This document shows positions 1 through 64,000 of a stretch of 64,000 nt of DNA, piece after piece. Source of the DNA: Edwardsiella tarda ATCC 15947 = NBRC 105688 (GTDB lineage Bacteria > Pseudomonadota > Gammaproteobacteria > Enterobacterales > Enterobacteriaceae); assembly GCF_003113495.2 (NCBI RefSeq), contig NZ_CP084506.1, positions 2,542,001 to 2,606,000 of the forward strand, read 5' to 3'. The position numbers were made by a program, and so were the translations under genes. Under the pieces are notes generated by a model, which saw only the letters and a program-made list of their open reading frames with translations, did no database searches and was not told the DNA's origin. Numbering within the stretch: the stretch's first letter is position 1; every line of letters begins with the position of its first letter.

Positions 1-25
1 CCTTCGCCCTACGGCGAAGGTTTTT
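1..25 (+). terminator. Terminator-like hairpin downstream of tig
   Basis: An 8-bp stem (CCTTCGCC / GGCGAAGG) with a 4-base loop is followed on the plus strand by five T. It lies just past the tig stop codon, but the T run is on the strand opposite to tig, so it would stop plus-strand transcription. Sequence left of the window would be needed to see whether it also works for tig. Confidence 0.5.
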
Positions 26-55
26 CAGATGACCTTAATCAATCAGGCGAACAAC

Positions 56-1357
56 TTAGGCCTGCGGCTGGTTCATCAGCTCGTTGAAGGTGGTCTCTTT
101 CTCGCTCACTTTGGCCTGGGCCAGCAGCAGTTCAACCGCTTGCTCTTCCAGTGCCATGTTGCGCATGTTGTTCATCATCTCTTTGTTCTTGCTGTAGAAC
201 TCGATCACTTCCTGCGGATCTTCGTAGGCAGAAGCCATCTCTTCGATCAGCGCATTAACGCGAGCGTCGTCTGCTTTCAGCTCGTTCTTGCTGATCACTT
301 CGCCCAGCAGCAGACCGACGATGACACGACGCTTAGCCTGCTCTTCGAACAGTTCACGCGGCAGCTCCATCGCTTGCTGCTCATTGCCACCGAAACGCTG
401 TGCGGCTTGACGACGCAGCACGTCGATTTCGCCGTCGACCAGGGCTGCCGGCACGTCGATTTCGTTCGCGCTCACCAGACCGTCCAGAACCTGCGCCTTG
501 ATGCGGTTACGCACGGCATTTTTCAGTTCACGGGTCATGTTCTTACGAACTTCAGCCTTCAGGCCTTCCAGGGAGCCATCAGCCACGCCGAAACGCTTGA
601 TGAACTCGGCAGTCATTTCCGGCAGTTCGCGCTCTTCGACTTTCTTCAGCACGATGTCGAATTTAGCCGCTTTACCTTTCAGGTTTTCAGCGTGGTAATC
701 TTCCGGGAAGGTTACATCGATGACGAACTCTTCACCCGCTTTGTGACCCAGGATACCGTCTTCAAAGCCCGGGATCATGCGGCCCTGGCCCATGGCCAGA
801 ACGAAATCGGTCGCCTTGCCACCTTCGAAGACTTCGCCGTCGATAGAGCCGGTGAAATCGATGGTTGCACGATCTTCGCCAGCCACTTCACCCTCTTTCG
901 CCACCCAGGAAGCCTGCTGCTTACGCAGGGTTTCAACCATGGCGTCAACGTCGGCGTCTTTCACCTCTACCAGCGGCTTCTCAACCACGATGGTATCCAG
1001 ACCCTTCAGTTCGATCTCCGGGTAAACTTCGAACTCTACCGCGTAGGTGAAGTCGTCGCCCAGTTTGTATTCGCCCGGTACATACTTCGGCGCACCGACC
1101 GGATTCAGTTTTTCTTTGATGATCGCGTCGACGAAATTACGCTGCATCAGATCGCCCAGCACGTCCTGACGTACAGATGCGCCATAACGCTGAGCGACGA
1201 TGTTCATCGGCACTTTGCCCTTACGGAAACCGTCAATGCGTGCCTTCTTGGCAACATTACGCAGTTCGCTTTCTACTGCTTTTTCGATGCTATCAGCAGC
1301 AACAGTAATATTTACGCGACGACCCAGGCCTTCGGTGGTTTCAACAGAAACTTGCAT
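56..1357 (-). CDS. tig: Trigger factor (ribosome-associated chaperone, prolyl isomerase)
   Basis: Trigger factor binds the ribosome at the exit tunnel and shelters nascent chains; it also carries peptidyl-prolyl isomerase activity. The protein has 433 residues, the usual length. The start is the ATG that gives [10 protein letters not shown], as in E. coli; an upstream in-frame start would add 11 unmatched codons. The ribosome-docking signature GFRKGKVP is at residues 43-50. An FKBP-type domain follows at about residues 150-245 and helical arms make up the C-terminal part. It is transcribed away from bolA, and clpP would be expected just left of the window by enterobacterial gene order. Identification is secure. 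Confidence 0.98.
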
Positions 1358-1749
1358 CTTATACCTCAAAAAATCACAGTGCTCGGTCAACGCTAGAAGC
1401 CGTTCTCTGCATCATGCCTGAGAGCCGCAACTTACTCTGAAGCGGGACGGCGCAAGAGTCACGCCCGCCGCCTTTCAAGTGCCATCTTAGCCGTTATCGC
1501 CGCCCCTCCCCGCGCTTACCGCGGTAAGCTCGGGAGACGCTAGCGCGTCGCCGCCTCGATGCTGCTCGAAATTCATTGGGCCGATATTGCATTCCCTGTT
1601 TTCAGATGCGTCCCGAATACCATTCCGGAAAAATAGACGCGACATTATAGCGATGCGCGCACTGGGAGTCGAGAACCCGCGGGATTAAGTCACGCGGCGC
1701 CTCACACTTTCACCCCGAACTCCCCGCCGTTCGCCCCGGCGACACAGAC
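1358..1749. other. tig upstream region
   Basis: About 390 bases between the tig start and the bolA terminator hold no ORF I would defend. The tig promoter must lie here on the minus strand, but I could not pick a clear -35/-10 pair. Confidence 0.4.
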
Positions 1750-1774
1750 AAAAAAAGATGGCCTAATGGCCATC
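1750..1774 (-). terminator. Rho-independent terminator of bolA
   Basis: A 7-bp stem (GATGGCC / GGCCATC) with loop TAAT is preceded on the plus strand by seven A, so the minus-strand transcript ends in a stem followed by seven U. It lies about 50 bases past the bolA stop. Confidence 0.8.
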
Positions 1775-1826
1775 TCCGTCGCGGCACTCGCCTCTCTTTG
1801 GCCGCCGCGCGCTGAAAAAGTTCCGT

Positions 1827-2153
1827 TTACGCGAGGCTAGCGCTACCGTTCCCGACACCGCGGCAAACCGGCGAGGCTAACACCGTATCCTGCAAACCGG
1901 CCCACTCTTTACGGGTATAGGTATGCAGCGCCAGGGCATGGGCCCCATCCGCCATCTCTTCGGCCAACGCGCCATAAATCGCGCGGTGACGTTGCAAAAA
2001 ACGCTCGCCCTGGAAGCGGTCACTGACCATGACCACCTTGAAATGGGTCTCCGATCCTGCAGGCACATTGTGCCGATAGCTTTCGTCAACCACATCAAGA
2101 TAGACCGGCTCAAAAGCCGCGCGCAGTTTGGCTTCTATCTGCTCTCTCATCAT
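1827..2153 (-). CDS. bolA: BolA, morphology and iron-sulfur/redox related regulator
   Basis: BolA is a small KH-like protein that works with monothiol glutaredoxins and acts as a stress and stationary-phase transcription regulator. The ORF starts at tandem ATG codons behind an AAGGGG Shine-Dalgarno; the protein is about 108 residues, as in E. coli. The core matches the family closely ([20 protein letters not shown], then [10 protein letters not shown] and the conserved [13 protein letters not shown] helix). It is followed by its own terminator and is divergent from yajG. The C-terminal tail after SPVCRG is variable, as is usual. Confidence 0.96.
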
Positions 2154-2570
2154 ACGACATCCCCTTATCCGGCAACGGCAGTGGTACATGACACGCTAAC
2201 GCGTCGGGAGCACATCGCGGCGGCAGGCACCGCACTCGCATCCGATAGTCCTCGCTCCCCATCGGGGGGCCAAGTCTATCTTTCCGCCTCCTTATCCTAA
2301 AGCGTAGCCGCTTTTTGCCATTCTACGCACTCCTAACGTTAATTTAACGTCACGATCCATCGGCTTTCAACTACAAATATATCCTTATAATCAATAGGGT
2401 AAATCATGATTTTCTGCGGGTGATCCCGCGTTGACCGACCAGGGAAGAAAATCCCCCGCCGGGGATCCCTCGCCCGGCAGGGCAATGGTATGATATACCT
2501 GTCCATCTCCTGCACAGCCGATGCAGTGCCTGTTATCACTCAACACCAGAAAATGGCTATCACAATGACT
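2154..2570. promoter_or_regulatory. Divergent bolA / yajG control region
   Basis: About 415 bases between two divergent starts. Both promoters should lie here, since no other gene is present. I found no near-consensus sigma-70 pair or known operator that I would place with confidence. Confidence 0.35.
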
Positions 2571-3149
2571 ATGCTAAAAAAACTGTTTCTTCCGCTGCTG
2601 GCTCTGCTCGCCCTGGCCGGCTGCGCTAGCCAAAGCAATACCCTGAATATCAATCCGCAGATGGCCCTGCCGCAGCAAGACCCTACGCTACAAGGCATCA
2701 CCATCAGCATTAACGGCGCCGACGTTCGCCCTGATAAGGCGCTGGCGAAGGTCAACCGCGACGGGCAGTTGGTCACCCTGATGCCTCAGCGCGATCTGCG
2801 TTTCCTGTTGCAAGAAATCTTGGAAAAACAGATGACCGCCCGCGGCTATATGATCGGCGCCAACGGGGCCGTCGACTTGCAGATCGTGGTTAACCGCCTG
2901 TACGCCGATGTCAGCGAGGGGAACCTACGCTACAACATCACCACGCACGCCGATGTCTCCATCATCGCCACCGCACGCAATGGCAGCAAGCTGGTGAAAA
3001 CCTACCGTGCCAGCTATAACGAGCAGGGCGCCTTTACCGCCAGCAATAGCAAGATCACCAATGCGGTCAACAATGCGTTGACGGATATCGTCAGCACCAT
3101 GGCGCAGGACTCCAGCATCAGCGACTTCATTAAAGCCAACGCTCGTTAA
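2571..3149 (+). CDS. yajG: YajG family lipoprotein
   Basis: A predicted lipoprotein of unknown role, conserved next to ampG in enterobacteria. After the start MLKKLFLPL there is a hydrophobic signal and a lipobox LAGC, so Cys 18 would be lipidated. The body matches E. coli YajG strongly (ISINGADVR, RDLRFLLQEILEKQMTARGY, LYADVSEGNLRYNI). I chose the ATG at 2571 because it gives the E. coli N-terminus; in-frame ATGs at 2553 and 2565 are possible, and none has a convincing Shine-Dalgarno. Its stop is 42 bases before ampG with a strong hairpin between, so the two may be co-transcribed at different levels. Confidence 0.93.
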   Translation: MLKKLFLPLLALLALAGCASQSNTLNINPQMALPQQDPTLQGITISINGADVRPDKALAKVNRDGQLVTLMPQRDLRFLLQEILEKQMTARGYMIGANGAVDLQIVVNRLYADVSEGNLRYNITTHADVSIIATARNGSKLVKTYRASYNEQGAFTASNSKITNAVNNALTDIVSTMAQDSSISDFIKANAR

Positions 3150-3156
3150 CCCTAAT

Positions 3157-3180
3157 GCCGGTACGGCACGCCGTACCGGC
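3157..3180. other. Perfect 11-bp hairpin between yajG and ampG
   Basis: GCCGGTACGGC and its reverse complement are separated by only two bases. There is no following T run, so it is not a standard terminator. An ATG at 3155 would put this hairpin inside ampG; the hairpin argues for the later ATG at 3191. Confidence 0.7.
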
Positions 3181-3190
3181 CAATATCCTT

Positions 3191-4672
3191 ATGCCAACAG
3201 CCTACTTCGCCATTTTCACCCAACGCCGTAGCGCCATCCTGTTGTTGCTCGGCTTCGCCTCGGGGCTCCCGTTGGCCTTGACCTCCGGCACTCTCCAGGC
3301 CTGGATGACCGTCGCGGGCGTCGATCTGAAGACCATCGGCTTCTTCTCGCTGGTCGGTCAGGCTTACGTCTTCAAGTTTCTCTGGTCGCCGCTGATGGAT
3401 CGCTACACGCCACCCTTACTCGGCCGGCGTCGAGGCTGGCTGTTGTTAAGTCAGATCCTGCTATTGACAACCATCTTCGCCATGGGGCTGCTGGATCCGC
3501 AGCGCCATCTGTGGTGGCTGGCGTTATTGGCGGTGCTGGTGGCCTTCTGCTCCGCCTCACAAGATATCGTCTTCGATGCCTACAAAACCGATCTGCTCAG
3601 CGCCGAGGAGCGTGGTGCCGGGGCGGCGATCTCGGTACTCGGCTACCGCCTGGCGATGCTGGTTTCTGGGGGGCTGGCCCTGTGGCTGGCGGATCGCTAC
3701 CTCGGTTGGCAGGCGACTTACTGGCTGATGGCGGGCCTGATGTTGATCGGCATCGCCGCCACCCTCTGGGCGCCAGAGCCGCAAAGCGATGTGCCGGTGC
3801 CACGCACCCTGGAACAGGCGGTATTGGCCCCGCTACGCGACTTCTTTCAACGTGATAACGCCTGGCTGATCCTGCTATTAATCGTCATGTACAAGATGGG
3901 GGATGCCTTCGCCGGTAGCTTGAGCACCACCTTCCTGATCCGGGGTGTCGGCTTCGACGCCGGCGAGGTTGGCCTGGTCAATAAGACCCTGGGGCTGCTC
4001 GCCACCATCATCGGCGCCCTGTGGGGTGGGGTATTGATGCAACGCCTGTCGCTGTTTCGCGCCCTGATGCTGTTCGGTATTCTGCAAGGGGTCTCTAACT
4101 TTGGTTACTGGTTGCTGGCCGTCACGGATAAGAGCCTGCTAACCATGGGGAGCGCCATCTTCCTGGAAAACCTGTGCGGCGGCATGGGAACGGCCGCTTT
4201 CGTCGCGCTGCTGATGACGCTGTGCAACCGCGCCTTCTCCGCCACGCAGTTCGCCCTGCTCTCCGCCCTCTCCGCCGTCGGCCGCGTCTATGTCGGCCCC
4301 CTCGCCGGCTGGTTCGTCGAACTGCATGGCTGGCCGTTGTTCTACCTGTTTTCGGTGATCGCCGCCCTACCCGGGCTGGCGTTGCTACTGTTATGCCGTC
4401 GCACGTTGGAATATGTCCAAGCGACCGGAACATTCCGCCAACGCCACGCCTATGCCCAAGGTTATCGCTACGCGCTGCGCCTGTTACTCGGCGGCGTGCT
4501 GCTCATCGCCCTCTGGCTGCTGACGCTGCTGGCGGGCTACCTGGGGATGACGGCGTTATCCCCGCTGGATGAACCGCTGTTTATGCTGGCGCTGGCCCTC
4601 TGTGTGGCCGGGGTGCTCTGGGGCGCTTGGCTCGACTACCGTGCGCAGGCACTGCCGACGCCCCAGGCGTGA
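3191..4672 (+). CDS. ampG: AmpG muropeptide permease
   Basis: AmpG imports GlcNAc-anhydroMurNAc peptides from the periplasm for cell-wall recycling, a step that also feeds AmpR-controlled beta-lactamase induction. The protein has 493 residues with 12-14 hydrophobic segments of the major facilitator type. Near-identity to E. coli AmpG is seen in ILLLLGFASGLPLALTSGTL, FFSLVGQAYVFKFLWSPLMD and SALSAVGRVYVGPLAGWF. The start MPTAYFAIF is chosen by homology and by the hairpin that would otherwise lie in the coding region. In E. coli the cyoABCDE operon follows; here yajR follows after 23 bases. Confidence 0.96.
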   Translation: MPTAYFAIFTQRRSAILLLLGFASGLPLALTSGTLQAWMTVAGVDLKTIGFFSLVGQAYVFKFLWSPLMDRYTPPLLGRRRGWLLLSQILLLTTIFAMGLLDPQRHLWWLALLAVLVAFCSASQDIVFDAYKTDLLSAEERGAGAAISVLGYRLAMLVSGGLALWLADRYLGWQATYWLMAGLMLIGIAATLWAPEPQSDVPVPRTLEQAVLAPLRDFFQRDNAWLILLLIVMYKMGDAFAGSLSTTFLIRGVGFDAGEVGLVNKTLGLLATIIGALWGGVLMQRLSLFRALMLFGILQGVSNFGYWLLAVTDKSLLTMGSAIFLENLCGGMGTAAFVALLMTLCNRAFSATQFALLSALSAVGRVYVGPLAGWFVELHGWPLFYLFSVIAALPGLALLLLCRRTLEYVQATGTFRQRHAYAQGYRYALRLLLGGVLLIALWLLTLLAGYLGMTALSPLDEPLFMLALALCVAGVLWGAWLDYRAQALPTPQA

Positions 4673-4695
4673 GGCTCGACCGATTCGAGGTTGTA

Positions 4696-6093
4696 ATGAA
4701 CGATTTTCGCATGACCCCCAACGAGCGTAAGGCCACCTGGGGGCTGGGTGCCGTCTTCTCCCTGCGCATGCTGGGGATGTTCATGGTGCTGCCGGTACTG
4801 ACCACCTATGGCATGTCCCTCAGCGGCGCCAGCGAGGCGCTGATCGGCCTAGCCATCGGCATCTACGGCGTCACCCAGGCGCTATTACAGATCCCCTGCG
4901 GTATTCTCTCCGACCGTCTAGGCCGCAAACCGTTGATTGTCGGAGGCCTGCTGATCTTCGCCCTCGGCAGCGTCATCGCCGCGCTGACCGACAGTATCTG
5001 GGGAGTGATCCTTGGGCGAGCGCTACAGGGTGCCGGTGCCATCGCGGCGGCCCTGATGGCGCTCTTGTCCGACCTCACCCGCGAACAGAATCGCACCAAG
5101 GCGATGGCCTTTATCGGCGTCAGCTTTGGCGTCACCTTCTCCATCGCCATGGTCGCCGGCCCATTGATCACCCATACCCTGGGCCTCTCCGGTCTCTTCG
5201 CGCTGATCGCCCTACTCGCCTTGCTCGGTGTGCTGATCACCCTCTATCTGATCCCCGTCCCGACGGCGCACCGCCTGAATCGCGAAGCCAGCATAGTACG
5301 CGGCGCCTTTGGTCGAGTATTGGTCAACCCGGCACTGTTGCGTCTCAACGCCGGGATCATGTGTATGCATATCCTGTTGATGTCCAGCTTTATCGCCTTA
5401 CCGCCATTGATGGAGCAGGCTGGGCTAGCGCGTGGCGAACAATGGAAGGTCTATCTGGGTACCATGCTGGTGGCCTTTATCGCCATGGTGCCCGGCATCA
5501 TCTATGCCGAAAAGCAGCGGCGCATGAAGCAGGTATTTCAATTCTGTGTGGTGATATTGATCGCCGCCGAGGTAGTGCTGTGGTATGCCGGGTTACATCT
5601 GACCGGCATCATCCTCGGGATCCTGCTCTTCTTCTGCGCCTTTAACATGATGGAGGCCATGCTGCCGTCGCTGATCAGCAAGGAATCACCGCCCGGTTAT
5701 AAGGGAACGGCTATGGGCGTCTACTCCACCTGCCAGTTCATCGGCGTCGCCATCGGTGGCATTCTCGGTGGCTTGGTGTACGCGCGCGGCGGGGCCGAGG
5801 CGGTATTTACCGGCTGTGCCGTGTTAGCGGTAATGTGGTTTGTGATCAGCCTGACGATGCGTGAACCGCCCTATGTCAGCAGCTTACGCATCGTACTCCC
5901 GCCTACGCTGGCAGCCGATGCGGCCCTGGCACAGCAGCTACGCCAACAGGCGGGGGTAAGCGACGCGATCCTGGTCGCCGACGAGCACACGGCCTACATC
6001 AAGATCGATAGCCTCGTGACCAGCCGCGCCGCCATTGAGCAGTTCCTGCAATGCTGTGCCGAGACGGCACCCAGCACGCCGAAGCCGATGTAA
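4696..6093 (+). CDS. yajR: YajR, major facilitator transporter with C-terminal regulatory domain
   Basis: An inner-membrane drug/proton antiporter-like protein whose physiological substrate is not established. It has 465 residues: twelve hydrophobic segments, the MFS motif A (GILSDRLGRKPLI, about residues 73-85), and an extra soluble domain after about residue 395 (the ferredoxin-like YAM domain of E. coli YajR, where residues such as ILVADEHTAYIKID lie). The start MNDFRMTPNERKATWG has a GAGG Shine-Dalgarno six bases upstream. It is only 23 bases from ampG, so the pair is probably one transcript. Confidence 0.94.
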   Translation: MNDFRMTPNERKATWGLGAVFSLRMLGMFMVLPVLTTYGMSLSGASEALIGLAIGIYGVTQALLQIPCGILSDRLGRKPLIVGGLLIFALGSVIAALTDSIWGVILGRALQGAGAIAAALMALLSDLTREQNRTKAMAFIGVSFGVTFSIAMVAGPLITHTLGLSGLFALIALLALLGVLITLYLIPVPTAHRLNREASIVRGAFGRVLVNPALLRLNAGIMCMHILLMSSFIALPPLMEQAGLARGEQWKVYLGTMLVAFIAMVPGIIYAEKQRRMKQVFQFCVVILIAAEVVLWYAGLHLTGIILGILLFFCAFNMMEAMLPSLISKESPPGYKGTAMGVYSTCQFIGVAIGGILGGLVYARGGAEAVFTGCAVLAVMWFVISLTMREPPYVSSLRIVLPPTLAADAALAQQLRQQAGVSDAILVADEHTAYIKIDSLVTSRAAIEQFLQCCAETAPSTPKPM

Positions 6094-6118
6094 GGCCGTT
6101 GCGCGCAGGCGCCGGCGA

Positions 6119-6610
6119 TCAGTCGCGGAAGTTATTAAACTGGAAGGGCTGCCCCAGATCGGCGCCACGCACCAGCGCCATCACCCCCTGCAAATCGTCG
6201 CGTGACTTCCCGGTCACGCGCAACTGATCGCCCTGGATCTGCGCCTGTACCTTCAGTTTGCTATCCTTGATCAACTTGACCAGCTTCTTCGCCATCGCCG
6301 ACTCGATGCCCTTCTGTAGCTTGGCTTCCACGCTGTACAGCTTGCCACTGTGCTCACACTCCTCCGGGATCTCCAGAGCCCCGGCCTCGATGCCCCGCTT
6401 CACCAGCTTCTCGCGCAGGATATCCACCAGCTGCTTAACCTGAAAGTCAGAGATAGTCGTCAGCTTGATGCTCTCGCTCTTTTCATTCAGCTCGATGCTG
6501 GCCTCGACGTTGCGGAAGTCCCAACGTGAAGCCAACTCGCGCGTGGCGTTCTCCACTGCGTTGCGTACTTCCTGCAAATCCACCTCGGATACGATATCGA
6601 ATGACGGCAT
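6119..6610 (-). CDS. yajQ: YajQ family nucleotide-binding protein
   Basis: YajQ proteins bind nucleotides, with reported binding of c-di-GMP or RNA/tRNA in different species; the function here is not known. The protein has 163 residues, the family length. The start [11 protein letters not shown] has a GAGAAG ribosome site. Conserved blocks include [24 protein letters not shown] and [18 protein letters not shown], the two similar ferredoxin-like halves. It is convergent with yajR (25 bases apart) and divergent from panE. Confidence 0.96.
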
Positions 6611-6810
6611 GCTACTTCTCCTCTCACTATGATGCCGAGCATCATAGCGGCTCGGCGCCATGATGCAAGGCGCAGACGCTCCCCTGTCTTTTCCCTGAAC
6701 AGATGGCAGCGATTTCCCCGCACAGCACTGCGAATCAGCGGGAGAAAAGTTTATACTGAACAGAGATAAGCTGCGTTTTCGGCGCGCACGGAAACGCCAC
6801 TGGAGGTGTA

Positions 6811-7728
6811 ATGAAGATAACCGTTTTAGGTTGTGGGGCGTTGGGCAAATTATGGCTCTCAGCGCTGGTGCGGCGCGGGCACCAGGTGCAGGGTTGGCTA
6901 CGCGTCCCTCAGTCGGAGTGTCATGTACATCTGATCACGCCACAGGGCCTCACCGACCAACGTCGCCTGCCGGCTAACGATAATGCCCTATTGGCGCAGA
7001 GTGACCTGCTGCTGGTCACGCTGAAAGCGTGGCAAATCGCCAACGCACTGCCCCCCTTGTTGCCCCGTCTCGCGCCCCACTGCACCATTTTGCTGCTACA
7101 CAATGGCATGGGCGCCCTGGACGAACTCATGCCACTGCCCACGCAACCCTTGTTACAGGGCAGCACCACCCATGCCGCGCGCCGTGAGGGACATACCGTC
7201 TGGCACGTCGCCAACGGCATCACCCATATCGGCCCGCTTAACGAGGCGGGGCAAGCCTGTAGCGGGCTGGCCGACGCCTTGCACCGGGCATTACCTGACG
7301 TCGCCTGGCACGATAATATTCAACCCGCGCTATGGAATAAGTTGGCGATCAACTGCGTCATCAATCCGTTGAGCGTACTGTATGGTTGTCACAACGGCGC
7401 ACTGGTCCAACACCAAGAACACATCCACGCCCTGATCGCCGAGATCGTCGAGGTGATGGAGGCGGAGGGCTACCGTACCAGCGCCCAAACGCTCTACAGC
7501 TATGTGATGCAGGTCATTCATCTGACCGCCGACAATCTCTCCTCCATGTTGCAAGATGTGCAGGCTCAGCGCCATACCGAAATCGACTATATCACCGGCT
7601 ATCTGATCCGCCGTGGCCGCAGCCATGGTCTGGCTCTCGCGGAAAACCGCCAACTTTTTGATCTGATAAAACGAAAGGAACAAACCTATGAGCGTATCGG
7701 CCTTGGTGTGTCTGGCGCCTGGCAGTGA
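6811..7728 (+). CDS. panE: 2-dehydropantoate 2-reductase (ketopantoate reductase)
   Basis: PanE reduces ketopantoate to pantoate with NADPH in the coenzyme A pathway. The 305-residue protein opens with the Rossmann motif [15 protein letters not shown] (GxGxxG), preceded by a strong GGAGG site. The C-terminal helical domain carries [16 protein letters not shown], containing the catalytic Lys of the family, and [20 protein letters not shown], a substrate-binding block. Its last 41 bases overlap yajL, so the two are translationally coupled. Length and order match E. coli. Confidence 0.97.
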
Positions 7729-8278
7729 AGAGACCGAAGCGGTCACCACGATCGATCTGCTGGTGCGAGCCGGCATCCATGTGGTCAGCGCCAGCGTCGC
7801 GCCGGACGGTAACCGGGAAATTCTTTGCTCACGCGGTGTGCGTCTGCTGGCTGACACCACGCTGGTTCAGGTGGCCGATGAGCCGTTCGACGTCATTGTC
7901 CTGCCCGGTGGGCTAGCGGGCGCCGAATGCCTGCGCGATAGCGATCTGGTGATCGAGAAGATCCGCCAGATGCATCTGGAGGGAAAACTCGTCGCCGCGA
8001 TCTGTGCCACGCCGGCGGTGGTCCTGCAACACCACAACCTATTCCCCATCGCCAACATGACCGGCTATCCGGGAATGAAAGCACAGATCCCCACCGAGAA
8101 GTGGATGGACAAGCGCGCCTATTACGATGAACGCGTTCGCCTACTGACCAGCCAGGGGCCGGGTACCAGCATCGACTTTGCCCTGAAGATCATCGATATT
8201 CTGCTGGGCAGAGAGAAAGCGGCCGCCGTCGCGGCGCAGCTGGTCACGGCCGCAGGTATCCACGATTATCACCACTAA
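7688..8278 (+). CDS. yajL: YajL, DJ-1/ThiJ family protein deglycase-chaperone
   Basis: A DJ-1 superfamily protein implicated in protection of proteins against oxidative and carbonyl damage; the deglycase claim is debated. The protein has 196 residues with the nucleophile elbow [11 protein letters not shown], Cys 106 being at the same number as the catalytic Cys of DJ-1, and the acidic partner region PGSEETEAV near residues 11-18. The start lies inside panE in another frame, with an AAAGGA ribosome site. It is the last gene before the nickel importer insertion. Confidence 0.96.
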
Positions 8279-8284
8279 GCGTAT

Positions 8285-8311
8285 GGCGCTCCCCTCCTCC
8301 TCGGGGGCGCC
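8285..8311 (+). other. Stem-loop after yajL
   Basis: A nine-pair stem (one G-T pair) formed by GGCGCTCCC and GGGGGCGCC lies directly after the yajL stop. No T run follows. It may be a processing site or a weak terminator that separates yajL from the nickel operon. Confidence 0.45.
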
Positions 8312-8378
8312 GCCGTAGTGGTACGCAATCCCCTAGGGAAAATAAATAGAATCACCCGGAAATATCCACCTCATCTAT

Positions 8379-8406
8379 GTATGCAGTTTTTATTAATTCA
8401 TCATAC
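8379..8406 (+). promoter_or_regulatory. Candidate NikR operator upstream of the nickel importer operon
   Basis: The sequence reads GTATGC, then exactly 16 bases, then TCATAC. The E. coli NikR operator is GTATGA-N16-TCATAC, so 11 of 12 half-site bases match with exact spacing. It lies about 180 bases before the first gene of an ECF nickel transporter, which is the expected NikR target. NikR itself is not in the window. Confidence 0.82.
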
Positions 8407-8583
8407 TTCCTGAGCGATCACAAAACGTTATTTTCCTCGACTTACCCTGCCGATTCCGCTCGATAGGATGGTTGCGCCGCCCCATCATTTATATTAAAAG
8501 GATCGCGTTATTCAGCGCGGCTTATTTTAGCATTTCTATCATTCTATTTTTATTAACCCCCAACACCACCTCGGGAGATGACC

Positions 8584-9369
8584 ATGCTCGCTAAAGCCAC
8601 TCGCTTACTTATTCCCTTAGGACTACTCCTAGCCCTGAATACCGCCTCCGCTCACGAGTTTATGATTAAACCCGAGAAGAGCCAACTCAACGTCGGTGAG
8701 GCTGTCCGCGTCGAAGCGATGTCCTCCCATGTATTTATGGTCAATGAGGAGATGGAGAATCTTAACGATGTCACCTTAGCCCTATACCAAGGTGGCGCGA
8801 ATACCCCCCTGACCCTGCACGAGCAACCCCAGCGCAACACCCTGGACAGCGAGGTCGTCTTGCCGCAAGCGGGCAGTGCCCTGTTAGTCGGCCACCGCCT
8901 AGCGCAGACCTGGAGCGAAACCACCGAAGGGATGTTGCCCGGCGATCGCGCTACCCTGGAAGCGCAAGGGAAAAACGTCATCAACGTTAACCGTTATGAG
9001 AAATTCGCCAAGACCTTACTCAACCCGAGCGCTGGGGATACCACCTATCAGCAAGTATTAGGGCAAAAATTAGAATTAGTTCTACTCACCAATCCCGCCG
9101 ATATTAAAGGCAATGGGAAAATAAAAGTTCAAGCCTTATTAGATGGTCAACCACTGCAGAGCGCAATCAATATTACCTACGATGGTTATTCACAGGCGCA
9201 CGATGCCTATCTGGCTAATCAACAGAGTGACGCTCAAGGGATCACCGAGTTTGCAATTACGCAACCCGGACTATGGTTATTACGCACCGGAGTAACACAA
9301 TCACAGCCCCAACCGGATATTAATAAATATGATCTGCGGGCAACGTTAGTCTTTCCTATCACAGAATAA
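8584..9369 (+). CDS. nikK: Periplasmic DUF4198 component of nickel ECF importer (NikK-like)
   Basis: Proteins with the DUF4198 domain accompany nickel/cobalt ECF importers and are thought to handle metal in the periplasm. The precursor has 261 residues with a signal peptide ending near ASAHE; the mature protein then begins with a His. The rest looks like a beta-sandwich with FMIKPEKSQLNVGEAV at the start and GLWLLRTGVTQ near the end. I prefer the second ATG (8584), six bases after GGGAG; the ATG at 8578 touches the ribosome site. It is the first gene of a five-gene run behind a NikR-type operator. Metal choice is inferred from that operator. Confidence 0.8.
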   Translation: MLAKATRLLIPLGLLLALNTASAHEFMIKPEKSQLNVGEAVRVEAMSSHVFMVNEEMENLNDVTLALYQGGANTPLTLHEQPQRNTLDSEVVLPQAGSALLVGHRLAQTWSETTEGMLPGDRATLEAQGKNVINVNRYEKFAKTLLNPSAGDTTYQQVLGQKLELVLLTNPADIKGNGKIKVQALLDGQPLQSAINITYDGYSQAHDAYLANQQSDAQGITEFAITQPGLWLLRTGVTQSQPQPDINKYDLRATLVFPITE

Positions 9370-9443
9370 GCGATCAGCACGCTCCGCATTAATCATCTGG
9401 CGCACGCCACAGGCGGGCAACGGGGCATAGGAGGTCAATGATC

Positions 9444-9926
9444 ATGCGCTCTGGCATAACCTGGGTACTCCTTCCCCTGGCGGGGTGGCTGGCCGCGCCG
9501 GTCGGCGCGCATAGCGTTCTAGCGCACGATCTGAGCAGCGATCAGGCGCGAGTGGTACAGTTTGGCTACTCGACCGGCGACGACGCCCCCTTCGCCCAGA
9601 TCAAGGTCTATGCCCCCAATGATGCCGTCACCGAATATCAGAATGGGCGCACCGATCGTTTGGGGCGTTTCGCCTTTGTCCCCAATCAGCGCGGTGAATG
9701 GCGCTTGGAGATGCGCGATGGCATGGGGCATGCGCTCAGCCACCCCATCACGGTGAGCGCGCCGTCGGGCCAGGCGGCCTCCCAGCCGATCAAGCATGAC
9801 CTCTTCTCCCGCTTCGCCCTGCCTTTACGCGCGCTACTCGGCATTAGCTTACTTATTAACCTCTACGCCGCCGCAGGCTATGTGGCGCATCAGCATAGGC
9901 GGAAAAACGCGCATGCACATCAGTGA
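9444..9926 (+). CDS. nikL: NikL-like membrane-anchored periplasmic component
   Basis: Accessory component of the nickel ECF importer: an N-terminal signal segment (ITWVLLPLAGWLAAPVGA), a periplasmic carboxypeptidase-regulatory-like beta domain with the family motif TDRLGRFAFVP, and a C-terminal transmembrane helix (about residues 125-148) ending in a His-rich tail HQHRRKNAHAHQ. That is the layout of NikL/CbiL proteins. AGGAGG precedes two ATG codons; the second, nine bases away, is better spaced than the first at 9438. The 3' end overlaps nikM by 14 bases, implying coupled translation. Confidence 0.8.
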   Translation: MRSGITWVLLPLAGWLAAPVGAHSVLAHDLSSDQARVVQFGYSTGDDAPFAQIKVYAPNDAVTEYQNGRTDRLGRFAFVPNQRGEWRLEMRDGMGHALSHPITVSAPSGQAASQPIKHDLFSRFALPLRALLGISLLINLYAAAGYVAHQHRRKNAHAHQ

Positions 9927-10518
9927 AGGGATCCTAACGCTGCCGGTGATCCTCACCGGCTGGGGGGGTAGCGCCCTACTGGCAACACTGACGCTACGAC
10001 GCACCACTGCGCAACAGCTGCCGCGCATCGCTGTCCTGAGTAGCGCCTTCTTCCTGGCCTCGTTGGTACGCATCCCGCTAGGGGCCAGCTCGGTACACTT
10101 TACCCTGCTCGGCGTGATGGGGATCATCTTGGGCTGGAGTGCCTTCCCCGCCATCTTCATTGCCCTGGCGCTCCAGGCCATCCTCTTTCAGTTTGGCGGG
10201 CTCTTGTCGCTGGGGGTCAATGCCAGCATCATGGGCGGCGCGGCACTCCTGGGCTGCCTGCCGCTGCGCGCGGGGTTGCGGCGCTCCGGCCGCCTGGCGC
10301 TGGGTATCGCCTTTCTCTGCGGTGCCTTGCCCATCGTCATCGCCGCCACACTCGTCTATCTGGCGCTGAGCTGGAGTCATGCCGCTCTCGCCTCAACGGC
10401 CACGCTGCTGTTTATTGCCAATCTACCGTTAGCATTGCTGGAGGGGGGAATCACCCTGTTTACCTTCCTGTTTCTGAAGCGGGTCGCCCCCGAACTGCTC
10501 GCCGGTGAGTCCCGTTAA
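9913..10518 (+). CDS. nikM: Nickel ECF transporter substrate-specific membrane subunit
   Basis: S component of a CbiM/NikM-type importer. The start is fixed by the family hallmark MHISEG: in CbiM/NikM the N-terminal amine and His 2 help bind the metal, so this Met must be the first residue. The 201-residue protein has about six hydrophobic segments, including RIPLGASSVHFTLLGVMG with the second conserved metal-ligand His, and SLGVNASIMGGA. It overlaps nikL at its start and nikQ at its end by one base. Nickel rather than cobalt is inferred from the NikR box and the lack of cobalamin genes nearby. Confidence 0.88.
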   Translation: MHISEGILTLPVILTGWGGSALLATLTLRRTTAQQLPRIAVLSSAFFLASLVRIPLGASSVHFTLLGVMGIILGWSAFPAIFIALALQAILFQFGGLLSLGVNASIMGGAALLGCLPLRAGLRRSGRLALGIAFLCGALPIVIAATLVYLALSWSHAALASTATLLFIANLPLALLEGGITLFTFLFLKRVAPELLAGESR

Positions 10519-11288
10519 TGTTCTCGTTTCATCTTCCCCGATCTACCCCCTCGGCCAAGCCGCGCTACGGTTGGGATCCGCGCTGCCGGCTCACGGGCGC
10601 GTTGTTAGCCAGCGGCGGCGTGGTACAAACGCTTAGCCCGCAATGCGTCGCCATCTGGGGCTGTCTGGCCGCGCTCGCGCTGTTGATCACCCCGCTGCCA
10701 CGCGGTGCCTATCGCGCCTTTATTCCCTTGAATATCCTGATGCTATTTCTCTGGCTCACCCTCCCCTTTAGCAGCACGGAGGTCCAGAGCCCCAGCCTGG
10801 CAGCACGCCCATCGCCAGGCGTCACGCTCGCCTTCCTGTTAACGCTCAAATCCAACGTCTCGCTGGCGTTCCTGCTCTTCTTCTGCGCCGGTCTCGATAC
10901 CCGCGCGTTGGGGGCAGCATTACAGGGGATGCGTGTCCCCCCTCAGGTCATCTCGCTGTTGCTACTCACCTTCCGCCACCTCAGCACCTTAGCACGCTAT
11001 CTCCGTGCTAGCCTGCAAGCCTTGCAGCTACGCGCGCCGGCCCGCCAACGCCTAACGCTCAGCACCAAGATGTGGATCTACGCCTGTATGCTCGGCTCCG
11101 TATTGGTCTACGCCGCTCGCCACGCAGAAGAGGTGCGTCTCGCCCTATGCTGCAAGCCCGCGATGCCGCGCTATGACATCCGCCGCTATCTGCATTGGCG
11201 TCGGCGGGACAGCGTGACCCTGATCTTCATCTTGCTGACACTGCTATTACTCATCGGAGGGGAACGTGTCTATCTTGCTGCAGGTTGA
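10518..11288 (+). CDS. nikQ: ECF transporter transmembrane (T) subunit, NikQ/CbiQ family
   Basis: The T subunit couples ATP hydrolysis to movement of the S component. The 256-residue protein starts in a stop-start overlap with nikM. It has an N-terminal hydrophobic cluster (about residues 45-85), a segment near 110-130, a cytoplasmic region with the coupling motif-like ASLQALQLRAPARQR, and a C-terminal membrane helix IFILLTLLLLIGGE. The sequence is more divergent than the other subunits, as is usual for this family. Its last 23 bases overlap nikO. Confidence 0.82.
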   Translation: MFSFHLPRSTPSAKPRYGWDPRCRLTGALLASGGVVQTLSPQCVAIWGCLAALALLITPLPRGAYRAFIPLNILMLFLWLTLPFSSTEVQSPSLAARPSPGVTLAFLLTLKSNVSLAFLLFFCAGLDTRALGAALQGMRVPPQVISLLLLTFRHLSTLARYLRASLQALQLRAPARQRLTLSTKMWIYACMLGSVLVYAARHAEEVRLALCCKPAMPRYDIRRYLHWRRRDSVTLIFILLTLLLLIGGERVYLAAG

Positions 11289-12021
11289 ACATCTCACCGT
11301 CGCCTACCAGGCATTAGCGGTACTCCGTAATGTCAACCTGACTCTGCGCCATGGCGAGAAGGTGGCCCTCGTCGGCGCCAACGGCAGCGGTAAGTCATCG
11401 CTCTTGTTACACCTAAGCGGCTGCCTGACTCCCCGCGCCGGGCGTATTCTCGTCGAGGGGGAGTCGTGCATCGGACAGCCCCGACGCGCGGGGCGCAAGA
11501 TGGGATTACTGTTTCAACGCCAAGAGTGCCAACTGTTGCTGCCCTCGCTGCGTGAAGAGCTCGCCTTATCGCTCTGCGACAGCCCGCTGGATGAGGCGGC
11601 GCGGCAACAACAGATCCAACAGATCGCCACCACCTTCGGCCTGCTGCCGCTACTCGATCGCCCTCCGCACCACCTCTCGGGGGGCGAGCAGCAACGGGCG
11701 GCGCTAGCCACCTTATTGATCACCCACCCCGCCTTACTCCTGTTGGATGAACCCAGCGCGGCGCTCGATCCCCAGGCACGGCGGACCCTGATCCATCATC
11801 TGAATCGATTGAATAACGCCCTACTGCTGGCCACTCACGATCTCGATTTAGCCCTACAGACGACGCAACGAACGCTGGTGCTCTGCGCTGGGCGCATCGC
11901 CGCCCAGGGCGAGACGGCACAGATCCTGCGCGATGAGGCGCTACTGGAGGCGTATGGTTTGACGTTGCCGCTCAGCCTGCAAGCGAGGCTGAGCGGCGAC
12001 ATGGTGGAGGGAAACGCTTAG
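11266..12021 (+). CDS. nikO: ECF transporter ATPase subunit, NikO/CbiO family
   Basis: ABC ATPase powering the importer. The 251-residue protein has Walker [10 protein letters not shown] (about residues 38-46), a Q-loop region [10 protein letters not shown], the signature LSGGEQQR and Walker [15 protein letters not shown] with the catalytic Glu, then the switch His in ATHDLDLA. The start is GTG at 11266 after GGAGGGG, inside the end of nikQ. It is the last gene of the operon; its stop codon overlaps the thiI stop on the other strand, so there is no room for a terminator between the two. Confidence 0.9.
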
Positions 12022-13466
12022 GGGCGGTAGACGCGGACGTTGTGGTAGCCCTGCTCTTGCAGATAGAGGGCCTGCAAACGGCTCATGACCCCACGCTCGC
12101 AATACAGCACGTAACGACGGCCTTGGTCCAGATCGGCGAAGGCATTGGCCAGTTTATAGAACGGCAGGCAGATCACCTCGCTCCCTTCGAGCTGCAACGG
12201 CTTACGCTCCTGCTCATCGGGGGCGCGGATATCCAGCACCACATCGCCCTCGGCCAGCGATTCGATGGTCTCGACTTCGACCACGCCGGCCTCGCTCTGA
12301 CGCGCGATGTCGCGAATGTCCATGGTCTGCGCCTCGTCGACCACGCGATCCAGAATGGCGAAATCGAAGTGCTCCTCTTCGGCCTCAATCTTCGCCTTCA
12401 CCGCCTTCACCGTCGGGCTCTTCGAGATCACGCCGCAGAATTCCGGCATGGTCTTCGCAAAATCTTCGGTACCGATTTCACGCGCCAGACGAATGATGTG
12501 TTCTTTATCGTGGGCGATCAGCGGACGCAGCACCAGCGTATCGCTTACCCCATCGATCAAACGCAGGTTGGTCAGCGTCTGGCTAGACACTTGCCCCAAC
12601 GCCTCACCGGTCACCAACGCCTGAATACCGTAACGCTCCGCGACACGTGATGCGGCGCGCACCATCATGCGCTTCAGCACCACGCCCATCTGCCCATCGT
12701 CGACTTTCTCCAGGATCTCTCCCACCACCGGCGCAAAGTCGATGGCGACAAAACGGACGCGGTGCGAGCTACCGAAGCGGTTCCACAGATAATGCGCCAC
12801 CTGCTTAACCCCAATCTCATGGGCGGAACCGCCCAGGTTGAAGAAGCAGTAGTGTACGCGACACCCACGCCGCATCAGCATGTAGCTGGAAACCCCAGAG
12901 TCGAAGCCGCCGGAGATTAACGACAACACATCTTCCTGGGTACCGATGGGGTAACCCCCCTGGCCTTCGAAGCGGCCACGCACCAACAGCAGGCGATCGT
13001 CTTCGATCTCCAGGTTAACCGTTACCTCGGGGTGTGTCAGACGGACGCGGGCACTGGGGATGTTCTGATTCAGTCCACCGCCGACGTAGCGCTCCACCTC
13101 AATCGAGGTGAATTCGTGCTTACCACGCCGCTTCACGCGTACGCAGAAAGTCTTCTCTTCCAACTGCTCGCGGTACATCGCCAGCGTCTGTTCGAAGATG
13201 TCGTGCATGTCAGTGAAGGGGTGATCCTCCACCTCTAAAATGTGATGAATACCCGGGATTCGGGTTAAGGCGGTGCGCACGACGTCGCGACGGCTTTCCT
13301 CTTTGGCCCGAACTTCGATATGATCCCAATGGCGCGTTACCGCCACATCTTCAACCAACGGTTTCAACACGTTGCGGATATTCCCAGTAAGGATTTTAAT
13401 AAAGCGCAGACGGACGGACTGGCTTTTGATAGTGATTTCCGGGAATAATTTAATGATAAACTTCAT
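12018..13466 (-). CDS. thiI: tRNA 4-thiouridine / thiamine thiazole sulfurtransferase ThiI
   Basis: ThiI adenylates U8 of tRNA and transfers sulfur to make 4-thiouridine; it also supplies sulfur for the thiamine thiazole. At 482 residues it equals the E. coli enzyme: ferredoxin-like and THUMP domains (about 1-165), the PP-loop ATPase with [16 protein letters not shown] (about 180-195), and a C-terminal rhodanese domain from about 400 with the active Cys in [17 protein letters not shown]. The partner Cys lies in [12 protein letters not shown]. Its 3' end overlaps nikO by four bases, tail to tail. Confidence 0.97.
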
Positions 13467-13677
13467 GGCGGTCGTGGCTAATAGTCGTCGAGATATGCGT
13501 TAAAAGGGCTTACACTGCACGGGCGCATCCGCTAGGGTGTTGCGCACCGTACCGAGTACAGGGCGCGCAGTATACCACTAAGTTAGCCAAAACGGTGCGA
13601 ATGTACGCAGGCAGGTGCAGAATCTTGCCGTGTCACGGACGTCACCCTCGTTTTGCCAGTAACCAAGTAAAGAGATT

Positions 13678-13920
13678 ATGGCCAAGAAAGCACCCGCCGC
13701 ACCGGCATTTGAACAGGCACTCAGCGAATTGGAACAGATCGTGGTGCGCCTGGAGTCTGGCGATCTGCCTCTGGAGGAGGCGCTCAACGAGTTCGAGCGC
13801 GGCGTCCAACTGGCTCGTCAGGGGCAACAGACGCTACAGCAGGCGGAACAACGCGTGAAGATTCTGCTGAGCGACGATCAAGATGCGCCGTTATCGCCCT
13901 TCAACGCAGAGCAAGAGTGA
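13678..13920 (+). CDS. xseB: Exonuclease VII small subunit
   Basis: XseB forms, with XseA, the exonuclease VII complex that degrades single-stranded DNA. The 80-residue protein has the typical helical core [20 protein letters not shown] followed by [19 protein letters not shown]. It is four bases from ispA and begins the xseB-ispA-dxs operon. Length and context match E. coli. Confidence 0.96.
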
Positions 13921-13923
13921 GTC

Positions 13924-14829
13924 ATGGCGACCTTTGAACAACAGTTGAAAGCCTACCGTCAGCGGGCGGATGCCGCCTTGTCTCAGGCGTTGGATAACCA
14001 ACCCTTTGGTGATGGGCCCTTGGTCGGCGCCATGCGCTACGGTGCCCTGTTAGGCGGTAAACGTCTGCGCCCTTACCTGGTGTATGCGACCGGTCGCCTG
14101 TTCGATTGCGACCTCAGCGCGCTGGATGCCCCGGCCGCCGCCATCGAGTGCATCCACGCCTATTCATTGCTGCACGATGATCTGCCGGCAATGGATGATG
14201 ACGATCTCCGCCGCGGGCAGCCAACCTGCCACATCAAATTTGGCGAGGCGCACGCCATTCTGGCCGGCGACGCCTTGCAGACCCTCGCCTTCACCCTCTT
14301 GACCGATAGCCCGATGCCTGGCGTTGCCGATCGCGATCGGCTGTGCATGTTGAGCGAACTGGCACACGCCAGCGGAGTTGCCGGTATGTGTGGCGGGCAG
14401 GCGCTGGATCTGGCGGCCGAGGGGCAGCACGTCGATCTGGCGGCGCTGGAGCAGATCCACCGTCACAAGACCGGGGCGTTGATCCGCTGTGCGGTGCGCC
14501 TGGGCGCGCTGGCCGGGGGTAACGCGGGCCACGCGGCGCTCACCCTGCTCGACCGTTACGCCAATGCCATCGGTTTGGCGTTTCAGGTCCAAGACGACAT
14601 CTTGGATGTGGTCGGCGACAGCAGCAAGACTGGCAAGCGCCAAGGCGCCGATCAACAGCTCGATAAGAGCACCTACCCGGCCCTACTGGGGCTGGATCAG
14701 GCGCGGCAAAAAGCGGCCGACCTCCAACAGGAGGCGCTACGCGCGCTGACAGAGCTTGAACAACAGCACAACCTGAATACACAAGCGCTAAAATCCTTAG
14801 CCAGTTTTATCATTGAGCGCGATAATTAA
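13924..14829 (+). CDS. ispA: Farnesyl diphosphate synthase (geranyltranstransferase)
   Basis: IspA condenses isopentenyl diphosphate with dimethylallyl and geranyl diphosphate to make farnesyl diphosphate. The 301-residue protein carries the first aspartate-rich motif DDLPAMDDDDLRRG (about residues 84-97) and the second motif in FQVQDDILDVVGD (about residues 220-232), both intact. GGKRLRPYL near residue 41 is the allylic diphosphate site. It lies between xseB and dxs, as in E. coli. Confidence 0.97.
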   Translation: MATFEQQLKAYRQRADAALSQALDNQPFGDGPLVGAMRYGALLGGKRLRPYLVYATGRLFDCDLSALDAPAAAIECIHAYSLLHDDLPAMDDDDLRRGQPTCHIKFGEAHAILAGDALQTLAFTLLTDSPMPGVADRDRLCMLSELAHASGVAGMCGGQALDLAAEGQHVDLAALEQIHRHKTGALIRCAVRLGALAGGNAGHAALTLLDRYANAIGLAFQVQDDILDVVGDSSKTGKRQGADQQLDKSTYPALLGLDQARQKAADLQQEALRALTELEQQHNLNTQALKSLASFIIERDN

Positions 14830-14840
14830 CGCCATACTAA

Positions 14841-14874
14841 CAACCTTGTCCTCCCCCACGAAGCGACAAGGTTG
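14841..14874 (+). other. Stem-loop in the ispA-dxs spacer
   Basis: CAACCTTGTC pairs perfectly with GACAAGGTTG over ten bases around a 14-base loop. No T run follows. It lies 28 bases before the dxs start and could affect transcript stability or dxs expression. Confidence 0.6.
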
Positions 14875-14901
14875 TCCCGAATAAGTCGACATGAGCCGCT
14901 A

Positions 14902-16767
14902 ATGAGTTTTGATATTGCCAAATACCCCACGCTGGCGCTGGTGCAGGATCCCGACGATCTGCGTCTGCTGCCCAAAGAGAGTTTGCCGACGCTGTGTGAT
15001 GAGCTGCGCCAGTACCTGCTGAATAGCGTCAGCCGTTCCAGCGGGCACTTTGCCTCTGGGCTGGGTGCCGTCGAGCTAACCGTGGCGCTGCACTATGTCT
15101 ACCGCACCCCGTTCGACTCACTGATCTGGGATGTCGGCCATCAAGCCTATCCGCATAAGATCCTGACGGGACGGCGCGATCGCATCGCGACCATTCGTCA
15201 GAAGGGGGGGCTCCACCCCTTCCCTTGGCGCGACGAGAGCGAGTATGACGTGCTGAGCGTCGGTCACTCCTCCACTTCGATCAGTGCCGGCCTGGGTATG
15301 GCGGTTGCCGCCGAGCGCGAAGGAGAGGGGCGGCGCACCGTTTGCGTCATCGGCGACGGCGCGATGACCGCCGGGATGGCCTTCGAGGCGATGAACCACG
15401 CCGGTGACATCAAGGCCGACATGTTGGTGGTGTTAAACGACAACGAGATGTCGATTTCAGAAAACGTCGGCGCCCTGAACAACCATCTGGCACAACTGCT
15501 CTCCGGCAAGCTGTATGCCAGCCTGCGCGAGGGGGGCAAGAAGGTACTCTCCGGCCTCCCGCCGATCAAAGAGCTGGTCAAGCGCACCGAAGAGCATCTG
15601 AAAGGCATGGTCGTACCGGGTACCCTGTTCGAAGAGCTGGGCTTTAACTACATCGGCCCGGTCGATGGCCACGATGTGCAGGCGCTGGTAGCGACGCTGA
15701 AGAATATGCGCGACCTGAAGGGTCCGCAGCTACTGCACATCATGACCAAGAAGGGGAAAGGCTACGCGCCGGCAGAGAAAGATCCCATCAGCTGGCATGC
15801 GGTGCCCAAGTTCGATCCCGCCTCTGGCACGCTCCCTAAGAGCAATGCCACCCTACCGACCTACTCCAAGATTTTCGGCGATTGGTTGTGCGAGGCGGCG
15901 CGCGATGACGAGAAACTGATGGGGATCACCCCGGCGATGCGTGAAGGTTCCGGTATGGTGCGTTTCTCGCGCGAATTCCCGCAACAGTTCTTCGACGTCG
16001 CTATCGCCGAACAACATGCCGTCACCTTCGGTGCGGGCCTCGCCATCGGTGGGTATCATCCGGTGGTCGCCATCTACTCCAGCTTCCTGCAGCGCGCCTA
16101 CGATCAGGTGATCCACGACGTCGCCATCCAACGCTTGCCGGTGTTGTTTGCCATCGATCGTGGCGGCATCGTCGGTGCCGATGGGCAAACCCACCAAGGT
16201 GCCTTCGATCTCTCTTTCCTGCGCTGCATCCCTAATCTGCTGATCATGACGCCGAGCGACGAGAACGAATGCCGCCAGATGCTGCAGACCGGCTATCTCT
16301 ACCGTGAAGGCCCTTCAGCGGTGCGTTATCCGCGCGGTACCGGGACCGGTGCGGCATTGGAGCCGCTGGCGGCCTTGCCGATCGGCAAGGGTGTCATGCG
16401 CCGCCGTGGCGAACGCATCGCTATCCTCAACTTCGGTACCCTGCTGCCGGAGGCCCTGGCCGCCGCCGAGCGGCTCAACGCCAGCGTCGCCGATATGCGC
16501 TTCGTCAAGCCGTTGGATGAGGCGTTAGTATGCCAGCTGGCGCGCGAGCATGACTACCTGATCACCCTGGAGGAGAACGCGGTGATGGGGGGAGCCGGGA
16601 GCGGCGTCAACGAACTGCTGATGCAACAGCGCCTACCCTGTCCGGTGCTGAATATCGGTCTGCCGGATAGCTTCGTTCCCCAGGGGAGTCAGGAGGAGAT
16701 ACGCCACGATCTGCGCCTCGACGCCGACGGTATCATCGCTCAGTTCGAGGCGTGGCGAGCACGCTGA
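14902..16767 (+). CDS. dxs: 1-deoxy-D-xylulose-5-phosphate synthase
   Basis: Dxs joins pyruvate and glyceraldehyde 3-phosphate with thiamine diphosphate, the entry step of the MEP isoprenoid pathway and a source for thiamine and pyridoxal. The 621-residue protein starts [14 protein letters not shown] as in E. coli. The cofactor motif is [19 protein letters not shown]...NDNEMSIS (about residues 152-187); the pyrimidine-domain Glu lies in VAIAEQHAV. It ends the xseB-ispA-dxs operon. In E. coli yajO follows; here pgpA lies next on the other strand. Confidence 0.98.
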
Positions 16768-16790
16768 TCCGCGCATGCGCCATGAACGAC

Positions 16791-16812
16791 AAAAGGGGGC
16801 CTGATGGCCCCC
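16791..16812 (-). terminator. Terminator after pgpA
   Basis: A 7-bp stem (GGGGGCC / GGCCCCC) with a TGAT loop is followed on the minus strand by four T. It sits between the convergent dxs and pgpA genes and best serves the minus strand. Confidence 0.65.
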
Positions 16813-16849
16813 TGTGCGTTATCGGAACAATGGATAACCCGGTATCCAC

Positions 16850-17350
16850 TCAGATTAACCCATAGTAGCCAACCAGCCACAATAGGATCGCCGACAGCAC
16901 CCCGGCGACAATATCGTCTACCATGATCCCCCAGCCGCCATGCACGTTGCGATCGAACCAACGGATCGGCCACGGTTTCCACATGTCGAGCACGCGGAAA
17001 ATGATCAAGCCCGCCAACACCCAGCGCCATTCGACAGCGGGTACCACCAACAGGGTGATCCACATGCCGACGAACTCATCCCAGACGATGCTGCCGTGGT
17101 CATGGACCCCCATGTCGCGCGCGGTGCGGTGACATAGGTAGGTGCCCAGAATGATGCTTAGGAGCAGAAAGGCCAGATAGAGCGCCAAGGGTAACTGCGT
17201 CAACAGGAGCCAGAAAGGGATCGCCGCGATGGAGCCCATCGTCCCCGGCACCACCGGACTCAATCCGCTCCCGAAGCCGGTCGCCAGCAGATGAAAGGGA
17301 TTCCCCATGCGCAGGCGCGCCTTCGCCGCCTGCCGTTGTGTCTTGCTCAT
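16850..17350 (-). CDS. pgpA: Phosphatidylglycerophosphatase A
   Basis: PgpA dephosphorylates phosphatidylglycerophosphate to phosphatidylglycerol in the inner membrane. The start MSKTQRQAAKARL gives 166 residues, close to the E. coli length; a longer ORF upstream only reads through thiL in another frame. Conserved blocks are ATGFGSGLSPVVPGTMGS, VWDEFVGMWI with the catalytic acidic residues, and HGGWGIMVDDIVAGV. The start is one base beyond the thiL stop, so the pair is coupled. Confidence 0.96.
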   Translation of the reverse strand: MSKTQRQAAKARLRMGNPFHLLATGFGSGLSPVVPGTMGSIAAIPFWLLLTQLPLALYLAFLLLSIILGTYLCHRTARDMGVHDHGSIVWDEFVGMWITLLVVPAVEWRWVLAGLIIFRVLDMWKPWPIRWFDRNVHGGWGIMVDDIVAGVLSAILLWLVGYYGLI

Positions 17351-17351
17351 C

Positions 17352-18323
17352 TTAGCCAAAGTGATCAAACCCCTGTAGATCCAGTGTAACCTGACGATCG
17401 CCGCGCCATAGGCAGATGCCCTCCGATGCCGGGACCACCTGACCGACGCAGGTGAAGCGGCACCCGAGCTGACCGAGGGCCATATCCAGGGCGCCGCGCG
17501 AGATCTCCGGCACGGTGAAGCACAGCTCATAATCCTCACCGCCCGCCAAGGACCAGCGCTGGCGCGTCTCGGCATCCACCTGGCGCAGTAGCGCCTCGGA
17601 CTGCGGTAACTTATCCAGATACAGATTGGCGCCACAGCCGCTGGCCTTGAGGATATGGCCGAGATCGGCAATCAAACCATCGGAGATATCGATGGCGGCG
17701 CTCGCCAAATCACGCAGCGCTTGCCCTTGCAAGACGCGCGGCTGCGGACGCAGATGACGCGCCAACAGGTAGCGCCGATCGGCCTCGTCGCCGATCGTCA
17801 GCCGCTGCTGTAACAGTGCCAAACCGGCGGCGCTATCCCCCAGCGTCCCGGTGACGTAGATCCAGTCGCCGACGCGCGCCCCATTGCGTTGCAGCGCCCG
17901 CCCCGCCGGTACCAACCCTTGCACGGTGTAAGTCATGCTCAATGGGCCGCGCGTAGTATCGCCACCGATCAACTGCATGCCATAGTAGTCCAGTTGCTCG
18001 AAGAGCGCATCGCTGAAGGCCTGGAGCCAAGGCTCGTCTACTGCGGGTAGGGTCAACGCCAATGATGCCCACGCCGGATCGGCCCCCATCGCCGCCAGAT
18101 CACTGATATTGACCGCCAGAGACTTATAACCGAGGTCGGCCGGATCGATGTCCGGCAAGAAATGCAGGCCGCTAACCAGCGTATCGCTACTGACGGCCAC
18201 CCATTGTTTCTCCGAGACGGACAACAACGCGCAATCGTCGCCGATGCCGCGCTGAACATCGTGGCGCAGCGTGCGCTGGCGGTTAAAGTAACGGGCGATC
18301 AGGTCAAACTCACCGTATGCCAT
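17352..18323 (-). CDS. thiL: Thiamine-monophosphate kinase
   Basis: ThiL phosphorylates thiamine monophosphate to the active diphosphate. The 323-residue protein of the PurM-like fold shows the ATP/Mg blocks [10 protein letters not shown] (about residues 25-34), [12 protein letters not shown] (about 43-54), [12 protein letters not shown], and [24 protein letters not shown] lies near residue 260. It follows nusB on the strand after an intervening terminator and is coupled to pgpA. Confidence 0.97.
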
Positions 18324-18360
18324 AACAAGTTTCCTACGGGCGGCACGCCCGCCATAGCCG

Positions 18361-18384
18361 AAAAAAAGGCCGGAAATCCGGCCT
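18361..18384 (-). terminator. Terminator between nusB and thiL
   Basis: AGGCCGG and CCGGCCT form a 7-bp stem with loop AAAT, followed on the minus strand by seven T. It lies after the nusB stop and before the thiL start, so thiL-pgpA either have their own promoter or depend on read-through. Confidence 0.8.
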
Positions 18385-18433
18385 ATTGCGTAGCTATCAG
18401 TCCCTCTCGGGCCGGGCGGGCAAGCCGCGCTGA

Positions 18434-18853
18434 TTATTTGCGATTCGGGCGCACCTGCGGTGCGATCTTATCCAGCACGCCATTGACGAACTTGTGGCTA
18501 TCTTCGGCGCCAAAGGTTTTGGCCAGCTCGACGCCTTCGTTGATTGCCACCTTGTAGGGGACATCCTGGCGCTTGCTCAGTTCATAGATAGAGACGCGCA
18601 GGATAGCTTTTTCCACCTGCCCCAGCTCATCCAGTTGACGTGACAGCACCGGGGCCATCAAACCATCCAGATAGTCCGCATTGCTTGCCACACCGGACAG
18701 CAGCTCACGGAAGTAGTTTACATCAACGTCTTTCACGTCCTGCTCAGACAGAAACTGGTATTCGACATCGGCGATATCGTTTTTAGAGATCTGCCAAGAG
18801 TAGAGTGCCTGGACGGCACACTCACGGGCGCGGCGACGGGCAGCAGGTTTCAC
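18434..18853 (-). CDS. nusB: Transcription antitermination factor NusB
   Basis: NusB binds boxA RNA with NusE (S10) and supports antitermination on rRNA operons. The 139-residue all-helical protein starts [20 protein letters not shown], the family's basic RNA-binding N-terminus, and has [32 protein letters not shown] near the end. It follows ribH by 21 bases, the usual ribD-ribH-nusB operon. Confidence 0.97.
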
Positions 18854-18874
18854 GGAATTCCCCTTACTAATAAA

Positions 18875-19345
18875 TCAGGCTTTAATGGCTGTCAGTACAT
18901 TGATCATTTCGAGTGCGGTCAGCGCGGCTTCCGCCCCTTTGTTCCCCGCTTTAGTCCCTGCACGATCAATGGCTTGTTCGATGGTTTCGGTAGTCAGTAC
19001 GCCAAAGGCGACCGGCACTTCGCTATTCAGCGCGACGCTGGCCAAGCCAGAGCTGCACTCACCGGCAACGAATTCAAAATGGGCGGTGCCACCGCGGATC
19101 ACGGTGCCCAACGCCACGACGGCGTCATAGCGACCGGTCGCCGTCAACGCGCGTACGGTCAACGGCAGCTCGTAGGCACCCGGCACCCAGACTACGGTGA
19201 TATTGTCGTCAGAAACCTGACCAATACGCTTCAGCGCGTCGATCGCCCCTTCCAACAAACTGTCATTGATGAAATGGTTAAAACGCGCGATCGCGATGGC
19301 CACACGCGCTTGAGGGGCAGCAACAACGCCTTGAATCGTTTTCAT
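18875..19345 (-). CDS. ribH: 6,7-dimethyl-8-ribityllumazine synthase
   Basis: RibH (RibE in E. coli naming) condenses 5-amino-6-ribitylaminouracil with dihydroxybutanone phosphate, the penultimate riboflavin step. The 156-residue protein has the substrate blocks [26 protein letters not shown] and [17 protein letters not shown], which includes the catalytic His. It forms large icosahedral or pentameric assemblies in the family. It is part of the nrdR-ribD-ribH-nusB run. Confidence 0.97.
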
Positions 19346-19432
19346 ACGGTTTCCTTAACATACGTAAGTTATACCCCGCAGGGGGGCGGATTCTATCATA
19401 CTCTTTGCGCTTCTGCTCAGCTCCGTTGCCAT

Positions 19433-20548
19433 TTAGGCAACGCGCAACGTCAGACGCAAATCGTCGCCGACGCGCGTGACCTCACTAAAAGCCAGCGACG
19501 GCGCATCGCCCAGGCGCTCCAGCCCGGGTAAGTGACATAGTCCTCGCGCCGCATCGCCCAACAGCTTCGGCGCCAGATAGACAATCAATTCATCGACCAC
19601 ACCCGCCTGTAACAGCGCACCGGCCAGGCGTGGACCCGCTTCGACCCACACACTGTTGATCTGCCGCTTGCCCAGTTGCATCATCAGCAACACCAGGTCC
19701 AATCCCGCGCCATTGCGCGGCAGCGACAACTGACTTACCGCCGACGGCCAAGCCTGTGTATCGGGCGTCTCGCGCGCCAGCAGGGTCTCCCCCGGTTGAG
19801 AGATCAGCCGATGTTGCGGCGTTACGCGATTATGGCTATCGACGATCACCCGCAACGGCTGGCGTAACCACTCACGCGGGTAGTGACGCTGTGTCTCGTC
19901 GTCTAACTCATCCCAGCGCACCGTCAGCGACGGATCATCGGCCAGCACCGTAGCGCTACTGCTTAAGATGGCCGAGCTCTGCGCCCGATAGCGCTGCACG
20001 TCGGCACGGGCGGCGGCAGAGGTGATCCATTGGCTCTCGCCAGACGCCATGGCGGTACGCCCATCCAGCGACGCGCCCAGCTTCAATTGGACATAGGGAA
20101 AACCGGTGCGCATACGCTTCAGGAAGCCCTTGTTGACCGCCTCGGCCTCGGCCAGCATCAGGCCATGGCGCACCTCGATGCCCGCCTGCTGCAAGCGATA
20201 CAGCCCGCGCCCTGCCACGTGTGGATTGGGATCCTGCATCGCCGCCACTACGCGGCTCACGCCGGCGGCGACCAGCGCGTCGGCACAGGGGGGAGTCCGG
20301 CCATGGTGACTACAGGGCTCCAGGGTGACATAAGCCGTGGCGCCACGCGCGCGTTCGCCAGCCATGCGTAACGCATGCACCTCGGCATGTGGCTCTCCGG
20401 CACGCAGGTGAAACCCTTCGCCGACGATTTGCCCGTCACGCACCAAAACACAACCGACATTAGGATTAGGGGTCGTCGTAAAACGACCGCGACGCGCCAG
20501 CTCGAAAGCGCGCGCCAGGTAGAATTCATCAGGATGGATAGCCGACAT
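19433..20548 (-). CDS. ribD: Bifunctional riboflavin deaminase/reductase RibD
   Basis: RibD deaminates the pyrimidine ring of the GTP-derived intermediate and then reduces its ribose. The 371-residue protein has an N-terminal zinc deaminase domain (HAEVHAL with zinc His and catalytic Glu, then EPCSHHGRTPPC with two zinc Cys; about residues 50-85) and a C-terminal reductase domain (LKLGASLDGRTAMASGES near residue 155 and VWVEAGPRLAGAL near 290-303). It lies 26 bases after nrdR, as in E. coli. Confidence 0.97.
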   Translation of the reverse strand: MSAIHPDEFYLARAFELARRGRFTTTPNPNVGCVLVRDGQIVGEGFHLRAGEPHAEVHALRMAGERARGATAYVTLEPCSHHGRTPPCADALVAAGVSRVVAAMQDPNPHVAGRGLYRLQQAGIEVRHGLMLAEAEAVNKGFLKRMRTGFPYVQLKLGASLDGRTAMASGESQWITSAAARADVQRYRAQSSAILSSSATVLADDPSLTVRWDELDDETQRHYPREWLRQPLRVIVDSHNRVTPQHRLISQPGETLLARETPDTQAWPSAVSQLSLPRNGAGLDLVLLMMQLGKRQINSVWVEAGPRLAGALLQAGVVDELIVYLAPKLLGDAARGLCHLPGLERLGDAPSLAFSEVTRVGDDLRLTLRVA

Positions 20549-20574
20549 CGTTACGATCTCCAGCGCTCGGGGCG

Positions 20575-21024
20575 CTACTCCTGCAAACGGGCGATCTCTT
20601 CGCCGAATTCGCGTACATCCTCAAAGCTGCGATAAACGGAGGCGAAACGGATATAGGCGACCTTATCGAGCCGCTTCAACGCATCCATCACCAGATTACC
20701 GACCATCTTGGTCTCCACCTCGCGCTCACCGGTCGCGCGCAATTGTGATTTAATCTGGCTGATAGCCATCTCGACATCGTCGGAGTTAACCGGACGCTTC
20801 TCCAGCGCCTTTAGCATGCCACTACGCAGCTTCTCTTCGTTGAAAGGTTCCCGCACACCGTTGCTCTTGACCACGCGCGGCATGACCAACTCGGCCACCT
20901 CGAAGGTGGTGAAACGCTCGTTACAAACCAGACACTGACGGCGGCGGCGTACCTGTGAGCCATCGCCCACCAGGCGTGAATCGATGACCTTGGTATCGAC
21001 AGCGGAACAAAACGGACAGTGCAT
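20575..21024 (-). CDS. nrdR: Ribonucleotide reductase repressor NrdR
   Basis: NrdR is an ATP/dATP-sensing repressor of ribonucleotide reductase operons. The start [17 protein letters not shown] gives 149 residues; an upstream in-frame extension of 73 codons has no family match and contains the secF terminator region. The zinc ribbon has Cys pairs at 3/6 and 31/34 (CPFC, CLVC), and the ATP-cone domain starts near residue 49 ([20 protein letters not shown]). It heads the riboflavin-nusB operon. Confidence 0.97.
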
Positions 21025-21228
21025 AACTCTTCCTGAACGGCTTCGGGGTCGCCATAGTGTACCCTCAACGCCGCTGACAACAAAGGGCGACATCCCCCGC
21101 TTTGTAGGGAAAATCACAACGAATGGCACGAAAATCGGCTTTTCCCCACCCTCATCCTGCGTCTCTCCCCGCTCTGCTCGCCACGGAATACACGAAAAGC
21201 CAGCGGGTGATTCCCCTGGCTCCGCAAT

Positions 21229-21263
21229 AAAAAAATCCGCCATGCGGTGCCCCCCATGGCGGA
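21229..21263 (-). terminator. Terminator after secF
   Basis: A 9-bp stem (TCCGCCATG / CATGGCGGA) around a 10-base loop is followed on the minus strand by seven T. It closes the tgt-yajC-secD-secF transcription unit and separates it from nrdR. Confidence 0.85.
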
Positions 21264-21305
21264 TTCGCTAGCCTAAGCTAGGCCCTATTTAGCCTGCCGC
21301 GCCGC

Positions 21306-22274
21306 TTATGGCAACAGTGAAGGCTGATCGGCCCCCTCTTTCTCCACCTTCTGCTGCAGCATGTGTTCACGCTTCATGCCCAGCTTCAGCGCCAATGCGG
21401 ATGCCACATAAATGGAGGAGATGGTACCGATGGAGACCCCGATCAACATCGTCAGTGAGAAGCCTTTCAGCATCGCGCCACCGAAGATGTAGAGGCAGAG
21501 CACCACCACCAAGGTCGTCGCCGAGGTCATGATGGTACGGCTCAGGGTCTGTGTCAGCGAGACGTTCACGATCTCGTACGGTGTCCCGCGGCGGATCTTA
21601 CGGAAGTTCTCACGGATACGGTCGGAAACCACGATGCTGTCGTTGAGCGAGTAACCGATCACCGACATCAGCGATGCCACGATGGTCAGGTCGATCTCGA
21701 TATGGAACAACGACAGTACCCCGAGCGTAATGACCACGTCATGCGCCAACGCCAACACCGCACCGAGCGCCAGACGCCACTCGAAACGAAAGCCGACGTA
21801 GATCAGGATGCTGATCAGCGCCACCAGCAACGCCATGCCGCCGGCCTGCGCCAGATCGCTGCCCACGCTCGGACCGACGAACTCGATACGCTTGACCGAG
21901 GCGTCGCCATCGATGACCTGCTTGACCACCGCCACGACACGATTGCCCAGTTCCTGGCCTTCGTTGCCGCTAATCGGTGCCATACGGATCATGATGTCAC
22001 GGCTACTGCCGAAGTTCTGCACGACGGGCTCTTCGAAGCCTGACTTGACCAATGCCGCACGCATCGCATTGAGATCCGGCGCTTTCTCCACCGTCAGCTC
22101 AATCACCGTACCGCCGGTGAAATCCAGGCCCCAGTTGAACCCCTTCACATACATCACCAGGCAGGAAGCGAGCAGCAACAACCCGGAGATAGTGAAGGCA
22201 ACGTAGTCCCAGCGCATAAAGTCGATGACTTTACGCCCGTGGTTAAGTTGTTCAACGCTATAATCTTGTGCCAT
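21306..22274 (-). CDS. secF: Protein translocase subunit SecF
   Basis: SecF works with SecD to pull proteins across the inner membrane using the proton gradient. The 322-residue protein has one N-terminal membrane helix, the [16 protein letters not shown] motif after it, a periplasmic domain, and five more helices with [19 protein letters not shown] in the cytoplasmic loop. It is ten bases after secD. Length matches E. coli SecF. Confidence 0.97.
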
Positions 22275-22284
22275 TCCCTACCCC

Positions 22285-24141
22285 TTAGATAGACAGCTTG
22301 TTGATGCGCTTGCCGCCGTACAGCAGGTTGACAATGGCGCGCGTACCGACAATGGCGGTAAACATCGAGGTCGCCACACCGATTGCGGTGGTAATAGCGA
22401 AGCCCTTGATGGAGCCGGTACCCACAGCGTACAGGATCACGGCGGTGATCAGCGTGGTCACGTTGGCGTCGATGATACTGGAGAACGCGCCCTTGTAGCC
22501 CTCATGGATCGCCTGCTGCACGGTTCGCCCGTTGCGCAGCTCCTCCTTGATACGCTCGTTAATCAACACGTTGGCATCCACCGCCACCGCCAAGGTCAAC
22601 ACGATCCCCGCGATGCCCGGCATGGTCAGGGTTGCCCCCGGTAGCAGCGACATCACCCCGACGATCATCACCAGGTTAGCCAGCAGCGCCGTCGTGGCGA
22701 TCAGGCCAAACTTCTTGTAGAACACCACCATGAAGATGATGGAGGCCACCAGACCCCACAGGCAGGCTTCCAGCCCCTGTTGGATGTTCTGCATCCCCAA
22801 GGTTGGGCCAATCGTCCGCTCTTCTACGATCTGAATCGGCGCGATCAACGCACCGGCACGCAACAGCAGAGAGAGCTGACGCGCCTCGGCCGGGTTATCG
22901 ATACCGGTGATACGGAAGCTATTCCCCAGACGCGACTGGATCGTCGCAACGTTGATCACCTCTTCCTGTTTCACCAGGATCGGCTTGCCGTTGGCATCTT
23001 TCTTGCCGCTGTCCTTATACTCCACGAACAGGGTCGCCATCGGCTTACCGATGTTGTCCTTGGTGAAGTTAGACATGGTACTGCCGCCAGCGCTATCGAG
23101 AGAGATGTTAACCTGCGGACGGTTAAACTCATCCTGGCTGGAGGTCGAGTCGGTGATGTGGTCACCGGTCAGGATCACACGCTTGTACAGCACCACCGGA
23201 CGACCGTCGCGGGTATACTTCACTTCGGAGTCGCCCGGAACACGCCCACTCGCAGCGGCCTGAGCATCTACGTTGCCGTTCACCAGACGGAATTCCAAGG
23301 TGGCGGTGGCCCCCAGGATCTCCTTGGCACGCGCGGTGTCTTGGATCCCCGGCAGTTCGACGACGATACGGTCGGCGCCCTGACGCTGCACCAACGGCTC
23401 GGCGACGCCCAACTGGTTCACACGGTTACGCAGGATGTTGATGTTCTGCTGTACGGCGTACTCGCGTGCCTCACGCAGGCGATCGTCGCTCATCACCGCC
23501 TTCAGCGTGGTATCACCCACATTGCTGAAGACCAGATCGCGATGGCGTGACGACAGGTAGTCGTTGGCCTGGTTACGCGCGGCGGAATCGCGGAAATGGA
23601 TCTCTACGCCACCGCTGGAGGGATCGGGCAGCTTACGAATGGTGGAATAGGCGATGCCTTTCTCACGCAGATCGCTGCGCAGGGTGTCCATGGTCTGCTC
23701 TTGCAGCTTGCTCAGCGCAGTATCCATGTCAACTTGCATCAAGAAATGCACACCACCACGCAGGTCGAGACCCAACTTCATCGGCTCAGCACCGATCATC
23801 TCCATCCACTTCGGCGTAGCGGGAGCCAGGTTCAGCGCCACGACATATTTGTCACCCAGCGTGTCGACCAGCGCCTCGCGCGCCCGCAGCTGAATGTCGG
23901 TATCAGTAAAGCGTGCCAGGATGGCACCATTTTCCAGCGCAATGGATTTGCTGGGGATATGCTGTTTTTCCAGCACATCACGGACTTGGACCAGTGTTGA
24001 CTCACTGGCGGCGACACCGCGCGCGCCAGTGATTTGAACAGCCGGATCCTCGCCATAAAGGTTAGGGAGCGCATATAGCAGACCGATGACCAACGCCACG
24101 ATCAGCATGATGTACTTCCACAAAGGATAACGGTTTAACAC
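22285..24141 (-). CDS. secD: Protein translocase subunit SecD
   Basis: SecD is the large partner of SecF. The 618-residue protein begins [17 protein letters not shown] with the first membrane helix. A long periplasmic part with [16 protein letters not shown] (about residues 122-137) follows, then five C-terminal helices including [18 protein letters not shown], which carries the conserved proton-path Asp. It lies between yajC and secF in the standard order. Confidence 0.97.
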
Positions 24142-24168
24142 GGCAGTTCCCTTAGGGAAAATCGAAAA

Positions 24169-24501
24169 TTACAGCGCTTTCATCGTACCTTTCGGCAGGA
24201 CAGCGGTCACGAAGTCACGCTTGATGATCACTTCGGTAGTGTCATTCAGCGCAATGGCGATGTAGCCGGTTTCAGCCACTTTGGTCACACGGCCGATCAG
24301 ACCACCGTTGGTCAACACTTCATCACCCTTGCCGATGGAATCCATCAGTTTCTTATGTTCCTTGGCGCGTTTTTGCTGCGGACGCAGGATCATAAAGTAG
24401 AAAATCAGGCCGAATACCACCAGCATGATCACCAGAGAGTACGGACTACCCTGCGCCGGAGCCCCTGCAGATGCAACAGCGTCAGAAATGAATAAACTCA
24501 T
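24169..24501 (-). CDS. yajC: Sec translocon accessory protein YajC
   Basis: YajC is a small single-span protein that associates with SecDF and with AcrB. The start MSLFISDAVASAGAPAQGSP gives 110 residues, the E. coli length. The membrane helix VIMLVVFGLIFYFMILRPQQ is followed by a basic cytoplasmic domain with DEVLTNGGLIGRVTKV. The spacer to tgt is about 140 bases with no obvious terminator. Confidence 0.97.
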   Translation of the reverse strand: MSLFISDAVASAGAPAQGSPYSLVIMLVVFGLIFYFMILRPQQKRAKEHKKLMDSIGKGDEVLTNGGLIGRVTKVAETGYIAIALNDTTEVIIKRDFVTAVLPKGTMKAL

Positions 24502-24639
24502 CGAAATATCCCTCATTAATTACTATAGATAGCAACAACACACTGCCAAAGCACTGTAAGTGCATTAAATCGGCCGGATCCATTTCCCGACCGATCTAAC
24601 TTTTTTACGCGGCCTGCCTATCCCTCTGCCCGATCGGCA

Positions 24640-25812
<1,173 letters not shown>

Positions 25813-25920
25813 TCATGCCCTACCGGCACACCCGACTCAGCGGGAAACCGGTCCTGCCAGCGCCGTTTGGCGCTGCATTCAGGCGAAAAATGACCCGCCG
25901 CAAGGCGGGCCGCGTAACGA

Positions 25921-26994
25921 TCAGGCTGATACGATCGTCTCCTGCTCAGCCTGCGGATTACGGGTAATATACATGGCATCCCCGTAACTAAAGAAACGAT
26001 ATTGCTGCGCCACCGCCTCATGATAGGCATCCAGCGTATGGCGATAACCGGCGAAGGCCGAGACCAACATGATCAGCGTGGACTCCGGCAGGTGGAAGTT
26101 GGTGATCAGCGCGTCGATCACCTGATAGTGATAGCCCGGATAGATAAAGATCTGCGTATCATCAAAGAAAGGGGCGATCAAGGCCGACTGACTGGCCGCC
26201 GCCGCGCTCTCCAATGAACGTACCGAGGTAGTGCCGACGGCAATGACACGGTTACCGCGCGCCTTACAGGCCAGCACCGCATCGACCACCGCCTGTGGGA
26301 CTTCGGCATACTCTGAGTGCATCACATGATCTTCGATGCTCTCCACCCGTACCGGCTGGAAGGTGCCCGCCCCGACATGCAGGGTCACAAAGGCCATCTC
26401 CACCCCCTTGGCACGCAGACGATCGAGCAACGGCTGATCGAAGTGCAGGCCGGCGGTCGGCGCCGCCACCGCGCCCGGGCGGGTGCTGTATACCGTCTGA
26501 TAGAGTTCGCGATCCGCCTCGTCGTCGGGACGATCGATATAGGGCGGCAACGGCATATGACCGGCAGCATTGAGGATGGTCAACACATCACGCTCATCCT
26601 CGAAACCCAATTCGAATAAGGTATCGTGGCGCGCCAACATGGTGGCACGGATCTCCTCGTTGTCGCCCAGCAACAACGCGGCACCGGGCTTCGGCGCCTT
26701 AGAGGCCCGCACATGCGCCAATACGCGCGCGCGATCCAGCACTCGCTCAACCAGCACCTCGATCTTGCCACCGCTCTCCTTACGGCCAAACAGACGCGCC
26801 GGGATCACCCGGGTGTTGTTGAAGACCAGCAGATCGCCCGGTTGCAGCTTGTCGACGATGTCGGTGAATACCCCATGCTCCCGCTTACCCGTCGGCCCAT
26901 CCAACGACAGCAAACGGCAGGCGCTACGCTGTGCTTGCGGATAACGGGCAATCAATTCATCGGGCAATTCAAAGGTAAAGTCGGACACACGCAT
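25921..26994 (-). CDS. queA: S-adenosylmethionine:tRNA ribosyltransferase-isomerase
   Basis: QueA transfers the ribosyl part of S-adenosylmethionine to preQ1-modified tRNA to make epoxyqueuosine. The 357-residue protein opens [16 protein letters not shown]. Conserved blocks include [49 protein letters not shown] and [19 protein letters not shown]. It sits upstream of tgt with a spacer of about 140 bases, the standard enterobacterial order. Confidence 0.97.
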
Positions 26995-27157
26995 GGTTTG
27001 GTTTCACTATATAATTGACAGTAATACGCCGAAGACAGGCGGCTTAGTCTAGAGCCGGCGGCGATAGGCTGCAACCGCAGATGCCGCCCCACGACAAATT
27101 AGCGTGAAAAACCAACGCGGACTGGCTCAGCGCCCGCCCCTCCCTTATACTCGGCGG

Positions 27158-27739
27158 ATGAATTTCCTCGCCCATCTTCACCTTGCCGCCCTGGCGGACA
27201 GCTCACTCCTCGGCAATCTGTTAGCCGACTTCGTGCGCGGCGATCCCCAGCCCTATTACGACGGCGACGTCTGCGCCGGTATCCGCATGCATCGTCGCAT
27301 CGATCGCATCACGGATGGGCTGCCGCAAGTGCGCGCCGCACGAACCGGGTTTAGCGACGCCTGTCGGCGCGTCGCACCGATCACGCTGGATATCGTCTGG
27401 GACCACTTCCTGGCTCGCCATTGGACACGCCTGGAACCGCAGCAATCGCTGGATCATTTTGTCGCTCACGCGGCGCACACCATCCTGCCCCAGTTAGAGG
27501 GGACCCCCGAGAGCTTTCAACGGCTCAATCACCATCTCTGGCAGGAGCGCTGGCTACTGCGTTACGCCGAGTTACCCTTCCTCGCACGCGTGCTGCATGG
27601 GATGGCGCAACGCCGCCCTCGCTTGGCCGCCCTCAGCGACTCCTTTAGCGATATCGAACGCAACTACAGCCAACTCGAGCGACAATTCTGGGATTTCTAT
27701 CCACAAATGATGCAACAAGCGCGAGAACGCGCGCTGTAA
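27158..27739 (+). CDS. acpH: Acyl carrier protein phosphodiesterase
   Basis: AcpH removes the 4'-phosphopantetheine arm from acyl carrier protein. The start [28 protein letters not shown] gives 193 residues, the E. coli length. It is the family motif, with [12 protein letters not shown] further on carrying the metal-binding His and Asp. The start lacks a strong ribosome site, so expression may be low. It is divergent from queA, as in E. coli. Confidence 0.95.
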
Positions 27740-27836
27740 TCCTTACCTGACATCGAAAGGACATTTTGATAACAGAATTCACACAGAAAGGATTGCTAAA
27801 ATACGACGTTGCGTTATGGTTTTAGCACTGTTAGGC

Positions 27837-27928
27837 CTAGATTGACGGCAATCTAGCCATCAAACGCAAAGGATGATTGGTGCAGGCTATCATATCGATT
27901 GGTGTTTCACGCTTTATTTACAAACACC
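27837..27928 (+). promoter_or_regulatory. Two inverted repeats upstream of the peroxiredoxin gene
   Basis: The 256-base region before the peroxiredoxin gene holds a perfect hairpin at 27837-27856 (CTAGATTG, loop ACGG, CAATCTAG) and a wider inverted repeat at 27901-27928 (GGTGTTT, 14 bases, AAACACC). Neither matches an OxyR consensus that I can recall. They may be operator or leader elements. Confidence 0.4.
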
Positions 27929-27995
27929 GACTTCGTATAGTTGTTGCCAGTTAAAGATTATATAACCTATTGAATACTATTTAACGGGAGTTATT

Positions 27996-28598
27996 ATGGT
28001 CCTGGTTTCTCGTCAAGCACCTGACTTTACCGCTGCCGCCGTGATGGGTAACGGCGAAATCGTTGATAAATTCAACTTTAAAGCATTCACCCAGGGTAAA
28101 CCGACCGTGGTGTTCTTCTGGCCGATGGACTTCACCTTCGTCTGCCCGTCAGAATTGATCGCCTTCGATCACCGTTATAAAGAATTCCAGGCGCGCGGCG
28201 TCGAAGTGGTCGGCGTCTCTATGGACTCCGAGTTTGTCCACAACGCCTGGCGTAAAACACCGGTCGACAAAGGCGGTATCGGCGAAGTTCAATACCCGCT
28301 GGTTGCCGATGTGAAGCATGAAATCATGCGTGCTTACGGCATCGAACATCCGGAAGAGGGCGTCGCACTGCGTGGCTCCTTCCTGATCGACAAAGACGGT
28401 ATCGTGCGCCACCAGGTAGTCAACGATCTGCCGCTGGGACGTAACGTCGATGAGATGCTGCGTATGGTCGATGCCATGCAGTTCCACGAAGAGCACGGCG
28501 ATGTTTGCCCGGCTCAGTGGGAAAAAGGCAAAGCTGGCATGGGCGCCTCTCCGGACGGCGTCGCCAAATACCTGACTGAAAACGCCGATCAGCTGTAA
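27996..28598 (+). CDS. Typical 2-Cys peroxiredoxin (AhpC/Prx1 type)
   Basis: Reduces hydrogen peroxide and organic peroxides with a catalytic Cys that is later joined to a resolving Cys. The 200-residue protein has the peroxidatic site DFTFVCPSEL (Cys near residue 50), a GV(E/V)VVGVSMDSEF block, and the resolving Cys in HGDVCPAQW (near residue 170). Its length and VCP motif fit the eukaryote-like Prx1/TSA branch as much as E. coli AhpC. No ahpF reductase gene is near, so thioredoxin may be the reductant. E. coli has no such gene between acpH and malZ. A clear terminator follows. Confidence 0.93.
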   Translation: MVLVSRQAPDFTAAAVMGNGEIVDKFNFKAFTQGKPTVVFFWPMDFTFVCPSELIAFDHRYKEFQARGVEVVGVSMDSEFVHNAWRKTPVDKGGIGEVQYPLVADVKHEIMRAYGIEHPEEGVALRGSFLIDKDGIVRHQVVNDLPLGRNVDEMLRMVDAMQFHEEHGDVCPAQWEKGKAGMGASPDGVAKYLTENADQL

Positions 28599-28619
28599 TC
28601 CATCCTATCGGTGAGTAAA

Positions 28620-28648
28620 GAAAGCGGCCTTATGGCCGCTTTCTTGTT
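28620..28648 (+). terminator. Terminator after the peroxiredoxin gene
   Basis: A perfect 10-bp stem (GAAAGCGGCC / GGCCGCTTTC) with loop TTAT, then TTGTT. It lies in the 68-base gap to the convergent malZ stop and the stem's A-rich 5' side may let it serve both strands. Confidence 0.85.
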
Positions 28649-28666
28649 ATTCCCCCGCCCGCTCAC

Positions 28667-30457
28667 TCAATGGCGCAGTAACCACAGGCTCGCGCTCTCG
28701 GCGGCAAGGTCGAGCGACATCTCCTGCGCGCCAGCGTCGAGTTCTCCCTCGCCACAGAGCAAACGCCACGTGCCATGAGGCAACAAAGGCGTATACGGTA
28801 CGCTCAACGTAGCGCGCCCGGTGCGCCGAATGGCGATCAGCAGATGCTCATCTTGCCACTGACGAATGAATAGCAACGACTCCTCATCGGCATGGATCAC
28901 CCGGCAACCACCACGGCGTAACGCGGTATACTGCCTACGCAGCGCGGCCAACTGACGGCACAACGTCAATAAGGTCATATCCCAACGGGACGTCTCCCAG
29001 GGAAACGGCGCGCGACAATAGGGATCGTTGCCCCCCGCTAGGCCGATCTCATCACCGTAGTAGAGACAAGGCACCCCGATCCAGGTGAATAGCCAAGTCA
29101 GCGCCAAGCGCATCCGCGCATAATTGCCCTGTAGCAGGGTGAGGAAGCGAGCGGTATCGTGGCTATCCAATTGGTTAAACTGGCACAACTGCTGTTGCTG
29201 ACTCAACCCGGCGCGATAACGCTCCATCCATTCGGCGCAATCCGCCGCCGTCAATTGTATCGGTTGATAGGCGACGTCTATACCGGCCAGAAAGGCGCGG
29301 AGCGGTAAGGCGAAGCCCATGTAATTCATCGCCCCATCCTCAACCCCGGCCTGTAACCAACGGCGCGCATCACCGAAGTGTTCGCCCAGCACATAGCCCT
29401 GAGGATTCTCCGCTTTCACGGTCTGATAAATCCCCGCCAGATGCGTAAGATTAGCGCGCGCGCTGCCCCCCTCGCCCAGCATATGAACCACGTCTAAGCG
29501 CCAACCATCAATGGCATAGGGCGGACGCAGCCAATGACGCACCACACTATCCTGATCACGATAGATACGATCGACGACCCCAGGACTGGCATAATCCAGC
29601 TTGGGCAACGAGGCTTCGCCCTTCCAGCCTAACGCCTGCCCCGCGCTATCGAAGGTATAGTACTCACGCTGTGGAGAGTCGGGGTGATGGCACGCCCCCG
29701 TCTCCCCCTGTCGGTGACGGTCAAACCACGGGTGGCTATCCCCGGTGTGATTGAAGACGCCATCCAGGATCAGACGCATGCCGGCATCGTGGGTCGCCTG
29801 GCGTAGGCGAATCAACGCCGCATCCCCACCGAGACACGCATCGACATGGTCATAATCGGCCGTGTCATACTTATGGTTGCTCGGCGCCGTGAAGATGGGA
29901 TTGAGGTATAAGGCATCGACTCCCAGCGCCTGGAGATAGGGGAGCCGCTCGATGATCCCGTCGAGATCACCGCCGTAGCGGGTATAACCATCCGTCGACT
30001 CATCCAATGGCGCATCCCAGGCCCGCACGCCCTGCGCCGCTTCATCTCGCTGGCCGGAGGCGCGGGCGAAACGGTCGGGAAAGATCTGGTAAAACAGGCG
30101 ATCCGCGACCCACTGGGGATAGGGAGAGGGGTCGCTCACGGCAAACTGCTCCGTCTGTCCCGGCGGGATGCTCTGGAGACCGGTTGGCGTCAGCCAACAC
30201 TGCCGATCGGCCCACAACAGCTTAAAGCAGTAGCGCCGCAACGCCTCTCCCTCCGCCAGCGTCAAACGGGCGCGATACACGACATACGGCGGATGTTGCC
30301 GCGGGCTCATCGCCAGCAGCCACTCTTCATTGTCCGGTTCGCAACGCAGTAAGACGTGTTGCGGCAGCGTCGCGCCCGCCAGCCACAACGTCACCTCCAA
30401 CGCCTCTCCATGCCGGCGCAGATAAGGCGCGACCGGTAAGTGCCAGGCATTCAGCAT
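28667..30457 (-). CDS. malZ: Maltodextrin glucosidase
   Basis: MalZ is a cytoplasmic GH13 enzyme that removes glucose from the reducing end of maltodextrins. The 596-residue protein is close to the E. coli length. After an N-terminal beta domain the barrel has region I DGVFNHTG (232-239), the nucleophile Asp 322 in GWRLDVVHM, the acid/base Glu 359 in LGEHFG, and Asp 434 in LDSHDTARF, so the active site is intact. In E. coli the gene is MalT-controlled; two MalT-box-like sequences lie about 80-100 bases upstream. No other mal gene is in the window. Confidence 0.95.
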   Translation of the reverse strand: MLNAWHLPVAPYLRRHGEALEVTLWLAGATLPQHVLLRCEPDNEEWLLAMSPRQHPPYVVYRARLTLAEGEALRRYCFKLLWADRQCWLTPTGLQSIPPGQTEQFAVSDPSPYPQWVADRLFYQIFPDRFARASGQRDEAAQGVRAWDAPLDESTDGYTRYGGDLDGIIERLPYLQALGVDALYLNPIFTAPSNHKYDTADYDHVDACLGGDAALIRLRQATHDAGMRLILDGVFNHTGDSHPWFDRHRQGETGACHHPDSPQREYYTFDSAGQALGWKGEASLPKLDYASPGVVDRIYRDQDSVVRHWLRPPYAIDGWRLDVVHMLGEGGSARANLTHLAGIYQTVKAENPQGYVLGEHFGDARRWLQAGVEDGAMNYMGFALPLRAFLAGIDVAYQPIQLTAADCAEWMERYRAGLSQQQQLCQFNQLDSHDTARFLTLLQGNYARMRLALTWLFTWIGVPCLYYGDEIGLAGGNDPYCRAPFPWETSRWDMTLLTLCRQLAALRRQYTALRRGGCRVIHADEESLLFIRQWQDEHLLIAIRRTGRATLSVPYTPLLPHGTWRLLCGEGELDAGAQEMSLDLAAESASLWLLRH

Positions 30458-30537
30458 ACTTCCCTCTCCCTTTTCGCTCAGATAGGCCGATCATGGCAGC
30501 TCTTTCTCACGCCGCCTCCTCTATTATCTCCTTTTCG

Positions 30538-30560
30538 AGGGAGGAGCCGGGGGGAGGAGA
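30538..30560 (+). promoter_or_regulatory. Tandem MalT-box-like sequences upstream of malZ
   Basis: Two direct repeats, AGGGAGGAGC at 30538-30547 and GGGGAGGAGA at 30551-30560, match the MalT box GGGGA(T/G)GAGG at 8 and 9 of 10 positions, thirteen bases apart. The region is purine-rich, so chance resemblance is a real possibility. Confidence 0.4.
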
Positions 30561-30707
30561 GACGATAATGGGCAATAATTTTTTGTAAGTCAGTGTCAAG
30601 TAAAGAGAAAATGGGTTGACTGACGCTAAACAGCCGTTAGCCTATGCGCAGGGATGCTATCCCGCCATATTCCCCACGATGCATCATGAGAAGATAAAGG
30701 AGCCTGC

Positions 30708-31985
30708 ATGCAAAAAATAGTGATGCGCTGGCTGGAACAGTTCGGCCTTGAATTTACCCATATGACCTCGCTGGTACTGGTGCTGACCCTGATTGCACTG
30801 ACGGCGGTCGTCATCCATCTGCTATTACACCGCCTGTTGCTCTCTCGCCTGCGTCGCCGTGGCCTGCAGAGCGAAAACATGTGGCTCAAGGTCCTCACGC
30901 AACACAACCTGTTTCACCGCCTGGCGCTGCTGTTTCAAGGGGTGATTGTCAATCTTCAGGCTGTCTTCTGGCTTCATCCCGGCACCGATGCGGGCAATGC
31001 GCTGATCATCGCCGCTCAGCTGTGGATCCTGCTGTACGCCCTGCTCTCGCTCTTCTCCCTGCTCGACATTCTGTTGGATCTGTCGCATCAGTTGGCTGTC
31101 GCCACCCAGTTGCCTCTGCGCGGTATCTTCCAGGGAACCAAGCTGCTGGCGGCGATCATCATCGGTATCTTGATGATCTCGCTGCTGATGGGCCAGTCGC
31201 CCATCTTTCTGATCAGCGGCCTGGGTGCCATGGCCGCCGTGTTAATGTTGGTCTTTAAAGATCCCATTCTCGGCTTAGTGGCCGGCATCCAGCTCTCCGC
31301 CAACGACATGCTACACCTCGGTGACTGGCTGGAGATGCCCAAATATGGTGCCGATGGCGCGGTGATCGACATCGGGCTGACCACGGTGAAAGTGCGCAAC
31401 TGGGATAACACCATCACCACAATCCCGACCTATGCGCTGGTCTCCGACTCTTTCAAGAACTGGCGTGGGATGTCAGAGTCCGGTGGCCGACGCATCAAAC
31501 GTAGCCTGAACATCGACACCACCAGCATTCGCTTCCTGAGCGAGGCGGATCTGACCTCACTGCAGCGCAGTGCGTTACTGCAACCCTATCTACACGACAA
31601 GACGCTGGAGATCGCCCGCTACAACCAGCAGGTCCAGAGTGATCTGAGCTCACCGCTCAACGGGCGGCGTATGACCAACCTGGGCACCTTGCGCGCCTAT
31701 CTCCAGGCCTACCTGACCCAACACCCTCGTATCCGTAAGGACATGACCCTCATGGTGCGCCAGCTGGCCCCGACGCCCGATGGCTTGCCCATCGAGATCT
31801 ATGCCTTTACCAATACCGTCGTCTGGGCGGAGTATGAGGCGATCCAGGCGGACATCTTCGATCACACCTTCGCGGTGATTGAGCAGTTTGGTCTACGCAT
31901 TCACCAGACGCCAACCGGTACCGATGTACGCGCCATCGCGCATCATCTCACCGCGGCACCGTCGCGTAACCTTACCGCCGATTGA
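30708..31985 (+). CDS. ybdG: YbdG/MscM-type mechanosensitive channel
   Basis: A miniconductance mechanosensitive channel of the MscS superfamily, which releases solutes when turgor rises. The 425-residue protein has about five membrane helices, then the pore helix and beta domain region [24 protein letters not shown] and [33 protein letters not shown], nearly identical to E. coli YbdG. The ATG at 30708 is preceded by AAGGAG; an ATG five codons later is less well placed. In E. coli ybdG is elsewhere; here it lies between malZ and proY. Confidence 0.95.
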
Positions 31986-32048
31986 CAATTACCGACGCGG
32001 ATGTATCGGCGCGTAACAAACCCCACCCATCCCTCTCACAATATGAAT

Positions 32049-32066
32049 GCGGGGTTCTCGCCCCGC
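32049..32066 (+). other. Stem-loop downstream of ybdG
   Basis: GCGGGG and CCCCGC form a 6-bp stem around TTCTCG. No T run follows, so it is at most a weak terminator or a leader structure for the small gene 50 bases further on. Confidence 0.35.
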
Positions 32067-32116
32067 CGTGACTGGGTTACAAAGAACACGCACGTTTTTA
32101 ACCGGGAGAGTTTGTT

Positions 32117-32383
32117 GTGTTTACACGGCTACGCGCACACCTGCTGCCGCTGCTGTCCGCCCTGATCTTGGTGGCCGGCCTGCACAGCGTCGACGGCGAA
32201 CGCATGGCGCCCGATCGCCTGCACGCCGCGCAACACTATGAAGAGGTGGTCAGCACCCTGCACGACGTCCGCGACGCACTGCGTCAACGCGTCAATGGCG
32301 CCGGGCGCGATGAGCAAGAGGAGGCCCCCGGCGATCCTATCGCCAACGGCGCCGAAGTTCGCGCCCGCAGTCGTCCCTATTGA
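32117..32383 (+). CDS. Small predicted exported protein, function unknown
   Basis: I do not recognise this 88-residue protein. It starts at GTG behind GGGAGAG (12 bases away, a loose spacing). The N-terminus MFTRLRAHLLPLLSALILVAG is a clear signal or anchor segment with a basic start and a hydrophobic core. The remainder is polar and likely helical (HYEEVVSTLHDVRDALRQRV), then an acidic-basic tail. A good terminator follows directly, which supports an expressed transcript. It sits between ybdG and proY, a place where E. coli has nothing. Confidence 0.6.
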   Translation: MFTRLRAHLLPLLSALILVAGLHSVDGERMAPDRLHAAQHYEEVVSTLHDVRDALRQRVNGAGRDEQEEAPGDPIANGAEVRARSRPY

Positions 32384-32407
32384 CCCATCAGCCAGCCCAA
32401 AAACAAA

Positions 32408-32432
32408 CGGAGCCAAACGGCTCCGCTTTTTT
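32408..32432 (+). terminator. Terminator after the small exported protein
   Basis: A 7-bp stem (CGGAGCC / GGCTCCG) with loop AAAC is followed by C and six T on the plus strand. Confidence 0.85.
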
Positions 32433-32456
32433 ACCCCTCATCAGCCCGATCGCCGA

Positions 32457-33848
32457 TCACTCCTCCGGCGGTAGGGACTGCTGCAAATCTGGGGCCGCCG
32501 GGCGGCGCACAAAACGGTAGCCGATCAGCAACGCCACGATCCAGATCGCCCCTGCGTACAGCGAGATGCGCGTATCGGGGAAGTAGCCGATCAAGCCGAT
32601 GATAAAGGCCAGGAACACGATCCCCAGCAGCGAGGTGTAGATCCCCCCGCGTAACGGGAAGTCCAGCGCCTTCACCTGCGCGGGAGTGAGGCCCCGGCGG
32701 AAGCCGATCTGCGACAGTAAGATCATGATCCACACCCACACCGTGGCGAAGGTCGCCAAGGAGGCGATCACCAGGAAGACATTCTGCGGCATGATGTAGT
32801 TCAGGTAGACCGCCACCAACAATGCCAGCACCATCACCACCACCGTGACCCAGGGGATACCGTGACGCGATACTCGGGCAAACATCTTCGGCGCATGCCC
32901 TTGCTGCGCCATGCCATGCAACATACGCCCCACACCGAACACATCGCTATTGATCGCCGATAGCGAGGCGGTGATCACCACGAAGTTCAGGATACCGGCG
33001 GCCACGGTGATCCCCATATGCTGGAAGGTCAGCACAAAGGGGCTACCCTGCGTTCCTACCTGGTTCCATGGGTAGATAGACATGATGACAAACAGCGTAC
33101 CGACATAAAACACCAGGATACGTAGCGGCACCGAGTTAATCGCCTTGGGAATCGCCCTCTTAGGATCGGCTGCCTCGCCGGCGGTAATACCGATGATCTC
33201 AATCCCACCGTAGGCGAACATCACCAACTGCAACGACAGTATCATCCCCATCACGCCATGGCTGAAGAAGCCGCCGTGACTCCACAGATTGCTGATCCCG
33301 GTCGGCTGCCCGCCGTTGCCGATACCCCAGATGATGATGCCGAACCCCGCCAGGATCATCACCACGATGGTGGCGACCTTGAAGAAGGAGAACCAAAACT
33401 CCAATTCGCCGAAGACCCGCACACTCATCAGGTTGACGGCACCGATGATCAACACCACGCTTAGCACCCAGATCCAGTGGGGCACCGCCGGGAACCAGAC
33501 CCCCATGTAGATACCGAACGCCGTCACATCGGCGATGGCGACGATCAAGATCTCGAAGCAGTAGGTCCAGCCGGTGATGTAGCCCGCCATCGGCCCCAGG
33601 TAATCCTGGGCATAGCGCGAAAAGGAGCTGGCCTGCGGATTGTTGACCGACATCTCTCCCAGCGCACGCATGATAATAAAGGCCGCGATACCGCCGATCA
33701 GGTAGGCCAGCAACACGCTTGGCCCCGCCATCTTGATGGCATCGGCCGACCCATAGAACAGGCCGGTGCCAATCGCCGACCCCAATGCCATAAAACGGAT
33801 ATGGCGCGCATTCAGCCCCCGTTTTAACTTATTGGCTTGTTGTTGCAT
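32457..33848 (-). CDS. proY: ProY, amino-acid permease (cryptic proline transporter type)
   Basis: An APC-superfamily amino-acid/proton symporter; E. coli ProY is linked to proline uptake, but histidine transport is reported for relatives, so the substrate is not certain. The 463-residue protein has twelve hydrophobic segments. The first holds the family motif [21 protein letters not shown] (split in my reading at residues about 20-40), and [10 protein letters not shown] marks helix 6. Similarity to E. coli ProY is close end to end. It follows brnQ on the strand but behind a terminator. Confidence 0.94.
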
Positions 33849-33874
33849 CTTGTTAGTTACCCATCTTGCCTGTC

Positions 33875-33902
33875 AAAAAAACACGGGCGCGAGCGCCCGT
33901 GC
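33875..33902 (-). terminator. Terminator after brnQ
   Basis: A perfect 8-bp stem (CACGGGCG / CGCCCGTG) with loop CGAG, followed on the minus strand by seven T. It lies between brnQ and proY, so proY needs a promoter of its own in the short remaining gap or relies on read-through. Confidence 0.88.
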
Positions 33903-33991
33903 TAAAAAATGTGTGTGATTATAGGGTGAGCGCCGGATGAGTTCACCTCATCAACTGTAACAATTTCATGACGGCGCCCTTTACAACTCGC

Positions 33992-35311
33992 TTACGACGA
34001 CATGACGCGCCCACGCTCCCCGCGAACGCGGTCGTATAGTCCGGCCAGCACCATCATCGCCAACGATGGCGGCAACCAGGCCAGCCCCTGTTGCGCCAAC
34101 GGTAGCTGCTCGATCCAGCTCGGTAACTGAGCCGCCAAGGCCGATGATTTCACGGCGTCCAGGATGCCGAACAGCAGGCTGATCACCATCACCGGCTTGA
34201 AGACACGCGGCGCGCTGCACCACCAGCGGCGGGTAAAACTCAGCACCACCAACACAATGCACGGCGGATAGATCGCCGTCAGCACCGGAATCGAAATCTG
34301 AATCAACAGGCTCAATCCTAGGTTGGAGACTACCATAGAGAACAGCCCGAGGATGAAGACCAGGCTACGGTAGCTCAGCGGCAGGTATTCGGCGAAAAAC
34401 TCAGCGCAAGCGCAAGTCAGGCCAACCGCCGTCACCATGCAGGCGATGAAGATCAACGCGGCCAGGAAAATCGACCCCATGTTGCCAAAGGTATGCTGCA
34501 CATAGGCATGGAGGATCACCGCCCCATTCTGGGCGCCCGGAACCAACATCCCACTGTCAGATCCCAGCTTAAACAGGCTCAGGTAGACCAGGGTCAAGCC
34601 GATACCGGCGATCAGTCCGGCCCAGATGGTATAGCGTGTCAACAGGCGCGCATCGCTGACACCGCGTGAACGCGCCGCATTGACGATGACGATGCCGAAC
34701 ACCATCGCGCCCAAGGTATCCATGGTCAAATACCCATTGATAAAGCCGCTTGAGAACGGGATCTGGCGATACAGCTCCGTCGCTGGCGCGAAGTCGCCCG
34801 CCGGCCATAACAGAGCAGAAATACCGAGGATCGCCAAGGCGACGATCTTCAGCGGTGCCAAGAAGTGACCGACGGTATCCAACAGTTTGCCCGGATAGAG
34901 CGAGATGCCGATCACTAAAACGAAGTAGATCAGGCTGTATACCAATAAGGGTAACGCCCCTTCGCCGCTCAGCGGCGCGATGCCGACCTCGAAGGAGACC
35001 GTCGTGGTGCGCGGAATGGCGAATAGCGGCCCCACCGCCAGGTAGGCGATGGTCGCCAGTAACAGCCCTGCCCGACGGCCAAGCGGTGAACTGAGCGTAT
35101 CGATGCCTCCGCCGACCTTAGCCAGCGCCACCACCGTCGCCACGGGCAGACCGACCGCCGTGATCAGGAAGCCTAAGGCCGCGATCCAGACATGCTCGCC
35201 GGATTGCAGTCCGACCATCGGCGGGAAAATGATGTTGCCCGCGCCGACAAACAGCGCGAAGGTCATAAATCCCAGCGCCAGGATATCTTTAGAGGTTAAA
35301 CGATGCGTCAT
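33992..35311 (-). CDS. brnQ: BrnQ branched-chain amino-acid:cation symporter
   Basis: BrnQ takes up leucine, isoleucine and valine with sodium or protons. The start [20 protein letters not shown] gives 439 residues, the E. coli length; the longer ORF upstream has no family match. The first helix holds [19 protein letters not shown], the family signature, and [10 protein letters not shown] follows near residue 100. Twelve hydrophobic segments are visible. It lies upstream of proY as in E. coli, but phoBR is not next to it. Confidence 0.96.
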
Positions 35312-35985
35312 AATATGATGTTGTGTGGCCTTAATACTTAGAATATATCCGCCGATCGCGTAAGAGACGGCCAATGGCACGCCGCACCGCTCGGCAGCAT
35401 GGTTGATATCGCGGGGGAAAAATCCTTGCGGATGACAAACGAGATCACTCTCAGGAGTCTGGGGGAGCTTACCACAGAATCGCGCCAAGGCAGCACTTTA
35501 CCCGGGCCCATACGGCGCATAAACATCCACACACACACCGCACCACGGGGAGATCGCACCACGCCCGGCCAACGCCGTGCGCGCCTGCCGCCCCTTGCCA
35601 ACGGCGACAGCACCGATCCCCATCCACGACAGGCGCAGTATGGCGACAACGGTGACAGTAAACACGTTAGCCATGGCAAAAGACAAGCACAAAATGCAGC
35701 GACGGAATCATCCTCCAGAGAAACATATTAGCATAGAGAATGATTTGGAGTTATTGGAGTATAACCATAGATAAATTGCCCTACTCCCTGGTGATCCCTG
35801 CGGTAAGACGGACAAAAAACCGACAGACGCAAGGATTTTCCGCTATTCTCTCGACCGACCACTCATCATCGACGATCCTACTCAATACAGCTACTTTTTT
35901 AGATAAAAAGTCATGACTGATGAGGGAGATAGGCCACTCAAAATCCAATTTTCAGCCAATATATGAAATAATCCACCATAATCGG
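35312..35985. other. 674-base gap upstream of brnQ
   Basis: No convincing gene; the short ORFs here look random. The brnQ promoter must lie in its right-hand side seen from brnQ. An AT-rich inverted repeat at 35893-35911 (ACTTTTT ... AAAAAGT) lies about 75 bases past the end of the next gene and could be a terminator-like element for it. Base composition drops in 35690-35980. Confidence 0.35.
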
Positions 35986-38220
35986 TTATTCTTTCTTCTC
36001 CCCCTCCGAGGACAGCAGCTCCGCCAGCGGAATCGCCTGCCCCGCATCACGCCCCTGGACCGCATCGATCCCCAGTTGCCTCAGATGCTGGCGCTGCGCA
36101 TCCCCCTCCACCGCTCTCGCCACCACGCGCTGACGCCGCAGATACGCAACCTGGCACAACGCCGCCACGATGTAGCGCTCCAGCGACTCGGGCTGTGCCC
36201 GGCGACTCAGTGACGGGGTCATCAGCAGGATATCGGCCTGCGCCTCGCCCGACAGCCCCTCGCCGGCGTGTACGCCATCGACGCCATCGAGAGCGAGGTG
36301 GCAACCCATCGTGCGCAGCGCCTCCAAGGTAGAACGAGCGGGCGCCAATGCCGCCAATTCCGTCGCATCGAAAATCAGAATCAACTGCCAAGGCTCGATA
36401 TGCGCCTGCTGCAATACTGTGGCCAGCCAGCCTGGTAGCGTCGGAGGGCTTAGCGTGGTGCCGGACAACGAAATCGCCACGCGGATCCCTGCCAAGGCGT
36501 AGCGATGGTTGGCGATAAACGCCAGTGTCTGCGTGACAATCCAACGATCGATCGTGGCGCGTAGGCCAAACTCATCGGCGATAGGCAAGAAGCGGTCGGC
36601 GGAAAGTAATGCCCCCTGATCATCGCGCAACGCCAGCACAATCTCCTGATAACGCTCCCCGCGAAAGCCGATGATCGGTTGAGCCAGCAAGACTAGGCGT
36701 TGCTGCTCCAGCGCCTGCTGTAACTGACGTAACATCCCACTCTTGCGCGCGATACCCCGCTGCAAGCGACGCTGATTTAACGCCAAGCACTCCACCCGTC
36801 CGCTATCTAAAGAGTGCTCGGCCATCGCACTCAGCTCGCCGATCAGGTCGGATAGCCCTTCGAACGCCCCCGGCACGCGGCAATAGCACAAGCCATGCTG
36901 GCGTTTCAGCGGTAGACCACTCCACTGCAAACGGAAACTCCGTACCGCGCGCTCTATCCGGCGCAAGCTGGATGAGGAAGTCGCCGGTCGCAGACGGATC
37001 AGCAGATCATACCCCGGTAGATGATAGACCTGCTCCTCGGCGCTCAACACCGTACGCAACGCCGAGGCCAAGCGCTGTTTATAGGCCAGTCGCACCTGCA
37101 TGCCATACGTTCGACACAACGAATCCAAGTTGGCGATGCGGACGAAGCAGAGTACCGACCCGCCATGTCGCCGTAGATCGCGCTCGAGACAACGCATATT
37201 GGGCAGATGGACCAACGGATCGACCATCGCCGCGCGACGCATCTGTTGGTAGAGACGCCGCTGACGACTGTTGATCGCCGCCATCAGGATCACCGTCAAA
37301 CTGAAGACAATCATCATCGCCGTGATGAAGCAGATGTTACGGCTCAGATCGTCCAGCTCGACATAGCCCTCGTAGTTAAACAGCAACACCATGACCGCCG
37401 ACGACCAGACCAGGGTACTCAGTAGATAACCGTAACGCATGGCGCCAAAGATCATCACCGGCAACAGCAGAGCCAGGGTGTAATCGGTAAACAGGATACT
37501 GCCCTGGGCCTGTGCGCGAATGCACAACAGCGCGATCATCACCACCACGACCGCGCCCCAGAGAGGACGCTCCCAGCGCGCAACGTCACTGGCCTGTTCG
37601 TTACGGCAACGTTGACGCATTACTCGCCAATATTGCGGGTGATGCAACAGCCGTAGCAGGTGGTAATAGAGAGGGGTCGCGGCGAGGACACCCAAGACCA
37701 TCGCCTGATAGTTGGTTAAGGTACTCAGCGAGAAGGGAATGCGTTCGGCGAAGAAGGGATGACCGGAAAACATCCCCATGGTGACGATAATCTGCGTCAA
37801 CAGGATGAACAGCAACGGAAACATGCCCGCCAGCCAGAAGAGCCGGGGCCATAACAGTTTGGGCCGCGCCAGACCGGCGCGCCAGCGTTCGCCGCTCTGT
37901 AGGGTATAGCCCCAGCAACAGAGCAATAGCGTCAGGCTAAAAGGGCCACCGACCGCGAAGAGCGGCGTCAGGCCATAGGCCAGATAGAGTGTCCCGAGGG
38001 TGACCAGCACGATCGCCGCCAACAGCCGCGTCCCATATAAGAACAGCAGAGAAAGTGCCGCCGCGGGTAAAAGCGCGATCAGATAAGCCTGACCATGTGG
38101 CAAGATCACACGCGGGGAGTACAGGATGCTGAGGGGGATAACCAGGAGGGTCAACAGAAGCGGCACGCCCCAGCGTGAACACTGCAATGCCAAGATTGTG
38201 CGATGCTTATCTACTTTCAT
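35986..38220 (-). CDS. YfgF/PdeF-like membrane protein with degenerate GGDEF and EAL domains
   Basis: Homologue of E. coli YfgF (PdeF), by length (744 against about 747 residues), layout and the neighbouring yfgG. Residues 1-320 hold about eight to nine membrane helices, 330-460 a degenerate GGDEF (PGYDL in place of GGDEF, about 402-406), and 490-740 an EAL domain. EAL catalytic residues are largely lost: the first Glu is kept (Glu 526), but the ISLS motif has Ser 584 for Asn, the FDATE motif has Asp 618 for Glu, DDFGTG has become DGVDGV (645-650), the Lys of LKID is Leu 666, and the Glu of VVAE is Arg 702. E. coli YfgF keeps these. It should bind neither metal nor c-di-GMP normally; a sensory or scaffold role is inference. 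Confidence 0.85.
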   Translation of the reverse strand: MKVDKHRTILALQCSRWGVPLLLTLLVIPLSILYSPRVILPHGQAYLIALLPAAALSLLFLYGTRLLAAIVLVTLGTLYLAYGLTPLFAVGGPFSLTLLLCCWGYTLQSGERWRAGLARPKLLWPRLFWLAGMFPLLFILLTQIIVTMGMFSGHPFFAERIPFSLSTLTNYQAMVLGVLAATPLYYHLLRLLHHPQYWRVMRQRCRNEQASDVARWERPLWGAVVVVMIALLCIRAQAQGSILFTDYTLALLLPVMIFGAMRYGYLLSTLVWSSAVMVLLFNYEGYVELDDLSRNICFITAMMIVFSLTVILMAAINSRQRRLYQQMRRAAMVDPLVHLPNMRCLERDLRRHGGSVLCFVRIANLDSLCRTYGMQVRLAYKQRLASALRTVLSAEEQVYHLPGYDLLIRLRPATSSSSLRRIERAVRSFRLQWSGLPLKRQHGLCYCRVPGAFEGLSDLIGELSAMAEHSLDSGRVECLALNQRRLQRGIARKSGMLRQLQQALEQQRLVLLAQPIIGFRGERYQEIVLALRDDQGALLSADRFLPIADEFGLRATIDRWIVTQTLAFIANHRYALAGIRVAISLSGTTLSPPTLPGWLATVLQQAHIEPWQLILIFDATELAALAPARSTLEALRTMGCHLALDGVDGVHAGEGLSGEAQADILLMTPSLSRRAQPESLERYIVAALCQVAYLRRQRVVARAVEGDAQRQHLRQLGIDAVQGRDAGQAIPLAELLSSEGEKKE

Positions 38221-38514
38221 GGGGCCGAATTAATCACTACACCTTATTACTGCGCGCAGCAGGAGAAAATAGCGCCCCCGACACGACGCCTCTGTCACGC
38301 TAACTGAAGTGGGGGGATGTTAGCACGAAACGGGGGAGAGAAAAACGCGTCGTCCGCAGCGCTGGCGGCCGCTAAAGAGGGGGGATATTCTCGCCGTTCC
38401 GCGGCACGGCGCCCCCTTGCCGTCTCACCTCCCCCTTTTCACCATTGACGCCCGCCCGTTCCTATGCCTAAATCTCTCTATTATTCTAATATGAGACCCT
38501 ACGCTCTAATCATG

Positions 38515-38712
38515 ATGACCCACAGAATGAAACGACGAACCAACGGACACATGACTCGAATCGTCCTGCTGATCAGCTTTATCATTTTGTTTGGCCGCCT
38601 GCTCTACGCCTCCATCGGTGCCATTAGCCACCACCAAGATCAACTCCGTCAAACACCCGCTAGCGAACAGAGCCAAGCCTCCTCTCGCAGTGATAACGGC
38701 CCGCGCGACTGA
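38515..38712 (+). CDS. yfgG: YfgG family small membrane protein
   Basis: A 65-residue protein with one membrane helix, MTRIVLLISFIILFGRLLYA, which almost equals that of E. coli YfgG, and a GAISHH continuation that matches GAWQHH. E. coli YfgG is linked to nickel and cobalt tolerance and sits divergent from yfgF, exactly as here. I place the start at 38515 to fit the E. coli length; ATGs at 38512 and 38527 are alternatives, and no strong ribosome site decides. The C-terminal tail is polar and variable. Confidence 0.8.
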   Translation: MTHRMKRRTNGHMTRIVLLISFIILFGRLLYASIGAISHHQDQLRQTPASEQSQASSRSDNGPRD

Positions 38713-38843
38713 ATCACGATGCGTACCTGCGCTTAACGCCCCATTGCGTACGGCGCCCAACCACCCGATAATGGTAGATCGCCGCCTGTCCGTAGCCGTT
38801 TTACTCTGAACGTAGCGCCGAATCAGCACAAGGATTGACCCCG

Positions 38844-40286
38844 ATGTCCGTCACCGTTACCCCCCGTGCCGTGTCGCGCGCCCAGATGCGCGCACGCATC
38901 CTTCATATCTTGCTGAATGAGCAGATCATCAGCGACGGACTGCTCGGTCGTCTCGACGATCCCCAACTACTCGACGACCCGCAGTTGTTAGATGAGAGCG
39001 CCGAGTTGAAGCACGCCGTCCGCCAGCTATCCTCCTCCGATCTTGGTGATGTGTTGGCCGCCTTGCCCTGCGATCGACGCCTGGCGCTGTGGTCGCTGAT
39101 CGATCTACCGCAACGCGCGGCGGTACTCGCCGAGTGTGATCCCTGCCTGTGGCCAGAGCTCACCGCGACCCTGAGCGATAAGAGCCTACTCCAGTCGCTA
39201 CAAGCCTTGCCGCTGGAGCGCCGTGTCATGTTGGGTCGACAGTTACCGCGCGCACTCAGCGGGCGTCTCCTTACCTTGATGGAGGGGGAGCAGCGTAATC
39301 AGGCGCGCACCCTACTGAGTTACGATCTACACAGTGTCGGCGCGCTCATGACGTTGGATAGCAGCGAAGGCAGCGTACGACGGGATATGCCATTGCTGCT
39401 CCTGTTGCAATGGTTACGCCAACGGCCTGCGTTGCCCAGCGGCTGCGATCGGTTGTGGGTCACCGACGAACGGGGGCGTTTATGCGGTGAGTTGCCGCTA
39501 GGCGAACTGCTGGCCGCCTCCCCCGATGGCCGGGTCGCCGACCTCATGCATGCGACGCACCTGCGCCTACATCCCACCGAGGATGCCCTCGACGCTGGCC
39601 AACGGCTACTGCATGAACGGCTGCCTTGCGCCCCGGTCGTCGATGAGCAAGGTTATTTGCTCGGACAATTTAGCCTGATGCAAGCCAGCCGTTATCAACA
39701 ACGCCAGCAAGAGCGAGAACATTTCCTAGAGGTCGGATTACAGCGGGATGAAGATCTCTTCGCCCCCATCACGCGCAGTCTGCGTGACCGCGCGCTCCCT
39801 GTGCTGGGCATCATCGTCGCCACGCTTCCTGCCGCCTTACTGGCGGCCTACTTCAGCTCGGCACTGGGACGTTGGCCGATGTTGGCCCTACTGATGCCAC
39901 TGCTGATCTTGCTCGGCAGCAACACGGCACAACAGAGCGCCGCCATCACCCAACGTGCGCTCAGACGCCATCACCTGCCAGCGACCAGCGCGGCATTGGT
40001 GTTGGTTCGTGAGTTGGGGGTGGCGCTGCTCAGTGGCTTGATCATCGGTAGCCTGTTGGGACTCTGCGGAGGGATCTACTATCGAGATGCGCAGCTGGGT
40101 AGCCTGGTGGTCTTGCTCACCGTACTCAGCCTGATGCTCTGTGCGTTGCTTGGCGTCGAATGGCCACGCCTGGCGGCGCGCTTATCGCCGACCCAGCGAG
40201 AGGTAAACCGGACACAACTCGGTGCCCTGGCCGCTAGCCTGGTCTGTGCCCTACTGTTCCTCTTAAGCGCACTCTTTTTGATTTAA
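38844..40286 (+). CDS. Divergent MgtE-like (CBS and membrane domain) protein
   Basis: Built like an MgtE magnesium channel: an N-terminal helical superhelix (about residues 1-135), two CBS units (about 140-265), and five C-terminal membrane helices from about residue 315. The pore motif region reads LLGSNTAQQSA where MgtE has a GGN.G.Q pattern, so it is recognisable but altered. The last helices are LVVLLTVLSLMLCALLGVEW and a Leu/Ala-rich segment without the conserved pore Asp. At 480 residues it is normal in length. The start ATG is nine bases after AAGGA; a TTG at 38835 is rejected. An exact seven-residue tandem repeat (LDDPQLL) lies near residue 40. Magnesium transport cannot be assumed. 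Confidence 0.75.
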   Translation: MSVTVTPRAVSRAQMRARILHILLNEQIISDGLLGRLDDPQLLDDPQLLDESAELKHAVRQLSSSDLGDVLAALPCDRRLALWSLIDLPQRAAVLAECDPCLWPELTATLSDKSLLQSLQALPLERRVMLGRQLPRALSGRLLTLMEGEQRNQARTLLSYDLHSVGALMTLDSSEGSVRRDMPLLLLLQWLRQRPALPSGCDRLWVTDERGRLCGELPLGELLAASPDGRVADLMHATHLRLHPTEDALDAGQRLLHERLPCAPVVDEQGYLLGQFSLMQASRYQQRQQEREHFLEVGLQRDEDLFAPITRSLRDRALPVLGIIVATLPAALLAAYFSSALGRWPMLALLMPLLILLGSNTAQQSAAITQRALRRHHLPATSAALVLVRELGVALLSGLIIGSLLGLCGGIYYRDAQLGSLVVLLTVLSLMLCALLGVEWPRLAARLSPTQREVNRTQLGALAASLVCALLFLLSALFLI

Positions 40287-40451
40287 TGGCGCTAGCGAAT
40301 GGCTTCGACCAAAGTCTAGGGGACTTTTTCTTTACGCCAAGCCAGCACTATACTGGAAAAAAACGTTTCGCTGCCGATGCAGCCTTCTTATTTATTTTGC
40401 GCGTCGCCAATGTTCGTGCGCGTTGTGGACATGATCGCCAGGGGCGAGTAG

Positions 40452-43400
40452 ATGGAAAGCAATCCGAATCGTAGCGGAAATGACGCTTGCCTTTCTCTAT
40501 GGCGTCTGTCGTTATTCGCCCTGAGTAACGGTCTGCTGGCCCTCCTTAGCCTGTTGTTGGCCCGCCCCGATGCCTCATCGCCCGCGCTCTGGCTACCGAC
40601 GGCCTTCACCTGCGCCGTCTTGTTCCATACTCCGCGCCGCTACTGGCCATTATTGCTGGCGATCGCCCTGGTGAGTAGCCTGCTGCCGCTCCCCCTGACC
40701 ACGGCGCATTATGGTCTGCTGCACGCCCTGATCGATCAGGGCCAGGCCTGGCTCGGTGCCGCCGTGCTCCGGCGTCTACTACCGGCGCAACGCCCCTTCG
40801 ATACGCTGGCGCACTGGCTGCGTTTCATCCTTAGCGTCGTGGTCGCGATACCGCTGCTGTGCGCCGTATTGAGCACACTCAGCCATACGGCAGCCACGAA
40901 TACCTTCATCACCCAGTTCTCCTCTGACTTCCTCTCGGACGCGCTCGGTATGTTAGCGCTTACCCCACTGGGTCTACTGGCCGGACCGGCATGGCCGACG
41001 CGGGGACGCATCCCCTGCCTCACGTTGCCGATCCTCGTGCTCACCTTGCTAAGCGATTACTTCGCCTTGCCGCGCTTGCCCTATCCTTTTACCATCGTAC
41101 TGATTCCCTTGCTCTGGGCTGCCATCGCGCTGCCACTCTGGCCTGCCTTCCTGATCTTCGCCTGCTCGGCGTTGTTGCTTTGTGCACAAATGAACCACCT
41201 GTCGCTCGGCACGCACACGCCCGATCCCCTGTTGTTATATATGCCGATCCTGCTGGTCTTGTTACCCGCTCATGCCATTGCCATCCAGACACAAGCCTAT
41301 CGCCGTGAACGTCAACGGTTACAAGAGAATGAGACCCGGCTGCGTAACGTCATGGAGTATTCAGCCATCGGCACCGCCTTGATCGACTTACAGGGGGAGT
41401 GGATCCAGTGTAATCCCGCGCTCTGCCAAATGTTGGGCTATGAGGCATCGACCCTGATGAGCATGCCCTATCAGCAACGGGTACATCCCGAGGATCGCCA
41501 GAGCGACAAGCGCCAGCAGGCCGCATTACTCGCCGGTTATCTCGACAGCTATACCCTGGAAAAACGTTACCTGCACCGCAACGGCCAGGCGATTTGGGCC
41601 CTCTTGACGGTCTCGTTGGTACGCAATCCACGCGCGGAGCCGCTCTACTTCGTGATGCAGGTAAAAGAGATCAACGACATCAAAAACAATCAGCGCCAGA
41701 AACAGCACTTGCTGGATACGCTACATCAAGAGCGTGAGCGCTTGCATACCACCCTCAGCGCCATCGGCGAGGCGGTGATCAGCAGCGACCCCCAGCAGAT
41801 CATCCGCTTTATGAACCCCAGTGCGGAAAAGATGACTGGCTGGCCGCAGGGTGAGGCCATCGGTCAACCGCTCGATACGGTGATCCAGTTACAGGAGAGT
41901 AATAGCGGAAAGGCGCGATCGGTATTACGCGCCGGCGCACAGGATGAGGGCGACGATGAGAACGAGCCACTCTCTCTACACAGTCGCGAGGGGCGCCGTT
42001 ATGAGGTTCAGAGCCGAGTGGCCGAATTGCGTCACGGCGATGGCATCCTGATGGGATATGTCGTGGTCTTCCAAGACGTCAGCGAGACACGCACCCTGCT
42101 ACGCCAACTCTCCTACAGCGCGCTGCATGATCCGTTGACGGGCCTGCCAAACCGAGTCAGCTTCGAACAGGCGCTGCGACGCGCACTGCGCGGCGCCATC
42201 GAATATCATCAGCGCCATGTGCTGGTCTTTCTCGATCTCGACTACTTCAAGTCCATCAACGATAACGCGGGCCATGCCGCTGGCGATCGGCTGCTGCAAG
42301 ACTTGGCGCAACTGATGCGCTCGCTGCTACGTCCTCAAGATACCCTCGCCCGTCTCGGCGGCGATGAGTTCGCGCTGATCCTCTGCGACTGTGAGCTGAG
42401 CCAGGGGAAACTCATGGTGGATCAGCTGATCCATGAGATCGCCGCCTACCCGTTCCCCTGGCAGGGCCAGCAGTACCATATCGGCGCCAGTGCCGGATTA
42501 ACCCAGCTACAACATGATAACGCCCTGGCCGACGAGACGATCAACCAGGCCGACGCGGCCTGTTACCAGGCCAAACACCGTGGGCGCGGGCGGGCCTTTT
42601 GCCACTCCCCGCAACGCAGCCCCCATTCCGCCGCCGCGAGGAGTGAACCGACGGCCGATCAACTCAGCGCCTTGCTGGCGGATGCCCGCTTTACCCTGCT
42701 GCTACGCGCCGTCTGTCCGCGCGATACCCCACAGCAGATCGATTTCTATCTGCTAGACCTCGAGGCCTGCCAGGACGACGGCACCCCCTACACCTCCCAG
42801 GCCTTTACCACCGCCTGCCTGCGCCACCAGCGCCAACAGGAGGTCGAGCACTGGCTATTGAGCCAGGTACTGGAGCAACACGCCGAATGCCTAAGCCAGC
42901 AACCTCAGGCGCTGGCCGTCGCCATTTCTACCGCCAGCCTAGGTCAACCGGCGTTTGTCCGTTGGCTCTGCGATGCGCTGGAACGCTCCCCCCTACCCGC
43001 CGATCGACTCTGGCTGCGCCTAGAAGAGAGTGCGCTGATCGAACAGCAGACGCAGACCGCACCGGCCCTCGCGGCATTACGCCGCTACGGCTGCCGCCTG
43101 ATCGCCGAGGGATTCGAGCGCCATCTCGAGAACATCGCCCGCCTGGAGCATTGTCAGATCGATTACTTGATCGCCAGCAGCGGGTTAGTCGCCCAGGCCC
43201 ACGCGAATCGTATGGATGAGATGATGCTCTCGCTGCTACATACCCAGGCGCACAGCTACGGTATTCAAACGATCGCCGGCCCCGCCGAACTACCGGCAAC
43301 ACTGGCGACCTTAAATATGCTGGGGATCGATTTACTCTTCGGCAGCTGTCTCCATCCCACCATCACGTTGACGCAACAGCTGAAACGACTCGCCGCCCCA

Positions 43401-43460
43401 TCCGGCGCCGCGTCGGTGGATCAGCGCGCAACCATTGCCGATGACGTCACAATGCAGTAA
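40452..43460 (+). CDS. dgcE: DgcE-like diguanylate cyclase (MASE1-PAS-PAS-GGDEF-degenerate EAL)
   Basis: Makes c-di-GMP from GTP. The 1002-residue protein has a MASE1 sensor of about eight helices (15-280), two PAS units (about 290-410 and 425-545), a GGDEF domain (about 550-710) and a C-terminal EAL-like part. The active site is intact, GGDEF at 636-640, with an inhibitory RxxD (Arg 627 to Asp 630) five residues before it. The EAL part lacks the EAL triad and DDFGTG (EGFERH instead) and cannot be a phosphodiesterase. E. coli DgcE (YegE) has the same plan with three PAS units and is near yegD; here yegD is directly downstream, which supports the name. Confidence 0.9.
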   Translation: MESNPNRSGNDACLSLWRLSLFALSNGLLALLSLLLARPDASSPALWLPTAFTCAVLFHTPRRYWPLLLAIALVSSLLPLPLTTAHYGLLHALIDQGQAWLGAAVLRRLLPAQRPFDTLAHWLRFILSVVVAIPLLCAVLSTLSHTAATNTFITQFSSDFLSDALGMLALTPLGLLAGPAWPTRGRIPCLTLPILVLTLLSDYFALPRLPYPFTIVLIPLLWAAIALPLWPAFLIFACSALLLCAQMNHLSLGTHTPDPLLLYMPILLVLLPAHAIAIQTQAYRRERQRLQENETRLRNVMEYSAIGTALIDLQGEWIQCNPALCQMLGYEASTLMSMPYQQRVHPEDRQSDKRQQAALLAGYLDSYTLEKRYLHRNGQAIWALLTVSLVRNPRAEPLYFVMQVKEINDIKNNQRQKQHLLDTLHQERERLHTTLSAIGEAVISSDPQQIIRFMNPSAEKMTGWPQGEAIGQPLDTVIQLQESNSGKARSVLRAGAQDEGDDENEPLSLHSREGRRYEVQSRVAELRHGDGILMGYVVVFQDVSETRTLLRQLSYSALHDPLTGLPNRVSFEQALRRALRGAIEYHQRHVLVFLDLDYFKSINDNAGHAAGDRLLQDLAQLMRSLLRPQDTLARLGGDEFALILCDCELSQGKLMVDQLIHEIAAYPFPWQGQQYHIGASAGLTQLQHDNALADETINQADAACYQAKHRGRGRAFCHSPQRSPHSAAARSEPTADQLSALLADARFTLLLRAVCPRDTPQQIDFYLLDLEACQDDGTPYTSQAFTTACLRHQRQQEVEHWLLSQVLEQHAECLSQQPQALAVAISTASLGQPAFVRWLCDALERSPLPADRLWLRLEESALIEQQTQTAPALAALRRYGCRLIAEGFERHLENIARLEHCQIDYLIASSGLVAQAHANRMDEMMLSLLHTQAHSYGIQTIAGPAELPATLATLNMLGIDLLFGSCLHPTITLTQQLKRLAAPSGAASVDQRATIADDVTMQ

Positions 43461-43493
43461 AGTCGCCGCCCTTCACCGGCATGGGAGACGACG

Positions 43494-44846
43494 ATGTATA
43501 TTGGTTTTGACTATGGTACCGCCAACTGTTCGGTAGCGATGATGGTGGATGAACAGGTGCGGATGCTGCCGCTGGAGCAAGACTCCCCCTATCTTCCCTC
43601 CATGCTCTGCGCGCCATCGCGCGATGCCGTAAGCGAATGCTTACATCTCCATTGGCAGATCCCGACGATCAGCGAAGAGAACCAACGGCTGTTACGGCGC
43701 GCCATCGCCGCCAACCGCGAAGAGGACATTCGCGTCGATGCCCAGAGCCTCCAGTTTGGCCTACAGGCGCTACACAGCTATAACTGCGATCCGCAGGAGG
43801 TGTACTTCGTCAAGTCACCCAAGTCCTTCCTCGGAGCCAATGGCCTGAAGAGCCAGCAAATCGCCCTGTTTGAAGATCTGGTCTGCGCCATGATGGTCCA
43901 CATTCGCCGCCAGGCCGAGGCCACGCTACAACAGCCTATCGACCAGGCCGTGATTGGCCGCCCCGTCAATTTCCAGGGCAGCGGCGGCGATGACGCCAAC
44001 GCGCAGGCACAGGGGATCCTCGAGCGAGCGGCGCACCGAGCCGGGTTACGCGAGGTGAGCTTCGAATTTGAACCGGTCGCCGCCGGGCTCGACTACGAAG
44101 CCACCCTGACACAAGAGCAGCGCGTGTTAGTGGTCGACATTGGCGGAGGCACCACGGATTGTTCAGTGTTGCTGATGGGTCCACACTGGCGCGCCCTGGC
44201 AGACCGCAGTCAGAGCCTGCTCGGCCACAGCGGTTGCCGCATCGGCGGTAACGATCTGGACATCATGCTGGCCTTCCGTCAACTGATGCCACTACTGGGC
44301 GCTGGCGGTAGCAACGCCAAGGGGATCGCCTTGCCGTCGCTCCCCTATTGGAATGCCGTTGCCATCAATGACGTCCCGGCGCAGAGCGACTTCTACAGTA
44401 TCGCCAATGGCCGCCTGCTGCGCGAGTTGGTGCGCGACGCCAGCCAGCCGCAACAGGTGGAGCGTCTGTTACGCGTCTACCAGCAGCGCCTCAGCTATCG
44501 TTTGGTTCGCTGCGCCGAAGAGAGCAAGATCGCCCTCTCTCAGCAGGCGCACTGCCAGGCCGCCCTGGCATTTCTTGAGGCGGGACTGGCCACTACATTG
44601 CACCAAGACGATCTGGCGGCGGCCATCAGCCAACCGTTAGCCCGTATCCAGGAGCAGGTCGCCGCCGCACTGGCCGTCAGCGCCATCACCCCGGATGTCA
44701 TCTATCTGACCGGCGGCAGCGCGCGATCGCCCTTGATTCGCCAAGCCTTATCACAACAACTTCCCGGTATTCCTCTGGTCGGTGGCGATGACTTCGGTTC
44801 GGTCACCGCCGGTCTGGCTCGTGCCGCTCAGCGCCTCTATGCCTGA
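43494..44846 (+). CDS. yegD: YegD, Hsp70-like actin-fold ATPase
   Basis: An Hsp70-type protein of unknown client, lacking the substrate-binding half of DnaK. At 450 residues it equals E. coli YegD. The actin-fold phosphate loops are MYIGFDYGTANCSVAMM (1-17) and VLVVDIGGGTTDCSVLLMG (about 204-222), and the adenosine motif is VIYLTGGSARSPLIRQAL (about 402-419). A GGGAGACGACG site precedes the start. It follows dgcE by 33 bases, so the two are probably co-transcribed. Confidence 0.95.
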   Translation: MYIGFDYGTANCSVAMMVDEQVRMLPLEQDSPYLPSMLCAPSRDAVSECLHLHWQIPTISEENQRLLRRAIAANREEDIRVDAQSLQFGLQALHSYNCDPQEVYFVKSPKSFLGANGLKSQQIALFEDLVCAMMVHIRRQAEATLQQPIDQAVIGRPVNFQGSGGDDANAQAQGILERAAHRAGLREVSFEFEPVAAGLDYEATLTQEQRVLVVDIGGGTTDCSVLLMGPHWRALADRSQSLLGHSGCRIGGNDLDIMLAFRQLMPLLGAGGSNAKGIALPSLPYWNAVAINDVPAQSDFYSIANGRLLRELVRDASQPQQVERLLRVYQQRLSYRLVRCAEESKIALSQQAHCQAALAFLEAGLATTLHQDDLAAAISQPLARIQEQVAAALAVSAITPDVIYLTGGSARSPLIRQALSQQLPGIPLVGGDDFGSVTAGLARAAQRLYA

Positions 44847-45194
44847 TCCCCCTCGCCGCCCCATGGGCGGCGAAAAAAGACCGGACTAACACTGTTTTAT
44901 GTCAATTTGTTTCAAATCCGCCCAACAAACGCCCCTCCTGCGCGCTATTGCGAGCAAGTAACATAAAAAATCAAATAAAAACAATTAGTTATGCATGACC
45001 TTCACTAAACAAAAATAAATTTAATAAATGTGATTATTGGCTTGTCATCACGATTTGACTGGGGCAAAATACGCGCCCTGCGAATAGCCGATGTTTTACG
45101 TTGTGTCAGTAAGTAAAGACCAATGGACGTCGGTTATTTTTTTGTAGTGCAGAAAATTAAGTAGATGACTGAGGCCGGCCTTCGACCGGACATG
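44847..45194. other. Gap after yegD, AT-rich
   Basis: A GC-rich palindrome just past yegD (44854-44872) is followed by A, not T, so it is not a plus-strand terminator. From about 44940 to 45060 the DNA is strikingly AT-rich compared with its surroundings, without an ORF. It may hold the plaP promoter and binding sites for nucleoid proteins. Confidence 0.4.
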
Positions 45195-45210
45195 ATAAAT
45201 AGCTATTTAT
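45195..45210 (+). promoter_or_regulatory. Perfect 16-base palindrome upstream of plaP
   Basis: ATAAATAG followed directly by CTATTTAT, perfectly symmetric. A small hairpin (ATGCGG, TCCC, CCGCAT at 45209-45224) overlaps its end. It lies 34 bases before a possible leader ORF and 245 bases before the permease start, a position suited to an operator. I cannot name the protein that would bind. Confidence 0.55.
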
Positions 45211-45243
45211 GCGGTCCCCCGCATGTTGACTGAGGAAACCTAG

Positions 45244-45465
45244 ATGGGGCAATCATTCGCTTTCGCACCGGGCTTTACCGGTATGCGCTGCAGCAGCAGC
45301 GACTATGGGGCAGGCGCGCCGTTTTCCGCACGCGCTTCTTTATCCCATCCCCTCTTTGAATATCCTGCATACCGCTTCACACGAAGTTTTCCTGTGACCT
45401 CTCCGCTTTGCGCTTCATCAAATCAAAACGTCGAGAGCATGGGAGGACTGCGTCATGGCCGCTAA
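45244..45465 (+). CDS. Possible leader ORF overlapping the plaP start
   Basis: A 73-codon ORF that begins [14 protein letters not shown], nine bases after GAGGAAA, and ends 11 bases inside the start of plaP in another frame. No family is recognised and composition is Ser/Pro/Phe-rich. The overlap would couple its translation to the permease. It may be a regulatory leader peptide or simply transcribed leader DNA; I cannot tell from sequence. Confidence 0.35.
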
Positions 45466-46822
45466 TACCGCTACCGCACAAAATCGCGTTCAGCTACGCA
45501 AGACCCTGACCCTGGTTCAGGTCGTCATGATGGGCTTGGCATACCTGCAACCGATGACGATCTTCGATACCTTCGGCATCGTCAGTGGACTGACCAATGG
45601 TCACGTTGCCACCTCCTACGCTATTGCGCTGATTGCCATCCTGTTTACGGCGATCAGTTACGGAAAGCTGGTTAAACGCTTCCCGTCCGCCGGCTCCGCC
45701 TACACCTACGCGCAGAAGGCGATCAGCCCGCACGTCGGCTTCATGGTGGGCTGGTCCTCGCTGCTTGATTATCTGTTTATGCCGATGATCAACATTCTGC
45801 TGGCCAAAATTTACCTGGAAGCGATCTTCCCCGGCGTCCCGTCGTGGATCTTCGTCATGGCTCTGGTCACCATGATGACCCTGTTCAACCTGCGTGGCAT
45901 CAACCTGGTGGCCAACCTGAACACCGGCATCGTGATCGTCCAGGTCGCCATCATGGTGATCTTCCTCGGCCTGGTGGTGCATGGCATCACGCAGGGCGAA
46001 GGCGCCGGCACCCTGCTCAGCAGCCGTCCGTTCGTCTCGGAGGATGCCCACCTGATCCCGATGATCACCGGGGCAACTATCCTCTGCTTCTCGTTCCTCG
46101 GCTTCGACGGCATCAGTTCGCTGTCGGAAGAGACGCCGGATGCAGGCCGCGTGATCCCGAAGGCCATCTTCCTGACGGCGCTGATCGGCGGCATTATCTT
46201 CATCGTGGTCTCCTACTTCCTGCAGCTCTACTTCCCGGATATCTCCCGCTTTAAGGATCCGGATGCCTCGCAGCCGGAGATCATGCTGTATGTGGCCGGT
46301 AAGTTCTTCCAGTCCATCATTCTGGTGTTCTCCTGCGTCACCGTGCTGGCATCCGGCATGGCGGCACACGCCGGGGTTTCTCGCCTGATGTATGTGATGG
46401 GCCGCGATGGCGTCTTCCCGGAGCGTTTCTTCGGTTATATCCATCCGAAGTGGCGTACCCCTGCCTTCAACGTCCTGTTAGTCGGTGCCATCGCCTTGTC
46501 GGCGGTCTCCTTCGACCTGGTCACGGCAACGGCGCTGATCAACTTCGGTGCGCTGGTCGCCTTTACCTTCGTCAACCTGTCGGTGATCTCGCAGTTCTAT
46601 ATTCGTGAACGCCGTAACCGGACACTGAAGGACACCATCGCCTACCTGATCCTGCCGTTAATCGGTGCGGCGACCGTCGGCGTACTGTGGATGAACCTGG
46701 AGGCCAGCTCCATGACGCTGGGTCTGGTATGGGCCGCCATCGGCCTGGGCTACCTGGCGGTGCTGACGCGTCGTTTCCGCCAGCCGCCGCCGCAGTATCA
46801 GGATGCAGAAGCCGCTCAGTAA
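45455..46822 (+). CDS. plaP: PlaP-type low-affinity putrescine importer
   Basis: Proton-driven putrescine importer of the APC superfamily. The 455-residue protein matches E. coli PlaP (YeeF) closely, far beyond the PuuP level: LRKTLTLV followed by [13 protein letters not shown], then [35 protein letters not shown], and [20 protein letters not shown]. Twelve hydrophobic segments are visible. The ATG has GGGAGGA eight bases upstream. In E. coli PlaP uptake of putrescine is tied to type 1 pili-driven surface motility. It stands alone here, with no putrescine catabolism genes near. Confidence 0.93.
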
Positions 46823-46847
46823 GGCGTAATCCACTGGATTTGCCACG

Positions 46848-46875
46848 AAAAAAAGCGCCCTCGGGCGCTTTTTTT
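46848..46875. terminator. Bidirectional terminator between plaP and the Mop gene
   Basis: AGCGCCC and GGGCGCT form a short-looped stem flanked by seven A on the left and seven T on the right, so it works on both strands. It lies between two convergent genes. Confidence 0.92.
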
Positions 46876-46892
46876 GACTGATCTGGATACGC

Positions 46893-47321
46893 TTACTGAC
46901 GCACCGCCAGCAGGACACTCGAGGCTTTCACCAAGGCGATGACCCGGCTCCCCGGACGCAACGCCATGCTATCGGCGCTCTCATTGGTGATGATCGACAC
47001 CAGGCGCAGCCCGCTATCGCTGGTCAACTCGACGGTGGTATTCACGGCACCGTGCTGCAACGCGGTCACTGCACAGGCAAACTGGTTACGCGCCGAGAAT
47101 TTCAATCCACAGGTTTCCGACGCCAATACCACCCAAGGCGCCTTAATCAGGGCAATCGCCTCTTTGCCCTGAGCGAGGCCCATCGCCTCACGGCTGGCGC
47201 TGGTCACCACGGCGACGAGCTTCTCCCCCCCTTCCAGCGTCAACTCCACCTCATCGTTGACCGCACCTTCTGCTAAGGCTGAAATGGTTCCCTGCAACTG
47301 ATTGCGAGCCGATACGCTCAT
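46893..47321 (-). CDS. Di-Mop (two TOBE domains) molybdate-binding protein
   Basis: A free-standing molybdate/tungstate-binding protein made of two Mop repeats: residues about 4-68 (SARNQLQGTISALAEGAVNDEV) and about 74-138 (SARNQFACAVTALQHGAVNTTV). Each repeat has the SARNxxxGxVxxxxxGAVNxxV signature of Mop/TOBE domains. At 142 residues it resembles the storage molbindins and the C-terminal half of ModE. The start has an AAGGAG site. It is convergent with plaP. No ModE box is visible upstream. A modABC-type set whose ATPase lacks its TOBE part lies 14 kb away in the window. Confidence 0.92.
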   Translation of the reverse strand: MSVSARNQLQGTISALAEGAVNDEVELTLEGGEKLVAVVTSASREAMGLAQGKEAIALIKAPWVVLASETCGLKFSARNQFACAVTALQHGAVNTTVELTSDSGLRLVSIITNESADSMALRPGSRVIALVKASSVLLAVRQ

Positions 47322-47416
47322 GTTCTTCTCCTTTCGAATCAGACTATATGGACCCGGCTAGCCTACCAGAGAGCGGCGAGAGAGAGGAAGAGCATCACCG
47401 CAGAGTACGATCTGGA

Positions 47417-47701
47417 TCAGTTTCGCTCATAGCCATGGTAGTAGTAACGCTGCAACTGGCTATCTTCACCGCTGAGGAAAAACTCGGCGATCGCCTCGCG
47501 TGCGAGGCCGTACTGGCGCGCCAACTCCCCCGCTCGACACGCCGCCAGATAGCGATCATCGATGCGTTTTCCTAAGCTATACGCAAAGCCACAGACATAA
47601 CCACGCCGGTAATCCAAACAATAGCGTTGCATATCGCCAACAGCGCAGGGTTCGTAACACTTCACCCCATCCATGACACCATCGCCAAAGTGATTCTTCA
47701 T
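47417..47701 (-). CDS. YghW-like DUF2623 small protein
   Basis: A 94-residue protein that resembles E. coli YghW: MKNHFGDGVMDGVKC at the start, YCLDYRRGYVCGFAYSLGKR, AARYGL-like YGLAREAIAEFF, and a C-terminal GYE. The family (DUF2623) has no known function. Several Cys and Tyr are conserved with YghW. It is probably soluble, with no signal peptide. It stands between the Mop gene and a divergent zinc-ribbon gene. Confidence 0.75.
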   Translation of the reverse strand: MKNHFGDGVMDGVKCYEPCAVGDMQRYCLDYRRGYVCGFAYSLGKRIDDRYLAACRAGELARQYGLAREAIAEFFLSGEDSQLQRYYYHGYERN

Positions 47702-47865
47702 CGCGCCCCCCTAGACCAGCCCCATCGCTATAAACAAAATTATATAACGAATGACACGAAAGGCGCTATCCCACAAAAGGCGTACCCCCCTCCCTCTGCA
47801 ACGCCAAGCGCGCCGAAAGATCAAGAATCGTACCTTCGGCACTCCACGCTACGCTCAGAAATCGG

Positions 47866-47871
47866 TATAAT
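47866..47871 (+). promoter_or_regulatory. Perfect -10 box before the zinc-ribbon gene
   Basis: TATAAT about 40 bases before the start of the small zinc-ribbon gene. The region 17 bases upstream (TCCACG) is a poor -35, so an activator may be needed or the match may be chance. Confidence 0.45.
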
Positions 47872-47912
47872 CGGCGCCGGTCCATCCTATCTACAAATGT
47901 TGAGGTATTTCT

Positions 47913-48116
47913 ATGGCAGACGAATTTGACAACGCTAGCGCGCTGGAAGAACTGGAACGCGATCTGGCGCTGGCTAACCGTCACAAACCCAGCATGGCCC
48001 CTACCGGCTACTGCTACAACTGTCACGCACCGATCCCGACAGGCAACTTCTGCGACAGCGACTGCTGCGAAGACTGGCAAAAAGTGCAATGGGCCAAATC
48101 CCAGCGCCAGCGTTAA
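47913..48116 (+). CDS. Small zinc-ribbon protein, function unknown
   Basis: A 67-residue protein with an acidic helical N-terminus (FDNASALEELERDLALA) and four Cys as two pairs plus one extra: GYCYNCHAPIPTGNFCDSDCCEDW. The spacing CxxC-x10-CxxxCC is that of a zinc ribbon or treble clef, recalling DksA-like and phage zinc-finger proteins. The start has GAGG seven bases upstream. I do not know the family by name. DNA or RNA polymerase binding is a guess from the fold type only. Confidence 0.75.
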   Translation: MADEFDNASALEELERDLALANRHKPSMAPTGYCYNCHAPIPTGNFCDSDCCEDWQKVQWAKSQRQR

Positions 48117-48300
48117 CCTCCGCCATCCCTCCCCGCGCACAACGCCGCCGGTTGCTATCGCGGCGCCCGTTTCGCTGACCTGCCGCCCTTTTCGCTAGGC
48201 TGTATCATCTATACCGCCTCGCACGCCTTTGCGCCGTCTCTCTGCTGATGGGCCATATTGGCCTCCGGATATCCGGCGCTATGGCGTGCTGCCCTGCGGT

Positions 48301-48975
48301 TTACGCCAGTAACATCTGCTGGAGTTCGTGTAATGAGCCAACCTGATAGTTCGGTGTGATGCCCTGCGGCATCGGCTCCTCGCGCGGATTCAACCAACAG
48401 GTATCAATACCGGCATTGATGCCGCCGAGAATATCGGAGTGCGGGTTATCCCCTACCATCAAGATCTGCTCACGGGGCGGGTTATTCATCAACGCGAAGG
48501 CATGCTCAAAAATAGCCACGTCCGGTTTAGCCACCCCCACCTCTTCCGAGACCACCAGCGGCGTGAAGACATCGCTCAAACCGGTACGTTGCAGACGCTC
48601 ATTCTGCATCGCGGAAAAGCCGTTAGTGATGATCCCCATACGCACTCGCCCACGCAGTGACAGCACTAACTCTCGCGCCCCGGGTAAGGGCTCGCAAATC
48701 TCCGCCATCGCCTGAATAAAGGCTGCATTGATAACGCTCGCCGCCGTATTTAAACGCGTGGCCCACTCGGCGAAGCGCCGCTCTTGCAGCTGCTGCGAAT
48801 CGATGCGTCCCTCTTGGTAATCGACCCATAGTGGTTGATTCACGGCCTCGTAAGTCTGGTAATCCTCCAGACTAAAATCGACATTGAAGCGAGAAAACAT
48901 CAGGCGTAGCCCGCGATAGGCGTCAAAACGGAACAGGGTTTCATCCGCATCAAACAAAATCCAACTGTATTTCAT
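48301..48975 (-). CDS. yjjG: Pyrimidine 5'-nucleotidase YjjG
   Basis: A HAD-superfamily phosphatase that removes phosphate from nucleoside monophosphates, including damaged or halogenated pyrimidines. The start MKYSWILFDADETLFRFD gives 224 residues, the E. coli length, with motif I DADET at residues 9-13. Motif II is in GIITNGFSAMQNERLQRTGL, the Lys in VSEEVGVAKPD, and motif IV in MVGDNPHSDILGGINAGI. The longer ORF upstream adds 51 codons without match. Confidence 0.95.
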   Translation of the reverse strand: MKYSWILFDADETLFRFDAYRGLRLMFSRFNVDFSLEDYQTYEAVNQPLWVDYQEGRIDSQQLQERRFAEWATRLNTAASVINAAFIQAMAEICEPLPGARELVLSLRGRVRMGIITNGFSAMQNERLQRTGLSDVFTPLVVSEEVGVAKPDVAIFEHAFALMNNPPREQILMVGDNPHSDILGGINAGIDTCWLNPREEPMPQGITPNYQVGSLHELQQMLLA

Positions 48976-49362
48976 AACGTTATTTATTCCATTCTCTCTC
49001 TTCCCCACTCCGTCAGACGACGCTATCGCTCGCCGGCGGAGAAAGGCCATGACACACTGAACGAACCACATTCCGAACGCGACATTGCCCCAGCGTCCAC
49101 GCAACAGTGGAGGCTGAGGGCCGCTCATTGTGCCATAGAATCGTGAGATGCCCCTACCCCGACGAGGTGTCCGCTACCCGCACGATAAGGTTACCGCGCC
49201 ATGCTGCTAGTTTCCGTTAAATCACGATGATCATTCAGACGGCCGGTATGATCGGCGGCGAACGACCTAGCGCGAACGACCCAGGCAGCACATTCCGCGA
49301 AAAATCTGAATGAAAATATGCAGCTCCATGTTTTTATTAGTTCTTTTCTTGCTAAAAGCGCC
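48976..49362. other. Gap upstream of yjjG
   Basis: No supportable gene. The yjjG promoter on the minus strand should lie in the left part. An ORF from 49318 is discussed among the rejected items. Confidence 0.35.
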
Positions 49363-49391
49363 TTGACGCTGGCCAAAGACTCTTGTTATAC
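49363..49391 (+). promoter_or_regulatory. Near-consensus sigma-70 promoter
   Basis: TTGACG, 17 bases, TTATAC. Both boxes and the spacing fit the housekeeping sigma factor. Transcription would start near 49398 and run toward the orphan gene at 49580. Confidence 0.6.
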
Positions 49392-49579
49392 AGGCGCCGG
49401 ACTCTTTTTATGGCTATGCTTACTCATGGCCATTTTGACCGATAGACTTTCGTCGTTCGTCGCCTTGCGCCCCCGCCTACGGCGCCGCATCTCACTGCGG
49501 CCATCGCGCCATTGCGTCAGCGTAAGACCGACAACGACGATCAATACGATAAGAAAAACGTCAGCATCAGGATAGTTCT

Positions 49580-49894
49580 ATGGCCTCCCGAAGATGGCAT
49601 ACCCCCCGCAGTCCGGGGTTGAATAATGCACCGCGTCTACGCTCATTGATCGATCAGATTGCAGAGAAGCAGCATTCTACACCGCCGCCTCCCCGCTACC
49701 GCCTACTGTTATCCCTGCTAGAGATTAGTGAGGAGATGCGTGATTTTTGTGCGCTACACGGCATCACTATCAGCGATGCGCCTTATCTGCAAGTGATGTT
49801 CGTCGGTGAGAAGATCGATCTACAGCTGCTGATCCGCTGCTTCCTGCCGGTGGAAAAACAGAGCGATTGTCTGAATAGCCTCTACCTAGCCTAG
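49580..49894 (+). CDS. Hypothetical protein, unknown family
   Basis: I do not recognise this 104-residue protein. It has a basic N-terminus (RRWHTPRSP), a helical-looking middle (RLRSLIDQIAEKQ, RYRLLLSLLEISEEMRDFCALHGI) and a hydrophobic end with SDAPYLQVMFVGEKIDLQLLIRCF. No signal peptide or membrane span. The ribosome site is weak. A near-consensus promoter lies about 190 bases upstream. It ends four bases before the ydhK stop, tail to tail. The regular codon use and lack of overlap with other genes favour a real gene. Confidence 0.6.
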   Translation: MASRRWHTPRSPGLNNAPRLRSLIDQIAEKQHSTPPPPRYRLLLSLLEISEEMRDFCALHGITISDAPYLQVMFVGEKIDLQLLIRCFLPVEKQSDCLNSLYLA

Positions 49895-49897
49895 CGC

Positions 49898-51916
49898 TTA
49901 AGCCTCATCCGCTATCGCTTCGCGTAGCGGAGTCAGCGCGCAGCAGAGACGCCAGATAACCCCGGCCAGCTCGCGTGCGCTGGGATCCGGATGGCCAGCC
50001 AGAGCGTGGCTCATCAGCGACAATTGTGCCAGCGTCTGGCTCAATCGCTCCTGGCGAACCCCCTGCTCGTTGACGATACCGCGCAGGTAGCGTAGGCAAC
50101 GATCCCGTACCCGCTCCAAGGGATCGGCATGCCTCTCCCAGCCACGCAACTGCCAAACGATATGACTACAGTTCAACAATACGGTGCCCCAGCGTAGCAA
50201 CCAGTGATGAGCCAGGCGATCCGGGCTCTGCGTCAGTTGGCTCATTCGATGGTAAATCAACGACTCATACTGCGCCTCGCTGTGGCGCGGCTGGGCGCTC
50301 AACTGCTCGATAAAGTCACGCCGCATCGCACGAATGATGCGCCGACTCTTCCGTCGATCCGAGCTAGGGTGCAAAAGCTGGAAGGCGAGCGCCGCCAACA
50401 GGACACCGACGATCTTGGCGATGGTGCCGTTCACGAAGCTCGCATAGTCATACTGCGGCGGATTCGTCACCGCCAAGAAAGAGCCCATGAACACGATCAC
50501 CTGCCCCCACAACGCCGCATGGCGCGCGCTCTGCAGCTTAAGCAGTTGCATGGTCAACAGGATCGGCGCCAGTAGCGCGCAGAATAGCCAAAACGACGCG
50601 ATCTGAATCATCAGGCCAAACTTCAGCAGGAAACAGAAGATCGACAACATGATCATCGCCTTGAATAGTGTCATCAGGCTACTCAACGGCGAGCTGACGC
50701 TGGAGTAAAGTACGCAGGTGACGGCAGCGATGGCCAAGGCCGAGGCGCCGCTATCCCATTGCGTCAGAATCCAAAAACCACACCCTACCAGTAGCGCGCA
50801 GCCGGTGCGTAGCCCGTTATAGGCGGCTTCGATGCTGTCGGTATAGTGTGTCAGGGATGGCGTCGTCGGCGCTGGGGGGAATCCATGCGTCTTCCCATCC
50901 TGCGGCGTCTGAGCGAGATAGCGTAACCAACGCTCACTGTGCAGATAGAGTTGGACGAAGTATTGCACCCGTTGACTAAAGGCCTGCAGGCGCACCCGCT
51001 CCGAGGTCTCAGCATACAACGGCGCCAGCAGACGCGCCGTCTGATAGGCATCCCCTCCCGGCTGCGAGAGACACGCCACGATCTGCGCTAATACCTCCGC
51101 CACACCCGGCGGAGCATCGGGCCAATTCTGCTGCATGCGACGAATGCCAGCGATAGCGCTGGTCATCCGCAACTGTTGATGCAGTAACGTATTGAGTAAG
51201 GGATTATGGCGCCGAAAGTGATAATGGCTCCAGAAGGCCTGAATACGGAGCAGATCCAGGGTTAAGATCTGGCGGATCACCCCCTCATGCGCCACGCGTA
51301 AGTCCTCCTCCGTCTGTGGGGCCCATAGCATCGCCGCATGTGCCATGAGGCGCTGATGCATACGCTGTAAGGCGCTCAGCAGGTTGCTGCCATCCGTGTC
51401 GTTCGGCAGGATCATCATCATCACGGCGCCACACAGCAAACCGGTGATCACCTCGCACACCCGCGCCTGAGCGATGTCGAAGATCTGCTGACTATCGCCG
51501 CTGTTCACGCAGGCAAAGGCGATGATCGCCGTGGTATACCCCGCCAGCGCGAAGGCGTAAGAGACGTTGTTACGGTGGTGATTCGCGACGTAGGTACACC
51601 AGCCAATCCAGGCGGAAATGAAGAAGGTAAATAGCCAAGGGTCATTCAAGCATTGGCCGGCGATCACCATCGCCGCGCCGGCGCCCAACAGGCTGCCGGC
51701 GATGCGCCCTAGACTCTTGCTGATCACCCCGCCGATGGTCGGAAAGCTGACCACCGCCGCCGAGGTAAAGGCCCAGTAAGGCTCATCGAGGTTCAAGGCA
51801 AAGGCGATCCACAACGCCAGACACATAGCCAGGGTGTTACGCAACGCGTAACGCCATTGCCCGGCCGTCGCCCTGCCCCATGGCGACTGACGCCATCCTG
51901 CCAGTTGCAGCCCCAT
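49898..51916 (-). CDS. ydhK: YdhK, FUSC-family efflux membrane protein
   Basis: Inner-membrane protein of the aromatic-acid exporter (FUSC) family, equivalent to AaeB. The 672-residue protein has two sets of about five to six helices (residues 25-180 and 360-520) each followed by a cytoplasmic domain, the duplicated FUSC plan. Its length matches E. coli YdhK (670). It lies ten bases after ydhJ. The first helix group holds FALNLDEPYWAFTSAAVVSFPTIG, the family motif. The substrate is unknown; weak organic acids are a guess from the family. Confidence 0.9.
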   Translation of the reverse strand: MGLQLAGWRQSPWGRATAGQWRYALRNTLAMCLALWIAFALNLDEPYWAFTSAAVVSFPTIGGVISKSLGRIAGSLLGAGAAMVIAGQCLNDPWLFTFFISAWIGWCTYVANHHRNNVSYAFALAGYTTAIIAFACVNSGDSQQIFDIAQARVCEVITGLLCGAVMMMILPNDTDGSNLLSALQRMHQRLMAHAAMLWAPQTEEDLRVAHEGVIRQILTLDLLRIQAFWSHYHFRRHNPLLNTLLHQQLRMTSAIAGIRRMQQNWPDAPPGVAEVLAQIVACLSQPGGDAYQTARLLAPLYAETSERVRLQAFSQRVQYFVQLYLHSERWLRYLAQTPQDGKTHGFPPAPTTPSLTHYTDSIEAAYNGLRTGCALLVGCGFWILTQWDSGASALAIAAVTCVLYSSVSSPLSSLMTLFKAMIMLSIFCFLLKFGLMIQIASFWLFCALLAPILLTMQLLKLQSARHAALWGQVIVFMGSFLAVTNPPQYDYASFVNGTIAKIVGVLLAALAFQLLHPSSDRRKSRRIIRAMRRDFIEQLSAQPRHSEAQYESLIYHRMSQLTQSPDRLAHHWLLRWGTVLLNCSHIVWQLRGWERHADPLERVRDRCLRYLRGIVNEQGVRQERLSQTLAQLSLMSHALAGHPDPSARELAGVIWRLCCALTPLREAIADEA

Positions 51917-51926
51917 TCCGCCGTCC

Positions 51927-52784
51927 TTACGGTTTAATGACGATGGTGCAGGTCATGCCCGACACCAACAGCGTATCCGGCTTGATATCGGACAGGGCGA
52001 TCCGTACCGGTACTCGCTGGGCTAAGCGAACCCACGGAACGCTCGGCTTGACGCTCAAGAGCAAATCTGCGCCGCGGTCGGCACTCTGATCGTAGATAGC
52101 CCGGCCAATACTCTCCACGCGCCCACGCAATGGCCTATCACCATCATATAACTGAATATCCGCGCGATCCCCCACGCGGATATGGCGCAGCTTCGTCTCC
52201 TCGAAGTACCCCATCACATAGAACGAATGGCGATCAAGGAGTGCCACCAGCGGCGTTCCCACCTGCGCATAATTACCGGCCCGCGTCTGTAGGTTGGTGA
52301 TGAAACCATCCGTCGGCGCGAGGATACGGACATGAGCCAGATCCCATTCGGCCTGCGCCACCTCCTCCTTGGCCACCCGATAGGCGGCCTGCATCGCCTG
52401 CGCAGTGAGGCGAGCCTCATCTAGTGACTCGGCCGAGATCACCTGTGCTGGCAGCCGAGCACGCCGCGCCGCCTCATGCTGCGCCTTCTCCAGATCGCTC
52501 TGAGCGCGCATCAACGCGGCATTGGCACGATCGCGCGCGATAAGGAACGGCTGACTGTCGAGGGTGAAGAGCAACTGGCCCTTCACCACCGCCTGATTAT
52601 CACGGACCGCGACCTGCGCGATACGACCGGAAACCTCCGGGGTAATCGTGACTAATTCGGCGCGCACCCGGCCATCGCGGGTCCAAGGCGACTGCATGTA
52701 ATAATTCCACAGCCAGCCACCCGCACACAGGGCAATGGCACAGACAATCACGCTAGAGAAGTACTTGAGGGAGTGCAGTTTCAT
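51927..52784 (-). CDS. ydhJ: YdhJ, HlyD-type periplasmic adaptor
   Basis: Membrane fusion protein that partners YdhK. The 285-residue protein has an N-terminal anchor helix (about 8-27), a biotinyl-lipoyl-like half (ITPEVSGRIAQVAVRDNQAVVKGQLLF, read in pieces), a helical hairpin (about 75-140) and the second lipoyl half with ILAPTDGFITNLQTRAGNYAQVG. The length equals E. coli YdhJ. It lies between ydhI and ydhK in one operon. Confidence 0.92.
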   Translation of the reverse strand: MKLHSLKYFSSVIVCAIALCAGGWLWNYYMQSPWTRDGRVRAELVTITPEVSGRIAQVAVRDNQAVVKGQLLFTLDSQPFLIARDRANAALMRAQSDLEKAQHEAARRARLPAQVISAESLDEARLTAQAMQAAYRVAKEEVAQAEWDLAHVRILAPTDGFITNLQTRAGNYAQVGTPLVALLDRHSFYVMGYFEETKLRHIRVGDRADIQLYDGDRPLRGRVESIGRAIYDQSADRGADLLLSVKPSVPWVRLAQRVPVRIALSDIKPDTLLVSGMTCTIVIKP

Positions 52785-52790
52785 GAGACG

Positions 52791-53021
52791 CTATCCGCCG
52801 ATCAGGAGCAGGGCAAAGGCCAGGACGATGCAGATCACCAACAAAGCGAGATCGCACAGCGTGGGATGCCAGATCGCGCCGCCATAGATCTGCGCGCGCA
52901 ACAGGCGATGCAGTAGCAACCAGCCGAATAACCCGAGGGCGATCGCCTTAAATAGCGGCGGAAAGTACAACGCGGCCCCGACGACCAAATCGCTCAGGGG
53001 GAAAAAGGGAGACATCACCAT
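52791..53021 (-). CDS. ydhI: YdhI, DUF1656 small membrane protein
   Basis: First gene of the ydhIJK operon. The 76-residue protein matches E. coli YdhI: DLVVGAALYFPPLFKAIALG, WLLLHRLLRAQIYGG, and AIWHPTLCDLALLVICI. Two membrane helices are predicted, with YFPP in the first. It is the AaeX-type subunit of these exporters. The start could be the second Met (53015). In E. coli slyA is divergent from this operon; it is not here. Confidence 0.92.
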   Translation of the reverse strand: MVMSPFFPLSDLVVGAALYFPPLFKAIALGLFGWLLLHRLLRAQIYGGAIWHPTLCDLALLVICIVLAFALLLIGG

Positions 53022-53309
53022 CGCTACACCGCAAACTCCCCCGCCTTCTCACCCTGCGCCTGATAGGTAGCGTACGCGCGGCAAGTGAGTGACAGCAGGC
53101 AGTAATTAATCAACGTGAGATAATGTTAGCACGCAAAGTATAATTGACGATTATTTTTCTGTGCCTTCTTCCCCTCTTCGCCGACCATGCCCATGCCCAT
53201 GCCCAGTGATGAGCGCCGCCTACGCCAGACAATAAAGCCATAGATTGCTTTTTGAACTCTCTCACATTTCATCGCTAAACATATTGAAGGATTACTCCAA
53301 AGATCATTT

Positions 53310-53332
53310 TATAATGGAGCAATACTACAAAG
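53310..53332 (+). promoter_or_regulatory. nanM promoter -10 with overlapping palindromic operator
   Basis: TATAAT at 53310-53315 runs straight into the imperfect palindrome TGGAGC AAT ACTACA. Twelve of 15 bases equal the perfect palindrome before nanA, placed the same way on its -10 box. A further half-site (reverse of TGGAGTAA) lies at 53292-53299. A good -35 is not evident at 17 bases. It is a candidate site for the RpiR-family regulator of the cluster. Confidence 0.6.
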
Positions 53333-53430
53333 ACAGCGTCATCATGCCGCGTAGGGGCGACGAGTGTGCCACAACTGGAACCGTCATCGTGTTATTTACG
53401 CGTCATTACTCTTTTATCATAGGAGTGTTT

Positions 53431-54585
53431 ATGTCTAGGTTAACACCGTCTACTACGCGGCTGATCGCCGCCTTAGTCGTCTCACTTGCAGTTATTCCGA
53501 CACTGCGCGCGGAATCGCTACCGCGCTTACCCCAACCTCTCAAGGCGGGAACCGGCGCCATCCTAAACGAAGTTATTTATATTGGTTTAGGTAGTGCGAA
53601 TAAATCCTGGTATCGCCTGGATAAACGATCCGAGGAGAAACGTTGGCAACCTATCGCTGAATTCCCCGGTAGCCCTCGCGATCAGGCCATCACCCTGGCG
53701 CTGAATAATAGTCTCTATGTCTTTGGTGGTAGCGGTAACGTGACGGAGCAAGATGCGACGCCCTCGGTACTCAGTGATATTTATCGTTATGATCCGGCCA
53801 ACGATCGCTGGCAGAAAATTGCCAGCCATCCTCCGCGCGGATTGGTCGGCCATGCTGGTGTCGCCCTCAACGCAAATCAGGGGCTATTGCTCGGCGGCGT
53901 CAATAAGGCCATCTTTGATGGCTATCTGCGTGATATCAACGCGCATAAAGACGATAAAAAAGCTAGCGAAGCCATTATCCAAAATTATTTTAATAAACCT
54001 AGCGAAGACTATTTCTTTAGCCGCGAGGCGCTGCTGTACGATGCGAAAAATAATCAGTGGCACGCCTTAGGCATTACTCCCTTTGCCGGTACGGCCGGTT
54101 CGGCCCTAGTCCGTAGCGGCGAACGCATCACGCTAATCAATGGTGAGATCAAGCCGGGTCTGCGTACCGACGCTATCCATTACGGACTCTGGTCACAGGA
54201 CAAGTTACGCTGGACCGGAGAGGCCCGGTTGCCTGCCCCTCCGGGAGCCCCGCTCCAAGAGGGACTCGCCGGGGCCTACGCGGGTTACAGCCATGGCACC
54301 TTACTGGTGGCTGGCGGGGCCAATTTCCCCGGCGCTCGGGCTAACTACCGTCAGCACCACTACTACGCCCATCAGGGACTGACCAAGACTTATCAACGCG
54401 CGATTTTCGCTCAACACGGCGAGACCTGGCGTGCCATCGGCGAGCTCCCACAGCCGCTGGGCTATGGGGTCACGATCAGCGATGGCGAGACGCTGTACTT
54501 GATCGGCGGTGAGACATCACAGGGTCAAGCGGTGGATTCGGTCATTGGCCTGAGTCTGCGCAACGGTCATCTCACCATCGAATAA
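53431..54585 (+). CDS. nanM: N-acetylneuraminate epimerase (mutarotase) NanM
   Basis: NanM speeds conversion of alpha- to beta-N-acetylneuraminic acid in the periplasm, helping uptake of sialic acid freed by host sialidases. The start ATG has AGGAG five bases upstream and gives 384 residues with a signal peptide ending near ALRAE. It forms a Kelch beta-propeller; visible blades include LYVFGGSGNV, HAGVALNANQGLLLGGVNKAIFDG and YGVTISDGETLYLIGGETSQG. E. coli NanM has a similar length. The 180-base leader between the operator and start is long. It is the first gene of the sialic acid cluster. Confidence 0.95.
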   Translation: MSRLTPSTTRLIAALVVSLAVIPTLRAESLPRLPQPLKAGTGAILNEVIYIGLGSANKSWYRLDKRSEEKRWQPIAEFPGSPRDQAITLALNNSLYVFGGSGNVTEQDATPSVLSDIYRYDPANDRWQKIASHPPRGLVGHAGVALNANQGLLLGGVNKAIFDGYLRDINAHKDDKKASEAIIQNYFNKPSEDYFFSREALLYDAKNNQWHALGITPFAGTAGSALVRSGERITLINGEIKPGLRTDAIHYGLWSQDKLRWTGEARLPAPPGAPLQEGLAGAYAGYSHGTLLVAGGANFPGARANYRQHHYYAHQGLTKTYQRAIFAQHGETWRAIGELPQPLGYGVTISDGETLYLIGGETSQGQAVDSVIGLSLRNGHLTIE

Positions 54586-54619
54586 TCACGGCGATGCCGT
54601 AGCCATTTTCTTTGCATGG

Positions 54620-54654
54620 CCGCCATAGCACACGCTAGCGATGCGCTATGGCGG
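54620..54654 (+). other. Inverted repeat between nanM and nanC
   Basis: CCGCCATAGC and GCTATGGCGG form a perfect 10-bp stem with a 15-base loop. There is no T run. It may act as a processing or stability element separating expression of the soluble mutarotase and the channel. Confidence 0.55.
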
Positions 54655-54711
54655 AGGGTAACAGACGACCAATTATCAAAAAATACTTATCAATATCTCT
54701 GGGAATATAAA

Positions 54712-55407
54712 ATGAAAAAAGAAATTATCTCGCTGACCTTGGCGGTGGCCACATTAGGCCTCCCTTGTGCGCTCTCCGCCACTACATTAGATTTTCGCCA
54801 TGAATATGCAGACACGACACGTATTCATAAAGATCGTATCGCGATTATTCAAAGCTTTGCCAATGGCATCGGTTTCTATGTCGATGCCAGCGTTAAATCG
54901 GGTGGGGTAAATAGCGAACAGGATAAGTTTCTGAGTGACCTCGTCACCAACGCCGTAGAAATGGGACTGAGTTATAACTACCAACTTAATCAGAATATCA
55001 GCCTACAGCCAGGTATTATCTTTGAAAGTGGTAGCGACACCGCCATCTATAAACCCTATCTACGCGCGCAATACCGTTTCGACAATGGCCTCTACCTCGC
55101 CGGGCGTTATCGTTACGACTATGCGCGCAAGACACAAGATGGCAGTGATGATGAAAAGACGAATCGCCTGGATGGATATATCGGCTACAACTTCAACTCC
55201 GCGCGTGTGGAATATAACTACACACAAATGTATAGCGATGCGCTGAAATATGACAATAAGAAGACTAACTACGAACATAACGTCGCCTTCTCTTATCGGA
55301 TCAATGAAATGTTCACGCCTTATATTGAGGTCGGCAACGTCGCAGTCAATAAAAATAGCGATGCACGTCAGACACGCTACCGTGTAGGACTGCAATATCA
55401 CTTTTAA
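54712..55407 (+). CDS. nanC: N-acetylneuraminate outer-membrane channel (KdgM family)
   Basis: NanC is a monomeric 12-stranded beta-barrel that lets sialic acid and acidic oligosaccharides through the outer membrane. The start MKKEIISLTLAVATLGLPCALSA gives a 231-residue precursor with a signal peptide. The mature part begins TTLDFRHEY as in KdgM/NanC, alternates strand residues, and ends YRVGLQYHF with the terminal Phe required for barrel assembly. KdgM itself is an alternative specificity, but location next to nanM favours sialate. Confidence 0.9.
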   Translation: MKKEIISLTLAVATLGLPCALSATTLDFRHEYADTTRIHKDRIAIIQSFANGIGFYVDASVKSGGVNSEQDKFLSDLVTNAVEMGLSYNYQLNQNISLQPGIIFESGSDTAIYKPYLRAQYRFDNGLYLAGRYRYDYARKTQDGSDDEKTNRLDGYIGYNFNSARVEYNYTQMYSDALKYDNKKTNYEHNVAFSYRINEMFTPYIEVGNVAVNKNSDARQTRYRVGLQYHF

Positions 55408-55418
55408 TCCTCCCACCG

Positions 55419-55442
55419 CAGGCGCCAGGGACACGGCGCCTG
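55419..55442 (+). other. Inverted repeat after nanC
   Basis: CAGGCGCC and GGCGCCTG, perfect over 8 bp with an 8-base loop, lie directly past the nanC stop. A T run is missing. It may partially uncouple nanC from the symporter gene. Confidence 0.55.
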
Positions 55443-55500
55443 TACTAACACGCCACATAGCACCACGGCGCGTTCTCCCAGCCAATGACAGGAGTGACAT

Positions 55501-56982
55501 ATGCAAGCTCATGACTTCGGATGGCTAAACTACACCGTCCTGTTCTGTTACCTACTGGCAATCATGTCGGTGGGCATGTACTTTGCGAAACGGCAGAAAA
55601 CAGCGGATGACTATTTTCGTGCCGGCGGTCGGATCCCCGGCTGGGCCGCGGGCATCTCCGTGTTCGCCACTACCCTCAGCTCCATCACCTTCATGTCGAT
55701 CCCGGCCAAAACCTACACCGCCGACTGGACCTTCATCATCGGCCAATATTTGGTGATCGCCATTCTGCCGCTGGTGTTCTACTTCTATATTCCGTTCTTC
55801 CGCAAGTTGAAGATCACCTCGGCCTATGAGTATCTGGAGGCGCGTTTCGATGTCCGTAGCCGCCTGTTCGCCAGCCTCTCCTTCATGTTGTTTCATATCG
55901 GACGGGTCGCCATCATCACCTACCTGACCGTACTGGCGTTACGGCCCTTCATCACCCTCGATCCCACGCTACTGGTGTTGCTGATCAGCATCCTATGCAT
56001 CATCTATACCTGGATGGGGGGCATCGAAGGGGTGATCTGGACTGACGTGATCCAAGGCCTGCTGCTCTCTCTGGGGGCACTGCTGATCCTCCTCATGATT
56101 TGCTGGAAGGTGGAGGGTGGGATCGTCGAGATCTACCACGCTACCGCTAGCGCCGACAAGTTCTTCCCGGCCAGCCAATGGCACTGGAGCTGGACCGATA
56201 GCACCATCCCGGTGCTGACCATTGGCTTCCTGTTCGCCAACATCCAGCAGTTTACCGCCAGCCAAGATGTGGTTCAGCGCTATATCGTCACCGACTCCAT
56301 CGAGCAGACCAAGCAGACGCTGATCACCAACGCCAAGCTGGTCGCCGTCATGCCCCTCATCTTCTTCGCCATCGGCTCGGCGTTATTTGTCTACTACCAG
56401 CAACATCCCCAACTGCTGCCAAAAGAGTTCAACAGCGGCGGCATCCTGCCACTCTTCGTGGTGACGCAGATGCCAAGCGGCATCGCCGGGTTGATCATCG
56501 CCGCCATCTTTGCCGCGGCGCAGTCCAGCATCTCCAGTAGCCTGAACAGTATCTCCAGTTGCTTCAACTCCGACATCTATGTGCGTCTCAGCCGCCAAGA
56601 GCGCAGCACGGCGCAGAAGATGAAGCTGGCGCGCTTGGTGATCATCATTGCCGGTTTGCTGAGCAGCCTGGCCACGTTATGGTTGGTGTACGCCAACGAA
56701 TCGGAGGTGTGGGACGCCTTCAACAGCCTGATTGGTCTGATGGGCGGCCCGATGACGGGCCTGTTTATGCTGGGGATCTTCTGTAAACGCGCCAATGCCG
56801 GCAGTGCCGTCGTCGGCATCCTGGTGAGCGTCATCGCGGTGCTGCTGGCACGCTACGCCAGCGATCTCAACTTCTTCTTCTACGGTGTCATCGGGGCACT
56901 GGCGGTCGTGATCGCGGGCGGGCTCAGCGCGCCGTTATTCCCCCCCGCGAAACAACTCCGCCTCGACCAGGATCAGGCTTAG
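55501..56982 (+). CDS. siaT: Sodium/sialic acid symporter, SiaT-type (SSS family)
   Basis: A sodium:solute symporter of 493 residues with about 13 helices. Residues recalled as sialic-acid ligands in the Proteus mirabilis SiaT structure are found at the same numbers here: Thr 58, Ser 60, Thr 63 (TTLSSIT), Phe 78, Gln 82 and Arg 135 (FHIGR). The Ser-rich run SSISSSLNSISSCF in helix 8 fits the sodium sites. It replaces the E. coli MFS transporter NanT. The assignment to sialic acid rests on this match and on the neighbours nanM, nanC and nanA. A clear terminator follows. Confidence 0.88.
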   Translation: MQAHDFGWLNYTVLFCYLLAIMSVGMYFAKRQKTADDYFRAGGRIPGWAAGISVFATTLSSITFMSIPAKTYTADWTFIIGQYLVIAILPLVFYFYIPFFRKLKITSAYEYLEARFDVRSRLFASLSFMLFHIGRVAIITYLTVLALRPFITLDPTLLVLLISILCIIYTWMGGIEGVIWTDVIQGLLLSLGALLILLMICWKVEGGIVEIYHATASADKFFPASQWHWSWTDSTIPVLTIGFLFANIQQFTASQDVVQRYIVTDSIEQTKQTLITNAKLVAVMPLIFFAIGSALFVYYQQHPQLLPKEFNSGGILPLFVVTQMPSGIAGLIIAAIFAAAQSSISSSLNSISSCFNSDIYVRLSRQERSTAQKMKLARLVIIIAGLLSSLATLWLVYANESEVWDAFNSLIGLMGGPMTGLFMLGIFCKRANAGSAVVGILVSVIAVLLARYASDLNFFFYGVIGALAVVIAGGLSAPLFPPAKQLRLDQDQA

Positions 56983-57003
56983 CGCCTCCCCCTCTGCCCG
57001 CCC

Positions 57004-57031
57004 AGCCCGGCAGCGCCGGGCTTCTTTTTTT
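57004..57031 (+). terminator. Terminator after siaT
   Basis: A perfect 8-bp stem (AGCCCGGC / GCCGGGCT) with a 3-base loop, then TC and seven T. It ends the nanM-nanC-siaT unit and separates the regulator gene. Confidence 0.92.
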
Positions 57032-57125
57032 AGCCGTCGTTATTTGCTACGCTACTTCCCGATACCGCAACCCCCCTGTTGCCGCGCCGCCGGACGGTGC
57101 TGTTCATCAATCAAGGCGCCCTCTC

Positions 57126-58010
57126 ATGAAGGATTCTCAGCAGATTCGACTACAACCCGGTAAGATCCTCGATACCCTTTCCGCTATGCGCAACAGCCTG
57201 ACACGCGTGTCTCAGCGCATCGCCGACTATATCCTGGCCGAGCCCACACAGGTAAGCCAGCTCTCGATTGCCCAGTTGGCGCAGGCCACACAGGCCGGAG
57301 AGGCGACGGTGATCCGTTTCTGCCGCACCCTCGGCTACAAGGGCTTCCAAGATTTTAAACTGGATCTGGCGATCGAGTTGGCGCGCAACGACGATGAAGA
57401 AACACCGTTGCTCGACGCTGAAATCGCCGATGATGACGATCTGCTGACTATCGGCCGTAAGCTCCAGAATGCGATCAACTGTGTCCTGTCGGAGACGCTG
57501 AATCTGTTGGATATGGCCCAGGTACAGGCGGCGGTAGACGCGATTCGCCAGGCCAACACCTTGTTTATCTGCGGCGTCGGCTCCTCCGGCATCACCGCAG
57601 AGGACATGAAAAACAAGCTGATGCGCATCGGCTACCGCGTTAACAGCACCAGCAACAACCATTTCATGTATATGCAGGCCACACTGCTGCAACCGGGTGA
57701 CGTCGCCATCGCCATTAGCCACTCCGGCGCCTCACCGGAGACGGTACAGACCCTCAAGCTGGCGCGTGAGGCAGGCGCGTGCACGATCGCCTTAACGCAC
57801 AACCTCGGCTCGGCATTGATGCGCTACGCCGATATCAGCCTGATTAACGGCAACCAACAGGGCAAACTGCAGGGTGACTCGATTGGTACCAAGACCGCCC
57901 AACTCTTCGTGCTGGATCTCCTGTATACCTTACTCGTTCAGGCCGAGCCACAACGCAGCGCGCAAAAGCTGCGTACCCTAGAGGCCCTGCGTAGCGCCAA
58001 GTCCTTGTAA
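57126..58010 (+). CDS. RpiR-family transcriptional regulator, likely of sialic acid genes
   Basis: A 294-residue regulator with an N-terminal helix-turn-helix of the RpiR type (residues about 15-90; SIAQLAQATQAGEATVIRFCRTLGYKGFQDF, given in parts) and a C-terminal sugar-isomerase (SIS) domain (about 130-270; FICGVGSSGITAEDMKNKLM and ISHSGASPETV), which binds sugar phosphates. In Haemophilus and Vibrio the sialic acid regulators SiaR/NanR are of this family, while E. coli NanR is a GntR protein. The likely effector is an amino-sugar phosphate. It lies between siaT and nanA on the same strand. Confidence 0.88.
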   Translation: MKDSQQIRLQPGKILDTLSAMRNSLTRVSQRIADYILAEPTQVSQLSIAQLAQATQAGEATVIRFCRTLGYKGFQDFKLDLAIELARNDDEETPLLDAEIADDDDLLTIGRKLQNAINCVLSETLNLLDMAQVQAAVDAIRQANTLFICGVGSSGITAEDMKNKLMRIGYRVNSTSNNHFMYMQATLLQPGDVAIAISHSGASPETVQTLKLAREAGACTIALTHNLGSALMRYADISLINGNQQGKLQGDSIGTKTAQLFVLDLLYTLLVQAEPQRSAQKLRTLEALRSAKSL

Positions 58011-58078
58011 CGTTCCGCCAGCAACAGCGCGCATGGTCACATTTTATGTCACGCATATGTCGTGACCTCATGCGGCGG

Positions 58079-58124
58079 TTGCCTCGGCGTCACCCGCCAT
58101 CTAAAATGGAGTAAAACTCCATTT
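58079..58124 (+). promoter_or_regulatory. nanA promoter with perfect palindromic operator
   Basis: TTGCCT at 58079-58084, 17 bases, TAAAAT at 58102-58107. A perfect inverted repeat at 58104-58124 (AAATGGAGT, AAA, ACTCCATTT) covers the end of the -10 box and the expected start point. The same element with three changes overlaps the nanM -10. Binding there would block RNA polymerase. Confidence 0.72.
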
Positions 58125-58166
58125 GCACGCAAACCAAAACAACATAACTCCATCAAGGAGGCTGGA

Positions 58167-59057
58167 ATGAAAAAGCTAACGGGTTTAATCGCCGCGCCCC
58201 ATACCCCCTTCCACAGCGACGGTAGCGTCAACTATCTGGTGATCGATCAGATTGCCGACCATCTGATCGCCAGTGGCGTGAGCGGTGCCTATGTCTTGGG
58301 TACCACCGGTGAGGGCATCCATTGCTCGGTCGCAGAGCGGATGGGCATCGCCGAGCGCTGGGTCGACGCCAGCCACGGGAGACTGGATCTCATCATACAT
58401 ACCGGTGCGCTAAGCATCGCCGATGCCACGACGCTGGCTCGTCATGCCAACACGCTGGATATCATGGCCACCTCCGTCATCGGCCCCTGCTTCTTCAAGC
58501 CCAGCAGTGTGGACGATCTGGTGGAGTACTGCCGACTGGTGGCAGCGGCGGCCCCGGATAAGGGTTTCTACTACTACCACTCCAGTATGTCTGGCCTCAA
58601 CATCGATATGGAGCGTTTCCTGATCCAGGCCGCCGCGCGGATTCCCAACCTCAGCGGTATGAAATTTAACGCCAACGATATGTATGAGTATCAACGCTGC
58701 CTGCGGGTAGAACAGGGGCGTTTTGACATCCCATTCGGCGTCGACGAATTCATGCCTGCAGGACTGGCCTGCGGGGCCACCAGTGCGGTCGGTAGCACTT
58801 ACAACTATGCCGCGCCACTCTACCTGCGCCTGATGGAAAGCTTCCGCCGGGGTGACATGCAGGATGTGGCTCGCTGCATGGATAGCGTGATCGCCATCAT
58901 CCGGGTCCTGGTCGAATATGGCGGTGTCGCCGCCGGGAAAGTCGCCATGCAACTGCACGGCATTGACGTCGGCGATCCACGCCGTCCGTTGCGCCCGTTG
59001 AGCGCGCAACAGAAGGCCGATGCCCTGGCCAAGTTACAGGCCATCGCCTGGCAATAG
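58167..59057 (+). CDS. nanA: N-acetylneuraminate lyase, animal-like group
   Basis: Splits N-acetylneuraminate to N-acetylmannosamine and pyruvate. The 296-residue barrel has the pyruvate site GTTGEG (45-50), catalytic Tyr 137 in FYYYH and Schiff-base Lys 166 in GMKF. The sequence is much nearer the vertebrate and Salmonella second-copy type (LGTTGEG, FYYYH, GVDE, AVGSTYNY) than E. coli NanA. The usual IPALTG after YYYH is SSMSG here, a change near the active site. AAGGAG is seven bases before the chosen ATG; an in-frame extension of 35 codons would include the operator and is rejected. Other dihydrodipicolinate-synthase family activities are possible but less likely. Confidence 0.88.
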   Translation: MKKLTGLIAAPHTPFHSDGSVNYLVIDQIADHLIASGVSGAYVLGTTGEGIHCSVAERMGIAERWVDASHGRLDLIIHTGALSIADATTLARHANTLDIMATSVIGPCFFKPSSVDDLVEYCRLVAAAAPDKGFYYYHSSMSGLNIDMERFLIQAAARIPNLSGMKFNANDMYEYQRCLRVEQGRFDIPFGVDEFMPAGLACGATSAVGSTYNYAAPLYLRLMESFRRGDMQDVARCMDSVIAIIRVLVEYGGVAAGKVAMQLHGIDVGDPRRPLRPLSAQQKADALAKLQAIAWQ

Positions 59058-59061
59058 CGCG

Positions 59062-59700
59062 CTATCCCTCATCAGGCAGACGCTGGCTCAAGCGTGCGGC
59101 AGCCAATAACGGTAACAGCAGCGCAAGGAAACCGAGCACGGCGAAGCGCTCGGTCAATACGCCACCCAGTAGCGCTCCGACGACGAAAGCGAGGATGCCG
59201 CGCAGGAGCGTTCGGCGCAACGCACGCTCCTGCGGCTGGCAGCCGTTCGCCAGGCTGTTGATCAATGAGGTCGACATGCCGGTGATATAGGTCGAGTGAA
59301 CCTTGGCGCTACGCAGGCTCTGGACCACGCCATTCTGTAGTCCTAAGGCCAGCGCCTGCAATAGGATGAAGCCGGCTCCGCTGTCCATCAGCCATAGCCC
59401 GCTCCCGGCGAGCATGAGCAGCGCTTGCCCCCCTAACAACGGCGCGATATGCCGTGGCATGTTGTCGGTCTGGCACCGCTGGCGCCAGCGGCTACCGAGG
59501 AAGGTGCCCGCCAAAAAACAGGACAAGGCGATAGCACAGTAGCCTAGGGTGCGCCAATGACCCTGAGCCAGGTAGATCATCGCCAACACGGCGTTGCCGG
59601 TAATATGGCCGGTAAAGGTGCCTAATAACACAAAAGCGCCAGCATCGGCGAAACCGCCGACCAGCGTGAGCAATAACAGTACCTGGATACGCTTATCCAT
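59062..59700 (-). CDS. YoaK-like DUF1275 membrane protein
   Basis: A 212-residue inner-membrane protein of DUF1275 with about six helices. The first helix carries GGFADAGAFVLLGTFTGHITGN, the family motif (read residues 13-34). GGGAGAGGGG lies directly before the ATG. The family is widespread and has no agreed function. It is convergent with nanA, four bases apart at the stops, and divergent from nanS, so a link with sialic acid is only positional. Confidence 0.85.
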   Translation of the reverse strand: MDKRIQVLLLLTLVGGFADAGAFVLLGTFTGHITGNAVLAMIYLAQGHWRTLGYCAIALSCFLAGTFLGSRWRQRCQTDNMPRHIAPLLGGQALLMLAGSGLWLMDSGAGFILLQALALGLQNGVVQSLRSAKVHSTYITGMSTSLINSLANGCQPQERALRRTLLRGILAFVVGALLGGVLTERFAVLGFLALLLPLLAAARLSQRLPDEG

Positions 59701-59867
59701 CCCCCTCTCCCGATGGCGCACCCCGCCTCCCATCGGGTGAGGCACCTAACTACAGCATAGTCGATAGCCGTGGCAACGCGGATGGGCGAATGTGCAGGCG
59801 AACAGCCTCCTCGCGGAGCCGTCTCACCAGACGCCCGTGGCATAACGTGGGAAACAGGAGAGGAGCA

Positions 59868-60914
59868 ATGACGACTCAGCCAACCGGCAGCGTCGATAAC
59901 GTAACGATAGCGCCTACGACGCCGCGTTACTACTATGTCTTGCCCATCGCCGGGCAGTCGAACGCGATGGCCTATGGCGAAGGCATGCCATTACCCGACA
60001 CCCTGGACGCGCCACATCCGCGCATTAAACAGCTGGCACGACGCGCCACGGAGACCCCCTATGGTCCCCCCTGCCATTACAATCAAGTGATCGCCTTGGA
60101 TCACTGCCCACACGATGTGCAGGACATGAGCCGCTTCACCCATCCGCATGCCGATGTGCGACGTGGCGAGTATGGTTGCGTCGCACAGGCGCTGCATATC
60201 GGCAAGACTCTACTCCCCTACCTACCTGCCGAGGCGGGGATCCTGATCGTGCCGTGCGCACGGGGCGGCTCGGCCTTCACGCAGGGAAACCTGGGGGCCT
60301 ATCATCCCGCACGCGGTGCGACGGCGGACGCCTGTCGCTGGGGGGTAGCGACCCCGCTCTACCAGGATTTGCGCGATCGGACTCGGGCCGCGTTGCGCCA
60401 TAACCCCGACAACCGTCTGCTGGCGCTGATCTGGATGCAGGGGGAGTTTGATCTGACGACGGCAGAGTACGCTCGCCAGCCGGCGTTGTTCCAGGCAATG
60501 GTCGCGCGCTTCCGCGCCGATATGGCCGATATGGCGCCACAGATGGCCGGGGGGCGGGCGGATCGGGTGCCCTGGATCTGCGGCGATACCTGCGCGTACT
60601 GGCAAACGACCTACCCACGGCAGTATGCGACGATCTACGGCGCCTACCGGCACTGTCCGTTGCCGGCGCTGCATTTCGTCCCCTTGATGTATGACGCACA
60701 AGGGATGGCGACACCGAGTAATGCGCCAGCCGACGATCCCGATAACCCGGCGATGCACTATTACGGCGCCGCCTCCCGCGATGCGAGCAACTGGACCACC
60801 GCGCTACGCGCCGCCCACTTTAGTGCCCCGGCTCGGCGCTCGCTGATCCCTGAGCGTCTGGTGGCCGCCATTCTGCGTCACGCACCACTCCCGGCGGAAA
60901 CGACAGGCGGCTAG
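59868..60914 (+). CDS. nanS: Sialate O-acetylesterase NanS-like
   Basis: Removes O-acetyl groups from N-acetyl-9-O-acetylneuraminic acid so it can be metabolised. The 348-residue SGNH-type hydrolase has the nucleophile block LPIAGQSNAMAYGEG (residues about 25-39), a second block PCARGGSAF, WMQGEFD, and a C-terminal HYYG with the likely catalytic His. E. coli NanS is about 326 residues with the same blocks. GGAGAGGAG precedes the start. There is no signal peptide, so it should act in the cytoplasm. E. coli keeps nanS with nanC and nanM; here it is split from them by the regulator and lyase. Confidence 0.9.
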   Translation: MTTQPTGSVDNVTIAPTTPRYYYVLPIAGQSNAMAYGEGMPLPDTLDAPHPRIKQLARRATETPYGPPCHYNQVIALDHCPHDVQDMSRFTHPHADVRRGEYGCVAQALHIGKTLLPYLPAEAGILIVPCARGGSAFTQGNLGAYHPARGATADACRWGVATPLYQDLRDRTRAALRHNPDNRLLALIWMQGEFDLTTAEYARQPALFQAMVARFRADMADMAPQMAGGRADRVPWICGDTCAYWQTTYPRQYATIYGAYRHCPLPALHFVPLMYDAQGMATPSNAPADDPDNPAMHYYGAASRDASNWTTALRAAHFSAPARRSLIPERLVAAILRHAPLPAETTGG

Positions 60915-60927
60915 CTGCGCGTATGCC

Positions 60928-61548
60928 TTAATCATCGGGCGTCAGGCACCCCTGCTGCAAACAGTAGCCGCCGTCGGCCAACGCCGCGACCTCACGCGGT
61001 TCATGGCTGACCAAGAGTAACGTCAGGGCGCGGCGAGACTGCAACTGACGTAACACCTGCCACAGCCGGCGGCGCAGCGGCCAATCCAGGCTGGAGAACG
61101 GCTCGTCCAACAGCAGCAATGCTGGCGCGCTCACCAACGCGCGTGCCAATGCCACACGCTGCTGCTCACCGCCGGACAGTTGCCCTGGATAGCGCCGCGC
61201 CAGATGATCGACCTCTAAGGCCTGCAGGAGCTCTTGGCGTGGTTCGGCATGGCGCGTCTGTCCGGCGGCGAACTGTGCCAGTGCCAGGTTCTGCTCCACG
61301 GTGAGAAACGGAAAGAGGTATAGACGCTGATTGAGGTGACGGCAGGGACGACGCCAGGCGGGTAGCCCATCGACGCACTGGCCGGCGATCTGCACGCGCC
61401 CTCGGTAAGGAAGATGACCGGCGATGGCGCGCAACAGGGTGGTCTTACCGCTGCCCGAGGCGCCGCAAATAGCCGTACAGCGCCCGACGGGGGCCGTCAG
61501 GCTGATCTCACGCAGAATGGCGCACTGTAATCCTTCAACATGCAGCAC
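60928..61548 (-). CDS. modC: ModC-like molybdate ABC transporter ATPase without TOBE domain
   Basis: ATPase of a molybdate-type ABC importer. I start it at GTG 61548, five bases after AGGAGGG, overlapping modB by 14 bases; an ATG at 61581 would lie deep in modB. The 206-residue protein has Walker A CGASGSGKTT, signature [15 protein letters not shown], Walker [14 protein letters not shown] and switch His in VSHEP. Canonical ModC is about 350 residues and ends with a Mop/TOBE regulatory domain; that part is absent here. The reading frame ends cleanly, so this looks like a natural short form. Confidence 0.88.
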   Translation of the reverse strand: MLHVEGLQCAILREISLTAPVGRCTAICGASGSGKTTLLRAIAGHLPYRGRVQIAGQCVDGLPAWRRPCRHLNQRLYLFPFLTVEQNLALAQFAAGQTRHAEPRQELLQALEVDHLARRYPGQLSGGEQQRVALARALVSAPALLLLDEPFSSLDWPLRRRLWQVLRQLQSRRALTLLLVSHEPREVAALADGGYCLQQGCLTPDD

Positions 61549-62323
61549 GTCGTCCCTCCTCGGCGTGGGGACGTATCCCATGCAGCAACAACAGCAGCAA
61601 AAACGCCAGCACGATCAGCAGTAACGCACAACCGACGGCGGCGGAGAAATCGCCACCGGCAATGTTGAGATACACCGCGATCGGTAGCGTCTCGGTCTTC
61701 ATCCGCGTCGCACCCGCCAACATCAAGGTCGCACCGAATTCCCCCAGCGCTCGCGACAACGCCAGTACCGCCCCGCTCACCAGGGCGCGCCACACTAACG
61801 GGATCTCTACCAGCAGAAAGGTGGCCAACGGTGCCAACCCCAGGTTATGAGCCGTCTCCAGCCAGGCACGATCGATAGCGGCCAACGCGGCACTGGCGCT
61901 ACGGAGCAGAATGGCGCTGGCGACGTAGGTCTGCGCGATGACGATACCCAATGGCGAGAACAGCCGCTGCGCCAGCGCCGGCCACCAACTGCCCACCATG
62001 CCTTGTTGCCCTAATAACAGCAGCAGGCCGATCCCGGTCACCAGCGGCGGCGTCACCATCGGTAAATCGAGTAGCAGATTAATCCAACGCTTACCCGGTA
62101 GATCGAGGCGTACCAATGCCCACGCGGCAGGCAAGGCGATCACGCAGGCTAAAAGCAACGATAGCAGGGCCGTCGCCAGCGAGAGACCGAATGCAAAACG
62201 GATCTCCGCATCACGCAGTAATGTGCTCAGCGTCGTCACCTCAAGCTGTCCCAAGAGGGCGGCCAACGAGCCGACGATGAACAACAACAGGATCAGCAAC
62301 GGCAGCAATGCCAGTATGCGCAT
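61535..62323 (-). CDS. modB: ModB-like molybdate ABC permease
   Basis: Membrane subunit of the importer. The 262-residue protein has about six helices and the EAA coupling loop ETAHNLGLAPLATFLLVEIP followed by RALGEFGATLMLAGATRMKTETLP, which is the ModB/CysT hallmark. Its end overlaps modC and it begins six bases after modA, so the three genes form one operon. Length is slightly above E. coli ModB (229), from an N-terminal extension that forms the first helix. Confidence 0.9.
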   Translation of the reverse strand: MRILALLPLLILLLFIVGSLAALLGQLEVTTLSTLLRDAEIRFAFGLSLATALLSLLLACVIALPAAWALVRLDLPGKRWINLLLDLPMVTPPLVTGIGLLLLLGQQGMVGSWWPALAQRLFSPLGIVIAQTYVASAILLRSASAALAAIDRAWLETAHNLGLAPLATFLLVEIPLVWRALVSGAVLALSRALGEFGATLMLAGATRMKTETLPIAVYLNIAGGDFSAAVGCALLLIVLAFLLLLLLHGIRPHAEEGRRAAC

Positions 62324-62329
62324 CCCCCG

Positions 62330-63076
62330 CTACTCCGCCAGCGGCAAGTAGCCGCGTGCGGTAAATGCGGCGATCCCCGCTGGTGAGGCAAAGTAGTCAG
62401 CCAAGGCTCGCGCCGCCTGCGGCGCAGGGCTACTCTTCAGCACGGCGATGGTCGCGACCTCTTGCGGTACGCCGGGCGGCGTCGGCAGCAGGCGCAACTG
62501 ATCGCGATGACGCATCGCGTCCGCTCGCCCGATCACCGCCGCATCTACGTCGCCATTCAGTACATATAACAGCAATTGCTTAATGGTCGTCGCCTGCACG
62601 GCCACCTTGTCGCGTAAGGCCGGGCCATAACCGCTGGCCTCCAACAAGGCATCACCGCTCCGCCCCAAGGCGATGGCCTGCGGATCCCCCATACCGATCT
62701 TCAATGGACTCTGCGCCAACTGCGCGAAGGTCGTAACCTGGCCTGGACTGGCGCGGCGTACCACCATCACCGGGGTATGCAATACCAACGGCGCGGAGAA
62801 GGCGATGCGATCCTGGGCGCGCAGACGCTCGACATAGTCGGCAGAGCCGGGCAGAAACAGATCACCCGCCTGGGTCAAATTGATCCGAGTCAGCAACTGC
62901 CCGGAGCCGCCATATTCGACCGTCACCCGATGGCCGCTCTGTTGCTCGAAGGCGGCCACCACCGCCTCGACCGGCTCGCGCAGCCCGGCACCGGCATAAA
63001 GATGCAATTCCGCCGCCGTCGCCAGCGCCCCCCAGCCACACAATAGCACCGCCCCGATAGCCTTTCCCCAGCCCAT
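62330..63076 (-). CDS. modA: ModA-like periplasmic molybdate/tungstate-binding protein
   Basis: Periplasmic binding protein of the importer. The ATG at 63076 has GAGGGAG six bases upstream; a GTG four codons earlier sits on that site. The 248-residue precursor has a signal peptide (GWGKAIGAVLLCGWGALATAAE). The mature chain begins LHLYAGAGLREPVEAV and has YGGSGQLLTRI, the two oxyanion-binding Ser/Gly stretches of ModA, then DLFLPGSADYVERL and GMGDPQAIALGR. The fold fits ModA; molybdate or tungstate is supported by the ModE box. Overall identity to E. coli ModA appears low. Confidence 0.88.
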   Translation of the reverse strand: MGWGKAIGAVLLCGWGALATAAELHLYAGAGLREPVEAVVAAFEQQSGHRVTVEYGGSGQLLTRINLTQAGDLFLPGSADYVERLRAQDRIAFSAPLVLHTPVMVVRRASPGQVTTFAQLAQSPLKIGMGDPQAIALGRSGDALLEASGYGPALRDKVAVQATTIKQLLLYVLNGDVDAAVIGRADAMRHRDQLRLLPTPPGVPQEVATIAVLKSSPAPQAARALADYFASPAGIAAFTARGYLPLAE

Positions 63077-63109
63077 AGACTCCCTCACTTACGGTAAGAT
63101 GAATAATCA

Positions 63110-63137
63110 ATCGCTATATATGTAAATATATTACGAT
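63110..63137 (-). promoter_or_regulatory. ModE operator before modABC
   Basis: ATCGCTATATA, six bases (TGTAAA), TATATTACGAT. The E. coli ModE box is ATCGNTATATA-N6-TATATAACGAT, so the left arm is exact and the right differs at one base. It lies 34 bases upstream of the modA start and should allow ModE with molybdate to repress the operon. modE is not in the window. Confidence 0.92.
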
Positions 63138-63377
63138 GGTTCGACAACGACTAAACCAGGGCAACGTGATCGTCATCGACCTTTTCGCGCCATAGGCGCC
63201 CCACTTGCACACGCTCAGTACCAGGCGATAAGAGCGGCGAGTGCGTCGACCACGACAAGAAAAATAGACCGTTGCCGGGCGGGGTAGGCGGTGATGTTGA
63301 GGGAGCGGAGAGCGAGGGGGATGGCGTGCGAATAGGCGGGGAACGGTCGTTGAGGGCCGCTCCCAACGCACGCTCGG

Positions 63378-63629
63378 TTATGACTGTTTACGCCAATGAC
63401 CATTCTGCCGGACATCTTGCTGCAACTCATGCACTACGATGCGGACTTCGTCGTTATCGTGGAAGCCGCTGGCGCTGAAAGACGTTTCGCCGCAGTCATG
63501 TACGATCAGTACCTGGCTCTCCGGATAGACCTCCTTCACCCGCGCCTCCAGCTCTGCGACATAAGCCTGATACTGTTGTTGCGACAGGGGCGCAATACTG
63601 GCATCAGCGATACTGATTTTAATATCCAT
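63378..63629 (-). CDS. Small protein, possibly DinI-like
   Basis: An 83-residue protein starting MDIKISIADASIAPLSQQQ, with AGGAG seven bases before the ATG. The plan beta strand, helix (YVAELEARVKEVYPES), strand pair (VLIVHDCGETSFSASGF) and helix (NDEVRIVVHELQQDVRQ) fits the DinI fold, and the helix-YPE-strand block resembles prophage DinI-like proteins. Similarity is weak. No LexA box is visible upstream, so SOS control is not supported. Alternatively it is an unrelated small acidic protein. Confidence 0.6.
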   Translation of the reverse strand: MDIKISIADASIAPLSQQQYQAYVAELEARVKEVYPESQVLIVHDCGETSFSASGFHDNDEVRIVVHELQQDVRQNGHWRKQS

Positions 63630-64000
63630 GACAGACTCCTCGATAAGGATGGTGAATAGGTCGCTTTTGAGTGTAAAAGCTCCCCCTAGACAATGCAATC
63701 CATTCATTCCCCTGCGCCATCAGTATGATTTTATTCTCTGTTCTCTCCTTGCCCTCCTGGTCGGTCGCCCTGAGCCACACGCGAGCTAACCTGCTCCTAT
63801 TTCGTAGCGCATAATGCATGATTTGCATAGATAAACGATTCTACGCATCACGACGCCATGGCACCATCGTCAATAAAACCCTTTCAAAATAGCACCATTA
63901 CTAGATTTCCTATCGATAACCTCGCTGAGCACTCGCTAGATAATGCATTTAATGCATTAACCATCGCATTATTGCATTTCCGATCGCCCCCCACTCTGTC
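63630..64000. other. Window end, non-coding as far as seen
   Basis: No supportable ORF. The last 100 bases are AT-rich with several copies of ATGCATT-like words (GATAATGCATTTAATGCATTAA area), a short repetitive pattern that may mark a promoter region of a gene beyond the window. Confidence 0.35.

Follow-up and report, generated by a model that had tools for sequence, protein, structure and literature searches.

A conserved paired palindrome as predicted operator of an RpiR-family regulator at the sialic acid genes of Edwardsiella tarda

Results

Genes and promoters of the locus

The window, that is the whole stretch of 64,000 nucleotides of the Edwardsiella tarda ATCC 15947 genome analysed here, contains a group of genes for the uptake and catabolism of sialic acid:

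53431..54585, + strand: nanM, N-acetylneuraminate epimerase (NF010730, 506 bits, over the cut-off; PF24996)
54712..55407, + strand: nanC-like porin of the KdgM family (PF06178)
55501..56982, + strand: siaT-like sodium:solute symporter (PF00474; 895 bits to PDB 5nv9, which we take to be Proteus mirabilis SiaT)
57005..57031, + strand: hairpin with a T-run, a likely terminator between siaT and nanR, read by eye in the sequence
57126..58010, + strand: nanR, RpiR-family regulator of the SiaR clade (PF01418 and PF01380; tree)
58167..59057, + strand: nanA, N-acetylneuraminate lyase (PF00701)
59868..60914, + strand: nanS-like esterase (SASA; PF03629); an operator was looked for upstream and none was found

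The nanA product scored 528 bits against PDB 6h4e and 449 bits against 5afd, both named N-acetylneuraminate lyase, and fell below the cut-off of the NCBIfam lyase models. No TRAP gene was found among the seven locus proteins scanned.

The following features were assigned upstream of nanA:

58023..58044, + strand: weak CRP-like site, 7 of 10 core bases
58079..58084, + strand: −35 box TTGCCT (from sequence), spacer 17
58102..58107, + strand: −10 box TAAAAT (from sequence)
58107..58121, no strand assigned: predicted operator palindrome TGGAGTAAAACTCCA, 12 of 12 arm bases
58147..58152, + strand: half-site ACTCCA (from sequence), in a 31-bp register from the palindrome

The perfect palindrome that the preliminary description had placed at nanA is indeed there, with perfect 9-base arms (AAATGGAGT-AAA-ACTCCATTT, 58104–58124), and the first T of TGGAGTAAAACTCCA is shared with the −10 box. 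Between 11 and 12 of the 12 arm bases are found at nanA in all four other Edwardsiella loci. In Buttiauxella the site upstream of nanA has a partner at 30 bp; in the nanA promoter of the present genome a partner at 30 bp is absent and one arm lies at 31 bp only, the ACTCCA half-site being a possible remnant of the partner. The CRP-like match is at the chance level, since 125 such matches occur on the + strand of the window.

The promoter of nanM carries two palindromes:

53248..53269, + strand: CRP-like site CTTTTTGAACTCTCTCACATTT, 9 of 10 core bases, centre at about −63 from the presumed start
53284..53289, + strand: −35-like TTGAAG (from sequence)
53285..53299, + strand: predicted upstream operator palindrome TGAAGGATTACTCCA, 10 of 12 arm bases (11 in three relatives)
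53310..53315, + strand: −10 box TATAAT (from sequence)
53315..53329, + strand: predicted downstream operator palindrome TGGAGCAATACTACA, 10 of 12 arm bases, unchanged in three relatives

As described earlier, TATAAT is followed here by TGGAGCAATACTACA, which agrees with the nanA palindrome in 12 of 15 bases and stands in the same register with the −10 box. The extra half-site reported at 53292 is present in the sequence but is not isolated: it belongs, as right arm, to a second palindrome, TGAAGGATTACTCCA, and the two nanM palindromes are exactly 30 bp apart. TTGAAG makes a poor −35 box because the spacer is 20. CTTTTTGAACTCTCTCACATTT is the sole match with at least 9 of 10 CRP core bases in a + strand scan of the window, and 9 of 10 core bases are found at this position in each of the three further Edwardsiella loci that carry nanM.

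Frequency of the motif in the window and the genome

With up to three mismatches the motif occurs seven times in the window (the nanA site being taken on both strands) against 0.56 expected, and none of 100 shuffles gave seven. Only the nanA site matches exactly anywhere in the genome. With up to three mismatches 66 matches were found against 34 for the reversed control, so that a single motif word is weak evidence. Single-motif genome scans were rejected as too degenerate also with the inner-arm pattern at the same tolerance (1270 vs 984) and with TGRAGTNNNACTYCA and one mismatch (36 places, 16 for the control). Of these 36 places, 34 lie within an open frame 160 or more codons long; the sites at nanM and nanA overlap frames only in the 5' extensions of those frames. 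Three of the 34 in-frame places (C1:1812465, 2069809, 3389693) are no more than 200 bases from a possible start of the longest or near-longest frame, and several others are near the end of a frame; all these may be candidate promoter sites. At the level of sequence, the case for the predicted operator is carried by conservation and not by the single word.

Conservation and spacing

When 80 named loci were searched with the arm TGGAGT, 114 palindromes agreed in 11 or all 12 of the arm bases; none of 59 permuted arms gave more than 32. A site upstream of a nan gene was found in 63 of the 80 loci (controls at most 5), though such counts overstate the significance because relatives are not independent and the strict site rule was set after the first conservation results had been seen. 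Sites were present in 63 of the 67 non-Pasteurellaceae loci with an orthologous regulator, and none of the 13 Pasteurellaceae-type loci passed the strict rule. By the looser inner-arm score, four of 14 Pasteurellaceae-type loci have 12, four have 11, three have 10 and three have 8–9 of the 12 bases. The motif is strongly enriched upstream of sialic acid genes in related genomes, lack of enrichment being what the preliminary description had named as evidence against its reading.

Of 117 pairs of palindromes, 52 have a distance of 30 bp, the peak of the distribution, compared with no more than 1 for any control arm. Perfect ACTYCA-N15-TGRAGT occurs 34 times, in 34 of the 80 loci, while other spacers from 0 to 60 give at most 9 occurrences (N16), with a median of 1. 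The exact −10 register was rejected as a general rule: in 4 of 52 aligned promoters at least five bases match TATAAT at that offset, as counted with the best-scoring site per promoter and with some divergent regions taken twice.

The site follows the regulator. Upstream of nanE it is present in all eight genomes with an ortholog of the regulator and in none of the 11 without, one of the latter (G037) being counted so although it has a 39% relative that falls into the clade with a long branch. Weaker RpiR relatives are present in all 11.

The regulator

NanR contains the RpiR HTH domain (PF01418, 84.2 bits) and the SIS domain (PF01380, 80.5 bits), both over the cut-off. On the tree it belongs to one group of 30 rows (support 99/97) that is separate from 14 further RpiR rows. 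Six rows of this group are of the Pasteurellaceae type (55–59% identity); the Haemophilus rows are the siaR-position proteins of nanE-nanK-siaR-nanA loci, the H. influenzae SiaR protein being outside the tree. There are four further matches to NanR in the same genome, one paralog scoring 131.5 bits. Against the MurR model NanR scores 144 bits (cut-off 408). Against PDB 4ivn, presumably Vibrio vulnificus NanR, it scores 114 bits, below the paralog from its own genome, which does not indicate orthology; 4ivn is outside the tree. Nor does NanR belong with the GntR-type NanR, given its HTH_6 and SIS domains and the motif TGGAGT-N3-ACTCCA.

Other candidate targets

A third predicted target, nanE-nanK, lies outside the window, with a site at C1:3029380. 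The upstream palindrome there is nearly full and its partner retains one arm; a CRP-like site upstream of nanE has 8 of 10 core bases. The earlier remark that no third copy precedes siaT, the regulator gene or nanS was right: upstream of nanC, nanR and nanS there is no match with at least 9 of 12 arm bases, and upstream of siaT there is one with 9. Among the further promoters proposed for checking, nanE-nanK has the site, and none was established for nagA or sialidase. Around the best nagA, 7 kb of sequence contain a single match with no more than two arm mismatches, and it sits within a nagE-like frame; this check covered the best nagA, and a second nagA-like gene lies at C1:992794. For sialidase one family, BNR_2, was sought in the genome and was not found. 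At C1:3029289, directly after dsbI, CGGAGTTTCACTCCG sits in GGCGGAGTTTCACTCCGCC and is retained in 5 of 5 Edwardsiella genomes; it may be the dsbI terminator and was not taken as a sure operator.

Discussion

Comparison with known regulators

SiaR of nontypeable Haemophilus influenzae, which we take to be a member of the RpiR family, is the closest point of comparison. NanR groups with Haemophilus siaR-position proteins, and a predicted operator overlapping a nan −10 box is seen by sequence at both nanM and nanA. The differences are separate promoters for nanM, nanA and nanE, and an SSS symporter with a porin. As reported in PMC2946308, SiaR regulates nan genes from a site that overlaps a nan −10 box next to a CRP site, protects 53 bp and gives a double shift, and one operator set serves the divergent nan and siaPT operons. 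Such a shared operator was not encountered here, nor in the other Enterobacterales loci compared, and characterizes the Haemophilus locus more than it does the group of proteins. The junction primer printed in the same source, when reverse-complemented, reads as a CRP-type end with TGAAAAAACACTTCA after it. If 53 bp are counted off from that end in H. haemolyticus, they contain ACTTCA-N15-TGGAGT and stop inside TATAAT; the compound there fits the place where the published footprint would lie.

Escherichia coli MurR (RpiR) is described as binding two adjacent sites over the −35 and −10 boxes, with 17 bp between them and 47 bp in total, and a tetramer has been proposed (PMC12713135). Two adjacent sites are common to both systems; here the distance is 15 bp, the total 45 bp and the pathway another one. 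The same article describes V. vulnificus NanR as an RpiR-family regulator of sialic acid genes with two adjacent sites, features that the predicted system here shares, and states its minimal site to be undefined. The E. coli NanR is of the GntR family and represses sialic acid genes through the operator (GGTATA)3 (PMC8012715); the predicted repression of these genes is common to both, and the protein family and the operator differ. PMC3223726 names a NanR among the regulators that have orthologs in E. coli and is of no help for the motif. In the literature, searched by names and not by letters, and without RegPrecise or the original SiaR footprint paper, we found no prior description of the motif, which may be on record.

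Proposed mechanism

Very probably the adjoining regulator binds the palindrome upstream of the sialic acid genes, as predicted from sequence. That this regulator represses both nanM and nanA, as first suggested, is supported by the enrichment in relatives, the nanE-nanK site and the co-occurrence with the RpiR-type ortholog. We regard it as highly likely that a SiaR-type NanR of the RpiR family binds this operator, whose full form would be a compound of 45 bp, and acts as the repressor of nanM (together with nanC and siaT), nanA and nanEK, CRP being a likely activator.

The model that we infer covers binding, the tetramer, the ligand, repression and hence the sign of regulation, the action of CRP and the extent of operons. 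NanR would bind TGRAGT-N3-ACTYCA palindromes, the full operator being TGRAGT-N3-ACTYCA-N15-TGRAGT-N3-ACTYCA. Two palindromes at a distance of 30 bp, or about three turns, would lie on the same face of DNA, an arrangement suited to a dimer of dimers. The nanM pair would bracket the core promoter, and at nanA the single perfect palindrome would cover the −10 box. NanR without sialic acid would block RNA polymerase. An amino-sugar phosphate derived from sialic acid would alter the complex, and CRP-cAMP bound upstream, most clearly at nanM, would drive transcription, with nanC and siaT transcribed after nanM.

Plain derepression may be wrong, because SiaR is reported to stay on DNA and to activate with GlcN-6P (PMC2946308). 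By analogy, NanR may be a repressor that can also activate when CRP and a sugar phosphate are present. The corresponding alternative, in which NanR stays bound to the same operator, represses alone and with the amino-sugar phosphate and CRP activates the same promoters, is possible, though we give it clearly less than even weight. It agrees with the published behaviour of SiaR, the common group with the Haemophilus regulators and the CRP-like sites at nanM and nanE (9 and 8 of 10), whereas the Edwardsiella palindromes on the −10 boxes of nanM and nanA are unlike an activator position, the CRP-like match at nanA is at the chance level and the shared siaPT operator is absent.

It is improbable that the palindromes are sites of another regulator, such as NagC, a GntR-type NanR or an RpiR paralog. 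Four further NanR matches do exist in the genome, and E. coli nan genes are under a GntR-type NanR (PMC8012715); yet the sites track this very ortholog, weaker RpiR relatives being present in all genomes that lack both, and the motif is unlike GGTATA. A hairpin in the leader mRNA, suggested by the perfect arms and 3-base loop at nanA, is very unlikely, as the 30-bp pairs flank the nanM −10 box, this spacing is general, and transcription, judged from position, would start inside the nanA palindrome because its first base is shared with the −10 box. Chance resemblance of two AT-rich promoter regions, in favour of which speak three 9-3-9 palindromes in the window (such a form alone is not rare here) and the excess of loose matches in the genome being 66 to 34, is scarcely credible given the conservation across genera and the spacing.

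We tentatively suggest, at somewhat less than even chances, that the 45-bp compound is the ancestral operator of the entire SiaR-type NanR clade (Enterobacterales, Vibrionaceae, Psychromonadaceae, Pasteurellaceae), and that on it a single tetramer of NanR clamps the core promoter and, together with CRP at a fixed distance, turns the promoter from off to on. If so, the compound would be a defined minimal operator for these regulators and would account for both the double shift and the 53-bp footprint of SiaR.

The proposed regulation would tie the known catabolic and uptake promoters of Edwardsiella sialic acid use to one regulator, and would place an RpiR-type switch in many enterobacteria where E. 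coli has a GntR-type one. It would also define a precise operator, in both its arms and its 30-bp spacing, for this group of regulators; for the Haemophilus member the published description is a broad protected region of 53 bp (PMC2946308). The choice between dimer and tetramer on DNA, a question raised for RpiR regulators in PMC12713135, may be addressed with this pair of palindromes.

Locus structure and palindromes at nanM and nanA

Profile matches in the window (C1:2542001-2606000; C1 is the contig of the 3.8-Mb genome G000) gave the gene order nanM, nanC, siaT, nanR, nanA, a DUF1275 gene and nanS. The genes and sites considered here are as follows.

53285-53299, upstream palindrome of nanM, TGAAGGATTACTCCA
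53310-53315, TATAAT of nanM
53315-53329, downstream palindrome of nanM, TGGAGCAATACTACA
nanC, KdgM-type porin
siaT, SSS symporter (895 bits against PDB 5nv9)
57126-58010, + strand, nanR, RpiR gene
58102-58107, TAAAAT of nanA
58104-58124, palindrome of nanA with perfect 9-base arms, overlapping TAAAAT
nanA, 528 bits against PDB 6h4e, an N-acetylneuraminate lyase
DUF1275 gene, opposite strand, between nanA and nanS
59868-60914, nanS, SASA esterase

The preliminary description had placed a common palindrome on the −10 boxes of nanA and nanM, and this was confirmed: TGGAGCAATACTACA is identical to the nanA palindrome in 12 of 15 bases and stands in the same register relative to the −10 box. The extra half-site noted at nanM is present as well; it is not isolated, being one arm of TGAAGGATTACTCCA at 53285-53299. 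Hence a pair of 15-bp palindromes with a spacing of exactly 30 bp surrounds the −10 box of nanM; the candidate −35 box of this gene has a 20-bp spacer. In the three relatives where nanM was found (E. hoshinae, E. anguillarum and E. piscicida) the downstream palindrome is unchanged and the upstream one is improved to 11 of 12 arm bases. The own nanA has no partner palindrome at 30 bp, just ACTCCA one base beyond. The exact −10 register is true of nanM and nanA in Edwardsiella and is not general: of 52 promoters, 4 show at least five matches to TATAAT at that offset. Two further palindromes of the window, at 6627-6647 and 44853-44873, have perfect 9-base arms and a 3-base center.

Gene content varies among the Edwardsiella stretches. 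Of the Edwardsiella stretches compared, only the window and that of E. hoshinae have a nanS-like esterase near nanA; none was found in those of E. anguillarum, E. piscicida or E. ictaluri. In E. ictaluri ATCC 33202 (NZ_AFJI01000113.1; L064 / L091) siaT, nanR and nanA are nearly full-length, the DUF1275 gene is split in two pieces, the nanC alignment covers only the last ~105 residues, and the 17-kb stretch yielded no nanM; in this strain the outer-membrane portion of the pathway appears to be degraded.

Conservation and spacing of the palindromes

The window contains seven matches to the palindrome word with at most three mismatches, compared with 0.56 expected. Genome-wide the palindrome word alone is a weak signal, and therefore its conservation was tested. 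Relatives of NanR were collected in one scan of named genomes; 297 were confirmed, and the loci of the best 80 were kept (1.56 Mb in total). The 59 other permutations of the arm letters of TGGAGT served as controls.

Palindromes in the best 80 of 297 loci, by number of arm bases matched
All 12: TGGAGT 7, controls at most 4
At least 11 of 12: TGGAGT 114, controls at most 32
At least 10 of 12: TGGAGT 276, controls at most 182

Site pairs were counted if the sites were at most 100 bp apart, one of them matching at least 10 of 12 arm bases and the other at least 9. The spacing is exactly 30 bp in 52 of the 117 pairs from these best 80 of 297 loci, the next commonest distances occurring six times each, and control arms never gave more than one pair at 30 bp. 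There are 34 perfect copies of ACTYCA-N15-TGRAGT, spread over 34 of the best 80 of 297 loci; the spacer N16 occurs nine times, and no other spacer between 0 and 60 more than five times (median 1). As the 80 loci are kin, and four of them belong to Edwardsiella, the source of the motif, these counts are not independent trials.

Sites upstream of nan genes in related genomes

In related loci the sites stand upstream of nanE, nanA, nanM and nanK. In three loci examined, two from Yersinia and one from Rahnella, they precede a nanT-like gene of the sialate:H+ symporter family, located downstream of nanR, as pairs 30 bp apart:

L114 11036-11080, Yersinia rohdei
L126 11043-11087, Yersinia ruckeri
L129 11036-11080, Rahnella laticis

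Under a strict rule, fixed after the conservation and spacing results were known, a site had to lie no more than 450 bp upstream of a nan gene (nanR excepted) and to match either 11 or more of the 12 arm bases, or 9 or more if a partner matching 8 or more stood 30 bp away. Such sites were found in 63 of the best 80 of 297 loci, compared with at most 5 for the 59 controls. All 63 are among the 67 loci outside the Pasteurellaceae-type group, and none among its 13. With a looser inner-arm score, 11 of 14 Pasteurellaceae-type loci reach at least 10 of 12 (four with 12, four with 11, three with 10). Three of the four other misses still show 10/12 sites before nanE or nanA, namely Moellerella, Vibrio hibernica and Kluyvera georgiana; the fourth, a Photobacterium contig of 3.5 kb, carries 12/12 and 11/12 sites and no nan start within reach. 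Locus L158 (CABDVE010000001.1), titled Pseudomonas stutzeri NCTC11607, is a Pasteurellaceae-type nan locus whose regulator groups with Rodentibacter; the genome is possibly mislabelled.

Adjacent nanE and nanK (C1:3029448-3031008) are the third predicted target in the own genome. The whole-genome check proposed for these genes revealed a candidate operator upstream of nanE (C1:3029380-3029394), with an arm TGGAGC 30 bp later. Two of 66 genome-wide matches fall just upstream of nanE-nanK; the second, C1:3029289, lies in operator-like GGCGGAGTTTCACTCCGCC (7288-7306 of the fetched stretch L061 = C1:3029287-3029305) directly downstream of dsbI and may be the dsbI terminator. The nanE palindrome is kept in all five Edwardsiella genomes, and in four of them a partner matching 9 or more of 12 arm bases lies 30 bp away; the exception is the own genome, whose partner has one good arm.

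Co-occurrence was assessed in 60 genomes; in 19, counting the own genome, a NanE match exceeds the family cut-off. A site had to match 10 or more of the 12 arm bases, or 11 of 12 of TGRAGT/ACTYCA, and to lie between 400 bases upstream and 60 downstream of the first matched nanE base. Such sites occur in 8/8 genomes with a NanR match of at least 57% identity vs 0/11 without (by genus, 4/4 vs 0/11); in one of these 11, G037, a relative of NanR with 39% identity is present.

CRP-like sites

Upstream of nanM, a CRP-like site agrees with the core in 9 of 10 bases, the sole such match on the + strand of the window; the other three Edwardsiella loci that have nanM also show 9 of 10. The center of the window's nanM site is at about −63 if the start is placed 7 bases after TATAAT, which would be near a class I position. 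The match before the own nanE has 8 of 10 core bases. Before nanA the own locus and three others reach 7 of 10, the chance level, and E. hoshinae fewer than 7.

Kinship of NanR and possible mechanism

NanR has an RpiR HTH and a SIS domain by profile matches and is 94% identical to that of E. hoshinae. In the tree of 44 aligned pieces it falls in a 30-row group (support 99/97) with regulators from Enterobacterales, Vibrionaceae and Psychromonas and with Pasteurellaceae-type regulators, apart from 14 other RpiR rows; G037 joins this group on a long branch, its placement being unsure. V. vulnificus NanR (4ivn) is probably not an ortholog, since its 114 bits are below the 131.5 bits of a paralog from the own genome.

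According to PMC2946308, H. influenzae SiaR regulates nan and siaPT together with CRP, and GlcN-6P serves as co-activator; it protects 53 bp, gives two shifted bands, and its site is partly overlapped by a nan −10 box. The CRP/SiaR junction primer published there, reverse-complemented, has a CRP-type end followed by TGAAAAAACACTTCA. In H. haemolyticus ACTTCA-N15-TGGAGT comes after the equivalent junction, and a stretch of 53 bp measured from the last three bases of the CRP site ends within TATAAT. This frame, whose start is an interpretation of the published text and not taken from the footprint itself, agrees with the 3-bp CRP overlap and the partial −10 overlap described there for SiaR.

The proposal that the palindromes at nanM and nanA are operators of the RpiR-family regulator stands and is strengthened: their identity as NanR sites is well supported, and repression of the target promoters is likely given the position of the sites. 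A NanR dimer would bind each palindrome, and two dimers would pair into a tetramer across 30 bp, similar to the tetramer proposed for MurR (two sites with 17 bp between them, 47 bp in total; PMC12713135). The tetramer would cover the core promoter and keep polymerase off. An amino-sugar phosphate derived from sialic acid may change the complex, which would either be released or become the partner of CRP as in SiaR. The system is a further case of the known SiaR-type kind.
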